Part shown: positions 1 to 64,000 of the stretch, piece after piece
How the letters are laid out: every line of letters begins with the position of its first letter
Numbering within the stretch: the first letter of the stretch is position 1
Assembly (NCBI GenBank): GCA_016868855.1
Contig: VGFP01000001.1
Span: forward strand, 310,001-374,000
Source of the DNA: Bacteroidota bacterium
GTDB taxonomy: Bacteria; Bacteroidota; Bacteroidia; Chitinophagales; Chitinophagaceae
Length of the DNA: 64,000 nucleotides
Reading direction: 5' to 3'
The notes under the pieces: generated by a model
What the model was told of the DNA's origin: nothing
Databases searched by the model: none
Seen by the model: only the letters and a program-made list of their open reading frames with translations
Program-made: the position numbers and the translations under genes

Positions 1-98
1 ATGACCTTGTTTTTATCGGCCCTGGCCAGAAATTGTTTGTACAGCTTTTGACGTTCAGATGACTTCTTTTCCCAGTTTTTTAACAATGCCTCAGACAT
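1..98 (-). CDS. N-terminal fragment of an unidentified protein
   Basis: An open frame starts with ATG at 98 and runs off the left edge of the window after 32 codons (MSEALLKNWEKKSSERQKLY, then a further 12 residues rich in K, R and A). It is lysine-rich with no signal peptide, so probably cytoplasmic. It is divergent from gcvP, with about 150 bases between. The style of this N-terminus reminds me of YkgJ-type Fe/Zn-chelating proteins, of which another copy lies at 55086-55601, but the Cys motifs that would prove it lie outside the window, so the family is a guess only. Confidence 0.5.
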   Translation of the reverse strand, partial: MSEALLKNWEKKSSERQKLYKQFLARADKNKV

Positions 99-202
99 GG
101 CTCAAAATTAGTCCAAATCACGCAAGCAATGATTGTTTCACCAATTAATCCACATTCAGTTATCAACTTGCACAAAGCATTCAATCAGTGCTGGGATTGA
201 AG

Positions 203-210
203 TAAATTTG
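203..210 (+). promoter_or_regulatory. Putative -7 box for gcvP
   Basis: TAAATTTG matches the Bacteroidota -7 consensus TAnnTTTG exactly and lies 37 bases ahead of the gcvP start. No good TTG -33 element is seen at 19 nt, so this is a partial promoter match. Confidence 0.4.
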
Positions 211-247
211 CAGCTCTAATTGACCCTAACCTTAAATCGTTGGTTAC

Positions 248-3127
248 ATGAATCTTATTGAGCAACAATCAAAAGAATTTCAGTCAAGACATATCGGAAC
301 AAGTGAATCAGAAATGAACGAGATGCTTCACCTCACCGGTGAAAAAAATCTCGATGAGCTGGTTGACAAAACCATTCCATCCAATATCAAAAATCAATCA
401 TCCATGCAATTGCCTGCTTCAATGAGTGAGGCAGCTTATTTACAGCATATCATGGAAGTTGGACAAAAAAATATTGTTGCAAAAAATTTTATTGGTCAGG
501 GTTATTACGGTACACATACACCAAGTGTGATTTTGAGAAATATTTTTGAGAATCCAGGTTGGTACACACAATACACGCCCTACCAAGCAGAGATCGCACA
601 GGGACGGTTGGAAAGTTTGTTGAATTTCCAAACCATGGTTACAGATCTCACCGGACTCCCAATTGCAAATGCATCGTTGCTCGATGAGGCTACTGCTGCT
701 GCAGAAGCAATGACCATGTTTTTCAATTTTCTGAACAAGCAGGATCATATTGAAAGACCAAAGTTTTTTGTAGATGAGGACTGCTTTCCTCAAACATTGG
801 ATGTACTGATCACCAGAGCATTGCCGGTTGGTATTGAAATCGTGGTTGGTAAAGCAGCATCCGCTAACATAGACAACAGCTATTTTGGTGCGCTTGTGCA
901 ATATCCCAACAATATCGGGGGACTCGTCAACCACAAAGAATTTATTGATAAGGTGCACGCTGTGGGAGCATATGTAGTCATGACAACTGATTTACTTGCA
1001 TTGACCCTGATTGCCTCTCCAGGTGAACTGGGTGCAGATGTTGCCTGCGGATCGGCGCAAAGATTTGGCGTTCCCCTTGGATATGGGGGTCCGCATGCCG
1101 CCTTCTTTGCAACCAAAGATGAATTCAAAAGAAATATACCTGGACGCATCATTGGCATCAGCATCGATGCCCATGGTAACAGGGCATTGAGAATGGCGCT
1201 TCAAACCAGAGAACAACACATCAAAAGAGAAAAAGCTACATCCAATATATGCACTGCTCAGGCGCTTCTTTCAAACATGGCAGCCATGTATGCGGTTTAC
1301 CATGGTCCATCTGGATTGAAAAAAATTGCAACCCGGACATCCATGTTGGCAAAAACTGCAGCGGAAGCTATCAAGAGCAAAGGATTTCAGCTCGCTTCCG
1401 AATCATTTTTTGATACAATTGCCGTGCGTACAAATGATGCAGAGCGCATCTTTTCTGCCGCTGCAAAAAGAAATATCAACTTTAGAAAAATTTCAGCAGA
1501 TTCTCTTGGTATTTCTTTTGATGAGACTTCAACTCCACCTGATGTATTGGATATTTTGCAATGCTTTGATGAGAACAGTACAGCAGCCATTGCGCTTTCT
1601 GAAAATGAATTGCTGTCCAATATTCCAACTGCACTAACCAGAACATCTCCTTATTTGTTGCATCCTGTGTTCAATTCACACCACAGTGAAAGCAAAATGA
1701 TGCGGTATATCAAATCACTTGAGAACAAAGACCTCTCACTCAATACATCGATGATTTCTCTTGGAAGTTGCACCATGAAATTGAATGCTGCTTCTGAAAT
1801 GATGCCATTGAGCTGGGCTTGTTGGTCATCCATTCACCCTTTTGCCCCCTTGCATCAAACCAAGGGTTATCAACAAATCATTGATGAGTTGTCAGCTTAT
1901 CTCAGTGAGATAACCGGATTCGATGCATGCAGTCTGCAGCCCAACAGCGGCGCCCAAGGCGAGTATGCAGGATTGCTGACGATTCGTGAATACCATTTGT
2001 CAAGAGGTGATCACCAAAGAAATGTCATGCTGATTCCCATCTCTGCACACGGAACCAATCCAGCATCTGCTGTGATGGCAGGCATGAGGGTAGTTGTGGT
2101 TAAAGCATTGGACAATGGCTATATCGATGTGGATGATTTCAGAGAAAAAGCAGAACAATACAGCGAAACACTTGCCGGTACGATGATTACTTATCCAAGT
2201 ACCTATGGAATTTTTGAAGAGACCGTAAAAGAAATTACAGATATTGTTCATCAGCATGGTGGTCAGGTATATATGGATGGTGCAAACATGAATGCACAGG
2301 TGGGACTGACATCACCTGGCCTGATCGGCGCTGATGTTTGTCACCTCAACTTGCATAAAACATTTGCCATTCCACATGGCGGCGGTGGTCCTGGTATGGG
2401 TCCCATTTGCGTAAAATCACATTTGGCGCCTTTCTTACCCGGACATACATTCAACAACAATCAATCACTCGATGTAAACAAAGGCAATGTAGCAGTAAGT
2501 GCTGCACCATACGGAAGTGCAAGTATTTTGCTGATCAGCTACGGCTATATCAGAATGCTTGGTGAGCAAGGTTTAAAAGATGCAACAGCCTTTGCAATTC
2601 TCAATGCCAATTTTATGAGAGCGAGATTGCAGAAGCATTATGATATCCTTTATCTGGGAAGCAACAATACCTGTGCACATGAATTCATTGTTGATTTGCG
2701 ACCATTTAAAAAAACAGCTGACATAGAAGCAGAAGATGTGGCGAAGCGATTGATGGATTATGGGTTTCATGCTCCAACACTCAGTTTTCCTGTGCCCGGT
2801 AATATTATGATTGAACCTACGGAGAGCGAGGACAAGCAAGAATTAGACAGGTTCTGCGATGCGTTGATTTCTATTCGTCATGAAATCAAAGAAATTGAAG
2901 ATGGAAAAGTTGAGAAACAAAACAACTTACTGAAAAATGCACCGCATACCCAATATGTCATCATCAGCAGTGATTGGGATAAGAAATATTCACGTGAACA
3001 AGCTGCATTTCCATTGCCCTACTTAAAATCAAATAAATTCTGGCCCAGCATTTCAAGGGTCAACAATACTTACGGTGACAGAAATCTGGTATGCACCTGC
3101 GAGCCCGTCAGCAGCTACGCGGAGTAA
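248..3127 (+). CDS. gcvP: Glycine dehydrogenase (decarboxylating), P protein of the glycine cleavage system
   Basis: Decarboxylates glycine and passes the aminomethyl group to the lipoyl arm of the H protein; cytoplasmic, PLP-dependent. The 959 residues match the usual single-chain P protein of about 950-960, with both the N-terminal and C-terminal PLP-fold halves in one polypeptide. The PLP lysine is K704 in HLNLHKTF, followed by the glycine-rich GGGGPG loop. An N-terminal RHIG motif (residues 15-18) is typical of the family. The genes for the T, H and L proteins are not in this window. It is followed after 144 bases by gltB on the same strand; a link through ammonium (released by glycine cleavage, used by glutamate synthase) is plausible but inferred. 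Confidence 0.97.
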   Translation: MNLIEQQSKEFQSRHIGTSESEMNEMLHLTGEKNLDELVDKTIPSNIKNQSSMQLPASMSEAAYLQHIMEVGQKNIVAKNFIGQGYYGTHTPSVILRNIFENPGWYTQYTPYQAEIAQGRLESLLNFQTMVTDLTGLPIANASLLDEATAAAEAMTMFFNFLNKQDHIERPKFFVDEDCFPQTLDVLITRALPVGIEIVVGKAASANIDNSYFGALVQYPNNIGGLVNHKEFIDKVHAVGAYVVMTTDLLALTLIASPGELGADVACGSAQRFGVPLGYGGPHAAFFATKDEFKRNIPGRIIGISIDAHGNRALRMALQTREQHIKREKATSNICTAQALLSNMAAMYAVYHGPSGLKKIATRTSMLAKTAAEAIKSKGFQLASESFFDTIAVRTNDAERIFSAAAKRNINFRKISADSLGISFDETSTPPDVLDILQCFDENSTAAIALSENELLSNIPTALTRTSPYLLHPVFNSHHSESKMMRYIKSLENKDLSLNTSMISLGSCTMKLNAASEMMPLSWACWSSIHPFAPLHQTKGYQQIIDELSAYLSEITGFDACSLQPNSGAQGEYAGLLTIREYHLSRGDHQRNVMLIPISAHGTNPASAVMAGMRVVVVKALDNGYIDVDDFREKAEQYSETLAGTMITYPSTYGIFEETVKEITDIVHQHGGQVYMDGANMNAQVGLTSPGLIGADVCHLNLHKTFAIPHGGGGPGMGPICVKSHLAPFLPGHTFNNNQSLDVNKGNVAVSAAPYGSASILLISYGYIRMLGEQGLKDATAFAILNANFMRARLQKHYDILYLGSNNTCAHEFIVDLRPFKKTADIEAEDVAKRLMDYGFHAPTLSFPVPGNIMIEPTESEDKQELDRFCDALISIRHEIKEIEDGKVEKQNNLLKNAPHTQYVIISSDWDKKYSREQAAFPLPYLKSNKFWPSISRVNNTYGDRNLVCTCEPVSSYAE

Positions 3128-3271
3128 GTCATCCATTTTTTATTGATTGTGTAGAAATTTTGACGGTTTAATGCTCTTTTTGTCTTAAATTCACCATGAG
3201 CTTGCCCCTGTATTAGATAATTTCCATCTTTACAGCTTATTTATTAGAATTTTTAAAAAAATTGCTTTCTT

Positions 3272-6200
3272 ATGGCAAGAAACCGGGGATTGTATCGTTC
3301 AGATTTCGAAAGAGATGCTTGTGGAATTGGCTTTGTTGCCAATATCAAAGGAAACAAAAATCATCAGGTCGTTTCAGATGCATTGACCATTTTAGAAAAC
3401 ATGGAGCACAGAGGTGCCTGCGGTTGCGAAAGCAATACAGGTGATGGTGCAGGTATTTTGATCCAGGTACCACATGCATTTTTCTTTGATGAATGTTTAA
3501 AAGCAGGTGTTCATTTACCTCCCTTTGGTAAGTACGGTGTCGGATTTATTTTTTTCCCGAAAGAAGTAAGACTGCGCGAAGAGTGCAGAGATATATTCAG
3601 CAGAGCGGCTGAGGAATTGGGACTAGAGATTCTCACATGGAGGAAAGTACCAGTCAACCCATCTGACATCGGTTTCACTGCAAGATCGGTTGAACCAGAA
3701 ATGGAACAGGTGTTCATTGCTTGTCCCGATCATATCAACGAACCCTTGGTTTTTGAGAGAAAACTTTTTATTCTCAGAAACTATGCGAGTCACCTGATCA
3801 ACAACTCAGTGAAAAAAGATCCAATTGGTTTTTACCTCTCTTCCCTATCATATAAAATCATTGTTTACAAAGGGCAATTAACGAGTCACCAGGTTAGATC
3901 CTATTTCCCTGACTTGAGCAACAAAAAAGTGGTGAGTGCATTGGGACTGGTGCATTCACGTTTTGCAACCAATACATTTCCATCTTGGAAATTGGCACAA
4001 CCCTTCAGGTTCATTGCACACAACGGAGAGATCAATACCCTGCAGGGAAATTTGAACTGGATCAAAACAAATGAAAAAGGATATACATCACCATATTTTA
4101 CCAAAGAGGAAATGGACATGTTGTTGCCCATTGTAACATCCGGCAACAGTGACTCTGCAAGTCTAGACAACATGATCGAACTGTTGACCATGACAGGAAG
4201 ATCGTTGCCACATGTGATGATGATGTTGATACCAGAAGCATGGGATGGTAATGAACAGATGGATCCCGTTAAAAAAGCTTTTTATGAATTCCATGCTTCA
4301 ATGATGGAGCCATGGGACGGTCCCGCTTCCATTTCATTTACTGATGGAAGAATGATTGGTGCAACATTGGACAGAAATGGATTGAGACCATCCAGGTACT
4401 GTGTAACTTCCGACGACAGGGTTATCATGGCTTCTGAAACTGGAGCATTGCCAGTTGATCCATCCCTCATCATCGAAAAGGGAAGACTGCAGCCAGGAAA
4501 GATGTTCATTGTTGACATGGAAGAAGGCAAAATCATCAGTGATGAAGAGGTGAAAGCAACCATCTGCGGACAGAAACCTTATGCAGACTGGTTGAATAAA
4601 TACAAGATCAGGTTGAATGAATTGCCTGAACCCAGGGTCATGTTTACACATCTCGAGCATGATCAAGTATTTAAATATCAAAAAGCATTTGGGTATTCTT
4701 CAGAAGATTTGGAGCATATCATTTCACCCATGGCAATGGATGGAAAGGAACCGGTTGGTTCAATGGGTACGGATACACCCCTTGCCATTTTGAGTGATGA
4801 ACCACAGCATTTGAGCAGTTACTTCAAACAGCTTTTTGCACAGGTTACCAATCCGCCAATTGACCCCATCAGAGAACGCCTTGTGATGTCATTGGCAACT
4901 TTTGTCGGCAACAATGAAAACATGTTGCAGGAAAATCCCATGATTTGTCATACTGTTGCCTTGAAACATCCGGTGTTGACCAATCATGATTTGGAAAAAA
5001 TCAGAAGTATTGATACGGGAATTTTTCAGGCAAAAACCCTTCAGTGTTATTTCAGGTCAGATGGAAAATCAGGCTCACTGAAAAAAGCGTTGGATAGAAT
5101 CTGCCGATATGCAGTAGATGCCGTTGAGGATGGCTTTGAAGTATTGATATTGCAGGACAGGGCGATTGACTCCGAACATGCACCCATCCCCTCTTTGCTT
5201 TCAACTGCAGCCATTCATCATCATTTGATCAGAAAAGGTTATAGAGGAAAGGTTGGAATCATCGTCGAAGCAGGTGACGTATGGGAAGTACATCACTTTG
5301 CATGTCTGCTTGCATTTGGAGCAACTGCTATCAATCCCTATCTGGCACTGAGTTCAATCAGAGATATGAAACTGAGTGGCAAGATGCAGACCGAACTCGA
5401 ATCTGAACAGCTGAAAAAAAATTACATCAAAGCCGTCAACGAGGGACTCCTGAAGGTGTTCTCTAAAATGGGAATATCCACTTTGCAATCTTACCAAGGC
5501 GCGCAAATTTTTGAAATCGTTGGATTGAACAATGAAGTAGTAGACAAATATTTTACGGGTGCAGTCTCCAGAATTGAAGGAATGGGACTGGATGAGATTG
5601 CCAAAGAAGCATTGGCAAAACACCGATTGGCATTTGCCAGAAAATCATTGCCAGTGGATCGTTTGCCTGTAGGCGGATTTTATCAGTGGAAACGAAAAGG
5701 TGAATTCCATCTCTTCAATCCGCAAACCATTCACCTCCTGCAACATTCAACCAGAACAGCAGATTATTCCATTTTCAAAAAATATTCCAAGCTGGTCAAT
5801 GAGCAAGGTGAAAAGGCATGCACACTCAGGAGTCAGTTTGAGTTCAATCCTGTTCGCCCACCGCTATCGTTGGATGAAGTTGAACCAGCAGAAAGCATTT
5901 ACAAACGTTTCGCTACAGGTGCGATGTCGTTTGGTTCAATTTCATGGGAAGCACATACAACGCTTGCGATCGCCATGAACAGGCTGGGTGGAAAAAGCAA
6001 TACTGGTGAAGGCGGTGAAGATGAAATCAGGTATGAGAAATTGGCGAATGGCGACTCCATGAGATCTTCCATCAAACAGGTTGCATCAGCAAGATTTGGC
6101 GTGACTGCACAATACCTCACTGAAGCAGATGAATTGCAGATCAAAATGGCACAAGGAGCAAAACCTGGTGAAGGTGGACAATTACCCGGACACAAAGTGG

Positions 6201-7792
6201 ATGATTGGATAGGAAGAGTAAGGCATTCAACACCAGGTGTTGGATTGATATCACCTCCACCTCATCATGATATATATTCCATTGAAGATCTTGCACAATT
6301 GATATTCGATTTGAAGAATGCCAACAGAAAAGCCAGAATCAGTGTAAAGCTGGTTTCGAAAGCCGGTGTGGGTACCATTGCAGCTGGTGTTGCAAAAGCA
6401 AAAGCCGATGTTGTATTGGTGTCTGGATTTGATGGCGGAACAGGTGCATCTCCACTGAGTTCCATCAGACACGCAGGATTGCCATGGGAACTTGGATTGG
6501 CAGAAGCGCATCAGACGCTTGTAAAAAATAAATTGAGAAGCAGGGTTGTATTGCAAACAGATGGGCAATTAAAAACAGGAAGAGATATTGCCATTGCTAC
6601 CCTGCTGGGTGCAGAAGAATGGGGTGTTGCAACAGCTGCATTGGTAGTGGAAGGATGCATTCTGATGCGCAAGTGTCACTTGAATACTTGTCCGGTTGGC
6701 GTCGCAACACAAGATCCTGAACTGAGAAAAAGATTCAATGGTGCAGCTGAATATGTTGTCAACTTCATTCAATTCCTTACAAAGGAATTGCGTGAATTGA
6801 TGGCAGAGCTTGGGTACAGAACGGTTGAAGAAATGGTTGGACAGGTAGAAGCATTGAAAGTTCGTGAAGGAATTAATCATTGGAAATACAGCAAATTGGA
6901 TCTCTCTCCCATTCTCTACAAAGAACCTGCAGATGCATATACTGGATTGTATAAACAAGAGGAGCAAGACCATGGCATTGCAGATGTAATGGATTGGAAA
7001 TTGATAGAACAATCAACAGCAGCATTGGAAAATGGCAAGAGCATCAAGTTGTCTTTCCCGATTAAAAATACTGACCGATCCACTGGCACCATGCTCAGCA
7101 ATGAGATCACCAAAAAATATGGCGCATTGGGGTTGCCGGATGACAGCATTCAGATAAAGTTTACAGGTACAGCCGGGCAAAGCTTCGGTGCATTCAATAC
7201 AAAGGGTGTTACACTTGAATTGGAGGGTGATGCCAATGATTATTTTGGAAAGGGACTGAGTGGCGCAAAACTCATTGTATACCCTGACAAGCATTCAAAA
7301 TTTGTGCCAGAAGAAAACATTGTCATTGGAAATGTTGCTTTTTATGGTGCTACATCCGGAAAAGCTTTTATCCGGGGGAAAGCTGGCGAGAGATTTGCTG
7401 TTAGAAATTCTGGAGCGACAGCTGTTGTGGAAGGTGTGGGTGACCATGGATGCGAGTACATGACTGGTGGGACTGTATTGATACTTGGAAAAACCGGAAG
7501 AAATTTCGCTGCAGGTATGAGCGGTGGAATTGCATATATCTATGACATACAAAATAGTTTCAAAGAAAATTGCAATTTGGAAATGGTAGATCTTGAAACA
7601 CCCGACGCGGAGGATATGGCAAAAATTGAAAACCTGCTCAAAGAACATGCGACATATACCAAAAGCACTGTAGCAGATTTTTTATTAAATGATTTTGAAA
7701 ATCAACAACAGCATTTCATCAAAGTATTTCCGCGTGATTACAAGAAAGCATTGCAACAAAAAAAATCCACCAAAAAAGCAACTGTTAAATAA
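3272..7792 (+). CDS. gltB: Glutamate synthase (NADPH) large subunit
   Basis: Makes two glutamates from glutamine and 2-oxoglutarate, using electrons supplied by GltD. At 1506 residues it is full length. Domains in order: class II glutamine amidotransferase from Cys17 (in DACGIGF; the first 16 residues are the expected propeptide removed to expose Cys17) to about 430; central domain to about 760; FMN-binding synthase barrel about 815-1190; C-terminal GXGXG beta-helix about 1260-1450. The [3Fe-4S] ligands are visible as C1129, C1135 and C1140 with the canonical spacing C-x5-C-x4-C. The gene stops 6 bases before gltD, so the two are surely co-transcribed. Confidence 0.97.
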   Translation: MARNRGLYRSDFERDACGIGFVANIKGNKNHQVVSDALTILENMEHRGACGCESNTGDGAGILIQVPHAFFFDECLKAGVHLPPFGKYGVGFIFFPKEVRLREECRDIFSRAAEELGLEILTWRKVPVNPSDIGFTARSVEPEMEQVFIACPDHINEPLVFERKLFILRNYASHLINNSVKKDPIGFYLSSLSYKIIVYKGQLTSHQVRSYFPDLSNKKVVSALGLVHSRFATNTFPSWKLAQPFRFIAHNGEINTLQGNLNWIKTNEKGYTSPYFTKEEMDMLLPIVTSGNSDSASLDNMIELLTMTGRSLPHVMMMLIPEAWDGNEQMDPVKKAFYEFHASMMEPWDGPASISFTDGRMIGATLDRNGLRPSRYCVTSDDRVIMASETGALPVDPSLIIEKGRLQPGKMFIVDMEEGKIISDEEVKATICGQKPYADWLNKYKIRLNELPEPRVMFTHLEHDQVFKYQKAFGYSSEDLEHIISPMAMDGKEPVGSMGTDTPLAILSDEPQHLSSYFKQLFAQVTNPPIDPIRERLVMSLATFVGNNENMLQENPMICHTVALKHPVLTNHDLEKIRSIDTGIFQAKTLQCYFRSDGKSGSLKKALDRICRYAVDAVEDGFEVLILQDRAIDSEHAPIPSLLSTAAIHHHLIRKGYRGKVGIIVEAGDVWEVHHFACLLAFGATAINPYLALSSIRDMKLSGKMQTELESEQLKKNYIKAVNEGLLKVFSKMGISTLQSYQGAQIFEIVGLNNEVVDKYFTGAVSRIEGMGLDEIAKEALAKHRLAFARKSLPVDRLPVGGFYQWKRKGEFHLFNPQTIHLLQHSTRTADYSIFKKYSKLVNEQGEKACTLRSQFEFNPVRPPLSLDEVEPAESIYKRFATGAMSFGSISWEAHTTLAIAMNRLGGKSNTGEGGEDEIRYEKLANGDSMRSSIKQVASARFGVTAQYLTEADELQIKMAQGAKPGEGGQLPGHKVDDWIGRVRHSTPGVGLISPPPHHDIYSIEDLAQLIFDLKNANRKARISVKLVSKAGVGTIAAGVAKAKADVVLVSGFDGGTGASPLSSIRHAGLPWELGLAEAHQTLVKNKLRSRVVLQTDGQLKTGRDIAIATLLGAEEWGVATAALVVEGCILMRKCHLNTCPVGVATQDPELRKRFNGAAEYVVNFIQFLTKELRELMAELGYRTVEEMVGQVEALKVREGINHWKYSKLDLSPILYKEPADAYTGLYKQEEQDHGIADVMDWKLIEQSTAALENGKSIKLSFPIKNTDRSTGTMLSNEITKKYGALGLPDDSIQIKFTGTAGQSFGAFNTKGVTLELEGDANDYFGKGLSGAKLIVYPDKHSKFVPEENIVIGNVAFYGATSGKAFIRGKAGERFAVRNSGATAVVEGVGDHGCEYMTGGTVLILGKTGRNFAAGMSGGIAYIYDIQNSFKENCNLEMVDLETPDAEDMAKIENLLKEHATYTKSTVADFLLNDFENQQQHFIKVFPRDYKKALQQKKSTKKATVK

Positions 7793-7798
7793 ATTTTC

Positions 7799-9292
7799 AT
7801 GGGTAAACCAACAGGATTTTTAGAATTTACCAGAGTGGGTCCAGCGAAACTCGAACCACAAAAAAGAATTGCTCATTTCAATGAATTTGTAGAACCTTTT
7901 GATGCTGCAGAACTGAATAAGCAGGCAGCAAGATGTATGAATTGCGGTGTTCCCTTTTGTCACAGTGGATGTCCCCTTGGAAATGTGATCCCCGAATTCA
8001 ATGATGCAGTTTACAATGAGAGATGGGAAGAGGCATACGAAATACTTACATCAACCAATAATTTCCCTGAATTTACCGGTAGGATTTGTCCCGCGCCCTG
8101 CGAAAGCGCATGCGTACTGGGCATCAATCAGCCGCCAGTCAACATTGAAGAGATTGAAAAGCACATCATTGAGATTGCATTTGAAAGAGGAATTGCCAAA
8201 CCCCATGTGCCAAGTATTCGATCCGGAAAAAAAATTGCTGTGATCGGCAGTGGTCCGGCTGGACTCGCTGCGGCAGCACAGCTCAATCAAGCAGGACATA
8301 CCGTAGTTGTTTTTGAAAGAGATGAAAAACCGGGAGGTTTGCTGCGATATGGGATTCCCGATTTCAAACTGGAGAAAAAAATCATTGACAGAAGAATTGC
8401 ATTGTTGGAACAGGAAGGTATTGCTTTCAAGTGCAATGCGAATGTTGGCGTGAATGTCAGCATGAACGATTTACTGAGAGAATACAATGCCATTGTACTT
8501 TCAGGAGGCTCAACGGTTCCCAGAGATCTCAATGTGAAAGGCAGAGAGCTCAAAGGAGTCTACTATGCAATGCAATTTTTAAAACAGCAAAATAAATTGG
8601 TTGCAGGCAGCGATCCCCTTGCCAAAAAAGATATTGAAAGCAATATATTGGATGAACTGGTCTCTGCCAAGGGTAAAAATGTGGTGGTCATCGGCGGCGG
8701 AGATACTGGCAGTGATTGTGTTGGAACATCCAACAGACAAGGAGCAACATCCATCACCCAATTTGAACTATTGCCCAAGCCGCCAGAAAAGCGTTCGGAC
8801 ATCATGCCTTGGCCGACTTATCCAATGGTATTGAAAACAACAAGTTCACATGAAGAAGGTTGTGAAAGAGAATGGGCCATTGCCACCAAGGAATTCATTG
8901 GAGATAACTATGGAAATTTAATTGGTATCAAAACAGTGGAGCTGGAATGGAAAATAGAAAACGGTAAACCTTCCACCTTTATCGAACGTGCAGGATCAGA
9001 AAAAATACTGGATTGTGAAATGGTCCTGCTCGCAATGGGCTTTGTGGCACCGGAAAAAAATGGCATGATTGATCAACTTGAAATTGAGCTGGACGAGAGA
9101 GGAAATGTAAAAGCGACGGAAAAAGAGTTCAAGACCAACATTCATAAAATATTTACCTGCGGTGACATGCGACGCGGTCAGTCACTCGTTGTCTGGGCCA
9201 TCAGCGAGGGACGAGAATGTGCAAGAAAAGTTGACGAGTTCCTCATGGGAGAATCTCTGCTGGAATCAAAGGACAGCAGCTTGCATATTTGA
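7799..9292 (+). CDS. gltD: Glutamate synthase small subunit (NADPH oxidoreductase)
   Basis: Takes electrons from NADPH through FAD and iron-sulfur clusters to GltB. 497 residues, the usual size. The N-terminal ferredoxin-like part carries two Cys clusters (CMNCGVPFCHSGC from C46, and CPAPCESAC near residue 98) that bind two [4Fe-4S] centres; next come an FAD Rossmann motif IGSGPAGLAAA (about 148) and an NAD(P) motif VIGGGDTGSDC (about 298). It sits 6 bases after gltB as a two-gene operon and is followed by a very AT-rich spacer before amtB. Ends in TGA, which shows that TGA is used as a stop codon in this genome. Confidence 0.97.
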   Translation: MGKPTGFLEFTRVGPAKLEPQKRIAHFNEFVEPFDAAELNKQAARCMNCGVPFCHSGCPLGNVIPEFNDAVYNERWEEAYEILTSTNNFPEFTGRICPAPCESACVLGINQPPVNIEEIEKHIIEIAFERGIAKPHVPSIRSGKKIAVIGSGPAGLAAAAQLNQAGHTVVVFERDEKPGGLLRYGIPDFKLEKKIIDRRIALLEQEGIAFKCNANVGVNVSMNDLLREYNAIVLSGGSTVPRDLNVKGRELKGVYYAMQFLKQQNKLVAGSDPLAKKDIESNILDELVSAKGKNVVVIGGGDTGSDCVGTSNRQGATSITQFELLPKPPEKRSDIMPWPTYPMVLKTTSSHEEGCEREWAIATKEFIGDNYGNLIGIKTVELEWKIENGKPSTFIERAGSEKILDCEMVLLAMGFVAPEKNGMIDQLEIELDERGNVKATEKEFKTNIHKIFTCGDMRRGQSLVVWAISEGRECARKVDEFLMGESLLESKDSSLHI

Positions 9293-9508
9293 TCTTAGAT
9301 CTTTTCTTATCATATATAAATTATTTATATGTATATTTTTATAAACATATTTATGTTAATAAAATAATTATATAATTGATTATCAACAATATATATAATG
9401 TATATTCATATTATAATATTTCATATGTTTATTATTTAAGTGTTAAGGGGTTACTTTTTTGTACTTTAGGCATATAATTAAACATTATTTGCAACTAAAG
9501 TCCAAAAA
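9293..9508. other. Very AT-rich spacer between gltD and amtB
   Basis: About 216 bases, of which roughly 9300-9480 are almost only A and T, far below the GC content of the surrounding genes. I see no RNA gene and no clear terminator hairpin. It must contain the amtB promoter; the sequence around 9464-9471 (TACTTTAG) is one mismatch from the TAnnTTTG box. The strong composition shift may help DNA melting or bind a nucleoid protein, but that is inference. Confidence 0.5.
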
Positions 9509-10858
9509 ATGAATTCCAAAACCGTCAGAGACAGGCTCCCCTTTATTTTGCTGCTCCTTATTTCAATTGCCTCGATTTTTGTACCTCTACTTCCCAATTT
9601 TGATGACAAGCAATCTGCCTACAGCGGCGCTGACATTACCTGGATATTGATTGCAACTGCACTGGTTTTTTTGATGACACCCGGACTCGCATTTTTTTAT
9701 GGAGGGATGGTACACCGTAAAAACGTGATCTCTACCATGATCAAAAGTACGGTTGCAGCTGGAGTGGTCAGTGTTATTTGGGTTGCCTTTGGTTATAGCC
9801 TTTGCTTTGGAGAATCCATGGGAGGATTTGTGGGCAATCCACTCACCCACTTCTTTTTCAAAGATGTAAACAATGCTGAACCTTGGGGACTCGCACCAAC
9901 AATACCCAAAACATTGTTTGCACTGTTTCAGCTGATGTTTGCCATCATTACACCCGGACTTGTTGTCGGCGCATTGGCTGAAAGAGTTAGATTCACTTCC
10001 TATATTTTATTTATCATCCTTTTCAGCATCCTGGTATATGCACCACTTGCACACTGGAGTTGGCACCCAGATGGATTTCTTTTTAAAATGGGTGCACTTG
10101 ACTTTGCCGGTGGGACTGTTGTACATATTTCTGCAGGATGTGCTGCACTTGCTGGAGTGCTGGTTTTAAAAAGGAGAAAAGCACATATGGAAGGCGCCGA
10201 AGTACCTCCCGCCAACGTTCCCTATGTGTTGATTGGAACAGGATTGTTGTGGTTTGGCTGGTTTGGATTCAATGCCGGTTCTGCACTGGGTGCAAACGGA
10301 TTGGCCGTTTCAGCATTTGCAACAACCAATACCGCTGCTGCTGCTGCGGGCTTGTCTTGGATGTTCTTTGATGTAATGAGAGGGAAAAAACCTTCTGTGA
10401 TGGGATTCTGTATTGGTGCAGTTGTGGGACTCGTTGCCATTACACCAGGTGCAGGATTTGTTGGTATCCCACAAAGTATTTTCATCGGTGTTTTCGCTGC
10501 CATTGTTTCCAACATCGCAGTACACTTCAAACAAAAATCAACATTGGATGATACGTTGGATGTATTCCCCTGTCACGGTATCGGTGGAATTGTCGGCATG
10601 ATCTTGACCGGCATTTTTGCAACCAAAGCTGTCAACAGCGCGGGCAATGATGGACTGCTTTACGGCAATGTTGACTTCTTCTTTACACAACTGAAAGCCA
10701 TGCTGATTGCAGTGAGCTATTCATTTGTGCTATCCTTCCTGATTTTCAAATTCATCAACCTGATTCAACCGTTGAGGGTAAGTGAGGAAGAAGAAGAATT
10801 GGGACTTGATCAAACACAACACGATGAAAAATATGGCAGAAATCCCAACAAGGCATAA
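9509..10858 (+). CDS. amtB: Ammonium transporter (Amt/Mep/Rh family)
   Basis: Inner-membrane ammonium channel. 449 residues with an N-terminal hydrophobic segment (11-28, possibly a cleaved signal as in E. coli AmtB) followed by about eleven membrane helices. The family signature is present (FFYGGMVHRKN, about 62-72), as are the twin pore histidines H206 (in GGTVVHISAG) and H356 (in FPCHGIGG). The cytoplasmic tail is short and acidic (SEEEEELGLDQ). It follows gltBD on the same strand, forming an ammonium-assimilation neighbourhood. A glnK/glnB P-II gene, the usual partner next to amtB, is not found here. Confidence 0.96.
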   Translation: MNSKTVRDRLPFILLLLISIASIFVPLLPNFDDKQSAYSGADITWILIATALVFLMTPGLAFFYGGMVHRKNVISTMIKSTVAAGVVSVIWVAFGYSLCFGESMGGFVGNPLTHFFFKDVNNAEPWGLAPTIPKTLFALFQLMFAIITPGLVVGALAERVRFTSYILFIILFSILVYAPLAHWSWHPDGFLFKMGALDFAGGTVVHISAGCAALAGVLVLKRRKAHMEGAEVPPANVPYVLIGTGLLWFGWFGFNAGSALGANGLAVSAFATTNTAAAAAGLSWMFFDVMRGKKPSVMGFCIGAVVGLVAITPGAGFVGIPQSIFIGVFAAIVSNIAVHFKQKSTLDDTLDVFPCHGIGGIVGMILTGIFATKAVNSAGNDGLLYGNVDFFFTQLKAMLIAVSYSFVLSFLIFKFINLIQPLRVSEEEEELGLDQTQHDEKYGRNPNKA

Positions 10859-10877
10859 CTGCCCTGAAAAATAAACA

Positions 10878-10930
10878 AGGGTACAGCGCGGGGCAATGTT
10901 GGACTAGAACAATTGCCTTTGCCATACCCT
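10878..10930 (+). terminator. Possible terminator or structured leader after amtB
   Basis: An outer stem AGGGTA/TACCCT (10878-10883 with 10925-10930) encloses an inner stem GGCAATGTT/AACAATTGCC with one bulge. The T-run behind it is weak (CTTTT), so it may end amtB transcription or structure the leader of the next gene. Confidence 0.3.
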
Positions 10931-11110
10931 CTTTTAGAACTAAAAACCAAAACAATGTTACGAAAACTTTGCCTTTCCTTTTGCAGATCAGTACAGGTAA
11001 AATCAAGCAATCAGAAAAGATGGTTTTGTAATACGAGTTTGGCCATGTTCACCCTACCAATTCAAACAGCCTTACTCGATTCATATTACACTTCACCAAC
11101 TAAAAAACAC

Positions 11111-11863
11111 ATGATTATGCTGAAACGCAACACAAACATCCTTGTACTAATGATTTGTTTTTCCATGATTCTACCTGTTACTCAGGCTCAGGAGAGAAAA
11201 GAAGACAAACTCTCTCTTTCCTTAAACTTAAACCATGATGCATTTTTTGGATTCAATCCAGCTGTAACAGCATCCTACCCTGTTGCCCCAAAAACAGACT
11301 TTACTTTTTACGGAATTCAATGGGGTGCAGGTACTGCAAGCGCTTGGGGTAATTGGACCGAATTTGGACTCGGCTTCAACATGAAAGCAGGCGATTTTGC
11401 TATCAATCCACAATTGGGATTTACCATGGGTAACCTGTTGAGCAGCGGCACCAATCAACCTGGAATTGTAGGCGATGGCATTGTTCCAAACTTAACAATC
11501 AACTACGATGATCAAAAGATAATCGGTCAATTGTATGCAGGATATTACGCCGCGTTGAGAAACAAAACAGCAGTGGGAGAGTCTACCCTGAATTACGCCC
11601 ATTATTGGTTAAATGTAGGAGGCCGCGTTGCTCCATGGCTGGTACTAGGTGCACATTATGAAAACTTAAATTTAGCAGGCGGAAAAATAAAAGGAGGTGG
11701 AGAAACAAGTAGTGCCGATTACTATAAATGGTTCGGCCCATTCATACAAGTTTCCAAAGGCGTTGGAGGTATGCGTTTTTCCTTTGGGACTGATCTCACG
11801 GATCCTAAGACTTCCAACAGCAGCAGTGACTTCTATAAGCTTTCTTTTTTCTTTAATTTCTAA
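11111..11863 (+). CDS. Secreted outer-membrane beta-barrel-like protein of unknown function
   Basis: I place the start at ATG 11111 (or 11117) because a clear signal peptide follows: LKRNTNILVLMICF, ending in VTQAQ. The frame is open further upstream to 10913, but that part does not look like protein. The mature chain (about 225 residues) is rich in alternating aromatic and glycine residues, contains many short strands and ends in SFFFNF, typical of an outer-membrane barrel. Such small barrel proteins often sit beside amt genes in this phylum as I recall, suggesting a role in nitrogen-compound permeation, but the sequence itself does not show a substrate. No named family can be assigned with confidence. 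Confidence 0.75.
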   Translation: MIMLKRNTNILVLMICFSMILPVTQAQERKEDKLSLSLNLNHDAFFGFNPAVTASYPVAPKTDFTFYGIQWGAGTASAWGNWTEFGLGFNMKAGDFAINPQLGFTMGNLLSSGTNQPGIVGDGIVPNLTINYDDQKIIGQLYAGYYAALRNKTAVGESTLNYAHYWLNVGGRVAPWLVLGAHYENLNLAGGKIKGGGETSSADYYKWFGPFIQVSKGVGGMRFSFGTDLTDPKTSNSSSDFYKLSFFFNF

Positions 11864-11887
11864 AAATACTCAAGGCAAGCAATCGAA

Positions 11888-11913
11888 AAGCCTCCTATTT
11901 CTATAGGAAGCTT
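11888..11913 (+). terminator. Weak hairpin after the outer-membrane protein
   Basis: AAGC-C-TCCTAT, loop TTCT, ATAGGA-A-GCTT forms a 10 bp stem with one internal mismatch. It is followed by ACTTTAAAA rather than a good T-run, so termination is only suggested. Confidence 0.3.
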
Positions 11914-11976
11914 ACTTTAAAAAAAATTAATCTTGATATTTTGGGTCATATACAAGGGCGGCCTCAATGGGTCGTC

Positions 11977-13284
11977 CTATTTCTTTCTAAAGAATATCCT
12001 CACCGGTACTCCATTCAACTTGAACATTTCCCTCAACTTGTTTTCCAGATAATTTTTGTAAGGAGTTTTGATATCATCAGGATAATTGGTGAAAAAAGCA
12101 AAACTTGGAACTGCAGTAGGCAATTGGGTGATGAATTTAATTTTAACTGAATTCCCTCTGACCACAGGTGGATGGTAGGCCTCAATTACTTTTAACATCA
12201 CTTCATTGAGTTGAGAGGTAGGTATCTTACGATTCCTGTTTTCATATACCTGCAATGCTGTCTCGATCACTTTGAAAATCCTGGTCTTTTCCTTTGCAGA
12301 AATAAACAAGACAGGAACATCTTTGAATGGGGCGAGTCGCTCTTTTAAGTTTTTCTCAAAGTCTTTTGCTGTATTGGTAGATTTTGCAACCAGATCCCAC
12401 TTGTTGACTAAAAACACAATTCCCTTTCCCTTTTTGACCGCCAAAGAAAATATATTTAAATCCTGCTGGGTAATGCCTTTCTCTGCATCAATCATCATCA
12501 AGCAAATATCTGCCTCATCCATTGCCTTGATGGCACGAATGACAGAGTAAAATTCCAAATCCTCATGCACTTTTGTTTTCCTTCTGATACCGGCAGTATC
12601 AATCAGGATGAATTCTTTTTGAAAAAGATTATAGTGTGTGTGGATCGTATCTCTGGTAGTACCTGCGATATCACTCACAATCGTCCGTTCTGTACCAACC
12701 AGTGCGTTGAGCAAAGATGATTTTCCAACATTGGGTTGACCAATGATGGCAAAATGCGGCAATCCCTCTTGGTGCTGTTCCGCTGAAACTTCTATCAGTT
12801 CAGCAATATCATCCAGCACCTCTCCCGTACCACTGCCAGACATGGAGGAAAGAAAATATGTTTTTTCAATGCCCATTGAATAAAACTCAGTTGCATCTAT
12901 TTGACGCTCACTGTTGTCAACCTTATTGACAACCAGGAATACAGGTTTTTTAGCACTGCGCAGCACATCTGCCATGGCTTCATCCAAAGCAGTAATGCCA
13001 GTTGTTACATCGCACATAAAAACAATTGCATTGGCTTCTTCGACTGCAATCATGACCTGTTGACGAATCTCTTTTTCAAACACATCTACCCCATCCTGCA
13101 CAAATCCACCTGTGTCAATCACGTTAAATGTCTTGCCATTCCATTCTGAAATACCGTATTGCCTGTCTCGTGTAACACCGGGGGTATCTTCTACAATAGC
13201 TTTACGCTGTTCCAGCAAACGATTGAAAAAAGTACTCTTTCCCACATTGGGTCTTCCCACAATAGCTAAAGTAAATCCACTCAT
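11977..13284 (-). CDS. der: Ribosome-assembly GTPase Der (EngA)
   Basis: Essential GTPase that helps mature the 50S subunit. 435 residues with the family's unique two tandem G domains: first P-loop GRPNVGKST at 10-18 with DTGG at 57-60 and NKVD at 120-123; second P-loop GQPNVGKSS at 182-190 with NKWD near 300; then a C-terminal KH-like domain (about 355-435) that ends in the basic tail FFRKK. It is the last gene of a minus-strand run that begins with era; the gap to the preceding unknown gene is 24 bases. Confidence 0.97.
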   Translation of the reverse strand: MSGFTLAIVGRPNVGKSTFFNRLLEQRKAIVEDTPGVTRDRQYGISEWNGKTFNVIDTGGFVQDGVDVFEKEIRQQVMIAVEEANAIVFMCDVTTGITALDEAMADVLRSAKKPVFLVVNKVDNSERQIDATEFYSMGIEKTYFLSSMSGSGTGEVLDDIAELIEVSAEQHQEGLPHFAIIGQPNVGKSSLLNALVGTERTIVSDIAGTTRDTIHTHYNLFQKEFILIDTAGIRRKTKVHEDLEFYSVIRAIKAMDEADICLMMIDAEKGITQQDLNIFSLAVKKGKGIVFLVNKWDLVAKSTNTAKDFEKNLKERLAPFKDVPVLFISAKEKTRIFKVIETALQVYENRNRKIPTSQLNEVMLKVIEAYHPPVVRGNSVKIKFITQLPTAVPSFAFFTNYPDDIKTPYKNYLENKLREMFKLNGVPVRIFFRKK

Positions 13285-13308
13285 TGTAAATATTCAGTCA
13301 GAGCAACG

Positions 13309-14028
13309 TTATTGCTCATTCCATTTTTTAAGGTAAGCCACCAGGTCTTCCTCTCGTTTTAAATTCATTTTATTGGTTGAGAGCCACTTGGTCATCGCAT
13401 TATCAGGTGGTACGATTTCGAAGATGGCATCTTCATTCATTTTTTTCAGCTGTATGATCTTATTGTTGTGTTTGACAAAATACAACTGACTGGTTGAAAA
13501 ATAATATCGTTTGAGGGTACCGAACATGGAGTCAGCCGATGATACAGTTCTCTTGATATACTTGTACAAAGCAACCCGGCCATCCACCAGCACCTGAGAA
13601 TATCCATTCAATGACTTTTTATTGAATTGAAATTCACTGGTGTTCAGCATAAAAACAGCTCCATTGTTGAATGTTATTCTGCTGGAGAGTTGAGCTGGAG
13701 CAATGAATTCTTTGCCTCCCTCGCCAATGAAATGCACCTCATGTGTTGCGAGATTGAGCCTGGCTTTTAGTTCACCAACAGCAGCTGCTCCATTCGATTT
13801 GAAAAACTTGGCAATCTGAAAACTGTCGTTGTAATAGGGACTCCCTTTGATCTTATCATACGACAATCGGAGTCCACCACCCTTGTTGTCAACTCCTTCA
13901 AAATTCACTTCGTGAACTGCCAATGTATAGGCAGCACCGGAGAAATCTTCTCGGGGCAAATAACCTGACTGACCGCAGACAGTCGCCGCTATCATACAAT
14001 AGATCCATGTCACAATAAATAGACGCAT
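13309..14028 (-). CDS. Secreted protein of unknown function between era and der
   Basis: 239 residues with an N-terminal signal peptide (FIVTWIYCMIAATVCGQ) and no membrane segment after it. The body is predicted strand-rich, with a short basic helical C-terminus (KREEDLVAYLKKWNEQ). I recognise no named domain; it resembles in style a common unannotated secreted family of Bacteroidota with a GSPY motif (here at about 62-65). It lies 9 bases after era and 24 before der, so it is very likely co-transcribed with two ribosome-assembly GTPases, although the product should leave the cytoplasm. Function unknown. Confidence 0.8.
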   Translation of the reverse strand: MRLFIVTWIYCMIAATVCGQSGYLPREDFSGAAYTLAVHEVNFEGVDNKGGGLRLSYDKIKGSPYYNDSFQIAKFFKSNGAAAVGELKARLNLATHEVHFIGEGGKEFIAPAQLSSRITFNNGAVFMLNTSEFQFNKKSLNGYSQVLVDGRVALYKYIKRTVSSADSMFGTLKRYYFSTSQLYFVKHNNKIIQLKKMNEDAIFEIVPPDNAMTKWLSTNKMNLKREEDLVAYLKKWNEQ

Positions 14029-14037
14029 GAAAATAAA

Positions 14038-14907
14038 TTAGTTATATCCGTACTCCTTTAGGTAAAGATCGTTATTTCTCCAGTTATCACGCACTTTCAC
14101 AAATAATTCAAGGAAAACTTTTGCATCCAAAAACTTCTCTAATTCCAACCTCGACCTTGTTCCGAGCTCCTTGATTTTTGAACCCTTTGCACCGAGTATG
14201 ATCGCTTTTTGCGATTCTCTGTGAACAATGATATCGGCAGTGATTTTTATCAATGTTGTTTTCTCCTCAAATTTAGCAATCATCACCGTGGCCTGGTATG
14301 GCAATTCCTCATCGTACAGTTCAAATATTTTTTCGCGTATAATTTCAGCCGCAAAAAATTTGGTAGGCAAGTCTGTCAATTCATCCTTGTCATAATAAGC
14401 CTCACCTTCTGGCAGCAATTGAACAATGGTGGCGACCAACTGGTCAATATGTAATTTTTGTTTAGCAGAAATGGTCATTAGATGAGCAACCCTCATATTG
14501 TTTTGAAGGGATGAAATTTTTTCTGACACATCGCTAGCTTTGGCAAGATCGGTTTTATTCAATACCAATATCATTGGAACTTTAACCTTTAGCAATCCAA
14601 TGTTCGATTGTATTTCCTCGATGGAATCCCTTGCATCAGCAAGAAATATACACACATCGGCATCTTCCATGCTTGCATGGACTGCTGACATCATTTTTTC
14701 GTGAAGTTTGTATTTGGGCTCAATGACACCAGGTGTATCGGAAAATACGATCTGATAATCATCGCCAGATAAAAAAGCTCTGATGCGATGACGCGTTGTT
14801 TGCACTTTAGATGACACAATTGAAAGCTTCTCACCCAGGATGGCGTTCAACAATGTACTCTTGCCGGCATTTGGCTTTCCCACAATATTTACAAATCCAG
14901 ATTTCAT
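14038..14907 (-). CDS. era: GTPase Era, 16S rRNA-processing factor
   Basis: Binds the 3' end of 16S rRNA and checks small-subunit maturation. 289 residues, the usual length. P-loop GKPNAGKST at 10-18, the switch region with the TTRHRI motif, a DTPG motif, and NKTD near 123-126 make up the G domain; a type 2 KH domain fills about 205-285 with GAKGSKIKELG as its RNA-binding GxxG loop. First gene of the run era, secreted unknown, der. A -7 box at 14918-14925 would give an extremely short leader. Confidence 0.97.
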   Translation of the reverse strand: MKSGFVNIVGKPNAGKSTLLNAILGEKLSIVSSKVQTTRHRIRAFLSGDDYQIVFSDTPGVIEPKYKLHEKMMSAVHASMEDADVCIFLADARDSIEEIQSNIGLLKVKVPMILVLNKTDLAKASDVSEKISSLQNNMRVAHLMTISAKQKLHIDQLVATIVQLLPEGEAYYDKDELTDLPTKFFAAEIIREKIFELYDEELPYQATVMIAKFEEKTTLIKITADIIVHRESQKAIILGAKGSKIKELGTRSRLELEKFLDAKVFLELFVKVRDNWRNNDLYLKEYGYN

Positions 14908-14917
14908 CTATGTTCCA

Positions 14918-14925
14918 CAAAGGTA
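14918..14925 (-). promoter_or_regulatory. Putative -7 box for era
   Basis: On the minus strand this reads TACCTTTG, an exact TAnnTTTG match, only 10 bases ahead of the era start codon. The -33 region is not a clear TTG. Confidence 0.4.
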
Positions 14926-14941
14926 ACATAGTAAAAATTGT

Positions 14942-14972
14942 TTTGAACATTGATGATTTTACAGTAACTTTG
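14942..14972 (+). promoter_or_regulatory. Consensus Bacteroidota promoter of the initiator tRNA
   Basis: TTTG at 14942-14945, a 19-base spacer, then TAACTTTG at 14965-14972: an exact -33/-7 pair for the Bacteroidota housekeeping sigma factor. The tRNA begins 11 bases after the box. Confidence 0.85.
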
Positions 14973-14982
14973 CGATCCACAT

Positions 14983-15054
<72 letters not shown>

Positions 15055-15056
15055 CA

Positions 15057-15086
15057 AAAAAGGCAACCACTCGGTTGCCTTTTTCA
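15057..15086. terminator. Bidirectional intrinsic terminator
   Basis: AAAAAGGCAACC, loop ACTC, GGTTGCCTTTTT is a perfect stem with A-tract and T-tract, so it can end the tRNA transcript on + and the GIN-domain gene on -. Confidence 0.9.
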
Positions 15087-15102
15087 ATATCTATCTAATT
15101 TG

Positions 15103-15819
15103 TCAATCAGCTCGTTTTACTTTGCTGGCTCCCGTTGCACTCATTTCCACTTGTGCAGGATTCCCATAATAATGAATATTGCTGGCACCTGTAGCAACGG
15201 CATGTAATTTGTTGGATACATAAATAGTGGAATTGGAAGCTCCAGATACTTTGATGTCTGCAGTTTCTATCTTGAATGTTGATGCCTTTAATTTGCTGGC
15301 ACCTGTCAACACAGCCTCCACATATGCTGCTCTTCCAGTCAACTCAACATCAGAGGCACCGGTAAATTGCAGTTTAACTTGATTACAATCTAGCTTCCCG
15401 AGAAAATCACTAGCACCGGTGAATTTGATTAACAAATCATCCGACTTCAATAAATCGGTCACCAAAAAATTTACAGCTCCAGATGCAAAGATTTCATCAA
15501 TAGTAGGTGCAGATATGTACAACTTGAATTTACCGTCACCCGAAATCCAATTCCTATAACTGCTCTCAAGATCAAACATCAACACTCCACCATTGTTTTT
15601 TACACGGATCCTGTCACGCGCAGATTCAGAATTGGCACTGATCGCAACTGTATAGGTATCACTCACGGAATAATACACCTTGAATGGACCATGGATTTCA
15701 ATTTTTGAAAACCGTCCCATATCTCGCTTTACTGCCATTTGATCATTGATGATCAATTTATCCTGCGCCTGCAAGAGACCGAAAAAAATTAGTCCTAGTA
15801 ATGTAAAGAGTTGCTTCAT
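15103..15819 (-). CDS. Secreted GIN-domain protein (DUF2807, putative adhesin head)
   Basis: 238 residues. A signal peptide (MKQLFTLLGLIFFGLLQAQ) precedes a beta-helix-like body. The motif (T/S)GAS recurs at about 20-residue steps through the second half (FTGASD, FTGASD, LTGASK, VSGASN, ATGASN, ATGASK), the hallmark of the DUF2807 repeat, in which each turn presents a Gly-Ala-Ser corner. Such proteins are periplasmic or surface-exposed in Bacteroidota; function is uncertain, with adhesion suggested only by fold. It ends at the bidirectional terminator shared with the tRNA and is divergent from the TPP-riboswitch gene. Confidence 0.88.
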   Translation of the reverse strand: MKQLFTLLGLIFFGLLQAQDKLIINDQMAVKRDMGRFSKIEIHGPFKVYYSVSDTYTVAISANSESARDRIRVKNNGGVLMFDLESSYRNWISGDGKFKLYISAPTIDEIFASGAVNFLVTDLLKSDDLLIKFTGASDFLGKLDCNQVKLQFTGASDVELTGRAAYVEAVLTGASKLKASTFKIETADIKVSGASNSTIYVSNKLHAVATGASNIHYYGNPAQVEMSATGASKVKRAD

Positions 15820-15893
15820 TTCAGTTTGTTTAACCTTAATACGCTCAACGATGAATTTAGTTACAACAGATCTAATATTTCGAAGATAATTTT

Positions 15894-15921
15894 TTTGAAA
15901 CTGATGGAAAATATAATTTTG
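15894..15921 (+). promoter_or_regulatory. Putative promoter of the TPP-riboswitch transcript
   Basis: TTTG at 15894-15897 and TAATTTTG at 15914-15921 (exact -7 consensus), spacer 16, somewhat short. Transcription would begin close to the first bases of the riboswitch. Confidence 0.5.
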
Positions 15922-15923
15922 TA

Positions 15924-16009
15924 CTGTTCCGGGGTGCTTTGGGTTGATACCAAGGCTGAGAAAAACCCGTTGAACCTGATCAGGATAATGCCTGCGCAGG
16001 GAAGGACAG
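15924..16009 (+). promoter_or_regulatory. TPP riboswitch (THI element)
   Basis: Senses thiamine pyrophosphate in the leader of the TonB-dependent receptor that follows. All conserved blocks are present: the GGGGTGC block at 15931-15937, GCTGAGA at 15955-15961 (pyrimidine-binding loop), ACCC at 15965-15968, the block around CCTGAT and GATAATGCC at 15975-15992 (pyrophosphate-binding arm), and GCGCAGGGAA closing. P1 forms between CTGTTCC (15924-15930) and GGACAG (16004-16009) with one bulged T. A 64-base stretch then leads to the start codon and contains a hairpin that could be the expression platform. Confidence 0.95.
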
Positions 16010-16046
16010 TCTCACCCAAATTTTCCTTTCTCTTCCGGCAGAACCT

Positions 16047-16073
16047 GACTGATCATTTTCAAAATAATCGGTC
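16047..16073 (+). promoter_or_regulatory. Hairpin abutting the receptor start codon (possible expression platform)
   Basis: GACTGAT (16047-16053) pairs with ATCGGTC (16067-16073), one G:T wobble, and ATT/AAT can extend it inside. The 3' arm ends at the base before ATG 16074, so folding would bury the ribosome entry site. Coupling to the riboswitch is inferred from position. Confidence 0.4.
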
Positions 16074-18263
16074 ATGAAATCACATTTTGTACTTGCGTTG
16101 ATGTTGTTCACTTCATTTGATGGTTTATCACAAGTGGTCCAACCAAAAGCGGTTGATACTTTGTCTTTAAGCGATACCAGTCTGAAAAAATCATCTCTCA
16201 TGCCTACCATTGAAATTCAAGGGGTACGAGCGGAGCAGAAATATCCCTTTACACAGTCCATGATCTACAAAAGCAATATTGCTAAAAATAACCTGGGACA
16301 AGACATTCCATTTCTTCTGAATCAGGTACCCGGAGCTGTTGCCAGCTCAGATGCAGGAAATGGTATTGGTTATACAGGCATCAGAATCAGGGGAACAGAT
16401 CCAAACAGGATTAATTTTACCATCAATGGTATTTCATACAATGATGCAGAGTCACAGGGAGTATTTCTGGTGAACATGCCTGATCTTCTGTCATCCACCA
16501 ATAGCATGCAAATCCAAAGAGGTGTTGGTACCAGTACCAACGGATCTGGGGCATTTGGCGCAACAGTGAATATATTGACCAACGAGGTACAGGAGAAAGC
16601 TTACACAGAAATCAACAACTCAGTTGGATCATTCAACACCTTCAAACATACATTCAAAGCTGGAACAGGACTCATCAACAACAGATTCACCGTCGATGTT
16701 AGACTTTCCTCGATCAAAAGTGATGGCTACATTGAAAGAGCCAGCAGCGACTTAAAATCATTTTATATTTCAGCAGCGAGCATCAAAGAAAATTCCTCTC
16801 TGCGGTTCAACATCATATCAGGAAAGGAAAAAACATATCAGGCTTGGTATGGGGTTTCTGAAGAACAAATGAAGATCAACCGAAGATTCAACGAAGCTGG
16901 TATGAGACCTGGTGCTGATCCATATGACAATGAAACAGATAATTATTGGCAAACACATTACCAATTGTTCTATAATAAGAAAATAAACACCAAATGGAAT
17001 TTAAACAATACTGTCTTCACAACCACAGGCAGAGGGCATTATGAGCAATACAAAACCAATGAGAAATTTGAAAAATATGGATTGCCCTCTCCCATCATCA
17101 ATGGAAATACGATAAAATCAACTGACTTGGTCAGACAATTGTGGCTAGACAATATTTTCATCGGAAACAATATTTCGGTAAGACACAAAAATGAAAAGAG
17201 AGAAGTTACCCTTGGTGGCAATATGAGTAATTACCTTGGAGATCATTTTGGTAAAATAATTTGGTCAAAATACGCCATATCAAAAGATTACAAGTGGTAT
17301 GACTTGAATGCAAACAAGTCTGAGCAGTCAGTTTTTGGAAAGTGGATGGAAGAGTCAGGAAACTTCCAATTCTTTGGCGATGTTCAATTGAGAAATATTC
17401 AATACGATATCAATGGATTCAGGAACAATCCAACATTGAATATCAAACAGCAATGGACATTCTTCAATCCCAAGGCAGGTATCAGGTATACAAAAGAAAA
17501 AACAAGTACATATTTATCGTTTGCAAGAGCTACCAAAGAACCCAACAGGGATGATTTTGAGGCAGGGAATATGGAGATTCCTCGTCCAGAGCGACTAGAC
17601 GATTGGGAGGCAGGCATACAACATACGAGTAAAAAATACAGGTATTCAATCACATTCTATTACATGAACTACAAAGACCAGCTGGTACTGACGGGAAGGA
17701 TCAATGATGTGGGTGCTTACACCCGAACCAACATCGCAAAAAGTTTTCGCAGAGGTATAGAATTGGAAGGAAGCTATTCATTTAATCCTTGGCTTCAACT
17801 CACGAGCAACCTTGCGTTGAGTCAAAATAAGATACAATCCTTTACAGAGTATTATGATGATTATGACAACGGTGGACAAAAAACAAATCTTTTCACATCA
17901 ACCAATATAGCTTTTTCACCAGCTGTTGTAAACAATACCATTCTCAGTGCTTCCATCATGAAAAAAACCGAACTGAGATGGATTGCTAAATATGTCAGCA
18001 GACAGTATCTCGATAACACATCCCGCAAGGACAGAAGCCTGGATCCATACCTGGTGAACGACCTTCAAATCAACAGAACATTTTCACTTAAAAATGGAAC
18101 AGCAGTTTCTACAGTAATACAGGTAAACAATCTGTTCAATAAACGCTATGCTCCCAATGGCTATACGTATAGCTATTACTATGGTGGAAATATTATCAAC
18201 AATAATTATTTTTACCCCATGGCAGAGAGGAATTGGATGATCGGATTGAACATATCATTGTAA
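16074..18263 (+). CDS. TonB-dependent outer-membrane receptor, probably for thiamine or a precursor
   Basis: 729 residues. Signal peptide (1-19, ending FDGLSQ), then a plug domain (about 45-170: IPFLLNQVPGAV, GIRIRGTDP, GAFGATVNILTN), then a 22-strand barrel to the C-terminal aromatic/hydrophobic end (GLNISL). There is no CarboxypepD-like N-terminal extension, so it is a classical BtuB/FepA-type receptor rather than a SusC type. Control by a TPP riboswitch directly upstream points to uptake of thiamine or its phosphates; TPP-regulated TonB receptors (OMthi) are known from Bacteroidota. No thi or pnu transporter gene lies beside it, so the inner-membrane partner is elsewhere. Confidence 0.93.
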   Translation: MKSHFVLALMLFTSFDGLSQVVQPKAVDTLSLSDTSLKKSSLMPTIEIQGVRAEQKYPFTQSMIYKSNIAKNNLGQDIPFLLNQVPGAVASSDAGNGIGYTGIRIRGTDPNRINFTINGISYNDAESQGVFLVNMPDLLSSTNSMQIQRGVGTSTNGSGAFGATVNILTNEVQEKAYTEINNSVGSFNTFKHTFKAGTGLINNRFTVDVRLSSIKSDGYIERASSDLKSFYISAASIKENSSLRFNIISGKEKTYQAWYGVSEEQMKINRRFNEAGMRPGADPYDNETDNYWQTHYQLFYNKKINTKWNLNNTVFTTTGRGHYEQYKTNEKFEKYGLPSPIINGNTIKSTDLVRQLWLDNIFIGNNISVRHKNEKREVTLGGNMSNYLGDHFGKIIWSKYAISKDYKWYDLNANKSEQSVFGKWMEESGNFQFFGDVQLRNIQYDINGFRNNPTLNIKQQWTFFNPKAGIRYTKEKTSTYLSFARATKEPNRDDFEAGNMEIPRPERLDDWEAGIQHTSKKYRYSITFYYMNYKDQLVLTGRINDVGAYTRTNIAKSFRRGIELEGSYSFNPWLQLTSNLALSQNKIQSFTEYYDDYDNGGQKTNLFTSTNIAFSPAVVNNTILSASIMKKTELRWIAKYVSRQYLDNTSRKDRSLDPYLVNDLQINRTFSLKNGTAVSTVIQVNNLFNKRYAPNGYTYSYYYGGNIINNNYFYPMAERNWMIGLNISL

Positions 18264-18327
18264 TTATTTATGAAATAATTGTTTTACACATTTTAATTTC
18301 TTGGTCATTTTTTTTCATGATTATTCC

Positions 18328-18368
18328 ACATATGTTGTATGCATAATAAAAATGCATGCAACATGTGT
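18328..18368. repeat. Long imperfect inverted repeat
   Basis: ACATATGTTGTATGCAT (18328-18344) and ATGCATGCAACATGTGT (18352-18368) can form a 17 bp hairpin with two G:T wobbles around a 7-base A-rich loop. It lies after the receptor gene and covers the ATG (18356) of the following broken gene. No T-run follows, so it is not a standard terminator. Confidence 0.6.
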
Positions 18369-18988
18369 TCAAATCAACAGTAATAGTACTTTTCCTTGTA
18401 GGATGCGGCGTTCAAAACAATATCACCTATTCCTGGTCCAACAAATATTTCCATTGATCCACTCCTTATAAAAAAATATTTGTTGCAGCATTGGTTGCGA
18501 ATCCGCATGTAAGAACACATTTGGAAGAAGAAATGGGAATCGCAGCCAGCAAAAAAGGATTTGCAGTGGAAAGGAGCTGGGATCATTTTCCGCCAACATT
18601 TGAATCAAAGAATCCCCCACCCCGTGAGCGAATGATTGAAAAAATCAAATCGCTTCAATGCGACATTATATTTATCATCAACTTGGTTGATAAAAGAAGT
18701 GAAACTAGATATATACCGGGAGGGTTGGGCTTGTATGGTCCATACCCAGGATATGGATTGTTTTTTGGCGGTTTCTATTCATACTGGTCACCTTTTTTCT
18801 ACGACCCCGGGTATTACGTAACTGACAGGTACTATTTCATGGAAGGAAATTTATTTGACACCAAAACCGAGACATTGATATGGTCGGTTCAAACAAAATC
18901 AATCAATCCCTCCTCTGTTGAGAATTTCAGTAAAAGCTTGATAGAAATATTGATGCAAAAAGCGATCAATGACCTGCAGCAGCATTGA
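18356..18988 (+). pseudogene. Lipoprotein gene interrupted by an in-frame TGA
   Basis: From ATG 18356 the frame encodes a lipoprotein signal (STVIVLFLVGC, lipobox Cys17) and the start of the mature protein, then meets TGA at codon 34 (18455-18457). The same frame continues without another stop to 18988, and the sequence right after the TGA (TPYKKIFVAALVANP) looks like the first core strand of DUF4136-like lipoproteins; the C-terminus (GNLFDTKTETLIWSVQT) fits that family too. Downstream, the first usable starts are TTG 18491 or an ATG near 18533, both inside the domain. TGA is an ordinary stop elsewhere here (gltD, pyk). So this is a nonsense mutant, or a base error in the assembly. The Gly/Tyr/Pro-rich insert (about residues 120-155) is characteristic but of unknown role. 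Confidence 0.7.
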
Positions 18989-19297
18989 TTAAACAGGAAA
19001 CTGATCTTGCCAAGCGAGCATGCCGCCCACTACATTGGTCACATCTGAAAAGCCCATTGACTCGAGTATAAGTGCAGCTTGTCCGCTTCTGTTCCCACTC
19101 CGACAGTATAAATAAACTTCCTTATCGCGCAGGTCCTCTATCGAATCTATTACTCCAACGCGTATATTTCCGAGTGGAAGCAATATTCCCCCAATATTGA
19201 ATTCTTCGTGCTCTGATGGTTCACGGACGTCCACCAAATGCAAAGATTCTCCTGCATCCAATTTTGATTTGAGCGTGCTTACATCGATTGTTTTCAT
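18989..19297 (-). CDS. Single-domain rhodanese-like protein
   Basis: 102 residues, a lone rhodanese domain. The active-site loop is CRSGNRS with catalytic Cys65 after the strand VYLY; the entry motif VDVREPSEHEEFNIGG (22-37) is also typical. Such proteins carry persulfide sulfur or reduce small oxidised molecules in the cytoplasm; the precise acceptor is unknown. It is the last gene of the ferredoxin-ddl-PASTA-rhodanese minus-strand run, 18 bases after the PASTA gene. Its stop codon touches that of the broken lipoprotein gene on the other strand. Confidence 0.93.
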   Translation of the reverse strand: MKTIDVSTLKSKLDAGESLHLVDVREPSEHEEFNIGGILLPLGNIRVGVIDSIEDLRDKEVYLYCRSGNRSGQAALILESMGFSDVTNVVGGMLAWQDQFPV

Positions 19298-19315
19298 GAG
19301 GTCAAAATTATTGAA

Positions 19316-20131
19316 TTATTGTTGATCTGTTGATTTTTCAGGAATTGGCGGACGCTCAGGTTTGACAATTGATAACTTGATATCCACCAATTGTCCTACT
19401 CGGAGAACATTGACATTGTTTTGTACATCATATGGCGGAGGATTCTGCCAATAAACATATCCAGCGGTAGTATCTGAGAGTCCCTCATCCAACATGATCA
19501 ATCCAGTGGCAATTCCGTTGGATTGTAAAAATATTTTTGCCTCACCGTATGTCATTCCAAACAAATCGGGTACCGGCATTTCTGCTCCGCCCAATCCTGA
19601 CCCAATGTACAAGGACACATATGATCCCATTCTTACAGGTGTACCAGGTTTGATGGCTGAGCCATCTACCCATTGATCCTTGATTGCATTTTTAGCAATG
19701 TCTGAAACATAACTGGTATCCCCCAATTTGAGTCCAACTGATTTAAGCTCAGACAATGCATTGCGCAGTGTCATGCCGATCAGGTTCGGCATAGGTATCG
19801 TTGGAGGTACAGTTCTATTGATGGTTAGGTATATTACCCTGTTCACCTTGACAGTTGCTTCCGGATCCGGAAACTGTTTTATAATGACATTCGGTTGCAG
19901 GCTGTCAACATAAATTGAGTCCTGGATCACCACTTCAAATCCCTTTCCCTCTAAATTGGACTGTACATCATCCAACAACTTCCATTTGACGTCTGGTACG
20001 ATAAGATATTCACCATGGTTGGTGATGATATTCAATGTCAGCAGGAATACGCCAACCAGCAAAATTGAAATACCCATACCTGCGAGGATATTTTGCCAGA
20101 GGGGTCTGCCTGTGATGAAAGAAAAATTCAT
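19316..20131 (-). CDS. Membrane-anchored PASTA-repeat protein
   Basis: 271 residues: short cytoplasmic N-terminus, one membrane helix (about 16-38: NILAGMGISILLVGVFLL), then three PASTA repeats in the periplasm (about 43-110, 112-187, 190-265), each opening with a VPDV / MPNLIGM / VPDLFGM type motif. PASTA domains bind uncrosslinked peptidoglycan or beta-lactams in other bacteria. There is no kinase or transpeptidase domain, unlike the PknB or PBP proteins where PASTA is best known. It starts 3 bases after ddl, which supports a role in wall synthesis or sensing. Ends in a Pro/Glu-rich tail. Confidence 0.92.
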   Translation of the reverse strand: MNFSFITGRPLWQNILAGMGISILLVGVFLLTLNIITNHGEYLIVPDVKWKLLDDVQSNLEGKGFEVVIQDSIYVDSLQPNVIIKQFPDPEATVKVNRVIYLTINRTVPPTIPMPNLIGMTLRNALSELKSVGLKLGDTSYVSDIAKNAIKDQWVDGSAIKPGTPVRMGSYVSLYIGSGLGGAEMPVPDLFGMTYGEAKIFLQSNGIATGLIMLDEGLSDTTAGYVYWQNPPPYDVQNNVNVLRVGQLVDIKLSIVKPERPPIPEKSTDQQ

Positions 20132-20134
20132 GAT

Positions 20135-21127
20135 TTATAACTTGGATTTCAATGCATCATCAATCAGCATGGAATAAAATTCTTTGAGTGACATGCCGGC
20201 TGCTGCTACCTGCTGAGGAACAATGCTTGCATCGCTTTGTCCGGGTACGGTATTGATTTCAAGCAAAAATGGCTCTTGCATTTCTTCGTTGTAGATGAAA
20301 TCCATTCGTACCACACCTCTGCAATTGAAAACAGTGTAAATGCCTGAAGCTGCAGCTTTCACCTTGTTGGCAACTTCATCACTGCAAACTGCTGGGGTTA
20401 CTTCAGTTGATTTTCCTTGGTATTTTGCTACAAAGTCAAAAAAATCATTTTGCGACATGACCTCAGTAAAAGGGAGGGTGATGATGTTGCCATCAGATTT
20501 GTAAACGCCGATGGTGAACTCTCTTCCAGAAATAAATTCTTCCACCAAAACCTGGTCATCTTCCCTGAATGCTTTTTCCAATGCCTCATCCAATGCTTCA
20601 GCTGATGTCAATTTGCTCATTCCAATGCTGGATCCACCATTGTTTGGTTTCACAAAAATGGGATACCTCAAAGCAATCAACTGAGCTTTTTTTTGGAGAT
20701 GGCTTTCTTTGAAAAGGTGGATTGATTTTGCAACATGGAACCCCGCTGCACCAGCAATGGCCACTGTATATCTTTTATTGAAAGTAATGGCAGAGGCAGT
20801 GGCATCGCATGACGTGTAAGGGATCTTGAGCAGGTCAAAATAACCCTGAAGCTTTCCATCCTCGCCAGGCGTTCCATGAATACCTATGAAAACAGCATCA
20901 AAATGAATTTTTTTACCCTTGATGGTCAAAGAAAAATCATCCTTGTTGACGGGAATCTGCTCACCTCCAGAAGTTGGATGAAACCACTTCTCAGGAGTGA
21001 TATCTATGCGATACAGATTGTATCTGGAAGGATCAATATGCTTCTCAATCGTGATGGCACTTTTATAAGAAATCACGGCCTCAGAAGAATACCCACCTGT
21101 TACCAATGCAATGGTTGGGTTCGACAT
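20135..21127 (-). CDS. ddl: D-alanine--D-alanine ligase
   Basis: Joins two D-alanines with ATP to make the dipeptide end of the peptidoglycan stem. 330 residues of ATP-grasp fold: N-terminal GGYSSE substrate loop (11-16), the ATP-binding stretch KPNNGGSSIGMSKL (about 162-175), and the C-terminal metal-binding/ligand region EINTVPGQSD. Cytoplasmic. It sits 13 bases after the ferredoxin gene and 3 before the PASTA gene, so all are likely co-transcribed. Confidence 0.96.
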   Translation of the reverse strand: MSNPTIALVTGGYSSEAVISYKSAITIEKHIDPSRYNLYRIDITPEKWFHPTSGGEQIPVNKDDFSLTIKGKKIHFDAVFIGIHGTPGEDGKLQGYFDLLKIPYTSCDATASAITFNKRYTVAIAGAAGFHVAKSIHLFKESHLQKKAQLIALRYPIFVKPNNGGSSIGMSKLTSAEALDEALEKAFREDDQVLVEEFISGREFTIGVYKSDGNIITLPFTEVMSQNDFFDFVAKYQGKSTEVTPAVCSDEVANKVKAAASGIYTVFNCRGVVRMDFIYNEEMQEPFLLEINTVPGQSDASIVPQQVAAAGMSLKEFYSMLIDDALKSKL

Positions 21128-21140
21128 GTATGTGAAATAC

Positions 21141-21488
21141 TTAAATGTGTAATTTCTCTTTCTTAGACATCAGCTCATCAACGGTTTCTCTGTAAAGTTC
21201 ATCTGGAACACAGCAATCAACCGGACAAACAGCTGCACATTGAGGTTCTTCGTGAAAACCCTGGCACTCTGTGCATTTGTTGGGGGTGATATAATAGGTA
21301 TCATTGCTGATGGGTCCGTTTTTAAGGTTCGCATCCACCACACTTCCGTCCATCAATGTGAAATTGCCTTTTACAGTTGTACCATCTGATATGGCCCACT
21401 CCACTCCACCTTCATAAATGGCATTGTTGGGACACTCAGGTTCGCAAGCACCGCAATTGATACACTCATCTGTAATTTTAATAGCCAT
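21141..21488 (-). CDS. 2[4Fe-4S] ferredoxin, long-loop type
   Basis: 115 residues. The first cluster motif is [12 protein letters not shown] (C-x2-C-x2-C-x3-CP, from about residue 10); the second is [18 protein letters not shown] (C-x2-C-x8-C-x3-CP), the extended spacing seen in Allochromatium-type dicluster ferredoxins. Between them is an insert of about 45 residues. Cytoplasmic electron carrier; partner unknown. First gene of the run leading into ddl, and divergent from the acyl-CoA reductase. Confidence 0.95.
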
Positions 21489-21521
21489 ATGATTAAATTT
21501 TAAAAAGGTTCAACAAGGGGT

Positions 21522-21529
21522 TAATTTTG
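21522..21529 (+). promoter_or_regulatory. Putative -7 box for the acyl-CoA reductase gene
   Basis: TAATTTTG is an exact -7 match; TTTA lies 19 bases upstream. Transcription would start near 21536, behind the ATG at 21531, which supports the start at 21579. Confidence 0.45.
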
Positions 21530-21578
21530 CATGCAACAATGCATTCTAAAGTTAACGCAATGCATTGAAAACAACAGC

Positions 21579-22604
21579 ATGAAATTAGAAAAAAGGATAG
21601 AAATATTGTCCCTTTTGGGTGACTATCTATCAACAGATAGTCCACTGTACCAAGCAGTAAGAATCAGGGCACATGCAGAGAACAAATGGTTCCTGCCGGA
21701 ATACAGTTGGAAAGCAGGAAAATCCATCGCCTATCACATGTTGAGAAAAGATGCGTTAGAGGCATTAGCAACAAATTACCAGGTTCCAGACATGCCAAAT
21801 CCGGCATTGAAAATTGGGATCGTCTTTGCGGGAAATATACCCTTCGTGGGACTCCATGACTTGATTTGTTGTTTTCTTTTCGGCTATCAATCAGTAATCA
21901 AACTTTCGTCAAAAGACGCCATTTTAACAAAAGAGATAGCAAACGTTTTAATCAACGCTGATCCTCAAATGAAGTCCTATATCACCATCAGTGAGATGCT
22001 GAAGGGATGCAATGCCTATCTGGCTACAGGCAGCAACAACAGCGCCAGATACTTTGAATATTATTTCAACAAGTACCCCCATATCATCCGAAAAAACAAA
22101 ACCTCCGTTGCCATTCTCAATGGCAGTGAATCAGCTGAAGAACTGGATAAATTGGCGGATGATGTGCAGCTCTACTTCGGACTCGGATGCAGAAATGTGA
22201 CACAAATTTTTGTTCCGGTTGGATATGATTTTCTGCCGCTGCTGAATGCACTCAGGAAATATCAGCATTACGCTGAACATGACAAATACAAAAACAATTT
22301 CGACTATCAACTCACCATTGCAATCATGAACAATAAATTTTACATGAGCAATGATTCAATAGTATTGCTTGAAAATCCGCACCCCTTCTCTCCCATTTCA
22401 CAATTGCATTACCAATTTTACGATGATAAAAAGTCAGTTCTTGACCAATTGAATATGGAGGAAACCCAGTGTATTGTTGGAGGTGGATTCATTCCTTTCG
22501 GAGCTGCCCAAGATCCAGGATTGGAGGATTTTGCTGACGGGGTAAATACGATGGAATTTTTGAAAACCCTGTCAAACAATTCCCTTGCAGCCAAGGCCCC
22601 ATAA
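21579..22604 (+). CDS. Acyl-CoA reductase (LuxC-like)
   Basis: 341 residues from ATG 21579. The frame could begin at ATG 21531 (357 residues), but a -7 box at 21522-21529 makes that unlikely, and MKLEKRIEILSLLGDYL is a natural N-terminus for the family. LuxC proteins reduce activated acyl groups to aldehydes with NADPH. Visible features include an aldehyde-dehydrogenase-like Rossmann region (IVFAGNIPFVGLHDL, then YLATGSNNSARYFE) and the probable active-site Cys in YFGLGCRNVTQ. Its substrate is not evident; no lux or fatty-acid genes lie near. It is divergent from the ferredoxin gene. Confidence 0.85.
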   Translation: MKLEKRIEILSLLGDYLSTDSPLYQAVRIRAHAENKWFLPEYSWKAGKSIAYHMLRKDALEALATNYQVPDMPNPALKIGIVFAGNIPFVGLHDLICCFLFGYQSVIKLSSKDAILTKEIANVLINADPQMKSYITISEMLKGCNAYLATGSNNSARYFEYYFNKYPHIIRKNKTSVAILNGSESAEELDKLADDVQLYFGLGCRNVTQIFVPVGYDFLPLLNALRKYQHYAEHDKYKNNFDYQLTIAIMNNKFYMSNDSIVLLENPHPFSPISQLHYQFYDDKKSVLDQLNMEETQCIVGGGFIPFGAAQDPGLEDFADGVNTMEFLKTLSNNSLAAKAP

Positions 22605-22706
22605 GGATTTGTTAAATAGGATGACAGGTTGACTGAAATTCAGTCAGGTTTCTTTAATTGCAAATGGTTAGGCATAAAAATTGTTCAATAAACTAAAAAA
22701 TAAAAT

Positions 22707-24212
22707 ATGATTAGGCAAACATTGACCGTTGTTCTTATCAGCGCCGCAACTTCCGTTGTCGTCATGTTTGGTTATGATTCATTGATCAGAAAGCCAAACA
22801 GCATCCAGCAGAATATTTCAAAGCTACCAGCGAGCTATGCAGGCTTTTTTGACAGCAACAGCAATGTCCCCGGACAACCGGTTGACTTCCAGCCTGCCTC
22901 TCAGGCTGCTGTTCCCGCAGTAGTACATATTACTACAACCATCGGTAGCAACCAAGCAAGCAACAATCTGCCTAAAACAAGGAGGAGCCCGTTCAGCGAT
23001 CTGTTTGGTGAAGATTTTTTTGAAGATTTTTTCAATGGGCCTAAAATGAGATCTGGTCCCCAACGCGCGAGCGGATCTGGTGTTGTTATCAGTGAGGATG
23101 GATATATTGTGACCAACAACCATGTTATCGATGAAGCAAGTGAAATCAAGGTTACACTCAACAATAAAAAACAATACACTGCCAAACTGATCGGTACTGA
23201 TCCCAGCAGCGATCTTGCGCTGATTAAAATCGAGGAGAAAGGACTCAACTTTTTATTATACGGAAATTCCGACAATGTGAAACTGGGACAATGGGTACTG
23301 GCGGTAGGATATCCATTGAATCTCGAAACCACTGTAACAGCTGGAATTGTGAGTGCAAAGGCAAGAAGCCTGGGACTCAATGCGAGAAAAAGCAACTCCC
23401 CCATCGAATCATTTATCCAAACAGATGCTGCTGTCAATCAGGGCAACTCAGGTGGTGCGTTGGTAAGTACTACTGGAGAATTGGTAGGTATTGTTTCGGC
23501 AATTGCATCTCCTACAGGTGCCTATGCCGGTTATTCCTATGCTATTCCAGTCAACATCGTTAAGAAAATCATCAACGATTTGCTTCAGTATGGTGCAGTA
23601 CAGAGAGCCTATCTTGGCATCAGCTATTTACCTGAAACAGCCCCTGAATCCGAGAAAACAAAAAACAAATACAAAGAAGGTCAAGGTGTTTTGGTGCTTG
23701 AAGTGGCAAAAGATGGTGCCATGGCAAACTCAGGTATACAATCAGGTGATTATATCACCAAAGTCAATGGGGCCAAGGTTACTGGTGGAAGTGAAATGGT
23801 GGAACAAATTGCCAGTTACAAACCTGGTGATAAGATCAATGTCAGCTACCTCAGAAATGGAAAAGAATATACTACTTCCATCACGCTCAAGAATAAAACG
23901 GGCACATATGATATTGTAAAGAATACTGTATCTGATAAGCTTGGTGCGAGCTTCCAAACCTTGGATAAGAAAAAAGCAACTGATTATGGCGTGAAAGGTG
24001 GTGTTGTGGTGAGTAAAATAAGTGCTGGATTGATCGATGAACAAACCAGAATGAAAGACGGATTCATCATCCTCAAAGCAAATGGAACCGAAGTGAAAAC
24101 AGTAGAAGAATTGATGAACAATATTTCAAAATCTCCTAAAAAATTACTGTTAGAGGGTTTCTATCCAGGTTATGATGGCATGTACCAGTATCCAATAGAA
24201 ATCAATGAGTAA
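22707..24212 (+). CDS. HtrA/DegP-family periplasmic serine protease
   Basis: Protein quality-control protease of the periplasm. 501 residues: N-terminal membrane/signal segment (5-22), trypsin-like domain with catalytic triad H139 (TNNHVID), D169 (SSDLALIK) and S248 (NQGNSGGAL), then two PDZ domains (about 305-395 and 405-495). Full length compared with DegP/DegQ. A Phe/Asp/Glu-rich loop (FGEDFFEDFFNG, 100-111) corresponds to the LA loop that controls oligomer state. Followed by a strong terminator. Confidence 0.95.
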   Translation: MIRQTLTVVLISAATSVVVMFGYDSLIRKPNSIQQNISKLPASYAGFFDSNSNVPGQPVDFQPASQAAVPAVVHITTTIGSNQASNNLPKTRRSPFSDLFGEDFFEDFFNGPKMRSGPQRASGSGVVISEDGYIVTNNHVIDEASEIKVTLNNKKQYTAKLIGTDPSSDLALIKIEEKGLNFLLYGNSDNVKLGQWVLAVGYPLNLETTVTAGIVSAKARSLGLNARKSNSPIESFIQTDAAVNQGNSGGALVSTTGELVGIVSAIASPTGAYAGYSYAIPVNIVKKIINDLLQYGAVQRAYLGISYLPETAPESEKTKNKYKEGQGVLVLEVAKDGAMANSGIQSGDYITKVNGAKVTGGSEMVEQIASYKPGDKINVSYLRNGKEYTTSITLKNKTGTYDIVKNTVSDKLGASFQTLDKKKATDYGVKGGVVVSKISAGLIDEQTRMKDGFIILKANGTEVKTVEELMNNISKSPKKLLLEGFYPGYDGMYQYPIEINE

Positions 24213-24225
24213 GAAAAGCTTCAAT

Positions 24226-24259
24226 AAAAAAAGGTGGGATGATCTCCCACCTTTTTTTT
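24226..24259. terminator. Bidirectional intrinsic terminator
   Basis: A-tract, GGTGGGA (24233-24239), loop TGATC, TCCCACC (24245-24251), T-tract. It separates the convergent HtrA and amylase genes. Confidence 0.92.
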
Positions 24260-25541
24260 ATTTTTTCCAAACTTGGTAAGTCCACTGCTTCATATCAACA
24301 TACATATACCTACCCTCCAGATTTTTAATCTCTCCTTTAAATATTTCGTAGTACTCACCCATATCATCCCCCAGATCAACTTCAATGTGTTGCAGATCGT
24401 AGGGTGAAAAATTAATCAGTACGAACAGAACGGCATCGCCTGATTTTCTTTTGAAACTGATTACGTGATGATCGATGCTGTTCCGAAGCAAAACCGGATT
24501 TGCAGATGGATCTCTAAAACTTGCATGGTTTTTTCGTAGATGGAACAAGGAAGAATAAAAGTCATGAAGCGATGGATGGCTTTCCCATGCTATAAAGTCC
24601 TTGTCAAAAAACAGTAATCGTTTGTGATTGGGCAATTCTTGTCCACTGTACAACAATGGAATTCCGCTCCACGTACTTGAAAATACTGCCAGAGGAGCTG
24701 CCATCTCACCATACTTCTCATACTCTGTTCCATTCCAGCTGTTTTCATCATGGTTGCTTGTAAACCAGGCTGGAAGAGTATTCTGAGGCATGTTTCCATA
24801 TCGATAGAGCGTTTCATGCAAGGCATGAATATGCTGAGCTCCATCATCTTTGAATTGCTTTGTTGCATGCATCCATTTCCAGGTATATGCTGCATCAAAT
24901 ACTTTCATGTATGCAGGGTGTTCCAATGGATCCAATTCTGCAAGCCAGAACAAATGTTTTTCTTGATCCACTTGTTTACGGGCCTGAAACCAGAAATCAA
25001 CCGGTGTCAACATGGCCATATCACATCTAAAACCATCAATATTGCACTCCTTCACCCAATACAACATCGCATCAATCATGGCATCCCTCATTTCGTTGTT
25101 TTCATAATTCAAATCAATTACATCGTCCCATCCATGTGCATCAAAAAACTTTCCTTCATGGTTCAATTTATAAAAATCAGGATGTTTTTTCGTCCACACA
25201 TGATCATGACCTGTATGATTGGCGACCCAGTCAATGATTACTTTCATACCCAGTGCATGGGCTTGCTGAACAATGGATCTGAAATCATGGATGGAACCAA
25301 ATTCGGGATTGACTTCGGTATAACTGGAACAGGCATAATAACTGCCCAGCGAACCTTTTCGATGCAATGCAGAAATGGGGGTAATCGGCATGAACCAGAG
25401 CACCTCCACTCCCATGGCAGCGAGCCTGGACAAATGTGCAGAGAAAGCCTGAAAAGTTCCTTCGGGTGTATATTGTCGTGTATTGACCTCATAAACATTG
25501 GTATTCCATGCCCAAGATATCAGTCCAAACTCCTTTTCCAT
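24258..25541 (-). CDS. GH13 alpha-amylase family enzyme, cytoplasmic
   Basis: 427 residues with a TIM barrel and all GH13 catalytic residues: nucleophile D174 (in GFRCDMA), acid/base E202 (in WLAELDP) and transition-state Asp D265 (in NHDENSW). Region I is visible as DWVANHTG (104-111). No signal peptide, so it should act on alpha-glucans or maltodextrins inside the cell. A short C-terminal beta domain follows (about 345-427). It stands alone, without a sus/maltose cluster, and ends at the shared terminator. Confidence 0.93.
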   Translation of the reverse strand: MEKEFGLISWAWNTNVYEVNTRQYTPEGTFQAFSAHLSRLAAMGVEVLWFMPITPISALHRKGSLGSYYACSSYTEVNPEFGSIHDFRSIVQQAHALGMKVIIDWVANHTGHDHVWTKKHPDFYKLNHEGKFFDAHGWDDVIDLNYENNEMRDAMIDAMLYWVKECNIDGFRCDMAMLTPVDFWFQARKQVDQEKHLFWLAELDPLEHPAYMKVFDAAYTWKWMHATKQFKDDGAQHIHALHETLYRYGNMPQNTLPAWFTSNHDENSWNGTEYEKYGEMAAPLAVFSSTWSGIPLLYSGQELPNHKRLLFFDKDFIAWESHPSLHDFYSSLFHLRKNHASFRDPSANPVLLRNSIDHHVISFKRKSGDAVLFVLINFSPYDLQHIEVDLGDDMGEYYEIFKGEIKNLEGRYMYVDMKQWTYQVWKK

Positions 25542-25578
25542 GCGGTTAAGTTATGAAATGTTTTACTGCCCGATTGGT

Positions 25579-25586
25579 TAACTTTG
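25579..25586 (+). promoter_or_regulatory. Putative -7 box for ispH
   Basis: TAACTTTG, exact consensus, ends 7 bases before the ispH ATG. A start of transcription about 7 bases after the box would fall on or beside the ATG, suggesting a leaderless or nearly leaderless mRNA. The -33 region is poor. Confidence 0.45.
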
Positions 25587-25593
25587 CAGTCAA

Positions 25594-26820
25594 ATGAAAC
25601 AGTTTTCCATTCCATCAAAATACAGGAGTCCCCTGATTTCTGCCATCAAATCAACTCGCAAGGAGGCAGATAAATTGAAGAAAGATTTCAGTCCCACGAA
25701 ACTTGACTTTGGCAGCGTGACTTTTAAACTAGCAAGACATTTTGGATTTTGTTATGGCGTTGAAAATGCTATTGAGATTGCATTTCAAACCATTGAACAA
25801 AATCCTGGACGGCGGATTTTTTTATTGAGTGAGATGATTCACAATCCATTTGTGAACGAGGACCTCATCAACCGTGGACTCCAATTCCTGATGGATACCA
25901 AAGGCAATACGCTCATCCCTTTTGATGCATTGACCAAAGATGATATCGTAATCATTCCTGCATTTGGAACAACGATCGACATTGAAAACAAGCTCAAATC
26001 AATCGGCATTCAAATAGAGCAATACAATACCACTTGCCCCTTTGTTGAGAAAGTATGGAACCGCGCAGAACAAATTGCTGACAAAGGATACAGCATCGTC
26101 GTGCATGGTAAACCTTCCCATGAGGAAACCCGGGCAACCTTCTCACACAGCAATGTACATGCGCCTACCATTGTCATCAATGACATGGAAGAAGCTATAA
26201 TATTGGGTGACTGTATCTTGGGTAAATATTCTACAGCAGCATGTTACCAGCAATTCAGCGGCAGATACAGCGAGGGATTTGATTTTGAACGCGATCTCCA
26301 AAGATTTGGTGTAGTCAATCAGACAACCATGCTGGCAACCGACACACAAGCAATTGCTGATTATCTCAAGCAAATCATTATCAGGAAATATAATTTAACC
26401 GCATCGAATGTCGGTGAACATTTTGCAGACACCCGAGATACACTTTGCTATGCCACCAATGACAATCAAACAGCCGTTATTCATTTGCTGAAAGACCAAG
26501 CAGACCTTGCGATTGTGATCGGTGGAAGAAAAAGCAGCAACAGTTCTCACCTGGTTGAACTATGTGAGGAGAAACTACCCACTTATTTTATTCAGTCAGC
26601 CGAGGATATATTATCACCCAGCAAAATCAGATGTTTCAATTGGAGAACGCATGAAGAATACACTGCAGAAAATTTTATACCTGCAGGCAAATCTCCTGTC
26701 ATTGCTATCACCAGTGGCGCATCTTGTCCGGATGCCATCGTTGAAAATGTAATTGAAAAACTCCGTGGTTATTTTAGCAACAGCAAGCCAATGGAAGAGA
26801 TCATTGCGCAGTGGACCTAA
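25594..26820 (+). CDS. ispH: 4-hydroxy-3-methylbut-2-enyl diphosphate reductase
   Basis: Last step of the MEP isoprenoid pathway. 408 residues, longer than the E. coli enzyme (316), with about 40 extra N-terminal residues and an internal insert, as usual for this phylum. The three [4Fe-4S] ligands are C53 (GFCYGVENA), C148 (TTCPFVEKV) and C285 (DTLCYATND); HGKPSHEET (171-179) holds the substrate His and proton-donor Glu. Another pathway enzyme, IspD, is at 28543-29220. Its stop codon overlaps that of cmk on the other strand. Confidence 0.95.
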   Translation: MKQFSIPSKYRSPLISAIKSTRKEADKLKKDFSPTKLDFGSVTFKLARHFGFCYGVENAIEIAFQTIEQNPGRRIFLLSEMIHNPFVNEDLINRGLQFLMDTKGNTLIPFDALTKDDIVIIPAFGTTIDIENKLKSIGIQIEQYNTTCPFVEKVWNRAEQIADKGYSIVVHGKPSHEETRATFSHSNVHAPTIVINDMEEAIILGDCILGKYSTAACYQQFSGRYSEGFDFERDLQRFGVVNQTTMLATDTQAIADYLKQIIIRKYNLTASNVGEHFADTRDTLCYATNDNQTAVIHLLKDQADLAIVIGGRKSSNSSHLVELCEEKLPTYFIQSAEDILSPSKIRCFNWRTHEEYTAENFIPAGKSPVIAITSGASCPDAIVENVIEKLRGYFSNSKPMEEIIAQWT

Positions 26821-27506
26821 GCAGTCATTTTTTCATATGCCCATTGCAAAGCCAATTGCAGCTGCTCTTCCGGCGTCATATGGCTATTGTCCAACACAAT
26901 TGCATCATCTGCCTTTCTGAGCGGTGAAACTTCCCTGTTGGAATCCATATGATCCCTTTGTGCGAGATTTGATCTGACATCTTCCATTTGAATGGATGGG
27001 TTTTTTGCAACAAGTTCCTTGAATCTGCGCATGACACGTACTTCGTTGTCTGCCGTCATAAAAATCTTCAGTTCAGCACCCGGAAAAACTGCTGTACCAA
27101 TATCTCTCCCATCCATCACAATTCCCTTGTCTTTTCCAATCAACTGTTGCTGCTTCACTGCAAATTCGCGGACTTCCCTGATCGCAGCCACTTCACTAAC
27201 TTTTTCAGCAACCCTCATCTCCCTTATAAAAGTTTCCACGTTCTCCCCATTCAACCAAATCTCATTGTTTCCATTTTCTGCATTTAAATGAAATGAAAGC
27301 TTGATCTGTTGCAATGCATGTACCACCTGTGTCGCATCATCCAATCTTACCTCGTTACGGATAAAATAGAGTGTAATGGCTCTGTACATGGCACCTGAAT
27401 CGATGAAGATATACTGCAGTTTTTTTGCCAATTGTCTCGCCATGGTGCTCTTTCCGCATGAGGACCATCCATCTACGGTTATGATAATTTTCTTCAAAGA
27501 CGTCAT
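26817..27506 (-). CDS. cmk: Cytidylate kinase
   Basis: Phosphorylates CMP and dCMP with ATP. 229 residues from ATG 27506; an upstream TTG at 27515 in frame is a less likely start. P-loop GWSSCGKST at 13-21, NMP-binding motif DSGAMYRAI (33-41), and DGRDIGTAVFP (about 128-138) are diagnostic. Convergent with ispH: the sequence CTAA carries both stops. Confidence 0.95.
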   Translation of the reverse strand: MTSLKKIIITVDGWSSCGKSTMARQLAKKLQYIFIDSGAMYRAITLYFIRNEVRLDDATQVVHALQQIKLSFHLNAENGNNEIWLNGENVETFIREMRVAEKVSEVAAIREVREFAVKQQQLIGKDKGIVMDGRDIGTAVFPGAELKIFMTADNEVRVMRRFKELVAKNPSIQMEDVRSNLAQRDHMDSNREVSPLRKADDAIVLDNSHMTPEEQLQLALQWAYEKMTA

Positions 27507-27527
27507 TTGTAGCAAAATTCATGCATA

Positions 27528-27556
27528 TTGGGTGAACGGCAAAATATCTAACTTTG
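27528..27556 (+). promoter_or_regulatory. Promoter of the Gfo/Idh gene
   Basis: TTG (27528-27530), 18 bases, TAACTTTG (27549-27556). Good match to the Bacteroidota consensus. Confidence 0.65.
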
Positions 27557-27571
27557 CAAGAATCAATTCAT

Positions 27572-28552
27572 ATGTTGAAAATCGGCATATTCGGCGTCGG
27601 CCATTTAGGAAAATTTCACATCAAAAACTGGAAAGAAATTGATCAAGTTGAAATCATAGGATTCTATGATCCCAATGATCAGGCTGCAGGCGAGGCTGAA
27701 AGTCTGTTTGGACTCAAAAGGTATACCGATATGGATGCATTGATCAATGATGCAGATGCTATAGATGTCGTAACGCCCACACAATTTCATTATGAAGCAT
27801 GTGAAGCAGCATTGAGAAAAAGCAAACATGTATTTGTTGAAAAACCTCTGGCCAATAATATGCAAGAGGCAGCAGCTCTGCTTAAATTGACCAAGGAAGC
27901 CAAGGTGAAATTTCAAGTGGGACATGTTGAGCGATTCAACGCTGCATTTAGTGCACTTGACAAGTCAACCATACATCCCATGTTCATCGAAGTGCACAGA
28001 CTTGCACAATTCAACCCCAGAGGTACTGAGGTCAGTGTAATCCTGGATCTCATGATTCATGATATTGATGTGATATTGAGCATGGTGAAGAGCGATATCA
28101 AACAGATTTCTGCGAGCGGTGTAGCGGTCATGACAGACACTCCTGATATTGCCAATGTTAGGATTGAATTTCACAATGGTTGCGTAGCCAACCTGACTTC
28201 ATCAAGAATCTCGATGAAAAAAATGCGCAAGATGAGGGTCTTCCAAAAAGACGCTTATATAGGAATCGACTTCCTAGAGAAAAAATCTGAAATCATCCGT
28301 CTGAAAAAGGAAGCAGACAGGGAAGAATTGTTTTCATTTGAGATTGATACACCCAAGGGCAACAAGACCATTGTAGTTGAAAATCCGAATGCTGACTATG
28401 ACAATGCACTCCATGCAGAACTCTCATCATTCAGAGATGCCATCTTGCTTGATCAAACGCCTGTTGTCTCTGAACTGGATGGTTATCATGCTTTGGAAGT
28501 AGCGCATCAAATCTTGGAAAAAATAGGCAGTCAGCAACTGAATCAATCCTGA
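27572..28552 (+). CDS. Gfo/Idh/MocA-family oxidoreductase
   Basis: 326 residues from ATG 27572; the frame is open back to a TTG at 27554, but that lies in the -7 box. NAD(P)-binding Rossmann motif GVGHLGKFH (7-15), the cis-proline strand motif HVFVEKPLA, and the downstream alpha/beta substrate domain with the HDIDV motif define the family. Reaction probably oxidation of a sugar or other polyol; in this phylum such proteins often sit near envelope sugar genes, but nothing here shows the substrate. Its last 10 bases overlap the end of ispD. Confidence 0.9.
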   Translation: MLKIGIFGVGHLGKFHIKNWKEIDQVEIIGFYDPNDQAAGEAESLFGLKRYTDMDALINDADAIDVVTPTQFHYEACEAALRKSKHVFVEKPLANNMQEAAALLKLTKEAKVKFQVGHVERFNAAFSALDKSTIHPMFIEVHRLAQFNPRGTEVSVILDLMIHDIDVILSMVKSDIKQISASGVAVMTDTPDIANVRIEFHNGCVANLTSSRISMKKMRKMRVFQKDAYIGIDFLEKKSEIIRLKKEADREELFSFEIDTPKGNKTIVVENPNADYDNALHAELSSFRDAILLDQTPVVSELDGYHALEVAHQILEKIGSQQLNQS

Positions 28553-29220
28553 CGCATGCTCAATCTCCATTTTGCATAGAGCAGATCATCCGGGTAGGTA
28601 ATCTTTATATTTTGTTCTTCTCCTTCAACTGTATGTACATGAGTACCTGCATGTTCTGCAACAGTGGCTTCGTCTGTAAACGCTTCTTTATAATCTACCT
28701 GGAAAGCTGGAAGGAGGATGGAAGCCTGAAAAGTTTGAGGTGTTTGAACTGAATACAGCTGGTCTCTCGAAACAACTTCAGCGGATCCATCTACTGCTAC
28801 CCTTCTCATGCTGTCGCGAATTGGGATGACCGGAATGGCAGATCCTGCAGTGAGCGCTTTGTCGTGGCAACGTTCGATCAGTAATTTGGATACCAAACAT
28901 CGTACGGCATCATGAACAAATATAATGTCATTTTGACCTGCATGTGAAATTCCATTTTTTACGGAGTGAAAGCGGGTTGCCCCTCCTTCGACAAGCTGAA
29001 TGTTTGATGAGTAGCCAAAATTATTGAGCAGCTCACGGGTATAATCAATGTACTGTTTGGGCAGAACAAGGATGATGTTGATATCATGGAATGCTGATAA
29101 AAAAGCATCGATGGAATAGAGTAAAATGGGCTTGCCATCCAGCAATAAAAATTGTTTGGGCAGTTCATTGCCCATGCGCATGCCACTTCCACCTGCAACA
29201 ATTACGGCCAACTTTGACAT
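28543..29220 (-). CDS. ispD: 2-C-methyl-D-erythritol 4-phosphate cytidylyltransferase
   Basis: Third step of the MEP pathway, CTP plus MEP to CDP-ME. 225 residues from ATG 29220, which overlaps the stop of the permease gene as TGATG; a GTG one codon earlier is possible. Nucleotide-binding motif AGGSGMRMGNELPKQ (8-22) and the HDAVRCLVS motif near 100 are typical. Translational coupling with the permease is suggested by the overlap. Confidence 0.94.
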   Translation of the reverse strand: MSKLAVIVAGGSGMRMGNELPKQFLLLDGKPILLYSIDAFLSAFHDINIILVLPKQYIDYTRELLNNFGYSSNIQLVEGGATRFHSVKNGISHAGQNDIIFVHDAVRCLVSKLLIERCHDKALTAGSAIPVIPIRDSMRRVAVDGSAEVVSRDQLYSVQTPQTFQASILLPAFQVDYKEAFTDEATVAEHAGTHVHTVEGEEQNIKITYPDDLLYAKWRLSMRQD

Positions 29221-30653
29221 CACGCCGTTTTTTTTCTGTTCATGATTAAATAATATATAGGAACCCCCAGCAGTGCAATGATGAGTCCCGGCCAGGTATA
29301 ACCCGGCTTGAATTTGATCAACAATACACAGAAACTGATTCCCATTATAATATAAATAAAGGGAATCACCGGATATCCAAATGCCTTGTATGGACGTTCT
29401 ATGTCTGGTCGCTTTTTACGAAGGATGAAAATACCAATGATGGTCAGTACATAAAAAATAACGACTACGAAACAGACCATGTCCAACAATTCTCCGTATT
29501 TGCCACTCAGACACATCAAACTTGCGACCAATGCTTGTGTCCACAGCGCCCACTCAGGAACCGCATTGTTATTGAGTTTGGAAGCCTTGCTGAAGAAGAG
29601 TCCATCTTGGGCCATGGTATAATATACCCTGGCGCCCGCCATGACCAAACCGTTGATGCATCCGAAAGTCGAAACCATGATGAGCACTGCGATGATGGAC
29701 CTGCCAGCTGCACCGAAAATTACGCTTGCAGCTGCCACTGCCAACCGATCTTCCTCAGGTTTTGCGATTTGCTCCAATGGAAGCACATTGAGATACATCA
29801 GATTGGCAGAAACATAAATAACCGTAACAATCAGGGTTCCCAGAAAGAGACTGAGTCCAATGTTTCGTTTTGGATTTTTGATTTCAGCTGCAATAAAAGT
29901 GACATTGTTCCATGAATCACTGCTGAATATAGAACCAACCATGGAAGAAGCGATGGCCCCTAAAAGGGTGATGCCTCCAATAGATTCCCATGTAATGGAT
30001 CCATCATCGTTGAGAAGTGCTTTTTGTGAAAGCATACCAGAGAGGATATTTTCTGACCAGAAGCTTTTCTGTACAAACAGAAAACCACACATGATCAATC
30101 CAAACAATGCAATCAATTTGGAGATGGTTAATGTGGTTTGAATGAGCTTTCCCTCTTTGACTCCTTTTGTATTGACATAGGTCAGCACCAAAACAATCAG
30201 AATTGCGATCAGTTGGGCATAATAAAGTTTTATCGAACCCAGTGTCAGAAAAACATTTTCATCTCTCAGATTGAGGGATGGGAAAAAATAGCCAGCAAAC
30301 TTTGCAAAAGCCACCCCAACAGCTGCGATGGTTCCCGTTTGAATGACAGCAAAAAAACTCCATCCGTAAAGAAAAGCAATCAGTGGATTGAAAGCTTCCC
30401 GAAGGTAGACGTATTGGCCGCCGGCCTTGGGATACATACCGCTGAGTTCTCCATAACTGAGGGCAGCGCTGATCGTCATAAATCCAGTGATAAGCCAAAC
30501 CATGATCAACCACCCTGCACTTCCAACACTTCTAGCAATATCTGCGCTCACAATGAAGATGCCTGATCCAATCATGGAACCCGCAACAACCATGGTGGCG
30601 TCGATCAGTCCCAGGCTTGGCTTGAATTCCTTTTGTTCTGCCATAACATGCAT
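29220..30653 (-). CDS. APC-superfamily amino acid permease
   Basis: 477 residues with about twelve membrane helices. The first helix carries the APC substrate motif GSMIGSGIFI (25-34), and the chain resembles the LAT/cationic exchangers (Y-G-ELSGMYPKAGGQYVYLR segment). Substrate not determinable by eye. Start at ATG 30653 or the ATG three codons later (MAEQKEFKP). Overlaps ispD by its stop codon. Confidence 0.9.
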   Translation of the reverse strand: MHVMAEQKEFKPSLGLIDATMVVAGSMIGSGIFIVSADIARSVGSAGWLIMVWLITGFMTISAALSYGELSGMYPKAGGQYVYLREAFNPLIAFLYGWSFFAVIQTGTIAAVGVAFAKFAGYFFPSLNLRDENVFLTLGSIKLYYAQLIAILIVLVLTYVNTKGVKEGKLIQTTLTISKLIALFGLIMCGFLFVQKSFWSENILSGMLSQKALLNDDGSITWESIGGITLLGAIASSMVGSIFSSDSWNNVTFIAAEIKNPKRNIGLSLFLGTLIVTVIYVSANLMYLNVLPLEQIAKPEEDRLAVAAASVIFGAAGRSIIAVLIMVSTFGCINGLVMAGARVYYTMAQDGLFFSKASKLNNNAVPEWALWTQALVASLMCLSGKYGELLDMVCFVVVIFYVLTIIGIFILRKKRPDIERPYKAFGYPVIPFIYIIMGISFCVLLIKFKPGYTWPGLIIALLGVPIYYLIMNRKKTA

Positions 30654-30660
30654 TTAAATA

Positions 30661-30687
30661 AAATCCCGGTTGTTTGAACCGGGATTT
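30661..30687 (-). terminator. Intrinsic terminator after the Skp-like gene
   Basis: AAATCCCGGTT, loop of 5, AACCGGGATTT: a perfect 11 bp stem. On the minus strand it is followed by a T-rich stretch. It lies between the Skp-like gene and the permease. Confidence 0.8.
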
Positions 30688-30711
30688 AAGATATGAAATT
30701 CGTTGCTTATT

Positions 30712-31311
30712 TTATTTTTTGACCTCGGATTTGTTGTAAGTCTTGTTGAGACCAGCAACCACCTCATTGGTAATGTTATTTGAGGAATCTTTATAGAACA
30801 ATACATTCATGGAGCTGGAAGTTGAAAAAATATAACTGTACTTTTTGTCCTTGTTGTACTCCACCAAGAATGCATCAATTTTACCCTTCAGTTCCTCCAA
30901 CATTTTCACACCATCAGTAGAAATGGCATTTTCCATGTTTCGTTTCTGATCTTCCAGATTTTGCATTTTGGTTTGGTATGAACGTTGAAAATTTTCATAC
31001 TCTGATTGGGTGATTGCTTGTCCCCTTTTTGCGAAAGCTTTTCGCTCCTCTTCAATTCTTTGAAAAGCGGTATTGAGTTGGCGGTCCGCATCTTCTTTTT
31101 TCTTGTCAAACTCAGTCATTTTCTCTCTGTAATAAAGATAATTCGCCTGAATCGAATCAAGGTCAACGTAAGCAATCTTCAGTTTCACATCCGCCGCAGC
31201 TCCAGCATTGGAGGAAGCAGGTATTTTATTGCTGTTTAAAAAAAGTACAATGGCCATTATGCCCAGGAGGACAAATAATACAATGTTGATGTTCTTTTGA
31301 TTCATGGTCAT
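30712..31311 (-). CDS. OmpH/Skp-like periplasmic chaperone
   Basis: 199 residues. An uncleaved-looking N-terminal membrane segment (about 9-26: NIVLFVLLGIMAIVLFL) is followed by the Skp start motif KIAYVDLDSI and a long coiled coil (about 60-150) rich in E, K and Q, then a short strand region (YSYIFSTSSSMNVLFY). Skp proteins hold unfolded outer-membrane proteins on their way to BamA; here the anchor suggests a membrane-tethered form. Between terminators on both sides, so a single-gene transcript. Confidence 0.88.
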   Translation of the reverse strand: MTMNQKNINIVLFVLLGIMAIVLFLNSNKIPASSNAGAAADVKLKIAYVDLDSIQANYLYYREKMTEFDKKKEDADRQLNTAFQRIEEERKAFAKRGQAITQSEYENFQRSYQTKMQNLEDQKRNMENAISTDGVKMLEELKGKIDAFLVEYNKDKKYSYIFSTSSSMNVLFYKDSSNNITNEVVAGLNKTYNKSEVKK

Positions 31312-31320
31312 GTGTTTTAT

Positions 31321-31346
31321 AAAAAAGGGAGCTTTTCAGCTCCCTT
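31321..31346 (-). terminator. Intrinsic terminator of rpoC
   Basis: AAGGGAGCT (31325-31333), loop TTTC, AGCTCCCTT (31338-31346); on the minus strand followed by TTTTTT. It lies 7 bases after the rpoC stop. Confidence 0.93.
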
Positions 31347-31352
31347 GAATCT

Positions 31353-34300
31353 TTATTCTTCTTCATCGAAGCTCATTACCTCTCGTGTTGTTTGCAGCAA
31401 CTCATACTCTTCTTTGCTTCCTACGATGATGTTTTCGTAATCTCTGAGTCCCGTTCCTGCAGGAATATGATGACCTGTGATTACGTTTTCTTTCAGACCA
31501 AGCATATCGTCTGCTTTTCCTTGGATGGCAGCAGATGACAGTACTTTTGTGGTTTCCTGGAAGGATGCTGCTGAAATCCAGCTCTGTGTTCCAAGAGATG
31601 CTTTGGTGATTCCCAATAGCACTGGACTAGAAGTCGCAGCATGTGCATCGCGGTATTCTGCCAATTTTTTATCGGCTCTGCGAAGAATAGAGTTTTCTTC
31701 ACATATTTCGCGCAATGTCGCAATCTGACCAGCTTTGAGCAGCTCAGAATCACCTGGATCAACTACTACCTTCTTATCGAAAATCCAGTCATTCTCAATA
31801 TTGAAGTCATAACGATCTTCCAGATCACCCTCTAGGAAGCGTGTATCTCCCGGATCTACGATTTCAACTTTTCTCATCATTTGACGCACGATTACCTCAA
31901 TGTGCTTATCATTGATTTTTACACCCTGTAAACGATATACTTCTTGGATTTCATTCACAACGTACTCTTGTACAGCAAATGGACCTTTAATGGAAAGAAT
32001 ATCACCAGGAGCGATTTGGCCGTCAGACAATGGAGTACCAGCTTTCACAAAGTCACCATCTTGAACGAGAATCTGTCTGGTCAGGGTTACAAGATATTTC
32101 TTGATTACACCGTCTTTTGCTTCAACACTGATTTCACGGTTACCGCGTTTGATAGCACCGAAACTCACAACACCGTCAATTTCTGCTACTACAGCTGGGT
32201 TACCCGGATTTCTTGCTTCAAACAATTCAGTTACGCGTGGAAGACCACCTGTGATATCCCTCAATTTACCCAGGATTCTAGGAATCTTCACCAATACTTG
32301 TCCGGCTGTAACATCATCACCTTCCTCAATCACAATGTGCGATCCTACAGGCAGGTTGTATGCCTTCTCATCCTTGCCTATTACTTTGATAGAAGGTATC
32401 TTGGTTTTATCTTTCGATTCGATAACTACTTTCTCTCTGTGTCCGGTTTGCTCATCTGCCTCCTCACGGAATGTGACACCATCGATTACATTTTCAAATG
32501 CAATCTTACCAGCAATCTCAGCTACAACCACATTGTTGAATGGATCCCATGTGCAAATCACATCACCCTTCGCAACTTTTTTGCCATCGGTTACCGCGAG
32601 AATTGATCCATAAGGCACGTTGTTGGTTATAAGAACGCGGTCATTCTTCAAATCCATGATACGCATTTCTGCTGTACGTCCAATTACTACCTGAACATCT
32701 TTTCCTTCGTTGTTTTTTGCCTTCACTGTTCTCAATCCATCGAACTGTAGAGTTCCTTCAAACTTGGCAGAGAGGTTGGATTCAACAGATGCTGATCCAG
32801 CAACACCACCCACGTGGAAAGTACGAAGTGTAAGCTGCGTACCTGGTTCACCGATGGACTGTGCAGCGATGATTCCAACAGCATCACCTTTTTGGGCGAC
32901 ATTGCCGGTTGCCAGATTCAATCCATAACATTTAACGCAACATCCGCGCTTGCTTTCGCAAGTAAGGACAGAACGTATTTCAATGGTTTCAATTCCTGAT
33001 TCTTCAATCTTCTTGGCTGTATCTTCATCGATTCCTTGTCCGGCTGACACCAATAATTTATCGCTTTGCGGATCGTATACATCATGCAACGATGTACGTC
33101 CAAGGATCCTGTCATACAATGGTTCAACAATGTCTTCATTGTCCTTCAATGCACTAGTAGCAATACCTCTGAGTGTTCCGCAATCTTCTTCTGCGATGAT
33201 TACATCTTGTGCAACGTCAACCAAACGACGGGTCAGGTAACCAGCATCAGCTGTCTTCAATGCTGTATCCGCAAGACCTTTACGTGCACCGTGCGTGGAG
33301 ATGAAATACTCCAATACGCTCAATCCATCTTTGAAGTTGGAAAGGATAGGATTTTCAATGATTTCAGATCCAGTTGAGCCGCTCTTTCTTGGCTTTGCCA
33401 TCAATCCCCTCAATCCAGCCAGCTGCTTAACCTGCTGCTTACTTCCTCTCGCACCTGAATCAAGCATCATGTAAACAGAGTTGAAGCCCTGTTTGTCATC
33501 TGCCATCGCGCGGATCAATGTTTCAGTTACTTTGGTATCAACCCTTGACCATATGTCAATGATCTGGTTATAACGTTCGTTGTTGGTGATCAATCCCATG
33601 TTGTAGTTATCCCATACTTCCTGTACTTCTGATGAAGCCTGGTCGATCATGTCTTCTTTCATCACTGGCAATTGCAGATCCTGGATGTTGAATGACAAAC
33701 CGCCACGGAATGCCATGCGGAATCCGAGCTCTTTGATGTTGTCAAGGAACTTGGCAGTAGTAGGCACATTGGTGATCTTGATGATATCGCCGATGATCTC
33801 ACGCAAACTCTTCTTGGTAAGCAGTGCATTGACAAATCCAACCTCGGCAGGAACTGCCTGGTTGAACAGAACGCGGCCAACAGTAGTTTCAATCAATTTT
33901 TTCTCCAACTGTCCCTCTTCGTTTCTAACGTTTGCCTTCACCTTGATATACGCATGAAGATCTACGCGCCCTTCATTGTAAGCAATGATCACTTCCTCAG
34001 CACTGTAGAAACGCATGCCCTCACCTTTCACTACATCTGTATCAGTGTTGCGCTTTCCTTTGGTGATGTAGTAGAGACCCAATACCATGTCCTGAGAAGG
34101 AAGTGTGATAGGTGTACCATTCTGTGGATTGAGAATATTATGTGATGCGAGCATCAGCAACTGTGCTTCAAGCACAGCAGCATGACTCAGTGGAACGTGT
34201 ACCGCCATCTGGTCACCATCGAAGTCAGCGTTGAACGCTGAACATACCAATGGATGCAACTGAATAGCCTTTCCCTCCACCAATTTTGGCTGGAAAGCCT

Positions 34301-35645
34301 GAATGGACAAACGGTGCAATGTTGGGGCACGGTTGAGCATTACAGGGTGACCTTTTAATATATTTTCGAGGATGTCCCAAACGATGGCTTCTTTGCGGTC
34401 AACCAGTTTGCGGGCTGACTTCACAGTTTTGACAATACCTCTTTCAATTAATTTTCTGATGATAAACGGCTTAAACAACTCAGCTGCCATGTCCTTCGGC
34501 AAACCGCATTCGTGCAGTTTCAACTCTGGACCCACAACGATTACAGAACGACCAGAGTAGTCAACACGCTTACCCAACAAGTTCTGACGGAAACGTCCTT
34601 GCTTGCCCTTGAGTACATCACTCAGCGATTTCAATGCACGTCCGCCTTCTGCTTTCACAGCATTTGACTTGCGGCTGTTGTCGAAAAGAGAATCAATTGC
34701 TTCTTGCAACATTCTCTTCTCATTGCGAAGGATAACCTCAGGAGCCTTGATTTCCGATAAACGCTTCAAGCGATTGTTTCTGATGATCACTCTTCTGTAG
34801 AGGTCATTCAAATCAGACGATGCAAAACGTCCGCCATCCAAAGGAACCAATGGTCTTAGTTCTGGTGGAATAACAGGGATGTATTGCATAACCATCCATT
34901 CGGGACGGTTGACGATTCTTGAATTTGCATCGCGGAAAGACTCAACCACGCTCAAGCGCTTCAAAGCATCAGCCTTTCTCTGCTGCGAGGTTTCATTCGC
35001 TGCAGCATTTCTCAATGTGTAACTCAATGAATCTAAATCGATTCTGAGCAACAAATCATGTACAGCTTCAGCGCCCATTTTGGCGATGAACTTCTGAGGA
35101 TCTTCGTCAGGCAGGTACTGATTTTCTTTTGGAAGTGTATCCAGGATATCCAAATATTCTTCTTCGGTCAGCAAATCACCCTGCTTCTTGCCCTTGTCTT
35201 CAAGGATACCGGGCTGAATCACTACGAAACGCTCATAGTAAATGATGCTCTCCAATTTCTTGGAACTGATACCAAGCAAGTAGCCGATTTTGTTTGGCAA
35301 ACTCTTGAAATACCATATGTGAACAACGGGAACAACCAACTTGATATGGCCCATTCTTTCCCGACGTACTTTTTTCTCTGTAACCTCTACACCACATCGA
35401 TCACATACAATGCCCTTGTATCTGATACGCTTGTATTTTCCGCAAGCACACTCGTAGTCTTTCACTGGACCAAAAATCTTTTCACAGAAAAGTCCGTCTC
35501 TCTCAGGCTTGTAGGTTCTGTAGTTGATGGTTTCAGGTTTCAATACTTCACCATAGGACCTGTCCAGGATTGAATCAGGTGATGCTAAACTGATGATAAT
35601 CTTTGAAAAAGCGGACTTGGGGCGGTTGTCTTTTTTGATAGCCAT
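31353..35645 (-). CDS. rpoC: RNA polymerase subunit beta-prime
   Basis: Catalytic subunit of RNA polymerase. 1430 residues, the normal length for this phylum. The N-terminal zinc site is [16 protein letters not shown] (about 66-86). The catalytic NADFDGD motif has its magnesium aspartates at D474, D476 and D478. The second zinc site is [11 protein letters not shown]. Acidic C-terminus SFDEEE. rpoB is normally directly upstream, yet here the next gene upstream is an unrelated 514-residue protein after about 215 bases, and rpoC has its own consensus promoter at 35788-35817. Confidence 0.98.
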
Positions 35646-35787
35646 AGAAGATATCTGTTTTTACGAGGCATACATGCACATTACATACCTGATAAGCCAA
35701 TGAGTAGGCTTGTGAATGTTGCTGATTATCAACAACTTACAGCAGTACAGGAATGGAAAAATACGGGCATGCCAAATTTAAGGAGGG

Positions 35788-35817
35788 CAAAGGTAGCAAA
35801 AACAGGGGAAATTTCAA
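35788..35817 (-). promoter_or_regulatory. Promoter of rpoC
   Basis: Read on the minus strand: TTG (35817-35815), 19 bases, TACCTTTG (35795-35788), a full consensus match. A second box, TAAATTTG, lies at 35780-35773. The transcript would have a leader of about 135 bases before rpoC, containing a small AAGCC/GGCTT hairpin. Confidence 0.75.
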
Positions 35818-35860
35818 TAAAATTCTTCGGTTTTGCGATTGAATAATAATGAGGCTCGAA

Positions 35861-37405
35861 TCAACCGTTTCGCTGAAGGTATTTTTCTGCGATTACATCT
35901 TGTACCGGTACCCCTTTCAGTTTGCTTTCCAGCCATGATAATATGTCAAGGTAAAGAAAGGATCTTGCTTCCAAATGATTGTTTTCCAATGGTTTAAGCT
36001 CGTCAAACAAGATCTGAAGATGAATGTTGATTTCCTTTCTGCTGAGAGAAAAAACTTTTCGCAAGAAACCAAAAATGCGGGTCTCTACAGAACTCAGGTT
36101 TTTCATGTTTGACATGAATCTGTAAACCGACTTCACCTGACTCTCGATCAACATGTCATTGCCAAGTTCGTAGTGCGAAATCAAATGCAAGAGTCGCGCG
36201 TAACATTGCAGATCTGTTCTGAGATCTGCTTTCCAATGAATGATCTTGTTCAAGTATTCAACCGCTTTCTCAAAATCTCCCAAGCCAAAATAGAGACAGG
36301 CGATTTTGTAATAAAAAACCAATGTTCGGTGTTTGTCCAACTGCACCTCATACGCTGCAATTTTTTCTTCGATCAGTGGCACCAACTTCACACCCTCTGA
36401 AAAATTTCCTTTTAGAATATGCTGATTGATTTTTGCAAGATAGAGGTATACAAATCCCTGTACCTTGTTGTTGATGTTCGCCTCTCCTTCTTTTGAATTG
36501 CAAAAATTTTCAAACTTCTCAAGATCCAGTTCAAACTTTTTATCATTTCGCAACATGAAGTGTGCATTCAGCAAATTATGCATGCCTTTGATGTATTGCT
36601 GGGGTTCTACACGAATCATCTGAGGTTCTTTGTCAAATAGATCAATCCACCTCAAACAATGCTTGTAGTACGAAAGCATGTCCTGCAGTATAAAACCGTA
36701 CCAGGCCTGACTTTGACTGAGATAGAGCTTTTCATAAAAACCATTGCATTCTCCTGCACCTACAGGCATATTGCTTTGATAAAATGATTTGATGGAATCA
36801 ATATCTTTTTCATCCCGCACATGTCCATTTCTTATGTACCATCCATACAACTGGAGTGCCAAGTTGCTGAGTTTACCTACCATCGAAAGTCGATTGCTCA
36901 ATTCATCCATCTCTTTCGATAACAATTCTGCACGATCGTCAAAACTTCGTGTGATGTGCAATGACTCAATTTTCTTTTCAAAAAACAAAGCTTGGACCCA
37001 AAAGGTCATCTGATTGTGCTCACCTGCCAATTCTTTGATCTTTTGCAACATTTTCAAACTCTGGTGATAGAGTCCCTTGTTGTATAAAATCCTCGCATGA
37101 TCCAACATTTCATGCAACTGCATGTCAACCGATTGATCATTGCGGATCAACCGCAGACTAGATAAAATCTGTTTGTACAAATGAGACTTTAAATTGGACA
37201 GCTGTTGTTTTTGAATGGATGGATTTTTTTTAAGAATCACTTCCTCGTCATATTGATCCAATTTGTCAATGGCATCAAAAAGTGTAATGATCTTTAACTC
37301 ATCAGATGAAATATTTCTGCTGACATAAAGTTTAAAATTTCTTTTTTCACCTTTTTCGAGGGTTTTAATGAGGTGAAACAATTCATCTGCTAAACGGTTG
37401 GGCAT
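35861..37405 (-). CDS. Large helical-repeat (TPR-like) protein of unknown function
   Basis: 514 residues from ATG 37405 (the frame is open to a TTG at 37426). No signal peptide. It is almost wholly helical, with repeated segments of the style YNKGLYHQSLKMLQKI and FGLGDFEKAVEYLNKI that look like tetratricopeptide repeats. The N-terminus (about residues 8-23, DLFHLIKTLEKGEKRNF-like) is that of a widespread unannotated Bacteroidota family whose members start with a motif around LxKxEKRxFKLY. Cytoplasmic, perhaps a scaffold. Divergent from leuA and in the same direction as rpoC. Confidence 0.8.
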   Translation of the reverse strand: MPNRLADELFHLIKTLEKGEKRNFKLYVSRNISSDELKIITLFDAIDKLDQYDEEVILKKNPSIQKQQLSNLKSHLYKQILSSLRLIRNDQSVDMQLHEMLDHARILYNKGLYHQSLKMLQKIKELAGEHNQMTFWVQALFFEKKIESLHITRSFDDRAELLSKEMDELSNRLSMVGKLSNLALQLYGWYIRNGHVRDEKDIDSIKSFYQSNMPVGAGECNGFYEKLYLSQSQAWYGFILQDMLSYYKHCLRWIDLFDKEPQMIRVEPQQYIKGMHNLLNAHFMLRNDKKFELDLEKFENFCNSKEGEANINNKVQGFVYLYLAKINQHILKGNFSEGVKLVPLIEEKIAAYEVQLDKHRTLVFYYKIACLYFGLGDFEKAVEYLNKIIHWKADLRTDLQCYARLLHLISHYELGNDMLIESQVKSVYRFMSNMKNLSSVETRIFGFLRKVFSLSRKEINIHLQILFDELKPLENNHLEARSFLYLDILSWLESKLKGVPVQDVIAEKYLQRNG

Positions 37406-37424
37406 CGTATTTATCTTTCTGTAC

Positions 37425-37445
37425 AATCCTTGTCAATCAAGGATT
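37425..37445. repeat. Perfect inverted repeat in the divergent leuA upstream region
   Basis: AATCCTTG, TCAAT, CAAGGATT: 8 bp perfect arms. It is in the spacer between leuA and the helical-repeat gene, and could be an operator or a leader hairpin. A second, AACCCA-TTT-TGGGTT, lies at 37483-37497. Confidence 0.55.
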
Positions 37446-37572
37446 TTGGAATGATTTCGAGACTTTACAAAGCGTAAATTACAACCCATTTTGGGTTATT
37501 TTATCGTTTGTGGGAAGTTAAATTCGTAAACATCCTTAATAAGCTTTTAAATCAAACTGGAAATTCGCTACC

Positions 37573-38733
37573 ATGACAGAAGAAAAAATTTTCATTTTTG
37601 ACACTACACTGAGAGATGGCGAGCAGGTGCCTGGCTGCAAACTCAATACAAAAGAAAAAATTGAACTGGCCCTTGCGCTGGAGGACCTGGGTGTTGACAT
37701 CATTGAAGCTGGATTCCCGATTTCGAGTCCGGGTGATTTTGAATCCGTCTCAGAAATTTCTAAAATCATCAAGCATTCAACCGTTTGCGGACTGAGCCGA
37801 GCTGTTCAAAAAGACATCGAAGCAGCAGGCGAAGCATTGAAACATGCCAAAAGAGGAAGGATACATACCGGTATCGGAACATCTGACTCGCATATCAAAA
37901 GCAAATTCAACAGCAACAGGGAAGAAATTCTTGCACGTGCTGTTCAAGCAGTCAAATGGGCAAAAAAATATACCGACGATATTGAGTTCTATGCAGAAGA
38001 TGCAGGAAGAACCGAAAATGAATACCTCGCAAAAGTTGTAGAGGCTGTTATTGCTGCCGGCGCAACAACCGTAAATATTCCTGATACCACCGGTTATTGC
38101 TTGCCCCACCAATACGGTGAAAAGATCAAATTTTTGATGGAGCATGTAAAGCATGTCGACAAAGCAGTGCTGTCCTGTCATTGTCACAATGACCTAGGAC
38201 TCGCTACTGCAAACTCCATTTCAGGAGCCATGAGTGGTGCACGACAGATTGAGTGTACCATCAATGGACTTGGTGAAAGAGCTGGAAATACTTCTCTGGA
38301 AGAAGTTGTGATGGTGTTGAAACAACATGCCTATCTTGGAATTTACACAGACATTGATGCAACCAAATTGAATCCAATCAGTCAGCTTGTTTCTGATACC
38401 ATGCGTATGCCGGTGCAACCAAACAAAGCAATCGTGGGTGCAAATGCATTTTCACATTCATCGGGAATTCACCAGGATGGATTTCTGAAAGATGCACAGA
38501 CCTATGAAATCATACGTCCAGAAGAAGTGGGTGCATCCACTTCAAAAATTGTTCTTACAGCTAGAAGCGGTAGATCTGCACTTGCATACAGACTGAAAAA
38601 TCTTGGTCACAATTTTGATCGCAACGACGTGGATGTTTTGTACGAACATTTTCTTCAGCTGGCAGACAAACTCAAAGAGGTTGGAGATAAAGAATTAAAA
38701 ATATTGGCCAATCAATATGTAGCAAAAGTATAA
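37573..38733 (+). CDS. leuA: 2-isopropylmalate synthase, short form
   Basis: First committed step of leucine synthesis: acetyl-CoA plus 2-ketoisovalerate. 386 residues: HMGL-type TIM barrel with the catalytic R14-D15 (TTLRDGEQ) and metal-binding HCHND (about 202-206), then the linker subdomains ([11 protein letters not shown]). The classical enzyme is about 500-560 residues; the C-terminal LeuA allosteric domain of about 120 residues is missing, so leucine feedback may be absent or different. Position ahead of leuB argues for the leucine function over citramalate or homocitrate synthase, which are related. First gene of the leu-ilv operon. Confidence 0.9.
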
Positions 38734-39855
38734 ATGGGGATCAAAAAACAAATAGCAGTCCTTCCGGGTGATGGCATCGGTCCTGATGTCATCAACCAAG
38801 CCGTTCGCGTTTTGGATACGATTTCCAAAAAATACCATCATGATTTTTCTTTTCAATATGCCTTGGTTGGCGCAGATGCCATCGACAAAACTGGTGATCC
38901 ACTCCCCCAGCCAACGTTGGATCTCTGCAAATCCAGCGATGCTGTATTGTTCGGCGCTGTCGGTCATCCAAAATATGACCAGGACCCTAACGCGAAAGTG
39001 AGGCCCGAACAAGGTTTGCTCAAAATGAGAAAAGAACTTGGACTGTTTGCAAATATTCGTCCCGTTACCACCTATGCGGCGCTCCACCATCTCTCCCCTG
39101 TCAAATCTAATTTGCTGGAGCATGTAGACATAGAAATTTTCAGGGAATTGACTGGTGGGATTTATTTCGGAAAAAAAGAATTATCTGCTGATGGAAAAAC
39201 CGCTGCTGATACCTGTGTGTACCACGCAGAAGAAATTACCCGCATCGCACACCTTGCATTTAAACGTGCGCAAGAAAGAAAAAGAAAGCTGACACTGGTT
39301 GACAAAGCAAATGTACTGGAGACATCCAGGCTATGGAGAAAAACTGTCAACGAAATTGCAAAGAATTATTCCGATGTGGAAGTCTTTCAAATGTATGTTG
39401 ACAATGCAGCCATGCAACTGATTATCCATCCATCTCAATTCGATGTCATCCTTACAGAAAATATGTTCGGCGACATCCTGAGTGATGAAGCCAGCGTGCT
39501 TGCCGGTTCACTTGGACTCCTACCTTCTGCATCTATCGGGACAGGAACTGCAGTCTTTGAGCCCATTCATGGATCTTACCCTCAAGCTGCAGGTAAAGAC
39601 ATTGCGAATCCATCTGCGGCCATTTTATCCGCTGCGATGATGCTGGAATATTTTGGGTTACAAGAAGAAGCGCTTGATATACGCAATGCCATTGATTGGA
39701 CCATCTCCAATTCATTTTTTACAAAAGATATTGATCCAATTAATTTTTATTTCACTTCCACCATTGGCGAACTGGTTTGCGACTTTATCAACAACCGAGT
39801 AGAAGACGCAATACACAGATCCAACATTCAACTAAGAAAATCAACTATTATATAG
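38734..39855 (+). CDS. leuB: 3-isopropylmalate dehydrogenase
   Basis: Oxidative decarboxylation in leucine synthesis, NAD-dependent. 373 residues, usual length. Start motif [10 protein letters not shown] (9-18) and the metal/substrate region with DNAAMQLI and [13 protein letters not shown] (about 240-252) fit the family. Its ATG is the base directly after the leuA stop. leuC and leuD, whose enzyme acts between LeuA and LeuB, are not in this operon segment. Confidence 0.96.
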
Positions 39856-39860
39856 CATAT

Positions 39861-41558
39861 ATGGCTGCATTGAACAAATATAGCAAAACCATTACACAAG
39901 ATCCAACACAACCTGCTGCACAGGCGATGTTGTATGGCATTGGATTGACTGATGAAGATTTGAAAAAACCACAGATCGGTCTATGCAGCATGGGTTATGA
40001 TGGGAATACCTGCAATATGCATCTAAACGACCTTGCAAAAATTGTTAAAGATAGTGTGTGGTCAAACGACATGGTGGGCTTGATATTCAATACCATTGGC
40101 GTAAGCGACGGTATCAGCAATGGGACTGACGGAATGAGATATTCGCTCGTTAGCCGTGATTTGATCGCAGACAGCATTGAAGCTGTTTGTGGTGCACATT
40201 ATTATGACGGCATCATTGCCGTTCCTGGTTGCGACAAAAATATGCCTGGATCGATCATCGCAATGGGAAGATTGAACAGACCTTCCATCATGGTATACGG
40301 TGGTACCATTGCACCCGGTCATTACAAGGGTGAAGAGCTCAACATTGTTTCTGCTTTTGAAGCACTGGGAAAAAAAATAGCAGGCCATTTGGATGAAAAA
40401 GATTTCAAAGGCATCATCATGAATGCTTGTCCGGGTCCCGGTGCATGTGGTGGCATGTATACAGCCAATACGATGGCCAGTGCTATAGAGGCATTGGGCA
40501 TGAGCTTGCCGTACTCATCATCCAATCCGGCATTGAGTGAACAGAAAAAACATGAATGCAAGCGTGCAGGCGAAGCCATTAAAATCCTGCTAGAAAAAGA
40601 CATCAAGCCAACTGATATCATGACGTTCAAAGCATTTGAAAATGCAGTCACACTGATTATGTCATTAGGTGGATCAACCAATGCTGTTCTGCATTTGATT
40701 GCAATGGCTTGGAGCATCGACCTGCAATGGACACAGGATGATATTCAGCGCATCAGCGACAAGGTTCCTGTAATTGCTGACTTGAAACCGAGTGGAAAAT
40801 ATTTGATGGAGGATGTGCACAAGATGGGCGGCATACCTGCGGTCATGAAATATTTACTTAAAAACGGATTCATACATGGTGATTGTTTAACAGTTACCGG
40901 TAAAACAGTTGCGGAAAATTTAGTGGATGTTCCTGATCTTGAATTTGAAAATCAAAAGGTTATTTATCCACTTCAAAATCCCATTAAAACAACTGGACAT
41001 CTGCAGATTCTCTACGGAAATCTCGCAGAAAAAGGAAGTGTTGCTAAAATAAGTGGCAAAGAGGGTGAATTTTTTGAGGGACCGGCCCGCGTGTTTGATG
41101 GAGAACAGGAATTGATCGCCGGCATACAAAATGGAAGAGTAAAAGCTGGTGATGTTGTTGTTATCAGATATGTGGGACCACGAGGTGGTCCGGGTATGCC
41201 TGAGATGCTGAAGCCAACATCAGCCATTATCGGTGCTGGATTGGGCAAATCTGTTGCATTGATCACAGATGGGCGTTTCAGCGGTGGTACACATGGTTTT
41301 GTGGTAGGACATATTACTCCAGAAGCTTATGACGGAGGTTTGATCGCAATGGTAAAAGACAATGATCCTATTGTATTGGATGTTAAAACGAGAACCATCA
41401 CACTAAAAGTGAGTGAAGAGGAAATTGCAACTAGAAGAGCTGCGTGGAAAAAACCAGCGTTGAATGCAAAAAAAGGATTGCTGTTCAAGTTTGCACAAAG
41501 AACAACAACGGCTGCTGAAGGTTGTGTAACAGATGCAATACCTGAAAATATAAAGTGA
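39861..41558 (+). CDS. ilvD: Dihydroxy-acid dehydratase
   Basis: Makes 2-keto acids for valine, leucine and isoleucine. 565 residues from ATG 39861; the frame is open upstream into leuB, but [10 protein letters not shown] is the natural start. Iron-sulfur ligands lie in CNMHLND (about 49-55), [10 protein letters not shown] (about 120) and the family signature [16 protein letters not shown] (about 195). Follows leuB by 5 bases. Confidence 0.96.
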
Positions 41559-41574
41559 ATAAAAAATTGTTTGT

Positions 41575-43329
41575 ATGAATACTGTCAGTGAAAAAAAATC
41601 AAAAGTGGACGATAAAAAAAATCAAGATAAGGTTCATACAAAAGAACTGTCAGGGGCAGAAGCTGTGTTGGAGGCATGTATTGCCGAGGGAGTTGAAACC
41701 ATCTTCGGATATCCAGGTGGTGCGATCATGCCCATATATGATGCACTGTATGATTACAATGATCGACTGGAACACATACTGGTTAGACACGAGCAAGGTG
41801 GAATACACGCAGGACAGGGATTTGCGAGAACATCCGGAAAAACTGGTGTTGTATTTGCAACGAGCGGTCCTGGTGCCACCAACCTGGTTACAGGTTTGGC
41901 TGATGCCATGATTGACTCTACCTCATTGGTTTGCATCACCGGACAAGTATTTGCACATTTACTGGGAACAGATGCATTTCAGGAAACAGATGTCATCAAC
42001 ATCACTACCCCTGTCACTAAGTGGAACTATCAAATTACAGATGCAATTGAGATTCCTGAAGTAATGGCAAAAGCATTTTATATTGCCAAAAGCGGTAGAC
42101 CAGGTCCGGTTTTGATCGATATCACCAAGAATGCACAACTCCAAAAATTCAATTACTCAGGATATATACCTTGCAATCACATCAGAAGTTATAGACCTAA
42201 ACCGATCGTAAGAAAGGAATATGTAGGTGCTGCAGCTGCTTTGATCAATGAAGCGCAAAGGCCATTGGTACTTTTTGGACAAGGCGTGATTCTTGGAAAA
42301 GCAGAAGAAGAATTCAAAGCATTTATCGAAAAAGGTGGATTGCCCGCAGCATGGACCATACTGGGTTTAAGTGCATTGCCAACTGATCATCCACTCAACG
42401 TGGGTATGCTCGGCATGCATGGAAATTATGGTCCCAATGTATTGACAAACGAGTGCGATGTTTTGATTGCGGTAGGCATGCGATTTGATGACAGGGTAAC
42501 AGGAAGGCTGGACAGGTATGCAAAACAAGCCAAGGTCATTCACCTTGACATCGATCCAGCTGAGGTCGACAAAAATGTGAAAGCAGATGTGCCTGTTTGG
42601 GGTGACTGCAAAGAGACATTGCCTATGTTGACCAGCTTGATCAAGCAACATAAACATGAAAGCTGGTTGCAAAAATTCAAAGACTGTACTGCAAAAGAAG
42701 TAGAGGCTGTGATTGAAGAAGAGCTTCATCCATCTACTGAAATCATGACAATGGGAGAAGTCATTGATCAATTGAATCATCTCACCAAAGGAGATGCAAT
42801 CATTGTTACCGATGTGGGTCAACATCAGATGGTCGCATGCAGATATGCACAGTTTAACCAAAGCAAGAGCAATGTAACATCAGGCGGACTCGGAACGATG
42901 GGATTTGCATTGCCTGCAGCCATTGGTGCAAAATATGGTGCGAAAGACAGAACCGTGGTTGCCATCATAGGTGATGGTGGCATTCAAATGACCATTCAGG
43001 AATTGGGTACCATCATGCAAATCAAAGTCAATGTAAAAATTCTCATCCTCAATAATCAGTTTCTTGGAATGGTAAGACAATGGCAACAATTGTTTCATGA
43101 AAAAAGATATTCATTTGTAGACATTGCGAGTCCGGATTATGTCACCGTTGCCAAAGGATATGGCATTGAAGGCAACTCCATCAAACAACGAACTGAGCTG
43201 AAAGATGCGCTTCAAAAAATGCTTGAACACAATGGCCCCTATCTTCTTGAAGTGTTTGTAGGCAAAGAAAACAATGTGTTTCCCATGGTTCCACAGGGTT
43301 GTGGCGTAAGTGAAATACGTTTAAAATAA
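41575..43329 (+). CDS. ilvB: Acetolactate synthase, catalytic subunit
   Basis: TPP- and FAD-dependent condensation of pyruvate. 584 residues. The catalytic Glu is E73 in VRHEQGGIHAGQG; the TPP motif GDGGIQMTIQEL...NN is near 465-495. A lysine-rich N-terminal tail of about 22 residues precedes the domain. 16 bases after ilvD; regulatory subunit ilvN follows by 6 bases. Confidence 0.96.
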   Translation: MNTVSEKKSKVDDKKNQDKVHTKELSGAEAVLEACIAEGVETIFGYPGGAIMPIYDALYDYNDRLEHILVRHEQGGIHAGQGFARTSGKTGVVFATSGPGATNLVTGLADAMIDSTSLVCITGQVFAHLLGTDAFQETDVINITTPVTKWNYQITDAIEIPEVMAKAFYIAKSGRPGPVLIDITKNAQLQKFNYSGYIPCNHIRSYRPKPIVRKEYVGAAAALINEAQRPLVLFGQGVILGKAEEEFKAFIEKGGLPAAWTILGLSALPTDHPLNVGMLGMHGNYGPNVLTNECDVLIAVGMRFDDRVTGRLDRYAKQAKVIHLDIDPAEVDKNVKADVPVWGDCKETLPMLTSLIKQHKHESWLQKFKDCTAKEVEAVIEEELHPSTEIMTMGEVIDQLNHLTKGDAIIVTDVGQHQMVACRYAQFNQSKSNVTSGGLGTMGFALPAAIGAKYGAKDRTVVAIIGDGGIQMTIQELGTIMQIKVNVKILILNNQFLGMVRQWQQLFHEKRYSFVDIASPDYVTVAKGYGIEGNSIKQRTELKDALQKMLEHNGPYLLEVFVGKENNVFPMVPQGCGVSEIRLK

Positions 43330-43335
43330 ATCCAT

Positions 43336-43923
43336 ATGAAACAGGAATATACCATTACCATTTATACTGAAAACCAAGTGGGACTCCTAACGAGGATTGC
43401 CATTATTTTTTCCAGAAGGAAGATCAATGTGGAAAGCCTGAACACATCGCCATCAGAGGTAGATGGAATTCACCGCTTTACCATTGTCATCAACGTAGCT
43501 GAGGATGTGGTAAGGAAATTGGTACGCCAAATTGAAAAGCAGGTAGATGTATTGAAAGTATATTTTAATACAAATGACGAAATCATTTGGCAGGAATTGG
43601 CTTTGTACAAGGTCCCGACAGACACCATTGCCGAAAAGGCAAAAGTAGAACGGCTGTTGAGGGCTTATGGTGCAAGGGCCGTTGTCATCAGAAAAGATTA
43701 TACCATATTTGAGACTACAGGACAGCGTGAAGAAACCGATACCCTCATCCAAGTGCTGGCACCCTTTGGTTTGATAGAGTTTGTGCGCAGCGCGAGGGTT
43801 GCCATAATCAAAGACAGCAAGGGCTTTCATGAGAAACTAAAAGAGTTTGAGGAGACGGCCCCAGCGAAACATATGCTGGTAGAAGAAATCACAGCAGAAA
43901 AAGCTGCAGAAATGGATCAATAA
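43336..43923 (+). CDS. ilvN: Acetolactate synthase, regulatory subunit
   Basis: 195 residues. An ACT domain fills the first 75 or so (YTITIYTENQVGLLTRIA), giving valine binding and feedback control; the longer C-terminal part (about 85-170) corresponds to the IlvH-type C-terminal domain. A basic/acidic tail (VEEITAEKAAEMDQ) ends the protein. Confidence 0.95.
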   Translation: MKQEYTITIYTENQVGLLTRIAIIFSRRKINVESLNTSPSEVDGIHRFTIVINVAEDVVRKLVRQIEKQVDVLKVYFNTNDEIIWQELALYKVPTDTIAEKAKVERLLRAYGARAVVIRKDYTIFETTGQREETDTLIQVLAPFGLIEFVRSARVAIIKDSKGFHEKLKEFEETAPAKHMLVEEITAEKAAEMDQ

Positions 43924-43955
43924 ACAATCTTATATAATCAAAACAAACAACTATT

Positions 43956-45008
43956 ATGGCAAAATTAAATTTTGGAGGAGTTGAAGAGAATGTGGTAACG
44001 AGGGAAGAATTTCCTCTGTCTAAGGCTCAAGAGACATTGAAAAATGAAGTAGTTGCCGTGATCGGATACGGCGTTCAAGGTCCCGGGCAAGCGTTGAATC
44101 AAAAAGAAAACGGCATCAATGTGATTGTTGGACAAAGAAAAAATTCTGCATCATGGGACAAGGCAGTTGCCGATGGATTTGTTCCAGGCAAGACCTTGTT
44201 TGAAATAGAAGAAGCCCTTGAGAAAGGAACCATCATCTGTTACTTGCTGAGCGATGCTGCTCAAATAGCATTGTGGCCCACCGTGAAAAAACACCTTACT
44301 CCTGGTAAGGCATTGTATTTTTCACATGGATTTGGCATCACCTACAGAGAGCAAACGGGCATCATCCCTCCTGCTGATGTGGATGTATTTTTGGTTGCAC
44401 CAAAAGGATCAGGTACCTCCCTCAGAAGAATGTTTTTGCAAGGTAGAGGGTTGAACTCCAGTTATGCCATTTTTCAAGATGCAACCGGGAAGGCAAAAGA
44501 CCGGGTTGTAGCATTGGGCATTGCCATTGGAAGCGGATATTTATTCGAAACTGATTTTAAAAAAGAAGTATACAGTGATCTGACCGGAGAAAGAGGTACC
44601 CTGATGGGTGCTATTCAGGGGATTTTTGCTGCTCAATACCAGGTATTGCGTGAAAAGGGACACACTCCATCTGAAGCTTTCAATGAGACTGTAGAAGAAT
44701 TGACCCAATCACTCATGCCACTTGTTGCAGAAAATGGAATGGATTGGATGTATGCCAACTGCTCCACGACCGCACAAAGGGGTGCATTGGATTGGTGGAA
44801 GAGATTCAGGGATGCCACCCTTCCTGTTTTCAATGAATTGTACGAGAGTGTAGCGACAGGCAAAGAAAGCCAGCGCAGTATTGATAGCAATTCACAACCC
44901 GATTACAGAGCTAAACTCGAATTGGAATTGAAAGAGATGAGAGAAAGTGAAATGTGGCAGACTGGAAAAACAGTTAGAAGTTTGAGACCTGAGAACCAAT
45001 CCAAGTAA
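43956..45008 (+). CDS. ilvC: Ketol-acid reductoisomerase
   Basis: Rearranges and reduces acetolactate with NADPH. 350 residues, class I size. Rossmann motif GYGVQGPGQA (about 37-46) followed by VGQRKNSASW, whose Arg/Ser residues fit NADPH specificity. The metal-binding Asp and Glu are in DLTGERGTL; the knotted C-terminal domain follows. Last gene of the operon, closed by a strong terminator. Confidence 0.95.
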   Translation: MAKLNFGGVEENVVTREEFPLSKAQETLKNEVVAVIGYGVQGPGQALNQKENGINVIVGQRKNSASWDKAVADGFVPGKTLFEIEEALEKGTIICYLLSDAAQIALWPTVKKHLTPGKALYFSHGFGITYREQTGIIPPADVDVFLVAPKGSGTSLRRMFLQGRGLNSSYAIFQDATGKAKDRVVALGIAIGSGYLFETDFKKEVYSDLTGERGTLMGAIQGIFAAQYQVLREKGHTPSEAFNETVEELTQSLMPLVAENGMDWMYANCSTTAQRGALDWWKRFRDATLPVFNELYESVATGKESQRSIDSNSQPDYRAKLELELKEMRESEMWQTGKTVRSLRPENQSK

Positions 45009-45021
45009 TCATCAACTTTTC

Positions 45022-45048
45022 AAAAGGAGCGAAAATTCGCTCCTTTTT
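45022..45048 (+). terminator. Intrinsic terminator of the leu-ilv operon
   Basis: AAAAGGAGCGAA (45022-45033), AA, TTCGCTCCTTTT (45036-45047): a perfect 12 bp stem with a T-tract. Confidence 0.94.
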
Positions 45049-45084
45049 CTTTGGAACACCACCCATTCATTTATGCTCGTAATG

Positions 45085-45092
45085 TATATTTG
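45085..45092 (+). promoter_or_regulatory. Putative -7 box for sucC
   Basis: TATATTTG, exact consensus, ends 18 bases before the sucC ATG. No clear -33. Confidence 0.45.
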
Positions 45093-45110
45093 TAAAAATT
45101 TTTATTTTCC

Positions 45111-46322
45111 ATGAATCTTCACGAATACCAGGCAAAAGAGCTGTTGAAAAAATACAATGTACCCGTACAGGAGGGAAATGCATGCAGCACTGTTGATGAG
45201 GCTGTTGCAGCATACAATGAGATCAAAGAAAAAAGCGGAAGCAAGTTTGCTTTGGTCAAAGCACAAATTCATGCAGGTGGCCGTGGAAAAGGTCAAATAA
45301 AGGAAAACGGCATCAACGGCGTGAAGGTTGGAAAGAGCCTGGAGGATATCAAAGAATTTGCAGAAAAAATTTTAGGCGGCACACTGGTCACCATCCAAAC
45401 CGGACCTGCCGGTAAATTGGTCAGCAAGATTTTGGTGGCACAAGACATGTATTATGATGGTCCATCAGAAAGAAAAGAATTTTACCTCTCCATATTGCTT
45501 GATCGTTCAAAAGGTCAAAACGTAATCATGTACAGTACAGAAGGCGGAATGAACATCGAAGATGTTGCACATGATACACCAGAGAAAATTTTCAGAGAGT
45601 GGGTACACCCAGGTGGTGGACTCCTTCCCTTCCAAGCGAGAAAAATTGCTTTCAACCTTGGTTTGAGTGGTGATGCATTTAAAAACATGGTGAAATTCGT
45701 TTCCAATCTTTACAGCGCATATGTTGGGCTGGATTGTTCCATGCTTGAAATCAATCCGCTTTTCAAAGCAGCTGATGATAAAATCATAGCAGTGGATTGC
45801 AAAATGAATTTGGATGAAAATGCACTCAACAGACATCCAGATCTGTCTGCTATGCGTGACCTTTCTGAAGAAGATCCCACAGAAGTTGAAGCAGGAAAAT
45901 ACAACTTGAATTTTGTGAAATTGGATGGCAATGTTGGATGCATGGTAAATGGAGCAGGACTCGCAATGGCTACCATGGATATGATCAAACTCAGTGGTGG
46001 TGAACCTGCCAACTTCCTGGATGTTGGAGGTACTGCAAATGCTCAAACAGTTGAAGCTGGATTTAAAATCATTTTGCAGGATCCAAATGTAAAAGCCATT
46101 CTGATCAATATTTTTGGTGGTATCGTAAGATGCGACAGGGTTGCTTCCGGAGTCATCGAAGCATATAAAAATCTTGGAAACATCAACATCCCTATCATTG
46201 TTCGATTGCAAGGCACAAATGCTGCCGAAGCAAAAAAATTGATTGATGAAAGTGGACTCAAAGTGCAAAGCGCCATTTTACTCAGCGAAGCAGCAGATCT
46301 TGTAAAAAAGGCTGTGGCTTAG
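45111..46322 (+). CDS. sucC: Succinyl-CoA synthetase, beta subunit
   Basis: ATP- or GTP-linked step of the TCA cycle. 403 residues: N-terminal ATP-grasp domain (MNLHEYQAKELLKKYNVPV start, GGRGKGQ at about 55) and C-terminal CoA-ligase domain (GGIVRCDRVASGVIEA near 343). The alpha-subunit gene sucD is not adjacent. A DUF5916 gene starts 19 bases downstream. Confidence 0.95.
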   Translation: MNLHEYQAKELLKKYNVPVQEGNACSTVDEAVAAYNEIKEKSGSKFALVKAQIHAGGRGKGQIKENGINGVKVGKSLEDIKEFAEKILGGTLVTIQTGPAGKLVSKILVAQDMYYDGPSERKEFYLSILLDRSKGQNVIMYSTEGGMNIEDVAHDTPEKIFREWVHPGGGLLPFQARKIAFNLGLSGDAFKNMVKFVSNLYSAYVGLDCSMLEINPLFKAADDKIIAVDCKMNLDENALNRHPDLSAMRDLSEEDPTEVEAGKYNLNFVKLDGNVGCMVNGAGLAMATMDMIKLSGGEPANFLDVGGTANAQTVEAGFKIILQDPNVKAILINIFGGIVRCDRVASGVIEAYKNLGNINIPIIVRLQGTNAAEAKKLIDESGLKVQSAILLSEAADLVKKAVA

Positions 46323-46328
46323 TGTAAA

Positions 46329-46336
46329 TATATTTG
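46329..46336 (+). promoter_or_regulatory. Putative -7 box before the DUF5916 gene
   Basis: TATATTTG, exact consensus, ends 5 bases before the TTG start. It could instead be chance in an A/T-rich spacer. Confidence 0.3.
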
Positions 46337-46341
46337 AACGA

Positions 46342-48513
46342 TTGAAAAAATTCCTTGCCCTGATTCTTTTGGCATTTGCCATCAGCATATCCGTCTTATC
46401 ACAAAGAAAGAACGAAGAGTACAAGTACTTCATTAAAAAAACAGTTGCTCCCATACAAATTGATGGAGTGATCGATCCTGCATGGTCTGCTGCACAAACC
46501 GCCACCAATTTCAACATGGTATTGCCCATGGATACAAGCAAGGCATTTGTGAGAACGGAAGTAAAAATGGCTTATAACAGTTCAGGGATCTATATCATTA
46601 CCATCAACTACATTGATCCTGGTCAAAAATTCATGGTTGAATCGCTCAAACGTGATTTCAACTTTGGGAAAAATGATAATTTCCTATTGTTCATGGATCC
46701 ATTCAATGACCGAACCAATGGATTCACATTCGGATCCAATGCAGCGGGTGCGCAATGGGATGGTTTGTTATACGATGGAGGAAGAGCTGATTTGAATTGG
46801 GACAATAAATGGAACTCAGATTCTAAATATTATGATGACAAATGGATATGGGAAGCATTCATTCCATTCAAGACCATCAGGTATAAAAATGGCATCAAAA
46901 CTTGGGGTATTCAGTTCAGCAGGCTCGATATTTCAAAAGCTGAAAAATCAAGTTGGGCGCCAGTCCCAAGACAATTCCCCACTGCCTCCCTTGCATACAC
47001 AGGCATTTTAGTCTGGGATGAGCCACCACCGGATGCCGGACAAAATATTTCACTCATCCCCTATGTGTTGACAGGTGGAAGCAAAAATTTTCAAGCCAAT
47101 ACTGCAACTAAATTCAGAAATACGGTCGGATTGGATGCGAAAGTGGCAGTGACTTCTTCACTCAACTTAGATTTGTCTATCCATCCAGATTTTTCACAAG
47201 TAGAAGTGGATCGGCAGGTAACCAACTTAGATAGATTCGAATTGTTTTTCCCTGAAAGAAGACAGTTCTTTATTGAAAATGGGGACCAGTTCAACAACTT
47301 TGGATATGGAACCTTGCGACCGTTTTTCTCCAGAAGAATTGGATTGAATGCACCCATTCAATACGGCGCAAGATTGAGCGGAAAATTGAACAAGAATTGG
47401 AGGATGGGCTTCATGAACATGCAGACAGAACGCAATGTTACCACCCTCACACCGGTTCAAAACTATACGGCATTTGCCATTCAAAGAAAAGTATTTGCAC
47501 GTTCGAATATTGGACTTCTGTTCGTCAACAGAGATCAAATATTGAACAAGGATGAGAAAGGTCCCACTTACTTGAACAATCCATTCAATAGAAATATTGG
47601 ACTGGAATACAACCTTGCTTCTTCAAACAATTTGTGGACTGGCAAGTACATGGTTTTGAAATCATTCTCAAAAAATACCAGCGGTGATGATTTCATTCAC
47701 GCAGGAAATATTCAATACAGCAGTAAAAAATGGCTCATCAGCTATCAACAGGAATCTGTAGGAAGGCAATTCACGGCTGACGTCGGGTATGTTCCGAGAA
47801 AGGATTACTTCAAGATCAATCCCTCCATAACTAGAATTTTCTTTTCTAAGAATCAAAAAATCACCAGCCACGCCATTAAACTGATGAACTTTGATTATTT
47901 CACTAGAAAATTAAAGTTGACAGATGCAACTACCTATTTGGCCTATACATTGACAATGAGAACGCAGGCCACTTATACCATCTGGACTGCCAATGATTAT
48001 ATCAAATTGCTTCAGCCTTTTGATCCGACCAATTACACCAAGGATACACTTGCGAGAGGAACGAAGCACAGGTGGAATTCAGTTGGATTTGAACTCGCAT
48101 CCAAACCACAACAACTATTCACCTATTTAATATCTGGGCGTTTTGGAGGATATTATTTCAATGGCAACAGGACCTTTGTCAGTGCTGATCTGGGATATCG
48201 TTTTCAACCATATTTCAGTATGACGATGAGCACCAGCTTTAACAATATTTCACTGCCTGCACCATGGAACAACAATACTTTTTGGCTGGTGGGTCCGCGC
48301 ATCGATGTTACTTTCACCAATAAATTATTCTTTACAACGTTTTTCCAATACAACAATCAGCAGAACAATATCAACCTCAATACAAGATTTCAATGGCGAT
48401 ACAAGCCAGCATCAGATTTGTTTCTTGTGTACACAGACAACTATTTTCCTGCTCCATTCAACGTAAACAACAGGGCATTGGTGTTGAAATTCAACTATTG
48501 GTGGAATTTATAA
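46342..48513 (+). CDS. DUF5916 outer-membrane protein with N-terminal CBM9-like domain
   Basis: 723 residues starting at TTG 46342; no ATG lies in frame upstream, and the following residues (KKFLALILLAFAISISVLSQ) are a clear signal peptide, so TTG is the start. Residues about 30-230 form a carbohydrate-binding-module-9-like domain (IDGVIDPAWSAAQ). The rest is the DUF5916 beta-barrel, with LFFPERRQFFIENGDQF as its signature (about 295) and a C-terminal end LKFNYWWNL fit for outer-membrane insertion. Molecular function unknown. It may be co-transcribed with sucC. Confidence 0.88.
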   Translation: MKKFLALILLAFAISISVLSQRKNEEYKYFIKKTVAPIQIDGVIDPAWSAAQTATNFNMVLPMDTSKAFVRTEVKMAYNSSGIYIITINYIDPGQKFMVESLKRDFNFGKNDNFLLFMDPFNDRTNGFTFGSNAAGAQWDGLLYDGGRADLNWDNKWNSDSKYYDDKWIWEAFIPFKTIRYKNGIKTWGIQFSRLDISKAEKSSWAPVPRQFPTASLAYTGILVWDEPPPDAGQNISLIPYVLTGGSKNFQANTATKFRNTVGLDAKVAVTSSLNLDLSIHPDFSQVEVDRQVTNLDRFELFFPERRQFFIENGDQFNNFGYGTLRPFFSRRIGLNAPIQYGARLSGKLNKNWRMGFMNMQTERNVTTLTPVQNYTAFAIQRKVFARSNIGLLFVNRDQILNKDEKGPTYLNNPFNRNIGLEYNLASSNNLWTGKYMVLKSFSKNTSGDDFIHAGNIQYSSKKWLISYQQESVGRQFTADVGYVPRKDYFKINPSITRIFFSKNQKITSHAIKLMNFDYFTRKLKLTDATTYLAYTLTMRTQATYTIWTANDYIKLLQPFDPTNYTKDTLARGTKHRWNSVGFELASKPQQLFTYLISGRFGGYYFNGNRTFVSADLGYRFQPYFSMTMSTSFNNISLPAPWNNNTFWLVGPRIDVTFTNKLFFTTFFQYNNQQNNINLNTRFQWRYKPASDLFLVYTDNYFPAPFNVNNRALVLKFNYWWNL

Positions 48514-48521
48514 GATGTTGC

Positions 48522-49172
48522 TTACATCTTCTTTGCGTCTTCCAGGAATTTAGCCAACCCAATATCTGTAAGGGGATGCTTGAGGAGACCTAGGATTGAA
48601 TCCAACGGACAGGTACAAACATGCGCGCCAGCCTCTGCAGATCGAACAATGTGCAGTGCATTGCGAATGGATGCAGCAAGAATTTCTGTATCAAATCCCT
48701 GAATACTGTAAATATGATTGATCTGTTCGATCAGTTGTATGCCATCCCAATTGCTATCGTCTACTCTACCGATAAAAGGTGACACATAACTTGCCCCAGC
48801 TTTGGCTGCAAGAATGGCTTGACCCGCTGAAAACACCAACGTGCAGTTGGTTCTGATGCCATTGTCAGTGAACCATTTGATCGCCTTGATACCATCTTTG
48901 ATCATTGGGACCTTCACGACTATATTTTTATGGATGGCTGCGAGCTTCTTTCCTTCCTCGACCATGGTCTTGAAATCAGTCGATAAAACCTCCGCACTGA
49001 CATCCCCATCGACCAGCGCACATATATCGGCATAATGCTTGAGGATCTTATCTTCGCCTTTGATCCCTTCCTTGGCCATCAATGATGGGTTGGTGGTTAC
49101 CCCATCCAGGATACCCAGGTCATTTGCTTCTTTGATATGTGCAAGATTGGCTGTATCGATAAAGAATTTCAT
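48522..49172 (-). CDS. fsa: Transaldolase-like fructose-6-phosphate aldolase
   Basis: 216 residues, the size of the short TAL/FSA subfamily. Schiff-base lysine K87 in NIVVKVPM; N-terminal FIDTANL and GVTTNPSL motifs are diagnostic. It may act as transaldolase in the pentose-phosphate route or as fructose-6-phosphate aldolase; the sequence alone does not settle this. Convergent with DUF5916 (8 bases apart). Confidence 0.9.
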   Translation of the reverse strand: MKFFIDTANLAHIKEANDLGILDGVTTNPSLMAKEGIKGEDKILKHYADICALVDGDVSAEVLSTDFKTMVEEGKKLAAIHKNIVVKVPMIKDGIKAIKWFTDNGIRTNCTLVFSAGQAILAAKAGASYVSPFIGRVDDSNWDGIQLIEQINHIYSIQGFDTEILAASIRNALHIVRSAEAGAHVCTCPLDSILGLLKHPLTDIGLAKFLEDAKKM

Positions 49173-49232
49173 GTTGGAAAATTTTGGGCAAATTAATCAA
49201 AAGAGGAGTAAAGATGAAGGAGAGATATACAC

Positions 49233-49334
49233 AAAAAAATAGCAGGTTGATTACATCGCACCGCTCAACCACCTACCCTTGCTACCTTCCGGTCCTGGGG
49301 GAGTTCAGCAGGAGCTGGTCGTGTAAGACCTGCC
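49233..49334 (-). ncRNA. ffs: Signal recognition particle RNA (4.5S type)
   Basis: On the minus strand the conserved apical hairpin is visible: CAGGACCGGAAGGTAGCA, with the GGAA tetraloop and the Ffh-binding asymmetric loop. GCAGGT near the 5' end pairs with ACCTGC near the 3' end (49241-49247), giving a closed rod of about 94 bases, followed by a run of seven T as a terminator. A -7 box lies directly upstream. Confidence 0.93.
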
Positions 49335-49338
49335 AATG

Positions 49339-49346
49339 CAAATATA
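49339..49346 (-). promoter_or_regulatory. -7 box for the SRP RNA
   Basis: Reads TATATTTG on the minus strand, exact consensus, ending 5 bases before the RNA 5' end. No clear -33. Confidence 0.55.
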
Positions 49347-49352
49347 CGAAAT

Positions 49353-50636
49353 TCACCTGAGAGATCGATTGAATTGACTGTTGATTTGTCGCAGTGCAAT
49401 CAGCTGATCAACTCTTCCTCCCAATTCCCTGTAATAAACCAATACCATGTAATTGTTTTCTGTCTCCCATGCATCTTGCTCTGGCAGCATACTATTGAAA
49501 AGCAATTGACCGTTTTCGGCTGTGCGGATGGCATATTGATAATCATAATACCCCTGCTTCAAAAACATCGAACCTTCATAAACGCCTCTATCAGCATTGA
49601 ATTTCATCACAGCATCTGCCTGCTTTCCATAATCTGATAATTCACCGAAAACAACCAAATCACCTTTTGCGTAAGCCAACCCATCTTTGGGTTTGAATGT
49701 GAAATGGATACGGGCATAATCTGCATTCCAAAAAGGATTTAAATTGTCAATGGTTTCGTTTACATACAACCCATTCAAATCACGGTAGTAAAAATATTGT
49801 CTTGGCAACCTGGGCTGATCTTCTTTTACAAATAGTTCAAAAGCAGTATTGGTGTTTTGCTGTTTTGTGATGCGGTCACCCAGCAATCGAAAGCTTCTCA
49901 AATTCAACCACCTGAATTCTTTTCCGGCAGGAAACAGCATGCTATTTTCGTTGTTGTACTGCAACAATCCCTGACGAATGAATGTAGGTTGATTCAAGGA
50001 TATCAAATTATCCCATCTATAATTTTGTAGGATTTTCAGTTGTAGTTGTTGCTGTGGATATCGAATATCAAAATTGGTAGTTTCGAGTTGAACCTGTAAA
50101 CGATGATGGGTCTGAAAATACTGCTGATTGAATGGCTGTGTAACCTGAACGGCAACATTCATCTTGTCATCTACTACCAAAAACCGTTTTGAAAATACCA
50201 ATTTACCAGTATCTCCATCCAAGAAAACTTTCAACAGATAATTTCCAGATCTGGTAGGCTGGCAATTCCGATCTGGGATAGATGCCTGATAATGTGTATA
50301 GCGGGTCAGAGAAATACCAGAAGCTTTGTAATTGTTGATGCGGACCTGGCTGAAGCCTTTCACGTAATCAAAATAATTCAGTTGAGCAGGTTTCCAATCT
50401 GCATTGCAGAGTTGAATGGTATAATAGTAATTCTTTACTCCCCCATCTAAATCATCGTACTGCAGTTCAAGCTGATCAGTTGAATTCAATCGAACAATCG
50501 GGTATGAGATGGGATCGCCCGCACGGTTGAGCCGAATGGTCTTTACATTTGAAGCTGTCGCTGCTTCTGGTTGTGCGTGAACAACAAATGAAAAAAAGAA
50601 CGCAAAAACAAATATCAACAAAGGGGTGCGTACCAT
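49353..50636 (-). CDS. Type IX secretion system plug protein (former DUF5103)
   Basis: 427 residues. Signal peptide (PLLIFVFAFFFSFVVHAQ), then the family pattern: RLNSTDQLELQYDDLDGG (about 48-65), YYYTIQLCNADW (about 69-80), and FDYVKGFSQVRINNYKAS (about 88-105); C-terminal YYDYQYAI and ETENNYMVLVYYRELGGR. In Flavobacterium this family plugs the SprA translocon in the periplasm when it is not exporting. It suggests that the organism has a T9SS; the other components are not in the window. Confidence 0.85.
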   Translation of the reverse strand: MVRTPLLIFVFAFFFSFVVHAQPEAATASNVKTIRLNRAGDPISYPIVRLNSTDQLELQYDDLDGGVKNYYYTIQLCNADWKPAQLNYFDYVKGFSQVRINNYKASGISLTRYTHYQASIPDRNCQPTRSGNYLLKVFLDGDTGKLVFSKRFLVVDDKMNVAVQVTQPFNQQYFQTHHRLQVQLETTNFDIRYPQQQLQLKILQNYRWDNLISLNQPTFIRQGLLQYNNENSMLFPAGKEFRWLNLRSFRLLGDRITKQQNTNTAFELFVKEDQPRLPRQYFYYRDLNGLYVNETIDNLNPFWNADYARIHFTFKPKDGLAYAKGDLVVFGELSDYGKQADAVMKFNADRGVYEGSMFLKQGYYDYQYAIRTAENGQLLFNSMLPEQDAWETENNYMVLVYYRELGGRVDQLIALRQINSQFNRSLR

Positions 50637-50700
50637 GAAGAAAATTCTGAAACGAAAATAATCAATAATTGATTTGTACTTTTATGCATCAATCTTTTAT

Positions 50701-51933
50701 TTGAAAGCTTCGTTTTTTATTGTAAGAAAACTCATCAGTGCCCCCAAAAAGGCATTTTCAGCGATGATCATGCGAATCAGCATCATTGCAACGGGCCTCA
50801 GTGTTGCTGCTATGATATTGGCAAGCTCCTTCGTAAATGGATTTCAGCAAGTGGTGGCTGATAAAATTTTTTCGTTCTGGGGACACTTAAGGGTTGAGCA
50901 TTATGAGCCTATTCGATCAACCAATGCAGAGGCTGCACTCATTCAAAAAAATGATTCAATTAAACAATTCCTACAAGCCGATCCGCGAATTCAATCTGTT
51001 TCGAGCTTTGTAACCCATTCTGCAGTATTGAGTGCCAATGGCAGTATTGAGGGAATTGTAATCAAAGGTGTATCCAATGACTACCCTGTTTCCAATATTT
51101 TAAAATACATGAAAAAAGGCATAGTTCCCAATTGGAAAAACGCTGATTCCAGCAGCCAGATATTGTTGTCCGCATATACTGCCAATCAATTGAAGCTGTC
51201 CGTTGGAAACGATTTGCTTGTTTATTTCATTGCCAAAAATGCGGATGTGCCAAAGGTGCGAAAAATGAAAATTGCAGGCATTTTCAATACAGGCATCGAC
51301 ATATACGACCAGTCATACGCCATTGGAAGTCTTGAGTATCTGAATAACGTCAATCAACTGTCACAAGATGAAATCAATGGATATGAAATTTCATTGAAAA
51401 ATACATCTTCACTGGATGAAACAGCCAATGCGATTTTTCCTGTTTTACCAGTTGGCTGGAATGCCATCACGCTGAAAGAGTTGTCGCCTGAAATTTTTGA
51501 TTGGCTTGCGCTACAGGATACGAACAAATATATTTTCATGGGACTCATGTTGGTCGTTGCCCTTATCAACCTGATCAGTTGTCTCATCATTCTGTTGCTG
51601 GAACGCAGCAATATGATCGCTGTCTTGAAATCATTTGGCACGAGTGATAAGACCATTAGAAATATTTTTGTTCTGTATGGAACATGGATTGCAGGTGTTG
51701 GAATCTTCGCAGGAAGCCTCGTGGGTATTGCATTGTGCTTGATTCAACAACGCTGGCCTTTTATTCAACTGAACGAAGAAGTTTATTATGTAAGCACTGC
51801 TCCTGTATTGGTTGATTGGATACAAATCACAACGATTATCATTGGAACATTTTTTATTACTATGTTGATTTTGTTGATCCCTGCTGCTATTGGCAAAAAA
51901 ATCAATATTTCAAAAACACTGCAGTTTAAATAA
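50701..51933 (+). CDS. LolC/FtsX-type ABC transporter permease
   Basis: 410 residues from TTG 50701 (MKASFFIVRKL when read as Met); the frame is open to an earlier TTG at 50674, but a -7-like box at 50676-50683 (TACTTTTA) and family N-termini favour 50701. Four membrane helices (about 33-60, 285-310, 335-360, 385-405) enclose a large periplasmic domain, the MacB/LolC layout. A role in lipoprotein release (LolCE) is likely for this phylum. Its ATPase gene is not adjacent. Its stop abuts that of the SpoU gene. Confidence 0.85.
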   Translation: MKASFFIVRKLISAPKKAFSAMIMRISIIATGLSVAAMILASSFVNGFQQVVADKIFSFWGHLRVEHYEPIRSTNAEAALIQKNDSIKQFLQADPRIQSVSSFVTHSAVLSANGSIEGIVIKGVSNDYPVSNILKYMKKGIVPNWKNADSSSQILLSAYTANQLKLSVGNDLLVYFIAKNADVPKVRKMKIAGIFNTGIDIYDQSYAIGSLEYLNNVNQLSQDEINGYEISLKNTSSLDETANAIFPVLPVGWNAITLKELSPEIFDWLALQDTNKYIFMGLMLVVALINLISCLIILLLERSNMIAVLKSFGTSDKTIRNIFVLYGTWIAGVGIFAGSLVGIALCLIQQRWPFIQLNEEVYYVSTAPVLVDWIQITTIIIGTFFITMLILLIPAAIGKKINISKTLQFK

Positions 51934-52674
51934 CTATTTTGTACATACTGATAAAATGATGGATGCCGCAACTGCTGCATTCAGCGACTCGGCCTTCCCT
52001 ATTTTAGGAATACTTATCTGCAGGGGATTGAATTGCAATATTTCGCTTGAAATACCTGTTGATTCGTTTCCAATGATCAACATGCCAGGTTGAGTGAATG
52101 CTTCTTCATGAATGGATGTGCCGCCCAATACGGCTGCATAACAGGGCACTCCTTCTTGTGCACGTATAAAATCATTCAGCTCCGTGTAGTAAACATGAAC
52201 GCGCATCATGCTCCCCATGGCTGACTGTACGACTTTTGGATTGAAAACATCAACCGTGTCATGGGAACACACAATATCTTTCACACCAAACCAATCACAT
52301 GCGCGGATGATGGTACCAAGATTACCTGGATCCTGAATGCGATCCAACAAGACTGTCATCCCTTTTGGAATGTACGATTTGATATCATGCTGAGGAATAT
52401 CAACCAGGGCCAGTACCTGTTGAGGTGATTTTTGACCTGAAATTTTCAGCAGCTCAAAAGTTTCCAACATATAAACCTGGGTAGATGGGTGCAGGTCTGA
52501 ATGATGCATATCAAACCATTCTTTCACTGCGTATATCCTTTGTACCTGTTGCTTATTTTCCTTGAGGAGTTCGGCCACCATTTTCAATCCCTCTACGATA
52601 AAGACTCCCTCTTGATCCCTGAATTTTTTATGGGATAAACTTTGAATATATTTGATATCTGATTTTGAAAGCAT
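51934..52674 (-). CDS. SpoU/TrmH-family RNA 2'-O-methyltransferase
   Basis: 246 residues. The three SPOUT motifs are visible: LDRIQDPGNLGTIIRACDWFG-like motif 1 (about 115-135), IIGNESTGIS motif 2 and IPKIGKAESLNAAVAAS motif 3, which form the trefoil knot that binds S-adenosylmethionine. An N-terminal substrate-binding domain (SLSHKKFRDQEGVFIVEG) identifies the rRNA/tRNA group; the target base cannot be told. Divergent from the TamL-like gene with only 20 bases between. Confidence 0.92.
   Translation of the reverse strand: MLSKSDIKYIQSLSHKKFRDQEGVFIVEGLKMVAELLKENKQQVQRIYAVKEWFDMHHSDLHPSTQVYMLETFELLKISGQKSPQQVLALVDIPQHDIKSYIPKGMTVLLDRIQDPGNLGTIIRACDWFGVKDIVCSHDTVDVFNPKVVQSAMGSMMRVHVYYTELNDFIRAQEGVPCYAAVLGGTSIHEEAFTQPGMLIIGNESTGISSEILQFNPLQISIPKIGKAESLNAAVAASIILSVCTK
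52647..52654 (+). promoter_or_regulatory. Putative -7 box for the TamL-like gene
   Basis: TATATTTG, exact consensus, inside the 5' end of the divergent methyltransferase gene; TTTT lies 19 bases upstream where TTTG would be expected. Leader of about 34 bases. Confidence 0.4.
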
Positions 52675-52694
52675 TTTCTCTTTTAAATTACTGA

Positions 52695-55085
52695 TTGGAC
52701 AATCTCTTTAAATACATTGTTTTCTGTTCAGTCTTGTTCATCATGGCAGCGATGTCATGTACAGTCGTAAAAAAAGCACCTGATCGTCCTTTCCATTTCG
52801 AAAATAACATAAAAATTGATGGGAATTTATCCAAGGATCAGAAGAACGAATTAGAAAACAGCTTACTTACACAAATTGAAGACAGTCTTCAAATCCGGGT
52901 TGCATCAAAAATCCCCTGGCCTTCCTTTCCTTTCATCATACCAGTTGAGGTGATGGAGAAACCTACTGTATTCAATAAAGATGCCATTCAGCAATCGGTT
53001 GTGAACATGCAGAATCTGATGAAAAGTATGGGATACCGAAAAGCCCAGGTCAATTTCGACACTTCGATACACACGAAGAAAAAGCAAGCGCGAATCACAA
53101 CCAGCTTTCTTGTGACTACAGGCAACCGATTTCTCATTGATACTGTTGTGTATGATTTCAAGGACAGTGCACTGCAATCACTCGCACTTGGGCAATCAGA
53201 AATGAAAATTCCCACCAAAGGAGCGGCATTTGATTATAACCTGATCGATGCTGAAATCAACCGGCTGACAGACATATATCAAAACAATGGATTTTTTAAA
53301 ATCAACAAAGAGGACCTTGTGGCAGTGGTAGACACCAACTATGTTGAGTTATACGATGCAGCCATTGATCCTTTTGAATTGGCAAACAGACTGTCGCAAA
53401 TTCAATCAAAAAAAGACCAACCTTTTATTAAACTTACATTTACGCTAAGACCCAATGTAGATAGCACCCACTTTACTGCGTACCGCGTTGGGGGCACGAC
53501 CATCTACCCTGACCTGAAGACAGATGAATTTAGCCAAATTACCGATTCGAATTTTACCAATAAAGATCAGATCAAAGTAGTTTCCCTTCACAATACTTTT
53601 CATGATGCATTCATCAAAGAGAATATTGCCATGAAGCCCGGGACACTTTTTAAAAGAGATGATTACAGCAAAACGCTCAATAATTTCAATAAACTAGGGA
53701 CCTGGCAGAATATCAACATCACCAACAAAGTTGATGAAGGGAACAAGAAAATAGATTATGTATTGAGTTTGCAGCCTACAAAAAAACAATATTTCGGTAT
53801 TGACCTCGAAGGCAGCAGTATCCTCAACTCTTCGGCACTGTCATTGGTCAGCAGCGGCAGAATTGGCGTCGCAACCAATTTCACCCTGAGAAACAGAAAT
53901 ATCGGCAAACGTGCCATTCAATTGGAGAACAGCATCAGGACGGGTATTGAATTCAATAATTTCAACAGAATTCTTTCAGGTGAAACTTCTCTTACCAACC
54001 GCATCACGGTTCCATGGCTGGTGGCACCTGTGAGCAGCCGGGCCAAGGCCTATTTTCAACAAGCCAAAACCATTGCTTCGGTTGATTTCGCATACATTGA
54101 CCGATTTCGCTTCTTCAACCTGAATACATTCAATACTTTTTTTGGGTATGATTGGAAACCAAATCCTTTTACAACTTGGCAAATCAAACCCATCAATTTT
54201 GAGTATACCCGTTTCAAGCCTGACAGCCTCTTTCTGGAATCTATCAGCAATTTCCCGCTGCTGCTTTATACCTACAACAATGGTTTGATTATAGGATCGA
54301 ATGCACTCTTCAACAGGAATATCACTCCTCACAAGCCAAATGATAAAACACTGATCAGGTTTTTTGCTGAGGGAAGTGGATTGCTGGCTGGCGCATTTTT
54401 TTACAATGAGACAAAACCCGGGAAGTCACTCAGCAATTTGTACCGATACTTCAAATTTGATGCAGAAATCAAACACATCATTATCAGAAAAGAAAACAGT
54501 GCTCACTTCAGGCTCTATGCTGGAGCAGGATGGGCTTTGTCCACCGGCTCGAGAAAAGGGCAGGTAACACTCCCATTCTTTAAAAGCTTCATTGCAGGCG
54601 GACCCAACAGCATGAGAGGGTGGCCCATCAGAAAACTAGGTATTGGATCCAATGTATTCTACGATACGGTTGCCAATGGAACCTTCAACGATAAATATGC
54701 AGATATCCAGATTGAGGCCAATGCAGAGTACCGGTTCAACCTCTTTCCTTTTTACGGATTCATGATGCGCGGTGCAGTCTTCACAGATGCAGGTAATATT
54801 TGGTTTAGAAATGATCTAGATGGAGGATTGAAAAATGCGGGATTCAAACTGAGTAGACTTGGAAGGGATTTGGCAGTTGCAAGCGGGTTTGGAGCGAGAA
54901 TCGATTTCAATTATTTTCTACTGCGGTTTGACTTGGGATTTCCTATCAAGGATCCAAGGTATGGACCCGATAATAAAGGAAATGCCAACATAGAAAGATT
55001 CTATTCAAATAAATATGGTGGATGGTTTGTGGATGGTGTATGGCATAAACCCAGTTTTCAATTTGCCATTGGATACCCGTTCTGA
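52695..55085 (+). CDS. TamL-like Omp85 outer-membrane lipoprotein
   Basis: 796 residues. TTG 52695 is taken as the start: TGA immediately precedes it, and the sequence then gives a lipoprotein signal (FKYIVFCSVLFIMAAMSC, lipobox Cys about 22). POTRA-type domains occupy about 30-370; the 16-strand Omp85 barrel follows, with the conserved GGPNSMRGW lid motif (about 633-641) and a C-terminal Phe. A lipid-anchored TamA relative of this kind is called TamL in Bacteroidota and works with TamB in outer-membrane assembly; TamB is not adjacent here. BamA is expected elsewhere. Confidence 0.88.
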   Translation: MDNLFKYIVFCSVLFIMAAMSCTVVKKAPDRPFHFENNIKIDGNLSKDQKNELENSLLTQIEDSLQIRVASKIPWPSFPFIIPVEVMEKPTVFNKDAIQQSVVNMQNLMKSMGYRKAQVNFDTSIHTKKKQARITTSFLVTTGNRFLIDTVVYDFKDSALQSLALGQSEMKIPTKGAAFDYNLIDAEINRLTDIYQNNGFFKINKEDLVAVVDTNYVELYDAAIDPFELANRLSQIQSKKDQPFIKLTFTLRPNVDSTHFTAYRVGGTTIYPDLKTDEFSQITDSNFTNKDQIKVVSLHNTFHDAFIKENIAMKPGTLFKRDDYSKTLNNFNKLGTWQNINITNKVDEGNKKIDYVLSLQPTKKQYFGIDLEGSSILNSSALSLVSSGRIGVATNFTLRNRNIGKRAIQLENSIRTGIEFNNFNRILSGETSLTNRITVPWLVAPVSSRAKAYFQQAKTIASVDFAYIDRFRFFNLNTFNTFFGYDWKPNPFTTWQIKPINFEYTRFKPDSLFLESISNFPLLLYTYNNGLIIGSNALFNRNITPHKPNDKTLIRFFAEGSGLLAGAFFYNETKPGKSLSNLYRYFKFDAEIKHIIIRKENSAHFRLYAGAGWALSTGSRKGQVTLPFFKSFIAGGPNSMRGWPIRKLGIGSNVFYDTVANGTFNDKYADIQIEANAEYRFNLFPFYGFMMRGAVFTDAGNIWFRNDLDGGLKNAGFKLSRLGRDLAVASGFGARIDFNYFLLRFDLGFPIKDPRYGPDNKGNANIERFYSNKYGGWFVDGVWHKPSFQFAIGYPF

Positions 55086-55601
55086 TTACTTACCAACCTT
55101 CATCAAATCCTGCATTTTGGTCACCATGGCAAATGTTGCAGGGCAATACTCAATATTCTGTTGATGAACATGGATGTAATCCACCATCTTTTTCTTAGTC
55201 AAATGAGGAAATCTTGCACAATCAGAAGGACGAATGCTGTAGATGGAACAATGATTGGTTTTCAGATCTAAAAACTGACAAGTAGTCTGTTTGTTCATCC
55301 AATCACCATCCTTGTCCTTGTACAACAATTTTTTCTTGAATTGATCTGGGGTTTGTTTAAAATGAGCAGCAATCCTATTGATGTCCTCCGTAGTAAAAGT
55401 TGGCGTCATGGTTCTGCAACAATTGGCACATGCAAGACAGTCAACCTCTTTCCATACTTCTTTGTCAATCGTTGCTGCTAGATAGTCAAGACCTTTGGGA
55501 TACTTATTTTTCAGTCTGGTGAGAAACCCTCTTAATGTTTTTTTATGCTTACCCGCCTTGATCTTGAATGATTTAAAATTGAACCCTTCTGCTTTTGCCA
55601 C
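55086..55601 (-). CDS. YkgJ-type Fe/Zn-chelating cysteine-cluster protein
   Basis: 171 residues. Cysteines are arranged as CLACANCCR (about 55-63), then C in TTCQFLDLKTNHCSIY, then RPSDCARFPH, the YkgJ pattern thought to bind an iron or zinc centre. Function unknown. Lysine-rich N-terminus, no signal peptide. Its stop touches that of the TamL-like gene. Confidence 0.9.
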   Translation of the reverse strand: MAKAEGFNFKSFKIKAGKHKKTLRGFLTRLKNKYPKGLDYLAATIDKEVWKEVDCLACANCCRTMTPTFTTEDINRIAAHFKQTPDQFKKKLLYKDKDGDWMNKQTTCQFLDLKTNHCSIYSIRPSDCARFPHLTKKKMVDYIHVHQQNIEYCPATFAMVTKMQDLMKVGK

Positions 55602-55674
55602 AAGTATTTTTTAATGATTAAATTGAGGTACGAATTTAATTCATTAAGGCATACAACAGCACATCAGTCGATTC

Positions 55675-56586
55675 ATGTGGGAAATATATAAAAAAGGATT
55701 TTTGATGCACCTGCAACTGGAAAAATCACTTTCCAATAATACCATCTTGGCATATGGGCAAGACCTGGATAAACTGATTCAATTTTTATCCATTGAAAAT
55801 AAAATCAAGCACATCAACGATATCAGGCTTCAAGAGCTGCAGCTATTCATCAAATGGATCGCATCCATTGGAATGAGCGAGCGATCTCAAGCAAGAATCA
55901 TTTCAGCCATCAAAGCTTTTTACAAATATTGCCTGCAGGAAGAAATTACCAAAAAAGATCCAACCGAACTGCTTGCAGCACCAAAACTCAAAAAGGCATT
56001 GCCTGATACACTTACTTTTGAAGAGATTGAACAAATTATCTCGCAAATAGATGTAAGCAAGCCAGAGGGAATGAGAAACAAAGCGTTGCTTGAAACACTG
56101 TACAGTTGCGGCATGCGGGTAAGTGAAATCATTCAATTGAAGAAATCCAATCTCTACTTGGACATAGGATTTGTGAGAGTCATCGGTAAAGGAGATAAAG
56201 AAAGATTGATACCAATTGGGGCAGATGCAGCTAAATTTCTCCTTATATATATGCAAGAAGTAAGGGTGCATATTGACATAGCCAAGGGCGCAGAAGATAT
56301 TGTTTTTCTCAACAGAAGAGGCAACAAGCTTTCAAGGGTTATGGTCTTTTACATCATCAAGGACCTGGCTCAAAAGGCCCAGATCAAAAAAAATATATCC
56401 CCACATACATTCAGACATTCTTTTGCCACTCATTTGGTGGAAGGAGGAGCTGATCTGCGGGCGGTGCAAGAAATGCTTGGACATGAAAGCATAACCACCA
56501 CAGAAATTTACACCCATTTAGACAGAAGTTTTCTCAGAGAGACTCTTGTGAAATTTCATCCAGGTTTTAAGAATAATACATACTAA
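55675..56586 (+). CDS. xerD: Tyrosine recombinase XerD
   Basis: Resolves chromosome dimers at dif with XerC. 303 residues, usual length. N-terminal SAM-like DNA-binding domain (1-95). The full catalytic set is present: R148 (CGMRVSE), K172 (GKGDKER), H244 and R247 (HTFRHSF), H270 (MLGHESI) and Y279 (TTEIYTHL). No mobile element borders it, so it is the housekeeping recombinase rather than an integrase. Confidence 0.93.
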   Translation: MWEIYKKGFLMHLQLEKSLSNNTILAYGQDLDKLIQFLSIENKIKHINDIRLQELQLFIKWIASIGMSERSQARIISAIKAFYKYCLQEEITKKDPTELLAAPKLKKALPDTLTFEEIEQIISQIDVSKPEGMRNKALLETLYSCGMRVSEIIQLKKSNLYLDIGFVRVIGKGDKERLIPIGADAAKFLLIYMQEVRVHIDIAKGAEDIVFLNRRGNKLSRVMVFYIIKDLAQKAQIKKNISPHTFRHSFATHLVEGGADLRAVQEMLGHESITTTEIYTHLDRSFLRETLVKFHPGFKNNTY

Positions 56587-56634
56587 CCGATACCAGTTAC
56601 AACCATTTGATTAACTTGCATAAAATTAAACCGT

Positions 56635-57468
56635 ATGAAAAAAATAATATTTTCCATTGCGCTGATCGCATTGGTAGCATTTGGTGAGGCGCAGACACTG
56701 CGCGTTCCATCTTCCTCTACCGCTCAAACAGTAAAACAGGAATTCGGACTAGGAACAATTGAACTTTCCTATTCAAGACCCAATATGAAAGGAAGGAATA
56801 TTTTTGGTGATCTGGTTCCATTTGGTGCCGTATGGCGCACAGGTGCTAACAGTGCAACGACATTGACATTCAGCGATGAAGTTATGATCGGTGGCACAAA
56901 AATTCCTGCTGGGAAATATGGACTCCTTTCTATTCCCGGGGCAAGTGAATGGACCATCATCATCTCAAAACAAACTGATGTGACTTCTCCATCTGCATAC
57001 CAACAAAGCATGGATGTTGTAAGATTGAATGTTCCAACAGTCTCTCTACCCTTTGCCATTGAATCTTTCATGATTTTATTCGAAAAAGTAAAGAGCAATG
57101 AGTTGGAACTGATGATCCTATGGGATGCCACCATGGTCAACTTCCCCATCAAAATGGACATTGATAAGAAAGTTATGTTGCAGATTGATAACCTGATGAA
57201 CAACGACAACAGACCGTATTTCAATGCTGCCATGTATTACATGGACAATGGAAAAGATTTGAACAAGGCTGCTGCATGGCTCGAAGAGGCAACCAAACAA
57301 ACTCCCAATGCTTACTGGGTATGGTATCAAAAGGCAAGGTGTTTTTCGCTGATGGGAAATAAAACCGAAGCAAAGACTGCTTCAGCCAAATCTCTCGAAT
57401 TGGCAAAAGCCGCTAAGAATCCTGATTATGTAACATTGAATGAAAAGTTGCAAGAGAGCTTGAAATAA
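56635..57468 (+). CDS. Secreted DUF2911 protein with TPR-like C-terminus
   Basis: 277 residues. Signal peptide (KKIIFSIALIALVAFGEAQ). The DUF2911 core is diagnostic: IELSYSRPNMKGRNIFGDLV (about 42-61), VWRTGANSATTLTF and PAGKYGLLSIP (about 91-101). The last 75 residues (DNGKDLNKAAAWLEEATKQ) look like TPR repeats. Function unknown. Confidence 0.92.
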   Translation: MKKIIFSIALIALVAFGEAQTLRVPSSSTAQTVKQEFGLGTIELSYSRPNMKGRNIFGDLVPFGAVWRTGANSATTLTFSDEVMIGGTKIPAGKYGLLSIPGASEWTIIISKQTDVTSPSAYQQSMDVVRLNVPTVSLPFAIESFMILFEKVKSNELELMILWDATMVNFPIKMDIDKKVMLQIDNLMNNDNRPYFNAAMYYMDNGKDLNKAAAWLEEATKQTPNAYWVWYQKARCFSLMGNKTEAKTASAKSLELAKAAKNPDYVTLNEKLQESLK

Positions 57469-57470
57469 TA

Positions 57471-57499
57471 AAAAAAGCCCCTCTTGAGGGGCTTTTTTT
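57471..57499. terminator. Bidirectional intrinsic terminator
   Basis: AAAAAA, GCCCCTC (57477-57483), TT, GAGGGGC (57486-57492), TTTTTTT. Serves the DUF2911 gene on + and the phosphopantetheinyl transferase gene on -. Confidence 0.92.
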
Positions 57500-58118
57500 A
57501 TTTGCACAATGTTGCAAGCCAAATATGATTGTAGAGAAAGTATTTCAGCTCAAATTGAACATCTGGAAGTTTTGAGAAGGTCATGTGTGCAATACCTGTT
57601 TGATCTTCATCAAATCTATGGATAATCATATCATTTGAGAAATCGACCGATCCCCTGCCCCACCATTTGTACATTGTTTCCTTGAGGGTCCAGCACAACG
57701 TAGCGTATTTGACCCGCTCTTCATGATTGAACTGATCCATTTGCTTCAACTCAGTTGCGTGAAGGAATTTTTTCTCTATTCTCAACACCCTTTCTTGAAT
57801 GGGTTCAATATCAATTCCTACATCCGCTTGAGTAGAAACTATTCCTGCGGAAAATCCATTGCAATGAGAAAGGGAAAATCTGATCCTGCTATTTTTCAAA
57901 ACTGGCTTCCCTCCTGCGGCGATTGTAACATCCGTGAAAGGAAAATCAATATCAAAATCATGCAAGATCATCCTTGCGGCAAGCTGTTGTCTGATTTTTT
58001 CAGGATGGGTTGCACTGGCTCTGTATGAAAGTGCTGATTCAAAAAATGGCGCTTGCTCTGTGATTTCCCAGAGTCCCGTGCAGGAGCCTTCATCTTTCTT
58101 TTTAAACACCATCGGCAT
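57498..58118 (-). CDS. 4'-phosphopantetheinyl transferase (Sfp-like)
   Basis: Transfers phosphopantetheine from CoA to a carrier protein. 206 residues from ATG 58118 (MPMVFKKKD); a GTG at 58133 in frame is possible. The magnesium-binding motif VGIDIEPI (about 108) and WTLKETMYKWWG (about 150-161) are the family signatures. At this size it belongs to the Sfp/Gsp group rather than AcpS. Confidence 0.9.
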   Translation of the reverse strand: MPMVFKKKDEGSCTGLWEITEQAPFFESALSYRASATHPEKIRQQLAARMILHDFDIDFPFTDVTIAAGGKPVLKNSRIRFSLSHCNGFSAGIVSTQADVGIDIEPIQERVLRIEKKFLHATELKQMDQFNHEERVKYATLCWTLKETMYKWWGRGSVDFSNDMIIHRFDEDQTGIAHMTFSKLPDVQFELKYFLYNHIWLATLCK

Positions 58119-58216
58119 GATGTAAAAATACACCTAAAACTTGTTCAAACTTTGTTGAAAAATTAAATCGTTCGATAACACATCAATTACGAATTTCGGG
58201 ACGACAAACAATAAAG

Positions 58217-58753
58217 ATGATTCTTTCAGACAAAAGTATAATGGAGGAAATGGAAAAAGGCAGTATCAAAATCAGTCCATTTGATCCCTCCTGCCTTGGC
58301 AGCAATTCTTATGATGTACATCTCGGCAAGTGTCTTGCTACATACAAGAACCATATTCTGGATGCCAAGCAGCACAACCAGATAGAATATTTTGAGATCC
58401 CAGATGATGGATTTGTTTTGTATCCACATATATTTTATTTGGGTGTTACCCTAGAGTATACTGAAACACATGAGCATGTTCCTTTTTTGGAAGGAAAATC
58501 ATCAACCGGACGTCTCGGAATTGACATCCATGCGACAGCAGGAAAAGGAGATGTAGGATTTTGTGGAAACTGGACCCTGGAAATTTCAGTGAAACAACCA
58601 GTGAAGGTATACCACGGCATGCCCATTGGTCAATTGATTTATTTTCCTGTAGAAGGTGAAATTGCTGTCAAATACAATCAGAAAAAGAACGCTAAATATT
58701 CCGGTCAGCCCGATAAACCCATCGAGAGCATGATGTGGAAGAACAAATTCTAG
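58217..58753 (+). CDS. dcd: dCTP deaminase
   Basis: Deaminates dCTP to dUTP, feeding thymidylate synthesis. 178 residues. The dUTPase-like fold motifs are LGSNSYDVHLG (about 22-32), GKSSTGRLGIDIHATAG (about 95-111, where SS(T)xR binds the phosphates) and GFCGNWTLEI with the catalytic Glu. Confidence 0.92.
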   Translation: MILSDKSIMEEMEKGSIKISPFDPSCLGSNSYDVHLGKCLATYKNHILDAKQHNQIEYFEIPDDGFVLYPHIFYLGVTLEYTETHEHVPFLEGKSSTGRLGIDIHATAGKGDVGFCGNWTLEISVKQPVKVYHGMPIGQLIYFPVEGEIAVKYNQKKNAKYSGQPDKPIESMMWKNKF

Positions 58754-58803
58754 TCCCGCGTCAATTTCCATAAAGCCTTACATTTGATGCAGTAAGTCAT
58801 CGA

Positions 58804-59694
58804 ATGAAAATACTGCTAACAGGCGCAAATGGAATGGTCGGTTCAAATCTTTCAAAAGAATTGACGAAAACCAATCATAATGTTCTGGCTACGGGACGCG
58901 GCACAAACAGACTCCCGCATTCATATTTCCACGAAAAGTTTCAGTACCGCTCCCTCGACATTACTGAAAAAGATGAAGTATTGAATGTTGTGACTGACTT
59001 CAAACCTGATCTCATCATTCATGGAGCAGCAATGACGCAGGTGGACGAATGCGAGCAAAACAAAATGCTGAGTTACAAAACAAATGTAGATGCTACAGAT
59101 TACCTGATACTTGCTGCTGAGGAAGTAAATGCCAGATACTGTTATTTGTCTACCGACTTTGTATTCAGTGGTAACAATGGTCCTTACGTGGAAGATGATG
59201 AAACGGGTCCGGTTAATTTTTATGGAATGACCAAAGAACTTGCTGAGCAGCACATCATACAAAGCAATTTAAGCTGGACCATCATCCGTACCATTTTGCT
59301 TTATGGGAAAGCAGACCATTTGAACAGAAGCAATTTCATTTATTGGGTAAAGGAAAATCTGGAAGCAAATAAACCCATCAGAGTAGTGGCTGATCAAATC
59401 AGAACGCCTACTTATATTCCTGATCTTACGAAAGCTGTTATCGACATGGCTGGAAGAGGATCTCAAGGACTTTATCATATTTCAGGGATGGAAGTAATGA
59501 GTCCATATGAGATGTCTCTTGTCATCGCCCAGAAACTGGGACTCGACACCAGTTTGATTCAACCAGTGGATGCGCAAACCTTCACCCAAATTGGAAGAAG
59601 ACCACTTAAAACAGGATTCATCATTGAGAAAGCGATCAAAGACATTCATTTTCATCCGACATCAGTTAGCGAAGCACTCAATCTGATATTTTAA
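58804..59694 (+). CDS. RmlD-like NAD(P)-dependent sugar reductase (extended SDR)
   Basis: 296 residues. Rossmann motif TGANGMVGSNL (6-16), HGAAMTQVDECE (about 74-85) and the catalytic YGMTK (Tyr about 140) define the dTDP-4-dehydrorhamnose reductase family. There is no rmlABC cluster next to it, so the substrate is open. Confidence 0.88.
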   Translation: MKILLTGANGMVGSNLSKELTKTNHNVLATGRGTNRLPHSYFHEKFQYRSLDITEKDEVLNVVTDFKPDLIIHGAAMTQVDECEQNKMLSYKTNVDATDYLILAAEEVNARYCYLSTDFVFSGNNGPYVEDDETGPVNFYGMTKELAEQHIIQSNLSWTIIRTILLYGKADHLNRSNFIYWVKENLEANKPIRVVADQIRTPTYIPDLTKAVIDMAGRGSQGLYHISGMEVMSPYEMSLVIAQKLGLDTSLIQPVDAQTFTQIGRRPLKTGFIIEKAIKDIHFHPTSVSEALNLIF

Positions 59695-59775
59695 GCAGTT
59701 GATTTCCAGCGCTTAGATGTGGATAAACTGTAGCGTTGGCTGATCAAAATGACCTCATTTTTCATATTTTATCGT

Positions 59776-59783
59776 TAGATTTG
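59776..59783 (+). promoter_or_regulatory. Putative -7 box for pfkA
   Basis: TAGATTTG, exact consensus, 59 bases before the ATG at 59843. -33 not clear. Confidence 0.4.
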
Positions 59784-59842
59784 CGACCGCTAACACTACT
59801 GAATACCTTCGATCCTTGCCAGTAACAACAGAAGTAGTAGAC

Positions 59843-60826
59843 ATGTCCAAAAAAATCACAAAAATCGGTATCATGACCTCTGGAGGTGATGCTCCTGGCA
59901 TGAATGCCTGTGTAAGAGCTGCCGTAAGAACTGGACTTTTCCATAAAATGGAAGTCTTTGGCATTACCAGGGGGTATGCAGGAATGATCGATGACGACAT
60001 TCACAAAATGGATTCCAGAAGTGTTGCCAACATCATACAACGTGGTGGCACCATTCTCAAGACAGCAAGGTGCAAAGAATTCATGACCCCAGAGGGTAGA
60101 AAAAAAGCATATAACAACCTGAAGAAACACGGCATCAATGGTTTGATCATCATTGGCGGTGATGGTTCCTTCAAGGGTGCACAGATTTTCTCCAATGAAT
60201 TTGATATACCCTGTATTGGTATTCCTGGTACAATCGATAAGGATATTGCGGGTACAGACTTTACGATCGGTTTTGATACCGCAGTTAATACTGCCATCGA
60301 TGCGATTGACAAAATCAGGGATACTGCAGATGCACACGATCGTCTCTTTATTGTAGAAGTTATGGGAAGAGATGCAGGTTATATTGCCTTGCACAGTGGC
60401 ATTGGAACAGGAGCAGAACACATCTTGATTCCAGAGCAAAAAACCGATATTGAAGCGGTCATCAAATCCTTGCAGGAAAAAGAAAAGAGAAGGAAACTCG
60501 TAAACATTCTGGTTGTTGCAGAAGGGGATGATTTTGGAGGCGGAAATGAATTAGCAAATCTGATAAAAGAGAGAATTCCCGGCTTTGATATCCGGGTTGC
60601 TATCCTTGGACACGTTCAAAGAGGTGGTGCACCATCCAGCATGGACAGGATGATCGCAAGCAGAATGGGTTATTCGGCTGTTAATTGTTTGATCGAGGGA
60701 AATCACAATGTGATGGTAGGAATCATGAACAACAAAATGCATTATACACCATTGGATAAAGCCATCAAAGCAAAGCAGAAAATCAATGAGGAATGGCTCA
60801 AAATGGTAAAAATATTGGCCAGTTAA
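59843..60826 (+). CDS. pfkA: ATP-dependent 6-phosphofructokinase
   Basis: Commits fructose 6-phosphate to glycolysis. 327 residues from ATG 59843; the frame is open to a TTG at 59816. GGDAPGMNACVR (about 12-23), GGDGSFKGA (about 105-113) and TIDKDIAGTDFTIG with the catalytic Asp are present. Gly in GGDGS and Gly before TIDKD indicate the ATP-using rather than the pyrophosphate-using type. Followed by a terminator and pyk. Confidence 0.95.
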   Translation: MSKKITKIGIMTSGGDAPGMNACVRAAVRTGLFHKMEVFGITRGYAGMIDDDIHKMDSRSVANIIQRGGTILKTARCKEFMTPEGRKKAYNNLKKHGINGLIIIGGDGSFKGAQIFSNEFDIPCIGIPGTIDKDIAGTDFTIGFDTAVNTAIDAIDKIRDTADAHDRLFIVEVMGRDAGYIALHSGIGTGAEHILIPEQKTDIEAVIKSLQEKEKRRKLVNILVVAEGDDFGGGNELANLIKERIPGFDIRVAILGHVQRGGAPSSMDRMIASRMGYSAVNCLIEGNHNVMVGIMNNKMHYTPLDKAIKAKQKINEEWLKMVKILAS

Positions 60827-60829
60827 ATA

Positions 60830-60861
60830 AAAAACAGCAGAGAAGTGTCTCTGCTGTTTTT
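60830..60861 (+). terminator. Intrinsic terminator of pfkA
   Basis: CAGCAGAGA (60835-60843), AGTG, TCTCTGCTG (60848-60856), T5, with an A-tract on the left arm. Confidence 0.93.
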
Positions 60862-60883
60862 CTATGACACTTAATGTAGTATT

Positions 60884-62374
60884 ATGAGTAAAAACATCGG
60901 AAAATATTTTCACCAGGAAATGGACAATGAGGCAGGTAATCAACATATCATGCACCGCACCAAGATTGTTGCAACCGTTGGACCTGCATGTGATACGTAT
61001 GAAAAATTGTTGGCTTTGGTTAGAGCAGGCGTGAATGTATTCAGATTGAATTTTTCTCACGGTGCACATGAGGATAAGAAAAAAATCATAGACCATATTC
61101 GTAAAATCAATGCAACTGAGCCATACAACATTGCCATATTGGGTGATTTACAGGGTCCGAAACTGCGTGTGGGTGAAATTGAAAACAACGCCTTGCATGT
61201 AAAAGAGGGTGATATCCTCACCCTGACCAATGAAAAAGTTATTGGCACACTGGAGCGCATCTATGTCTCCTACCCCAACCTGGCAGGTGACGTAGTCATC
61301 GGCAATACCATTATGATTGATGATGGAAAGATTGAAGTGGTGGTTCAGCAAATTCTTCCCAATAAAGATGTACAAGTCAGGGTTAAACTGGGAGGTATCA
61401 TTTCATCCAAAAAAGGATTGAATCTGCCAGATACAAAAATTTCACTGCCGGCACTCACAGAAAAGGATTTGAAGGACCTTGATTTCATCATCGCTGAGAA
61501 ACTTGATTGGGTAGCCCTGTCATTCGTAAGAAGAGTGGATGACATTATTGGAATCAAAAAAACCCTTTCTGATCATCAGAGTAAGACAAAAGTTATTGCT
61601 AAGATTGAAATGCCAGAGGCGCTTGAGAACATACGTGAGATTATTTTGGAATCACACGGCATCATGGTGGCAAGAGGAGATCTTGGAGTGGAAGTCCCCA
61701 TTGAAAAAGTACCCCTCATACAAAGGCAGCTGATCAGAAAATGTCTGCACAGAGGCAAGCCGGTGATCGTTGCAACCCAAATGATGGAGAGCATGATTGA
61801 CAGGGTTAAACCAAACCGCAGTGAGAGCACTGACGTGGCCAATGCCGTTTTGGAAGGTGCTGACGCAGTCATGCTGAGTGGGGAAACTGCAACAGGCATG
61901 CACCCCGTTCTGGTAGTTGAAACGATGAGAAAAATCATTATTGAGGCAGAACAATCAGAATATAGATACAACCGAGACGAGGATATCAAGCCTTTGCAAC
62001 AATCTCCTACGTACATCAGTGATGCAGTTTGCTTAACTGCCTGCAAATTGGCAGAAAGCACCAATGCAGACGCATTGATCGGTATGACACAAACAGGATA
62101 TACTGCGTTCATGCTCAGTTCTTACCGTCCAAAATCACATTTGTTCATATTTACGAAGGAGCGCACGCTTGTCAATCAATTGAGTCTCAGTTGGGGTGTA
62201 AGGGCATTCTATTATGGAGAAGAAGAAAGTCTGGATGAAATCATCACAGATCAAATCCAGATACTGAAAGAAAGAGGCTTTATTAGAAAAGGTGAAGTAG
62301 TGGTAAACACCTGCAGCACTCCTGTAGAACTGCATCTTCCTACTAATACCATCAAGGTCAGCACAGTTGAATGA
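60884..62374 (+). CDS. pyk: Pyruvate kinase
   Basis: Last step of glycolysis. 496 residues. Core begins at RTKIVATVGPA (about 25); the first 22 residues are an extension, and an ATG at 60950 could be an alternative start. Active-site AKIEMPEAL and MMESMIDRVKPNRSE, and the SGETATG motif near 325 are visible; the C-terminal domain (about 355-496) is complete. It overlaps rnhA by four bases (ATGA). Confidence 0.96.
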   Translation: MSKNIGKYFHQEMDNEAGNQHIMHRTKIVATVGPACDTYEKLLALVRAGVNVFRLNFSHGAHEDKKKIIDHIRKINATEPYNIAILGDLQGPKLRVGEIENNALHVKEGDILTLTNEKVIGTLERIYVSYPNLAGDVVIGNTIMIDDGKIEVVVQQILPNKDVQVRVKLGGIISSKKGLNLPDTKISLPALTEKDLKDLDFIIAEKLDWVALSFVRRVDDIIGIKKTLSDHQSKTKVIAKIEMPEALENIREIILESHGIMVARGDLGVEVPIEKVPLIQRQLIRKCLHRGKPVIVATQMMESMIDRVKPNRSESTDVANAVLEGADAVMLSGETATGMHPVLVVETMRKIIIEAEQSEYRYNRDEDIKPLQQSPTYISDAVCLTACKLAESTNADALIGMTQTGYTAFMLSSYRPKSHLFIFTKERTLVNQLSLSWGVRAFYYGEEESLDEIITDQIQILKERGFIRKGEVVVNTCSTPVELHLPTNTIKVSTVE

Positions 62375-62841
62375 TCAACCACAAGGGTTTAACGATTTAT
62401 ACAGATGGAGCAGCCAGGGGGAATCCTGGCAGAGGTGGCTATGGTGCCATTCTAATGTGGAAGGGTGAATCAAAAGAGATTTCTGCTGGATTTGTTCATA
62501 CCACCAACAACAGGATGGAATTGCTTTCTGTGATCGCCGCGTTGGAAAGTTTGAATAGAACTGGACTGGATATCGAGATTTACTCTGACAGCAAATATGT
62601 TGTACAAGCTGTCAACGAGGGATGGTTGGAGAATTGGATGAAGAATGATTTCAAGGGCGGAAAAAAGAACAAAGACCTCTGGAAGAGATTTTATCAGCTC
62701 TCGAAGATGCACCAATTAAAATTTATCTGGGTAAAAGGACATGCATCCAATCCATATAACCAGAGGTGTGATGAGTTGGCTACGGCCGCAGCAGACGGCA
62801 AAGACTTACAGGAAGACAGAGGATATACTGAGAATAATTAG
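62371..62841 (+). CDS. rnhA: Ribonuclease HI
   Basis: Degrades RNA in RNA-DNA hybrids. 156 residues. All active-site residues are found: D12 (YTDGAARGNPG), E50 (NNRMELL), D73 (YSDSKYV), H124 (VKGHASNP) and D134 (RCDELA). Start overlaps the pyk stop as ATGA, so translation is coupled. Its stop overlaps that of the DUF6580 gene on the other strand. Confidence 0.96.
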   Translation: MINHKGLTIYTDGAARGNPGRGGYGAILMWKGESKEISAGFVHTTNNRMELLSVIAALESLNRTGLDIEIYSDSKYVVQAVNEGWLENWMKNDFKGGKKNKDLWKRFYQLSKMHQLKFIWVKGHASNPYNQRCDELATAAADGKDLQEDRGYTENN

Positions 62842-63398
62842 CCTGCTACACGTACATCAGCTGATTTCTTGATCAACTGATTTGCTCCAAAAAAAATAGA
62901 CCCAAACACAACGGTTGCAATAATGCTGTTTGCATAAAACGGCAATCCATCTACATAGGTCTGAAGCAATCCGGAGAAATTTTTAGGACGCTGATAACCC
63001 CCGTTTCCCATCCAAACCATCAGGTTTGATAAGATGAAGAAAATAGTAGGTGCAGCAACCGTGCTTTTTGCAATAGAAGCAATTTTTTCTGCATTTGTGA
63101 AAAACCCTACAATGGTGAGTGCACCAAACAAGAGATAATTGCTAACCATGCCATTGTAAAATCCGGGTATTTCGAATATACCAGCGATGAACAAGAGCTG
63201 GTAAAAAAGATCAGAAATCAACAGGGATAAAATCGGGAATGCAAAAGCAAATCGTTTGTCTTTGATGACTGCGCCACTGAAAACTGCCATAGCAAACTGA
63301 GGCGCGAATCCCCATGGTCTGCCAGGAATAGCCCTGTAAACAGCAGCTACAAATACCAACATCAAGAAAGTGTATATGTTGAATTTAGATAGTTTCAT
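62838..63398 (-). CDS. DUF6580-family membrane protein
   Basis: 186 residues from ATG 63398; a longer frame to 63425 is not favoured because a promoter lies at 63413-63442. About five membrane helices. The conserved segment is PWGFAPQFAMAVFSG (about 29-43) followed by KRFAFAFPILSLLISDL (about 48-64), typical of this family, which is annotated as putative transporters without known substrate. Confidence 0.85.
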   Translation of the reverse strand: MKLSKFNIYTFLMLVFVAAVYRAIPGRPWGFAPQFAMAVFSGAVIKDKRFAFAFPILSLLISDLFYQLLFIAGIFEIPGFYNGMVSNYLLFGALTIVGFFTNAEKIASIAKSTVAAPTIFFILSNLMVWMGNGGYQRPKNFSGLLQTYVDGLPFYANSIIATVVFGSIFFGANQLIKKSADVRVAG

Positions 63399-63412
63399 AA
63401 TCCGTGTTTGAA

Positions 63413-63442
63413 CAAAAATAAACAATTATAGGGGGCTTGCAA
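63413..63442 (-). promoter_or_regulatory. Consensus promoter of the DUF6580 gene
   Basis: Minus strand: TTG (63442-63440), 19 bases, TATTTTTG (63420-63413), a full match. The start codon at 63398 is 15 bases beyond the box. Confidence 0.7.
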
Positions 63443-63485
63443 CAATAAGTACATTTCAGTTTTCCTCAAAATGTGAATAGATATA

Positions 63486-64000
63486 TCAGTCCACACTTGC
63501 CAACACTACATCCAAATCCGTATCGGCCTGAACGGTGCAATGCTTTCCAGGTGGAATAAAATAGGCTGCAGCTGAATCCACTGCCTCCTGCTTGTCCCCT
63601 CTTATAACAGCCCTGCCTTTGGTGAGGAGCATAATAGTAGGGCGATCGGAGTTTACAGAAGTCGACTTCCCTTGGAGAAGATGCAGGTAACGGATGTTAA
63701 AGTCAGGGACGGGACATTCAAATGCTTGCTCCTCTATTTGTTGAGCTTTAATGATTTTTGGAACTGTTATATTAAACAAGGTGTTTTTGAGCAACTCCGG
63801 GATGTCAATGAATTTTGGAGTAAGTCCTGCACGCAAAACATTATCAGAGTTGGACATCAGCTCAATATTTTGTCCCTCTAAGTATGCATGCGGCATTCCA
63901 GCACCCTGAAAAATACCATCTCCAATATCCAAACGAAGAATATTGAAAAGATAGATGGAGAAAATCCCTCTGTCATAATGCCCATTGTTGCAAAGATTCA
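63486..64000 (-). CDS. manA: Mannose-6-phosphate isomerase, C-terminal part
   Basis: The gene enters from the right edge of the window; about 170 C-terminal residues are present, in frame from the edge. The type I isomerase signature is clear: GAGMPHAYLEGQNIELMSNS, then DNVLRAGLTPKFID. PHAYL holds a zinc-binding His. Interconverts mannose 6-phosphate and fructose 6-phosphate. The rest of the protein lies outside the window. Confidence 0.9.
   Translation of the reverse strand, partial: NLCNNGHYDRGIFSIYLFNILRLDIGDGIFQGAGMPHAYLEGQNIELMSNSDNVLRAGLTPKFIDIPELLKNTLFNITVPKIIKAQQIEEQAFECPVPDFNIRYLHLLQGKSTSVNSDRPTIMLLTKGRAVIRGDKQEAVDSAAAYFIPPGKHCTVQADTDLDVVLASVD

Follow-up and report, generated by a model that had tools for sequence, protein, structure and literature searches.

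Within the 64,000-nucleotide stretch of Bacteroidota DNA analysed here (the window; C1:310001-374000 of G000, a genome of 1.43 Mb in 14 contigs that is 87% complete), a TPP riboswitch aptamer stands directly upstream of a TonB-dependent receptor gene. This TPP-sensing riboswitch very probably controls an OMthi/Omr1-type receptor for intact thiamine or thiamine phosphate in a bacterium, probably one of the Chitinophagaceae, that seems unable to make vitamin B1. Following the general logic of the family, the receptor would be made and the vitamin salvaged when cytoplasmic TPP is scarce, and when TPP is plentiful the aptamer would close and receptor synthesis would fall. We infer all three of the cargo, the direction of control and a translational mechanism from the features listed here and from their conservation among related genomes.

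15890..15897, plus strand: possible -33 promoter element TTTTTTTG, picked by eye
15914..15921, plus strand: -7 promoter box TAATTTTG (Bacteroidota consensus TAnnTTTG), at a position conserved in same-genus leaders
15920..16020, plus strand: TPP riboswitch aptamer (RF00059), 72.2 bits, or 79.9 bits with a model of its own family
16032..16041, plus strand: CUUCCGGCAG, a possible anti-aptamer, base-paired with the 5' strand of the aptamer in the predicted minimum-energy fold without ligand
16046..16074, plus strand: start hairpin with 5' arm UGACUGAU (16046-16053), loop (16054-16066) and 3' arm AUCGGUCA (16067-16074), ending on the A of AUG
16074..18263, plus strand: TonB-dependent receptor gene of the OMthi type (ORF and Pfam domains), 729 aa, with signal peptide MKSHFVLALMLFTSFDGLSQ assigned by eye

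The aptamer was matched over the full length of the RF00059 model (positions 1-105) by cmscan with Rfam 15 and its gathering thresholds, at a score well above the gathering value of 54.3 bits (E 2.9e-12); this is the covariance-model check that the initial annotation of the region had called for. The higher score of 79.9 bits was obtained under a covariance model built from 44 family aptamers, this one among the 44. The Rfam alignment bears out the earlier claim that the conserved TPP blocks are present, since P1, P2, P3, P4 and P5 can all be traced together with these blocks; the one stem that is absent is the optional P3a. By covariance-model score and P1-P5 core the sequence is a TPP riboswitch, predicted to bind TPP and to change expression. 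The limits first proposed, 15924-16074, do hold the aptamer, but their end is already the first base of the receptor start codon. The distance of 64 bases given with them agrees with the 63 nt counted from the end of the extended P1 (16010) to the ATG at 16074, or 53 nt from the end of the Rfam match. The riboswitch occupies a 254-nt gap between the receptor and a divergent DUF2807 gene (15103-15819, minus strand), and the absence of an adjacent thiamine-synthesis gene was thus also described correctly. An Rfam TPP scan of the 87% complete assembly returned no second match. The Rfam scan of the window also returned a Bacteroidales_small_SRP RNA at 49236-49342 (minus strand, 91 bits).

Transcription of the leader probably starts at the aptamer 5' edge from a TAnnTTTG promoter, because the position of the -7 box is conserved in the genus: in 23 of 34 same-genus leaders the motif starts 6-9 nt 5' of the aptamer match, where about 0.011 are expected per interval searched. 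Among 90 family leaders, it occurs within that near range in 20 and anywhere within 80 nt upstream in 65. The box TAATTTTG extends two bases into the aptamer match. The T-run of the possible -33 element recurs identically, by eye, in G100, G101, G107 and G116, and 16 nt separate it from the -7 box, which is less than the usual -33/-7 spacing. The -7 consensus is that reported for Bacteroidota (PMC9723704).

The receptor ORF is intact and encodes a protein with an apparent signal peptide by eye and with Plug (37.1 bits) and TonB_dep_Rec_b-barrel (60.5 bits) domains, both above the Pfam cut-offs, which together identify it as a TonB-dependent receptor. Homologues were found in 94 of the 98 family genomes, and those of G100, G101 and G107 are among the most similar (72-85%). 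Two lengths of N-terminus occur in the family, giving proteins of 715-731 aa, as in the window, or of 783-796 aa (at least 12 long forms); a CarboxypepD_reg-like domain precedes the plug in the one long form tested (L033) and is lacking in the short form L032. The gene 3' of the receptor (18356-18988) looks broken, with a lipoprotein-like start (18356-18457) that ends at a stop, followed by a 165-aa ORF (18491-18988) without a Pfam or NCBIfam match; a frameshift, a pseudogene, a sequencing error or two unrelated ORFs would each give this picture.

The protein could in principle bind another ligand, such as a corrinoid or a siderophore, and stand behind a TPP riboswitch by coincidence, a reading that is highly improbable. 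Its best curated profile is indeed that of the vitamin B12 receptor (TIGR01779), and receptors for siderophores, haem, metals, citrate and PQQ are retrieved by sequence and by fold. However, the cut-off of TIGR01779 is 599.7 bits, of which the match reaches 36.7, and the AlphaFold model behind the fold search is poor (mean pLDDT 59.9), with barrel strands visible and the plug not resolved; an analysis of the binding pocket was dropped for this reason. A search of solved structures with the single protein gave nothing at 0.01, and a profile-based search gave distant receptors only. In the PDB, the model retrieved receptor folds, with PqqU/YncD in first (9c4o, E 9.9e-25) and seventh place (6v81, E 7.2e-22). 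This PQQ receptor is comparable in that it is among the best fold matches and imports a non-iron cofactor, but at 15-16% identity and with a low-confidence model a shared cargo has no support. A coincidental arrangement is also at odds with the synteny of riboswitch and receptor among related genomes.

Among 98 genomes of the same family as that of the window, a sample in which relatedness inflates all counts, a TPP match was found in 95 and a receptor match in 94, and the two are neighbours in 91, with the TPP match directly ahead of the receptor. Sorted by downstream gene, the 148 TPP matches of the family precede the receptor (91), a PnuC/PnuT-like gene (14), thiC (13) or none of these (30). 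One TPP match precedes a gene for a mechanosensitive channel (L076), and another precedes a Methyltransf_28 gene (L080). For the phylum, the best 80 receptors listed from a named collection were used, with 43-58% identity to that of the window. The best-ranked of these belong to Flavihumibacter, Ferruginibacter, Hydrotalea, Sediminibacterium and unclassified Chitinophagaceae, and the lower-ranked to Algoriphagus, Cyclobacterium, Dyadobacter, Pontibacter, Brumimicrobium and others, many of them MAGs with doubtful labels. The model built from 44 family aptamers detects a TPP riboswitch ahead of the receptor gene at 78 of these best 80 loci, 75 of them at 50 bits or more and three (L224, L231 and L234) at about 31 bits; the two misses (L171 and L243) lie near contig ends, where the contig extends no more than 554 nt ahead of the match. 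A conserved TPP riboswitch directly upstream, one mark of OMthi and Omr1 receptors, is thus present both in the family and in the listed loci of the phylum.

The layout of a TPP riboswitch followed by a TonB-dependent receptor gene is common across Bacteroidota and already known from Bacteroides BT2390. According to the available text of PMC5613172, B. thetaiotaomicron has TPP riboswitches on both the OMthi gene BT2390 and pnuT-tnr3, and the likeness to BT2390, drawn from layout and not from sequence, comprises membership of Bacteroidota, a TonB-dependent receptor gene whose 5' UTR contains a TPP riboswitch, and a role in thiamine acquisition (PMC5613172; PMC7366714, both in the portions available). 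The difference lies in the surroundings: in B. thetaiotaomicron, pnuT-tnr3 and an operon for thiamine biosynthesis are present as well (PMC5613172, same portions), whereas the assembly of the window has no ThiC, PnuC-type or TPK match. Likened by description, Omr1, a putative B1 transporter of aquatic bacteria, is likewise a TonB-dependent receptor with a nearby TPP riboswitch, described in the available text for two Flavobacteriales MAG clusters, but it was predicted from metagenomes (PMC10881298). Neighbouring pnuT and TPK genes, a trait of OMthi in many gut Bacteroidetes, were not found here: the assembly of the window has no PF04973 or PF04263 match, and a PnuT-like ORF stands among the next three downstream in one of the 80 phylum loci, some of which are incomplete. 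Such a neighbourhood is no strict requirement, as split operons are known (PMC5613172, same portions).

The gene content of the family is consistent with dependence on imported vitamin. At E 0.001, the 87% complete assembly of the window has no match to ThiC (PF01964), TMP synthase (PF02581) or TPK (PF04263), and this bacterium seems, from its gene content, unable to make vitamin B1; a PnuC-type (PF04973) match is also lacking, which may reflect an assembly gap. Across the 98 family genomes, ThiC was found in 14, TMP synthase above cut-off in 23 (including all 14), TPK in one, ThiL above cut-off in 93 and the receptor in 94. All 84 ThiC-negative genomes carry the receptor, against 10 of the 14 ThiC-positive ones (Fisher p 2.8e-4, with related genomes counted as independent), and the four genomes without a receptor all carry ThiC. 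This distribution links the receptor to thiamine auxotrophy, the other mark of OMthi and Omr1. The earlier proposal of vitamin salvage across the outer membrane is thereby well supported at the level of sequence, through the synteny in 91 of 98 family genomes and 78 of the best 80 loci, the 84 ThiC-negative genomes and the role of BT2390. For the latter, the available text of PMC5613172 states that single deletion of OMthi or pnuT had no effect, and that added loss of biosynthesis made it harmful below 100 nM thiamine.

The riboswitch ligand is TPP, and the riboswitch alone does not prove what the receptor carries. It is improbable, though less so than an unrelated ligand, that the receptor imports the thiamine precursors HMP or thiazole in place of the intact vitamin. 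Precursor uptake is under TPP riboswitch control elsewhere (PMC3766115, in the portion available), ThiE occurs without ThiC in nine of the 98 genomes, and four of seven further TPP sites (L003, L006, L007 and L026) stand, by eye, ahead of a ThiM-ThiE pair, confirmed by Pfam for L006. Yet ThiC, ThiE and TPK are all below cut-off in 75 of the 98 genomes, every one of them with a receptor and that of the window included; import of precursors alone appears unlikely, because these genomes would lack ThiE, the TMP synthase that joins them.

Uptake of intact thiamine or a thiamine phosphate is therefore preferred, and the kinases of the family bear on which form is taken up. The largest class, 70 of the 98 genomes, has the receptor and ThiL, without ThiC, ThiE or TPK over the cut-offs. 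A second TPK profile found a match in one of 12 genomes, again G031, and the E. coli-type ThiK (TIGR02721) was over its cut-off in none of 20, with three weak matches. The substrate of ThiL is TMP. Retention of ThiL in the absence of ThiC, ThiE and TPK therefore implies that TMP is imported or is made from thiamine by a kinase beyond the reach of TIGR02721. PnuT-like genes under TPP control, present in 14 genomes of which eight have no ThiE or TPK, speak for uptake of free thiamine and an unrecognised kinase over import of TMP. A kinase beside pnuT was sought in the 14 fetched TPP-pnuT loci (L061-L074): none was recognised in four, and in the other ten the next gene is, by eye, acyl-CoA-dehydrogenase-like, with no obvious link to thiamine; Pfam Acyl-CoA_dh_2 was confirmed in both of two tested, in one of them barely. 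Five of the 98 genomes, that of the window among them, have the receptor but none of ThiC, ThiE, TPK and ThiL, two of the five (G030 and G033) having partial ThiL matches. Within the genus of the window, ThiL is over cut-off in 31 of 41 genomes, including G100, G101 and G107, and is not in G000, G106 (95% complete) and G109 (98% complete). Its absence from G000 may be an assembly gap; were it truly absent from these three, TPP itself or another kinase would be needed. In PMC11346370, genomes are classed by thiC, thiE, thiG and thiL, and TPK is not named in the available text.

The proposed point of control is the translation start, where a hairpin would cover the start codon or its immediate 5' neighbourhood, and control of translation is likely in this family. 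Bacteroidetes lack a Shine-Dalgarno sequence, and structure in the start region tunes translation (PMC6847099, as far as available). Translational riboswitches that hide a Shine-Dalgarno sequence would resemble the present one in blocking the start of translation, but differ in their target: Bacteroidota lack that sequence (PMC6847099, same portion), and here the hairpin lies on the start codon or the preceding bases, in some genera through pairing with signal-peptide codons. According to the passages available, PMC5613172 calls the mode of TPP riboswitch action in Bacteroidetes uncertain, and reports that transport-operon transcripts did not change significantly with thiamine; the lack of a BT2390 transcript response is as expected if translation is controlled.

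These start regions were compared in 117 of 122 family and genus leaders, the same set being used for anti-aptamer and accessibility tests; G013, G014, G026, G029 and G121, in which the aptamer and the chosen ATG lie over 150 nt apart, were left out. The family leader set comprised 90 of 91 leaders (no in-frame ATG was found in G077), the genus alignment 33 of 34 (without G121) and the phylum-locus analysis 73 of 78; L141, L152, L166 and L167, without a receptor match, were left out. Start codons were picked by signal-peptide score, independently of RNA structure, and the controls, 250 random longest-ORF ATGs of the 80 phylum loci, surely include some wrong starts. The ATG follows the aptamer match by a median of 66 nt in the 90 family leaders, by 44-93 nt in 76 of them and by up to 222 nt in the rest. 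From -50 to +33, the mean z was -1.74 in the 117 leaders and +0.05 in the controls (Mann-Whitney p 5e-26, counting related leaders as independent), and z fell below -2 in 49 of 117 leaders against 19 of 250 control starts. The mean was -1.33 in 32 leaders from L212-L247, loci of which most are not labelled as Chitinophagaceae. Mean pairing at -12 to +5 differs little, at 0.51 in leaders and 0.47 in controls (p 0.01).

Four types of start-region helix were recognised. In type A (23 leaders), UGUUCCC in the UTR pairs with the signal-peptide codons GGGAACA. These leaders were picked by the motif, which forces most of the pairs but not the seventh; this is C-G in 20, U-A in two and A-U in one with zero mismatches, and amounts to one covarying pair. 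The type A helix also tops the list of an unpicked helix search. Type B comprises 17 leaders starting ATGAAGAGG; for 13 of them, CCUCU/AGAGG or a longer version of it is the best ungapped helix. In type C, which covers most of the genus of the window, CUGUUUUUGU pairs with ACAAAAACAG directly 5' of the ATG, with standard pairs in 25-32 of 33 leaders per position, reflecting mostly invariant sequence and not covariation. Type D, comprising the window, G100, G101, G107 and G116 (the latter four by eye), has a shorter hairpin beside or on the ATG, formed in the window by UGACUGAU and AUCGGUCA. As a family-wide statistic, the ungapped helix between UTR and codons was discarded as weak (-12.5 against -11.2 for swaps and -10.9 for shuffles, 90 leaders).

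In the genus, aptamer CAGGGAAGGA can pair with UTR UCCUUUCCUG, three bases of which are common to the type C arm, and this overlap suggests competing folds. The helix is paired in 91.9% of alignment cells, with no covariation, and is better than shuffled sequence at the 0.05 level in 22 of the 33 genus leaders and in 29 of 117 overall. When folds with and without the aptamer 3' strand are compared, the start opens by more than 0.1, the expected direction, in 21 of the 117 leaders and closes in three, with no change above 0.1 in 93; in the genus it opens in 13 and closes in two of 33. That the start hairpin proves switching in general is not supported by equilibrium folding. In the window, the hairpin alone has -8.3 kcal/mol, and its central pair has a probability of 0.97 in the free leader and 1.00 with the aptamer enforced. 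Ligand-bound and free folds do not differ at the start, and no switch is visible at equilibrium; start accessibility is the same with and without the aptamer 3' strand (0.195 and 0.196). The anti-aptamer helix of the window is not better than shuffles (p 0.4), and the starts of seven of 40 other window ORFs are at least as paired as that of the receptor. Pairing of the P1 3' strand with an arm of the start hairpin was dropped as a candidate, with five pairs by eye in the window and no match in G107.

It is unlikely, but a good deal less so than either alternative cargo, that the riboswitch acts on transcription, through termination or Rho, and that the start hairpin is incidental. The window hairpin is not significant, its start region being no more structured than shuffles (z 0.12), and folding shows no switching. 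For B. thetaiotaomicron, with three TPP riboswitches according to the available text of PMC7366714, a 2019 preprint by Costliow, Degnan and Vanderpool cited there has a title stating that Bacteroides TPP switches regulate transcription or translation, and transcripts of the thiamine biosynthesis operon do respond (PMC5613172, as available). On the other hand, no terminator-like site lies between aptamer and ATG, the sole plus-strand site (16140-16155) falls within the receptor gene, sites are no more numerous than expected by chance, and start regions across the family are more structured than control starts.

Control of translation remains the preferred reading, and it is combined here, tentatively, with a second proposal: (a) a 5' UTR folded onto the start codon and, in some genera, the first signal-peptide codons may stop translation, such that RNA pairing shapes the protein N-terminus (e.g., KFLGT), and (b) most of the family may feed imported TMP to ThiL or use an unrecognised thiamine kinase, given that receptor and ThiL are retained but ThiC, ThiE and TPK are absent. 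No description of the start-codon pairing or of the ThiL-without-TPK pattern of this family was found among the papers listed from the open-licence literature.

The locus in the window is a known kind of regulatory unit, and its value lies in two testable points. The TPP-controlled receptor is nearly universal in the 98 genomes of this family; 84 of them lack a match to ThiC and on that ground appear incapable of making vitamin B1. It makes testable how a riboswitch exerts control without a Shine-Dalgarno sequence, and which form of vitamin B1 is imported by bacteria that have ThiL but neither TPK nor TMP synthase.
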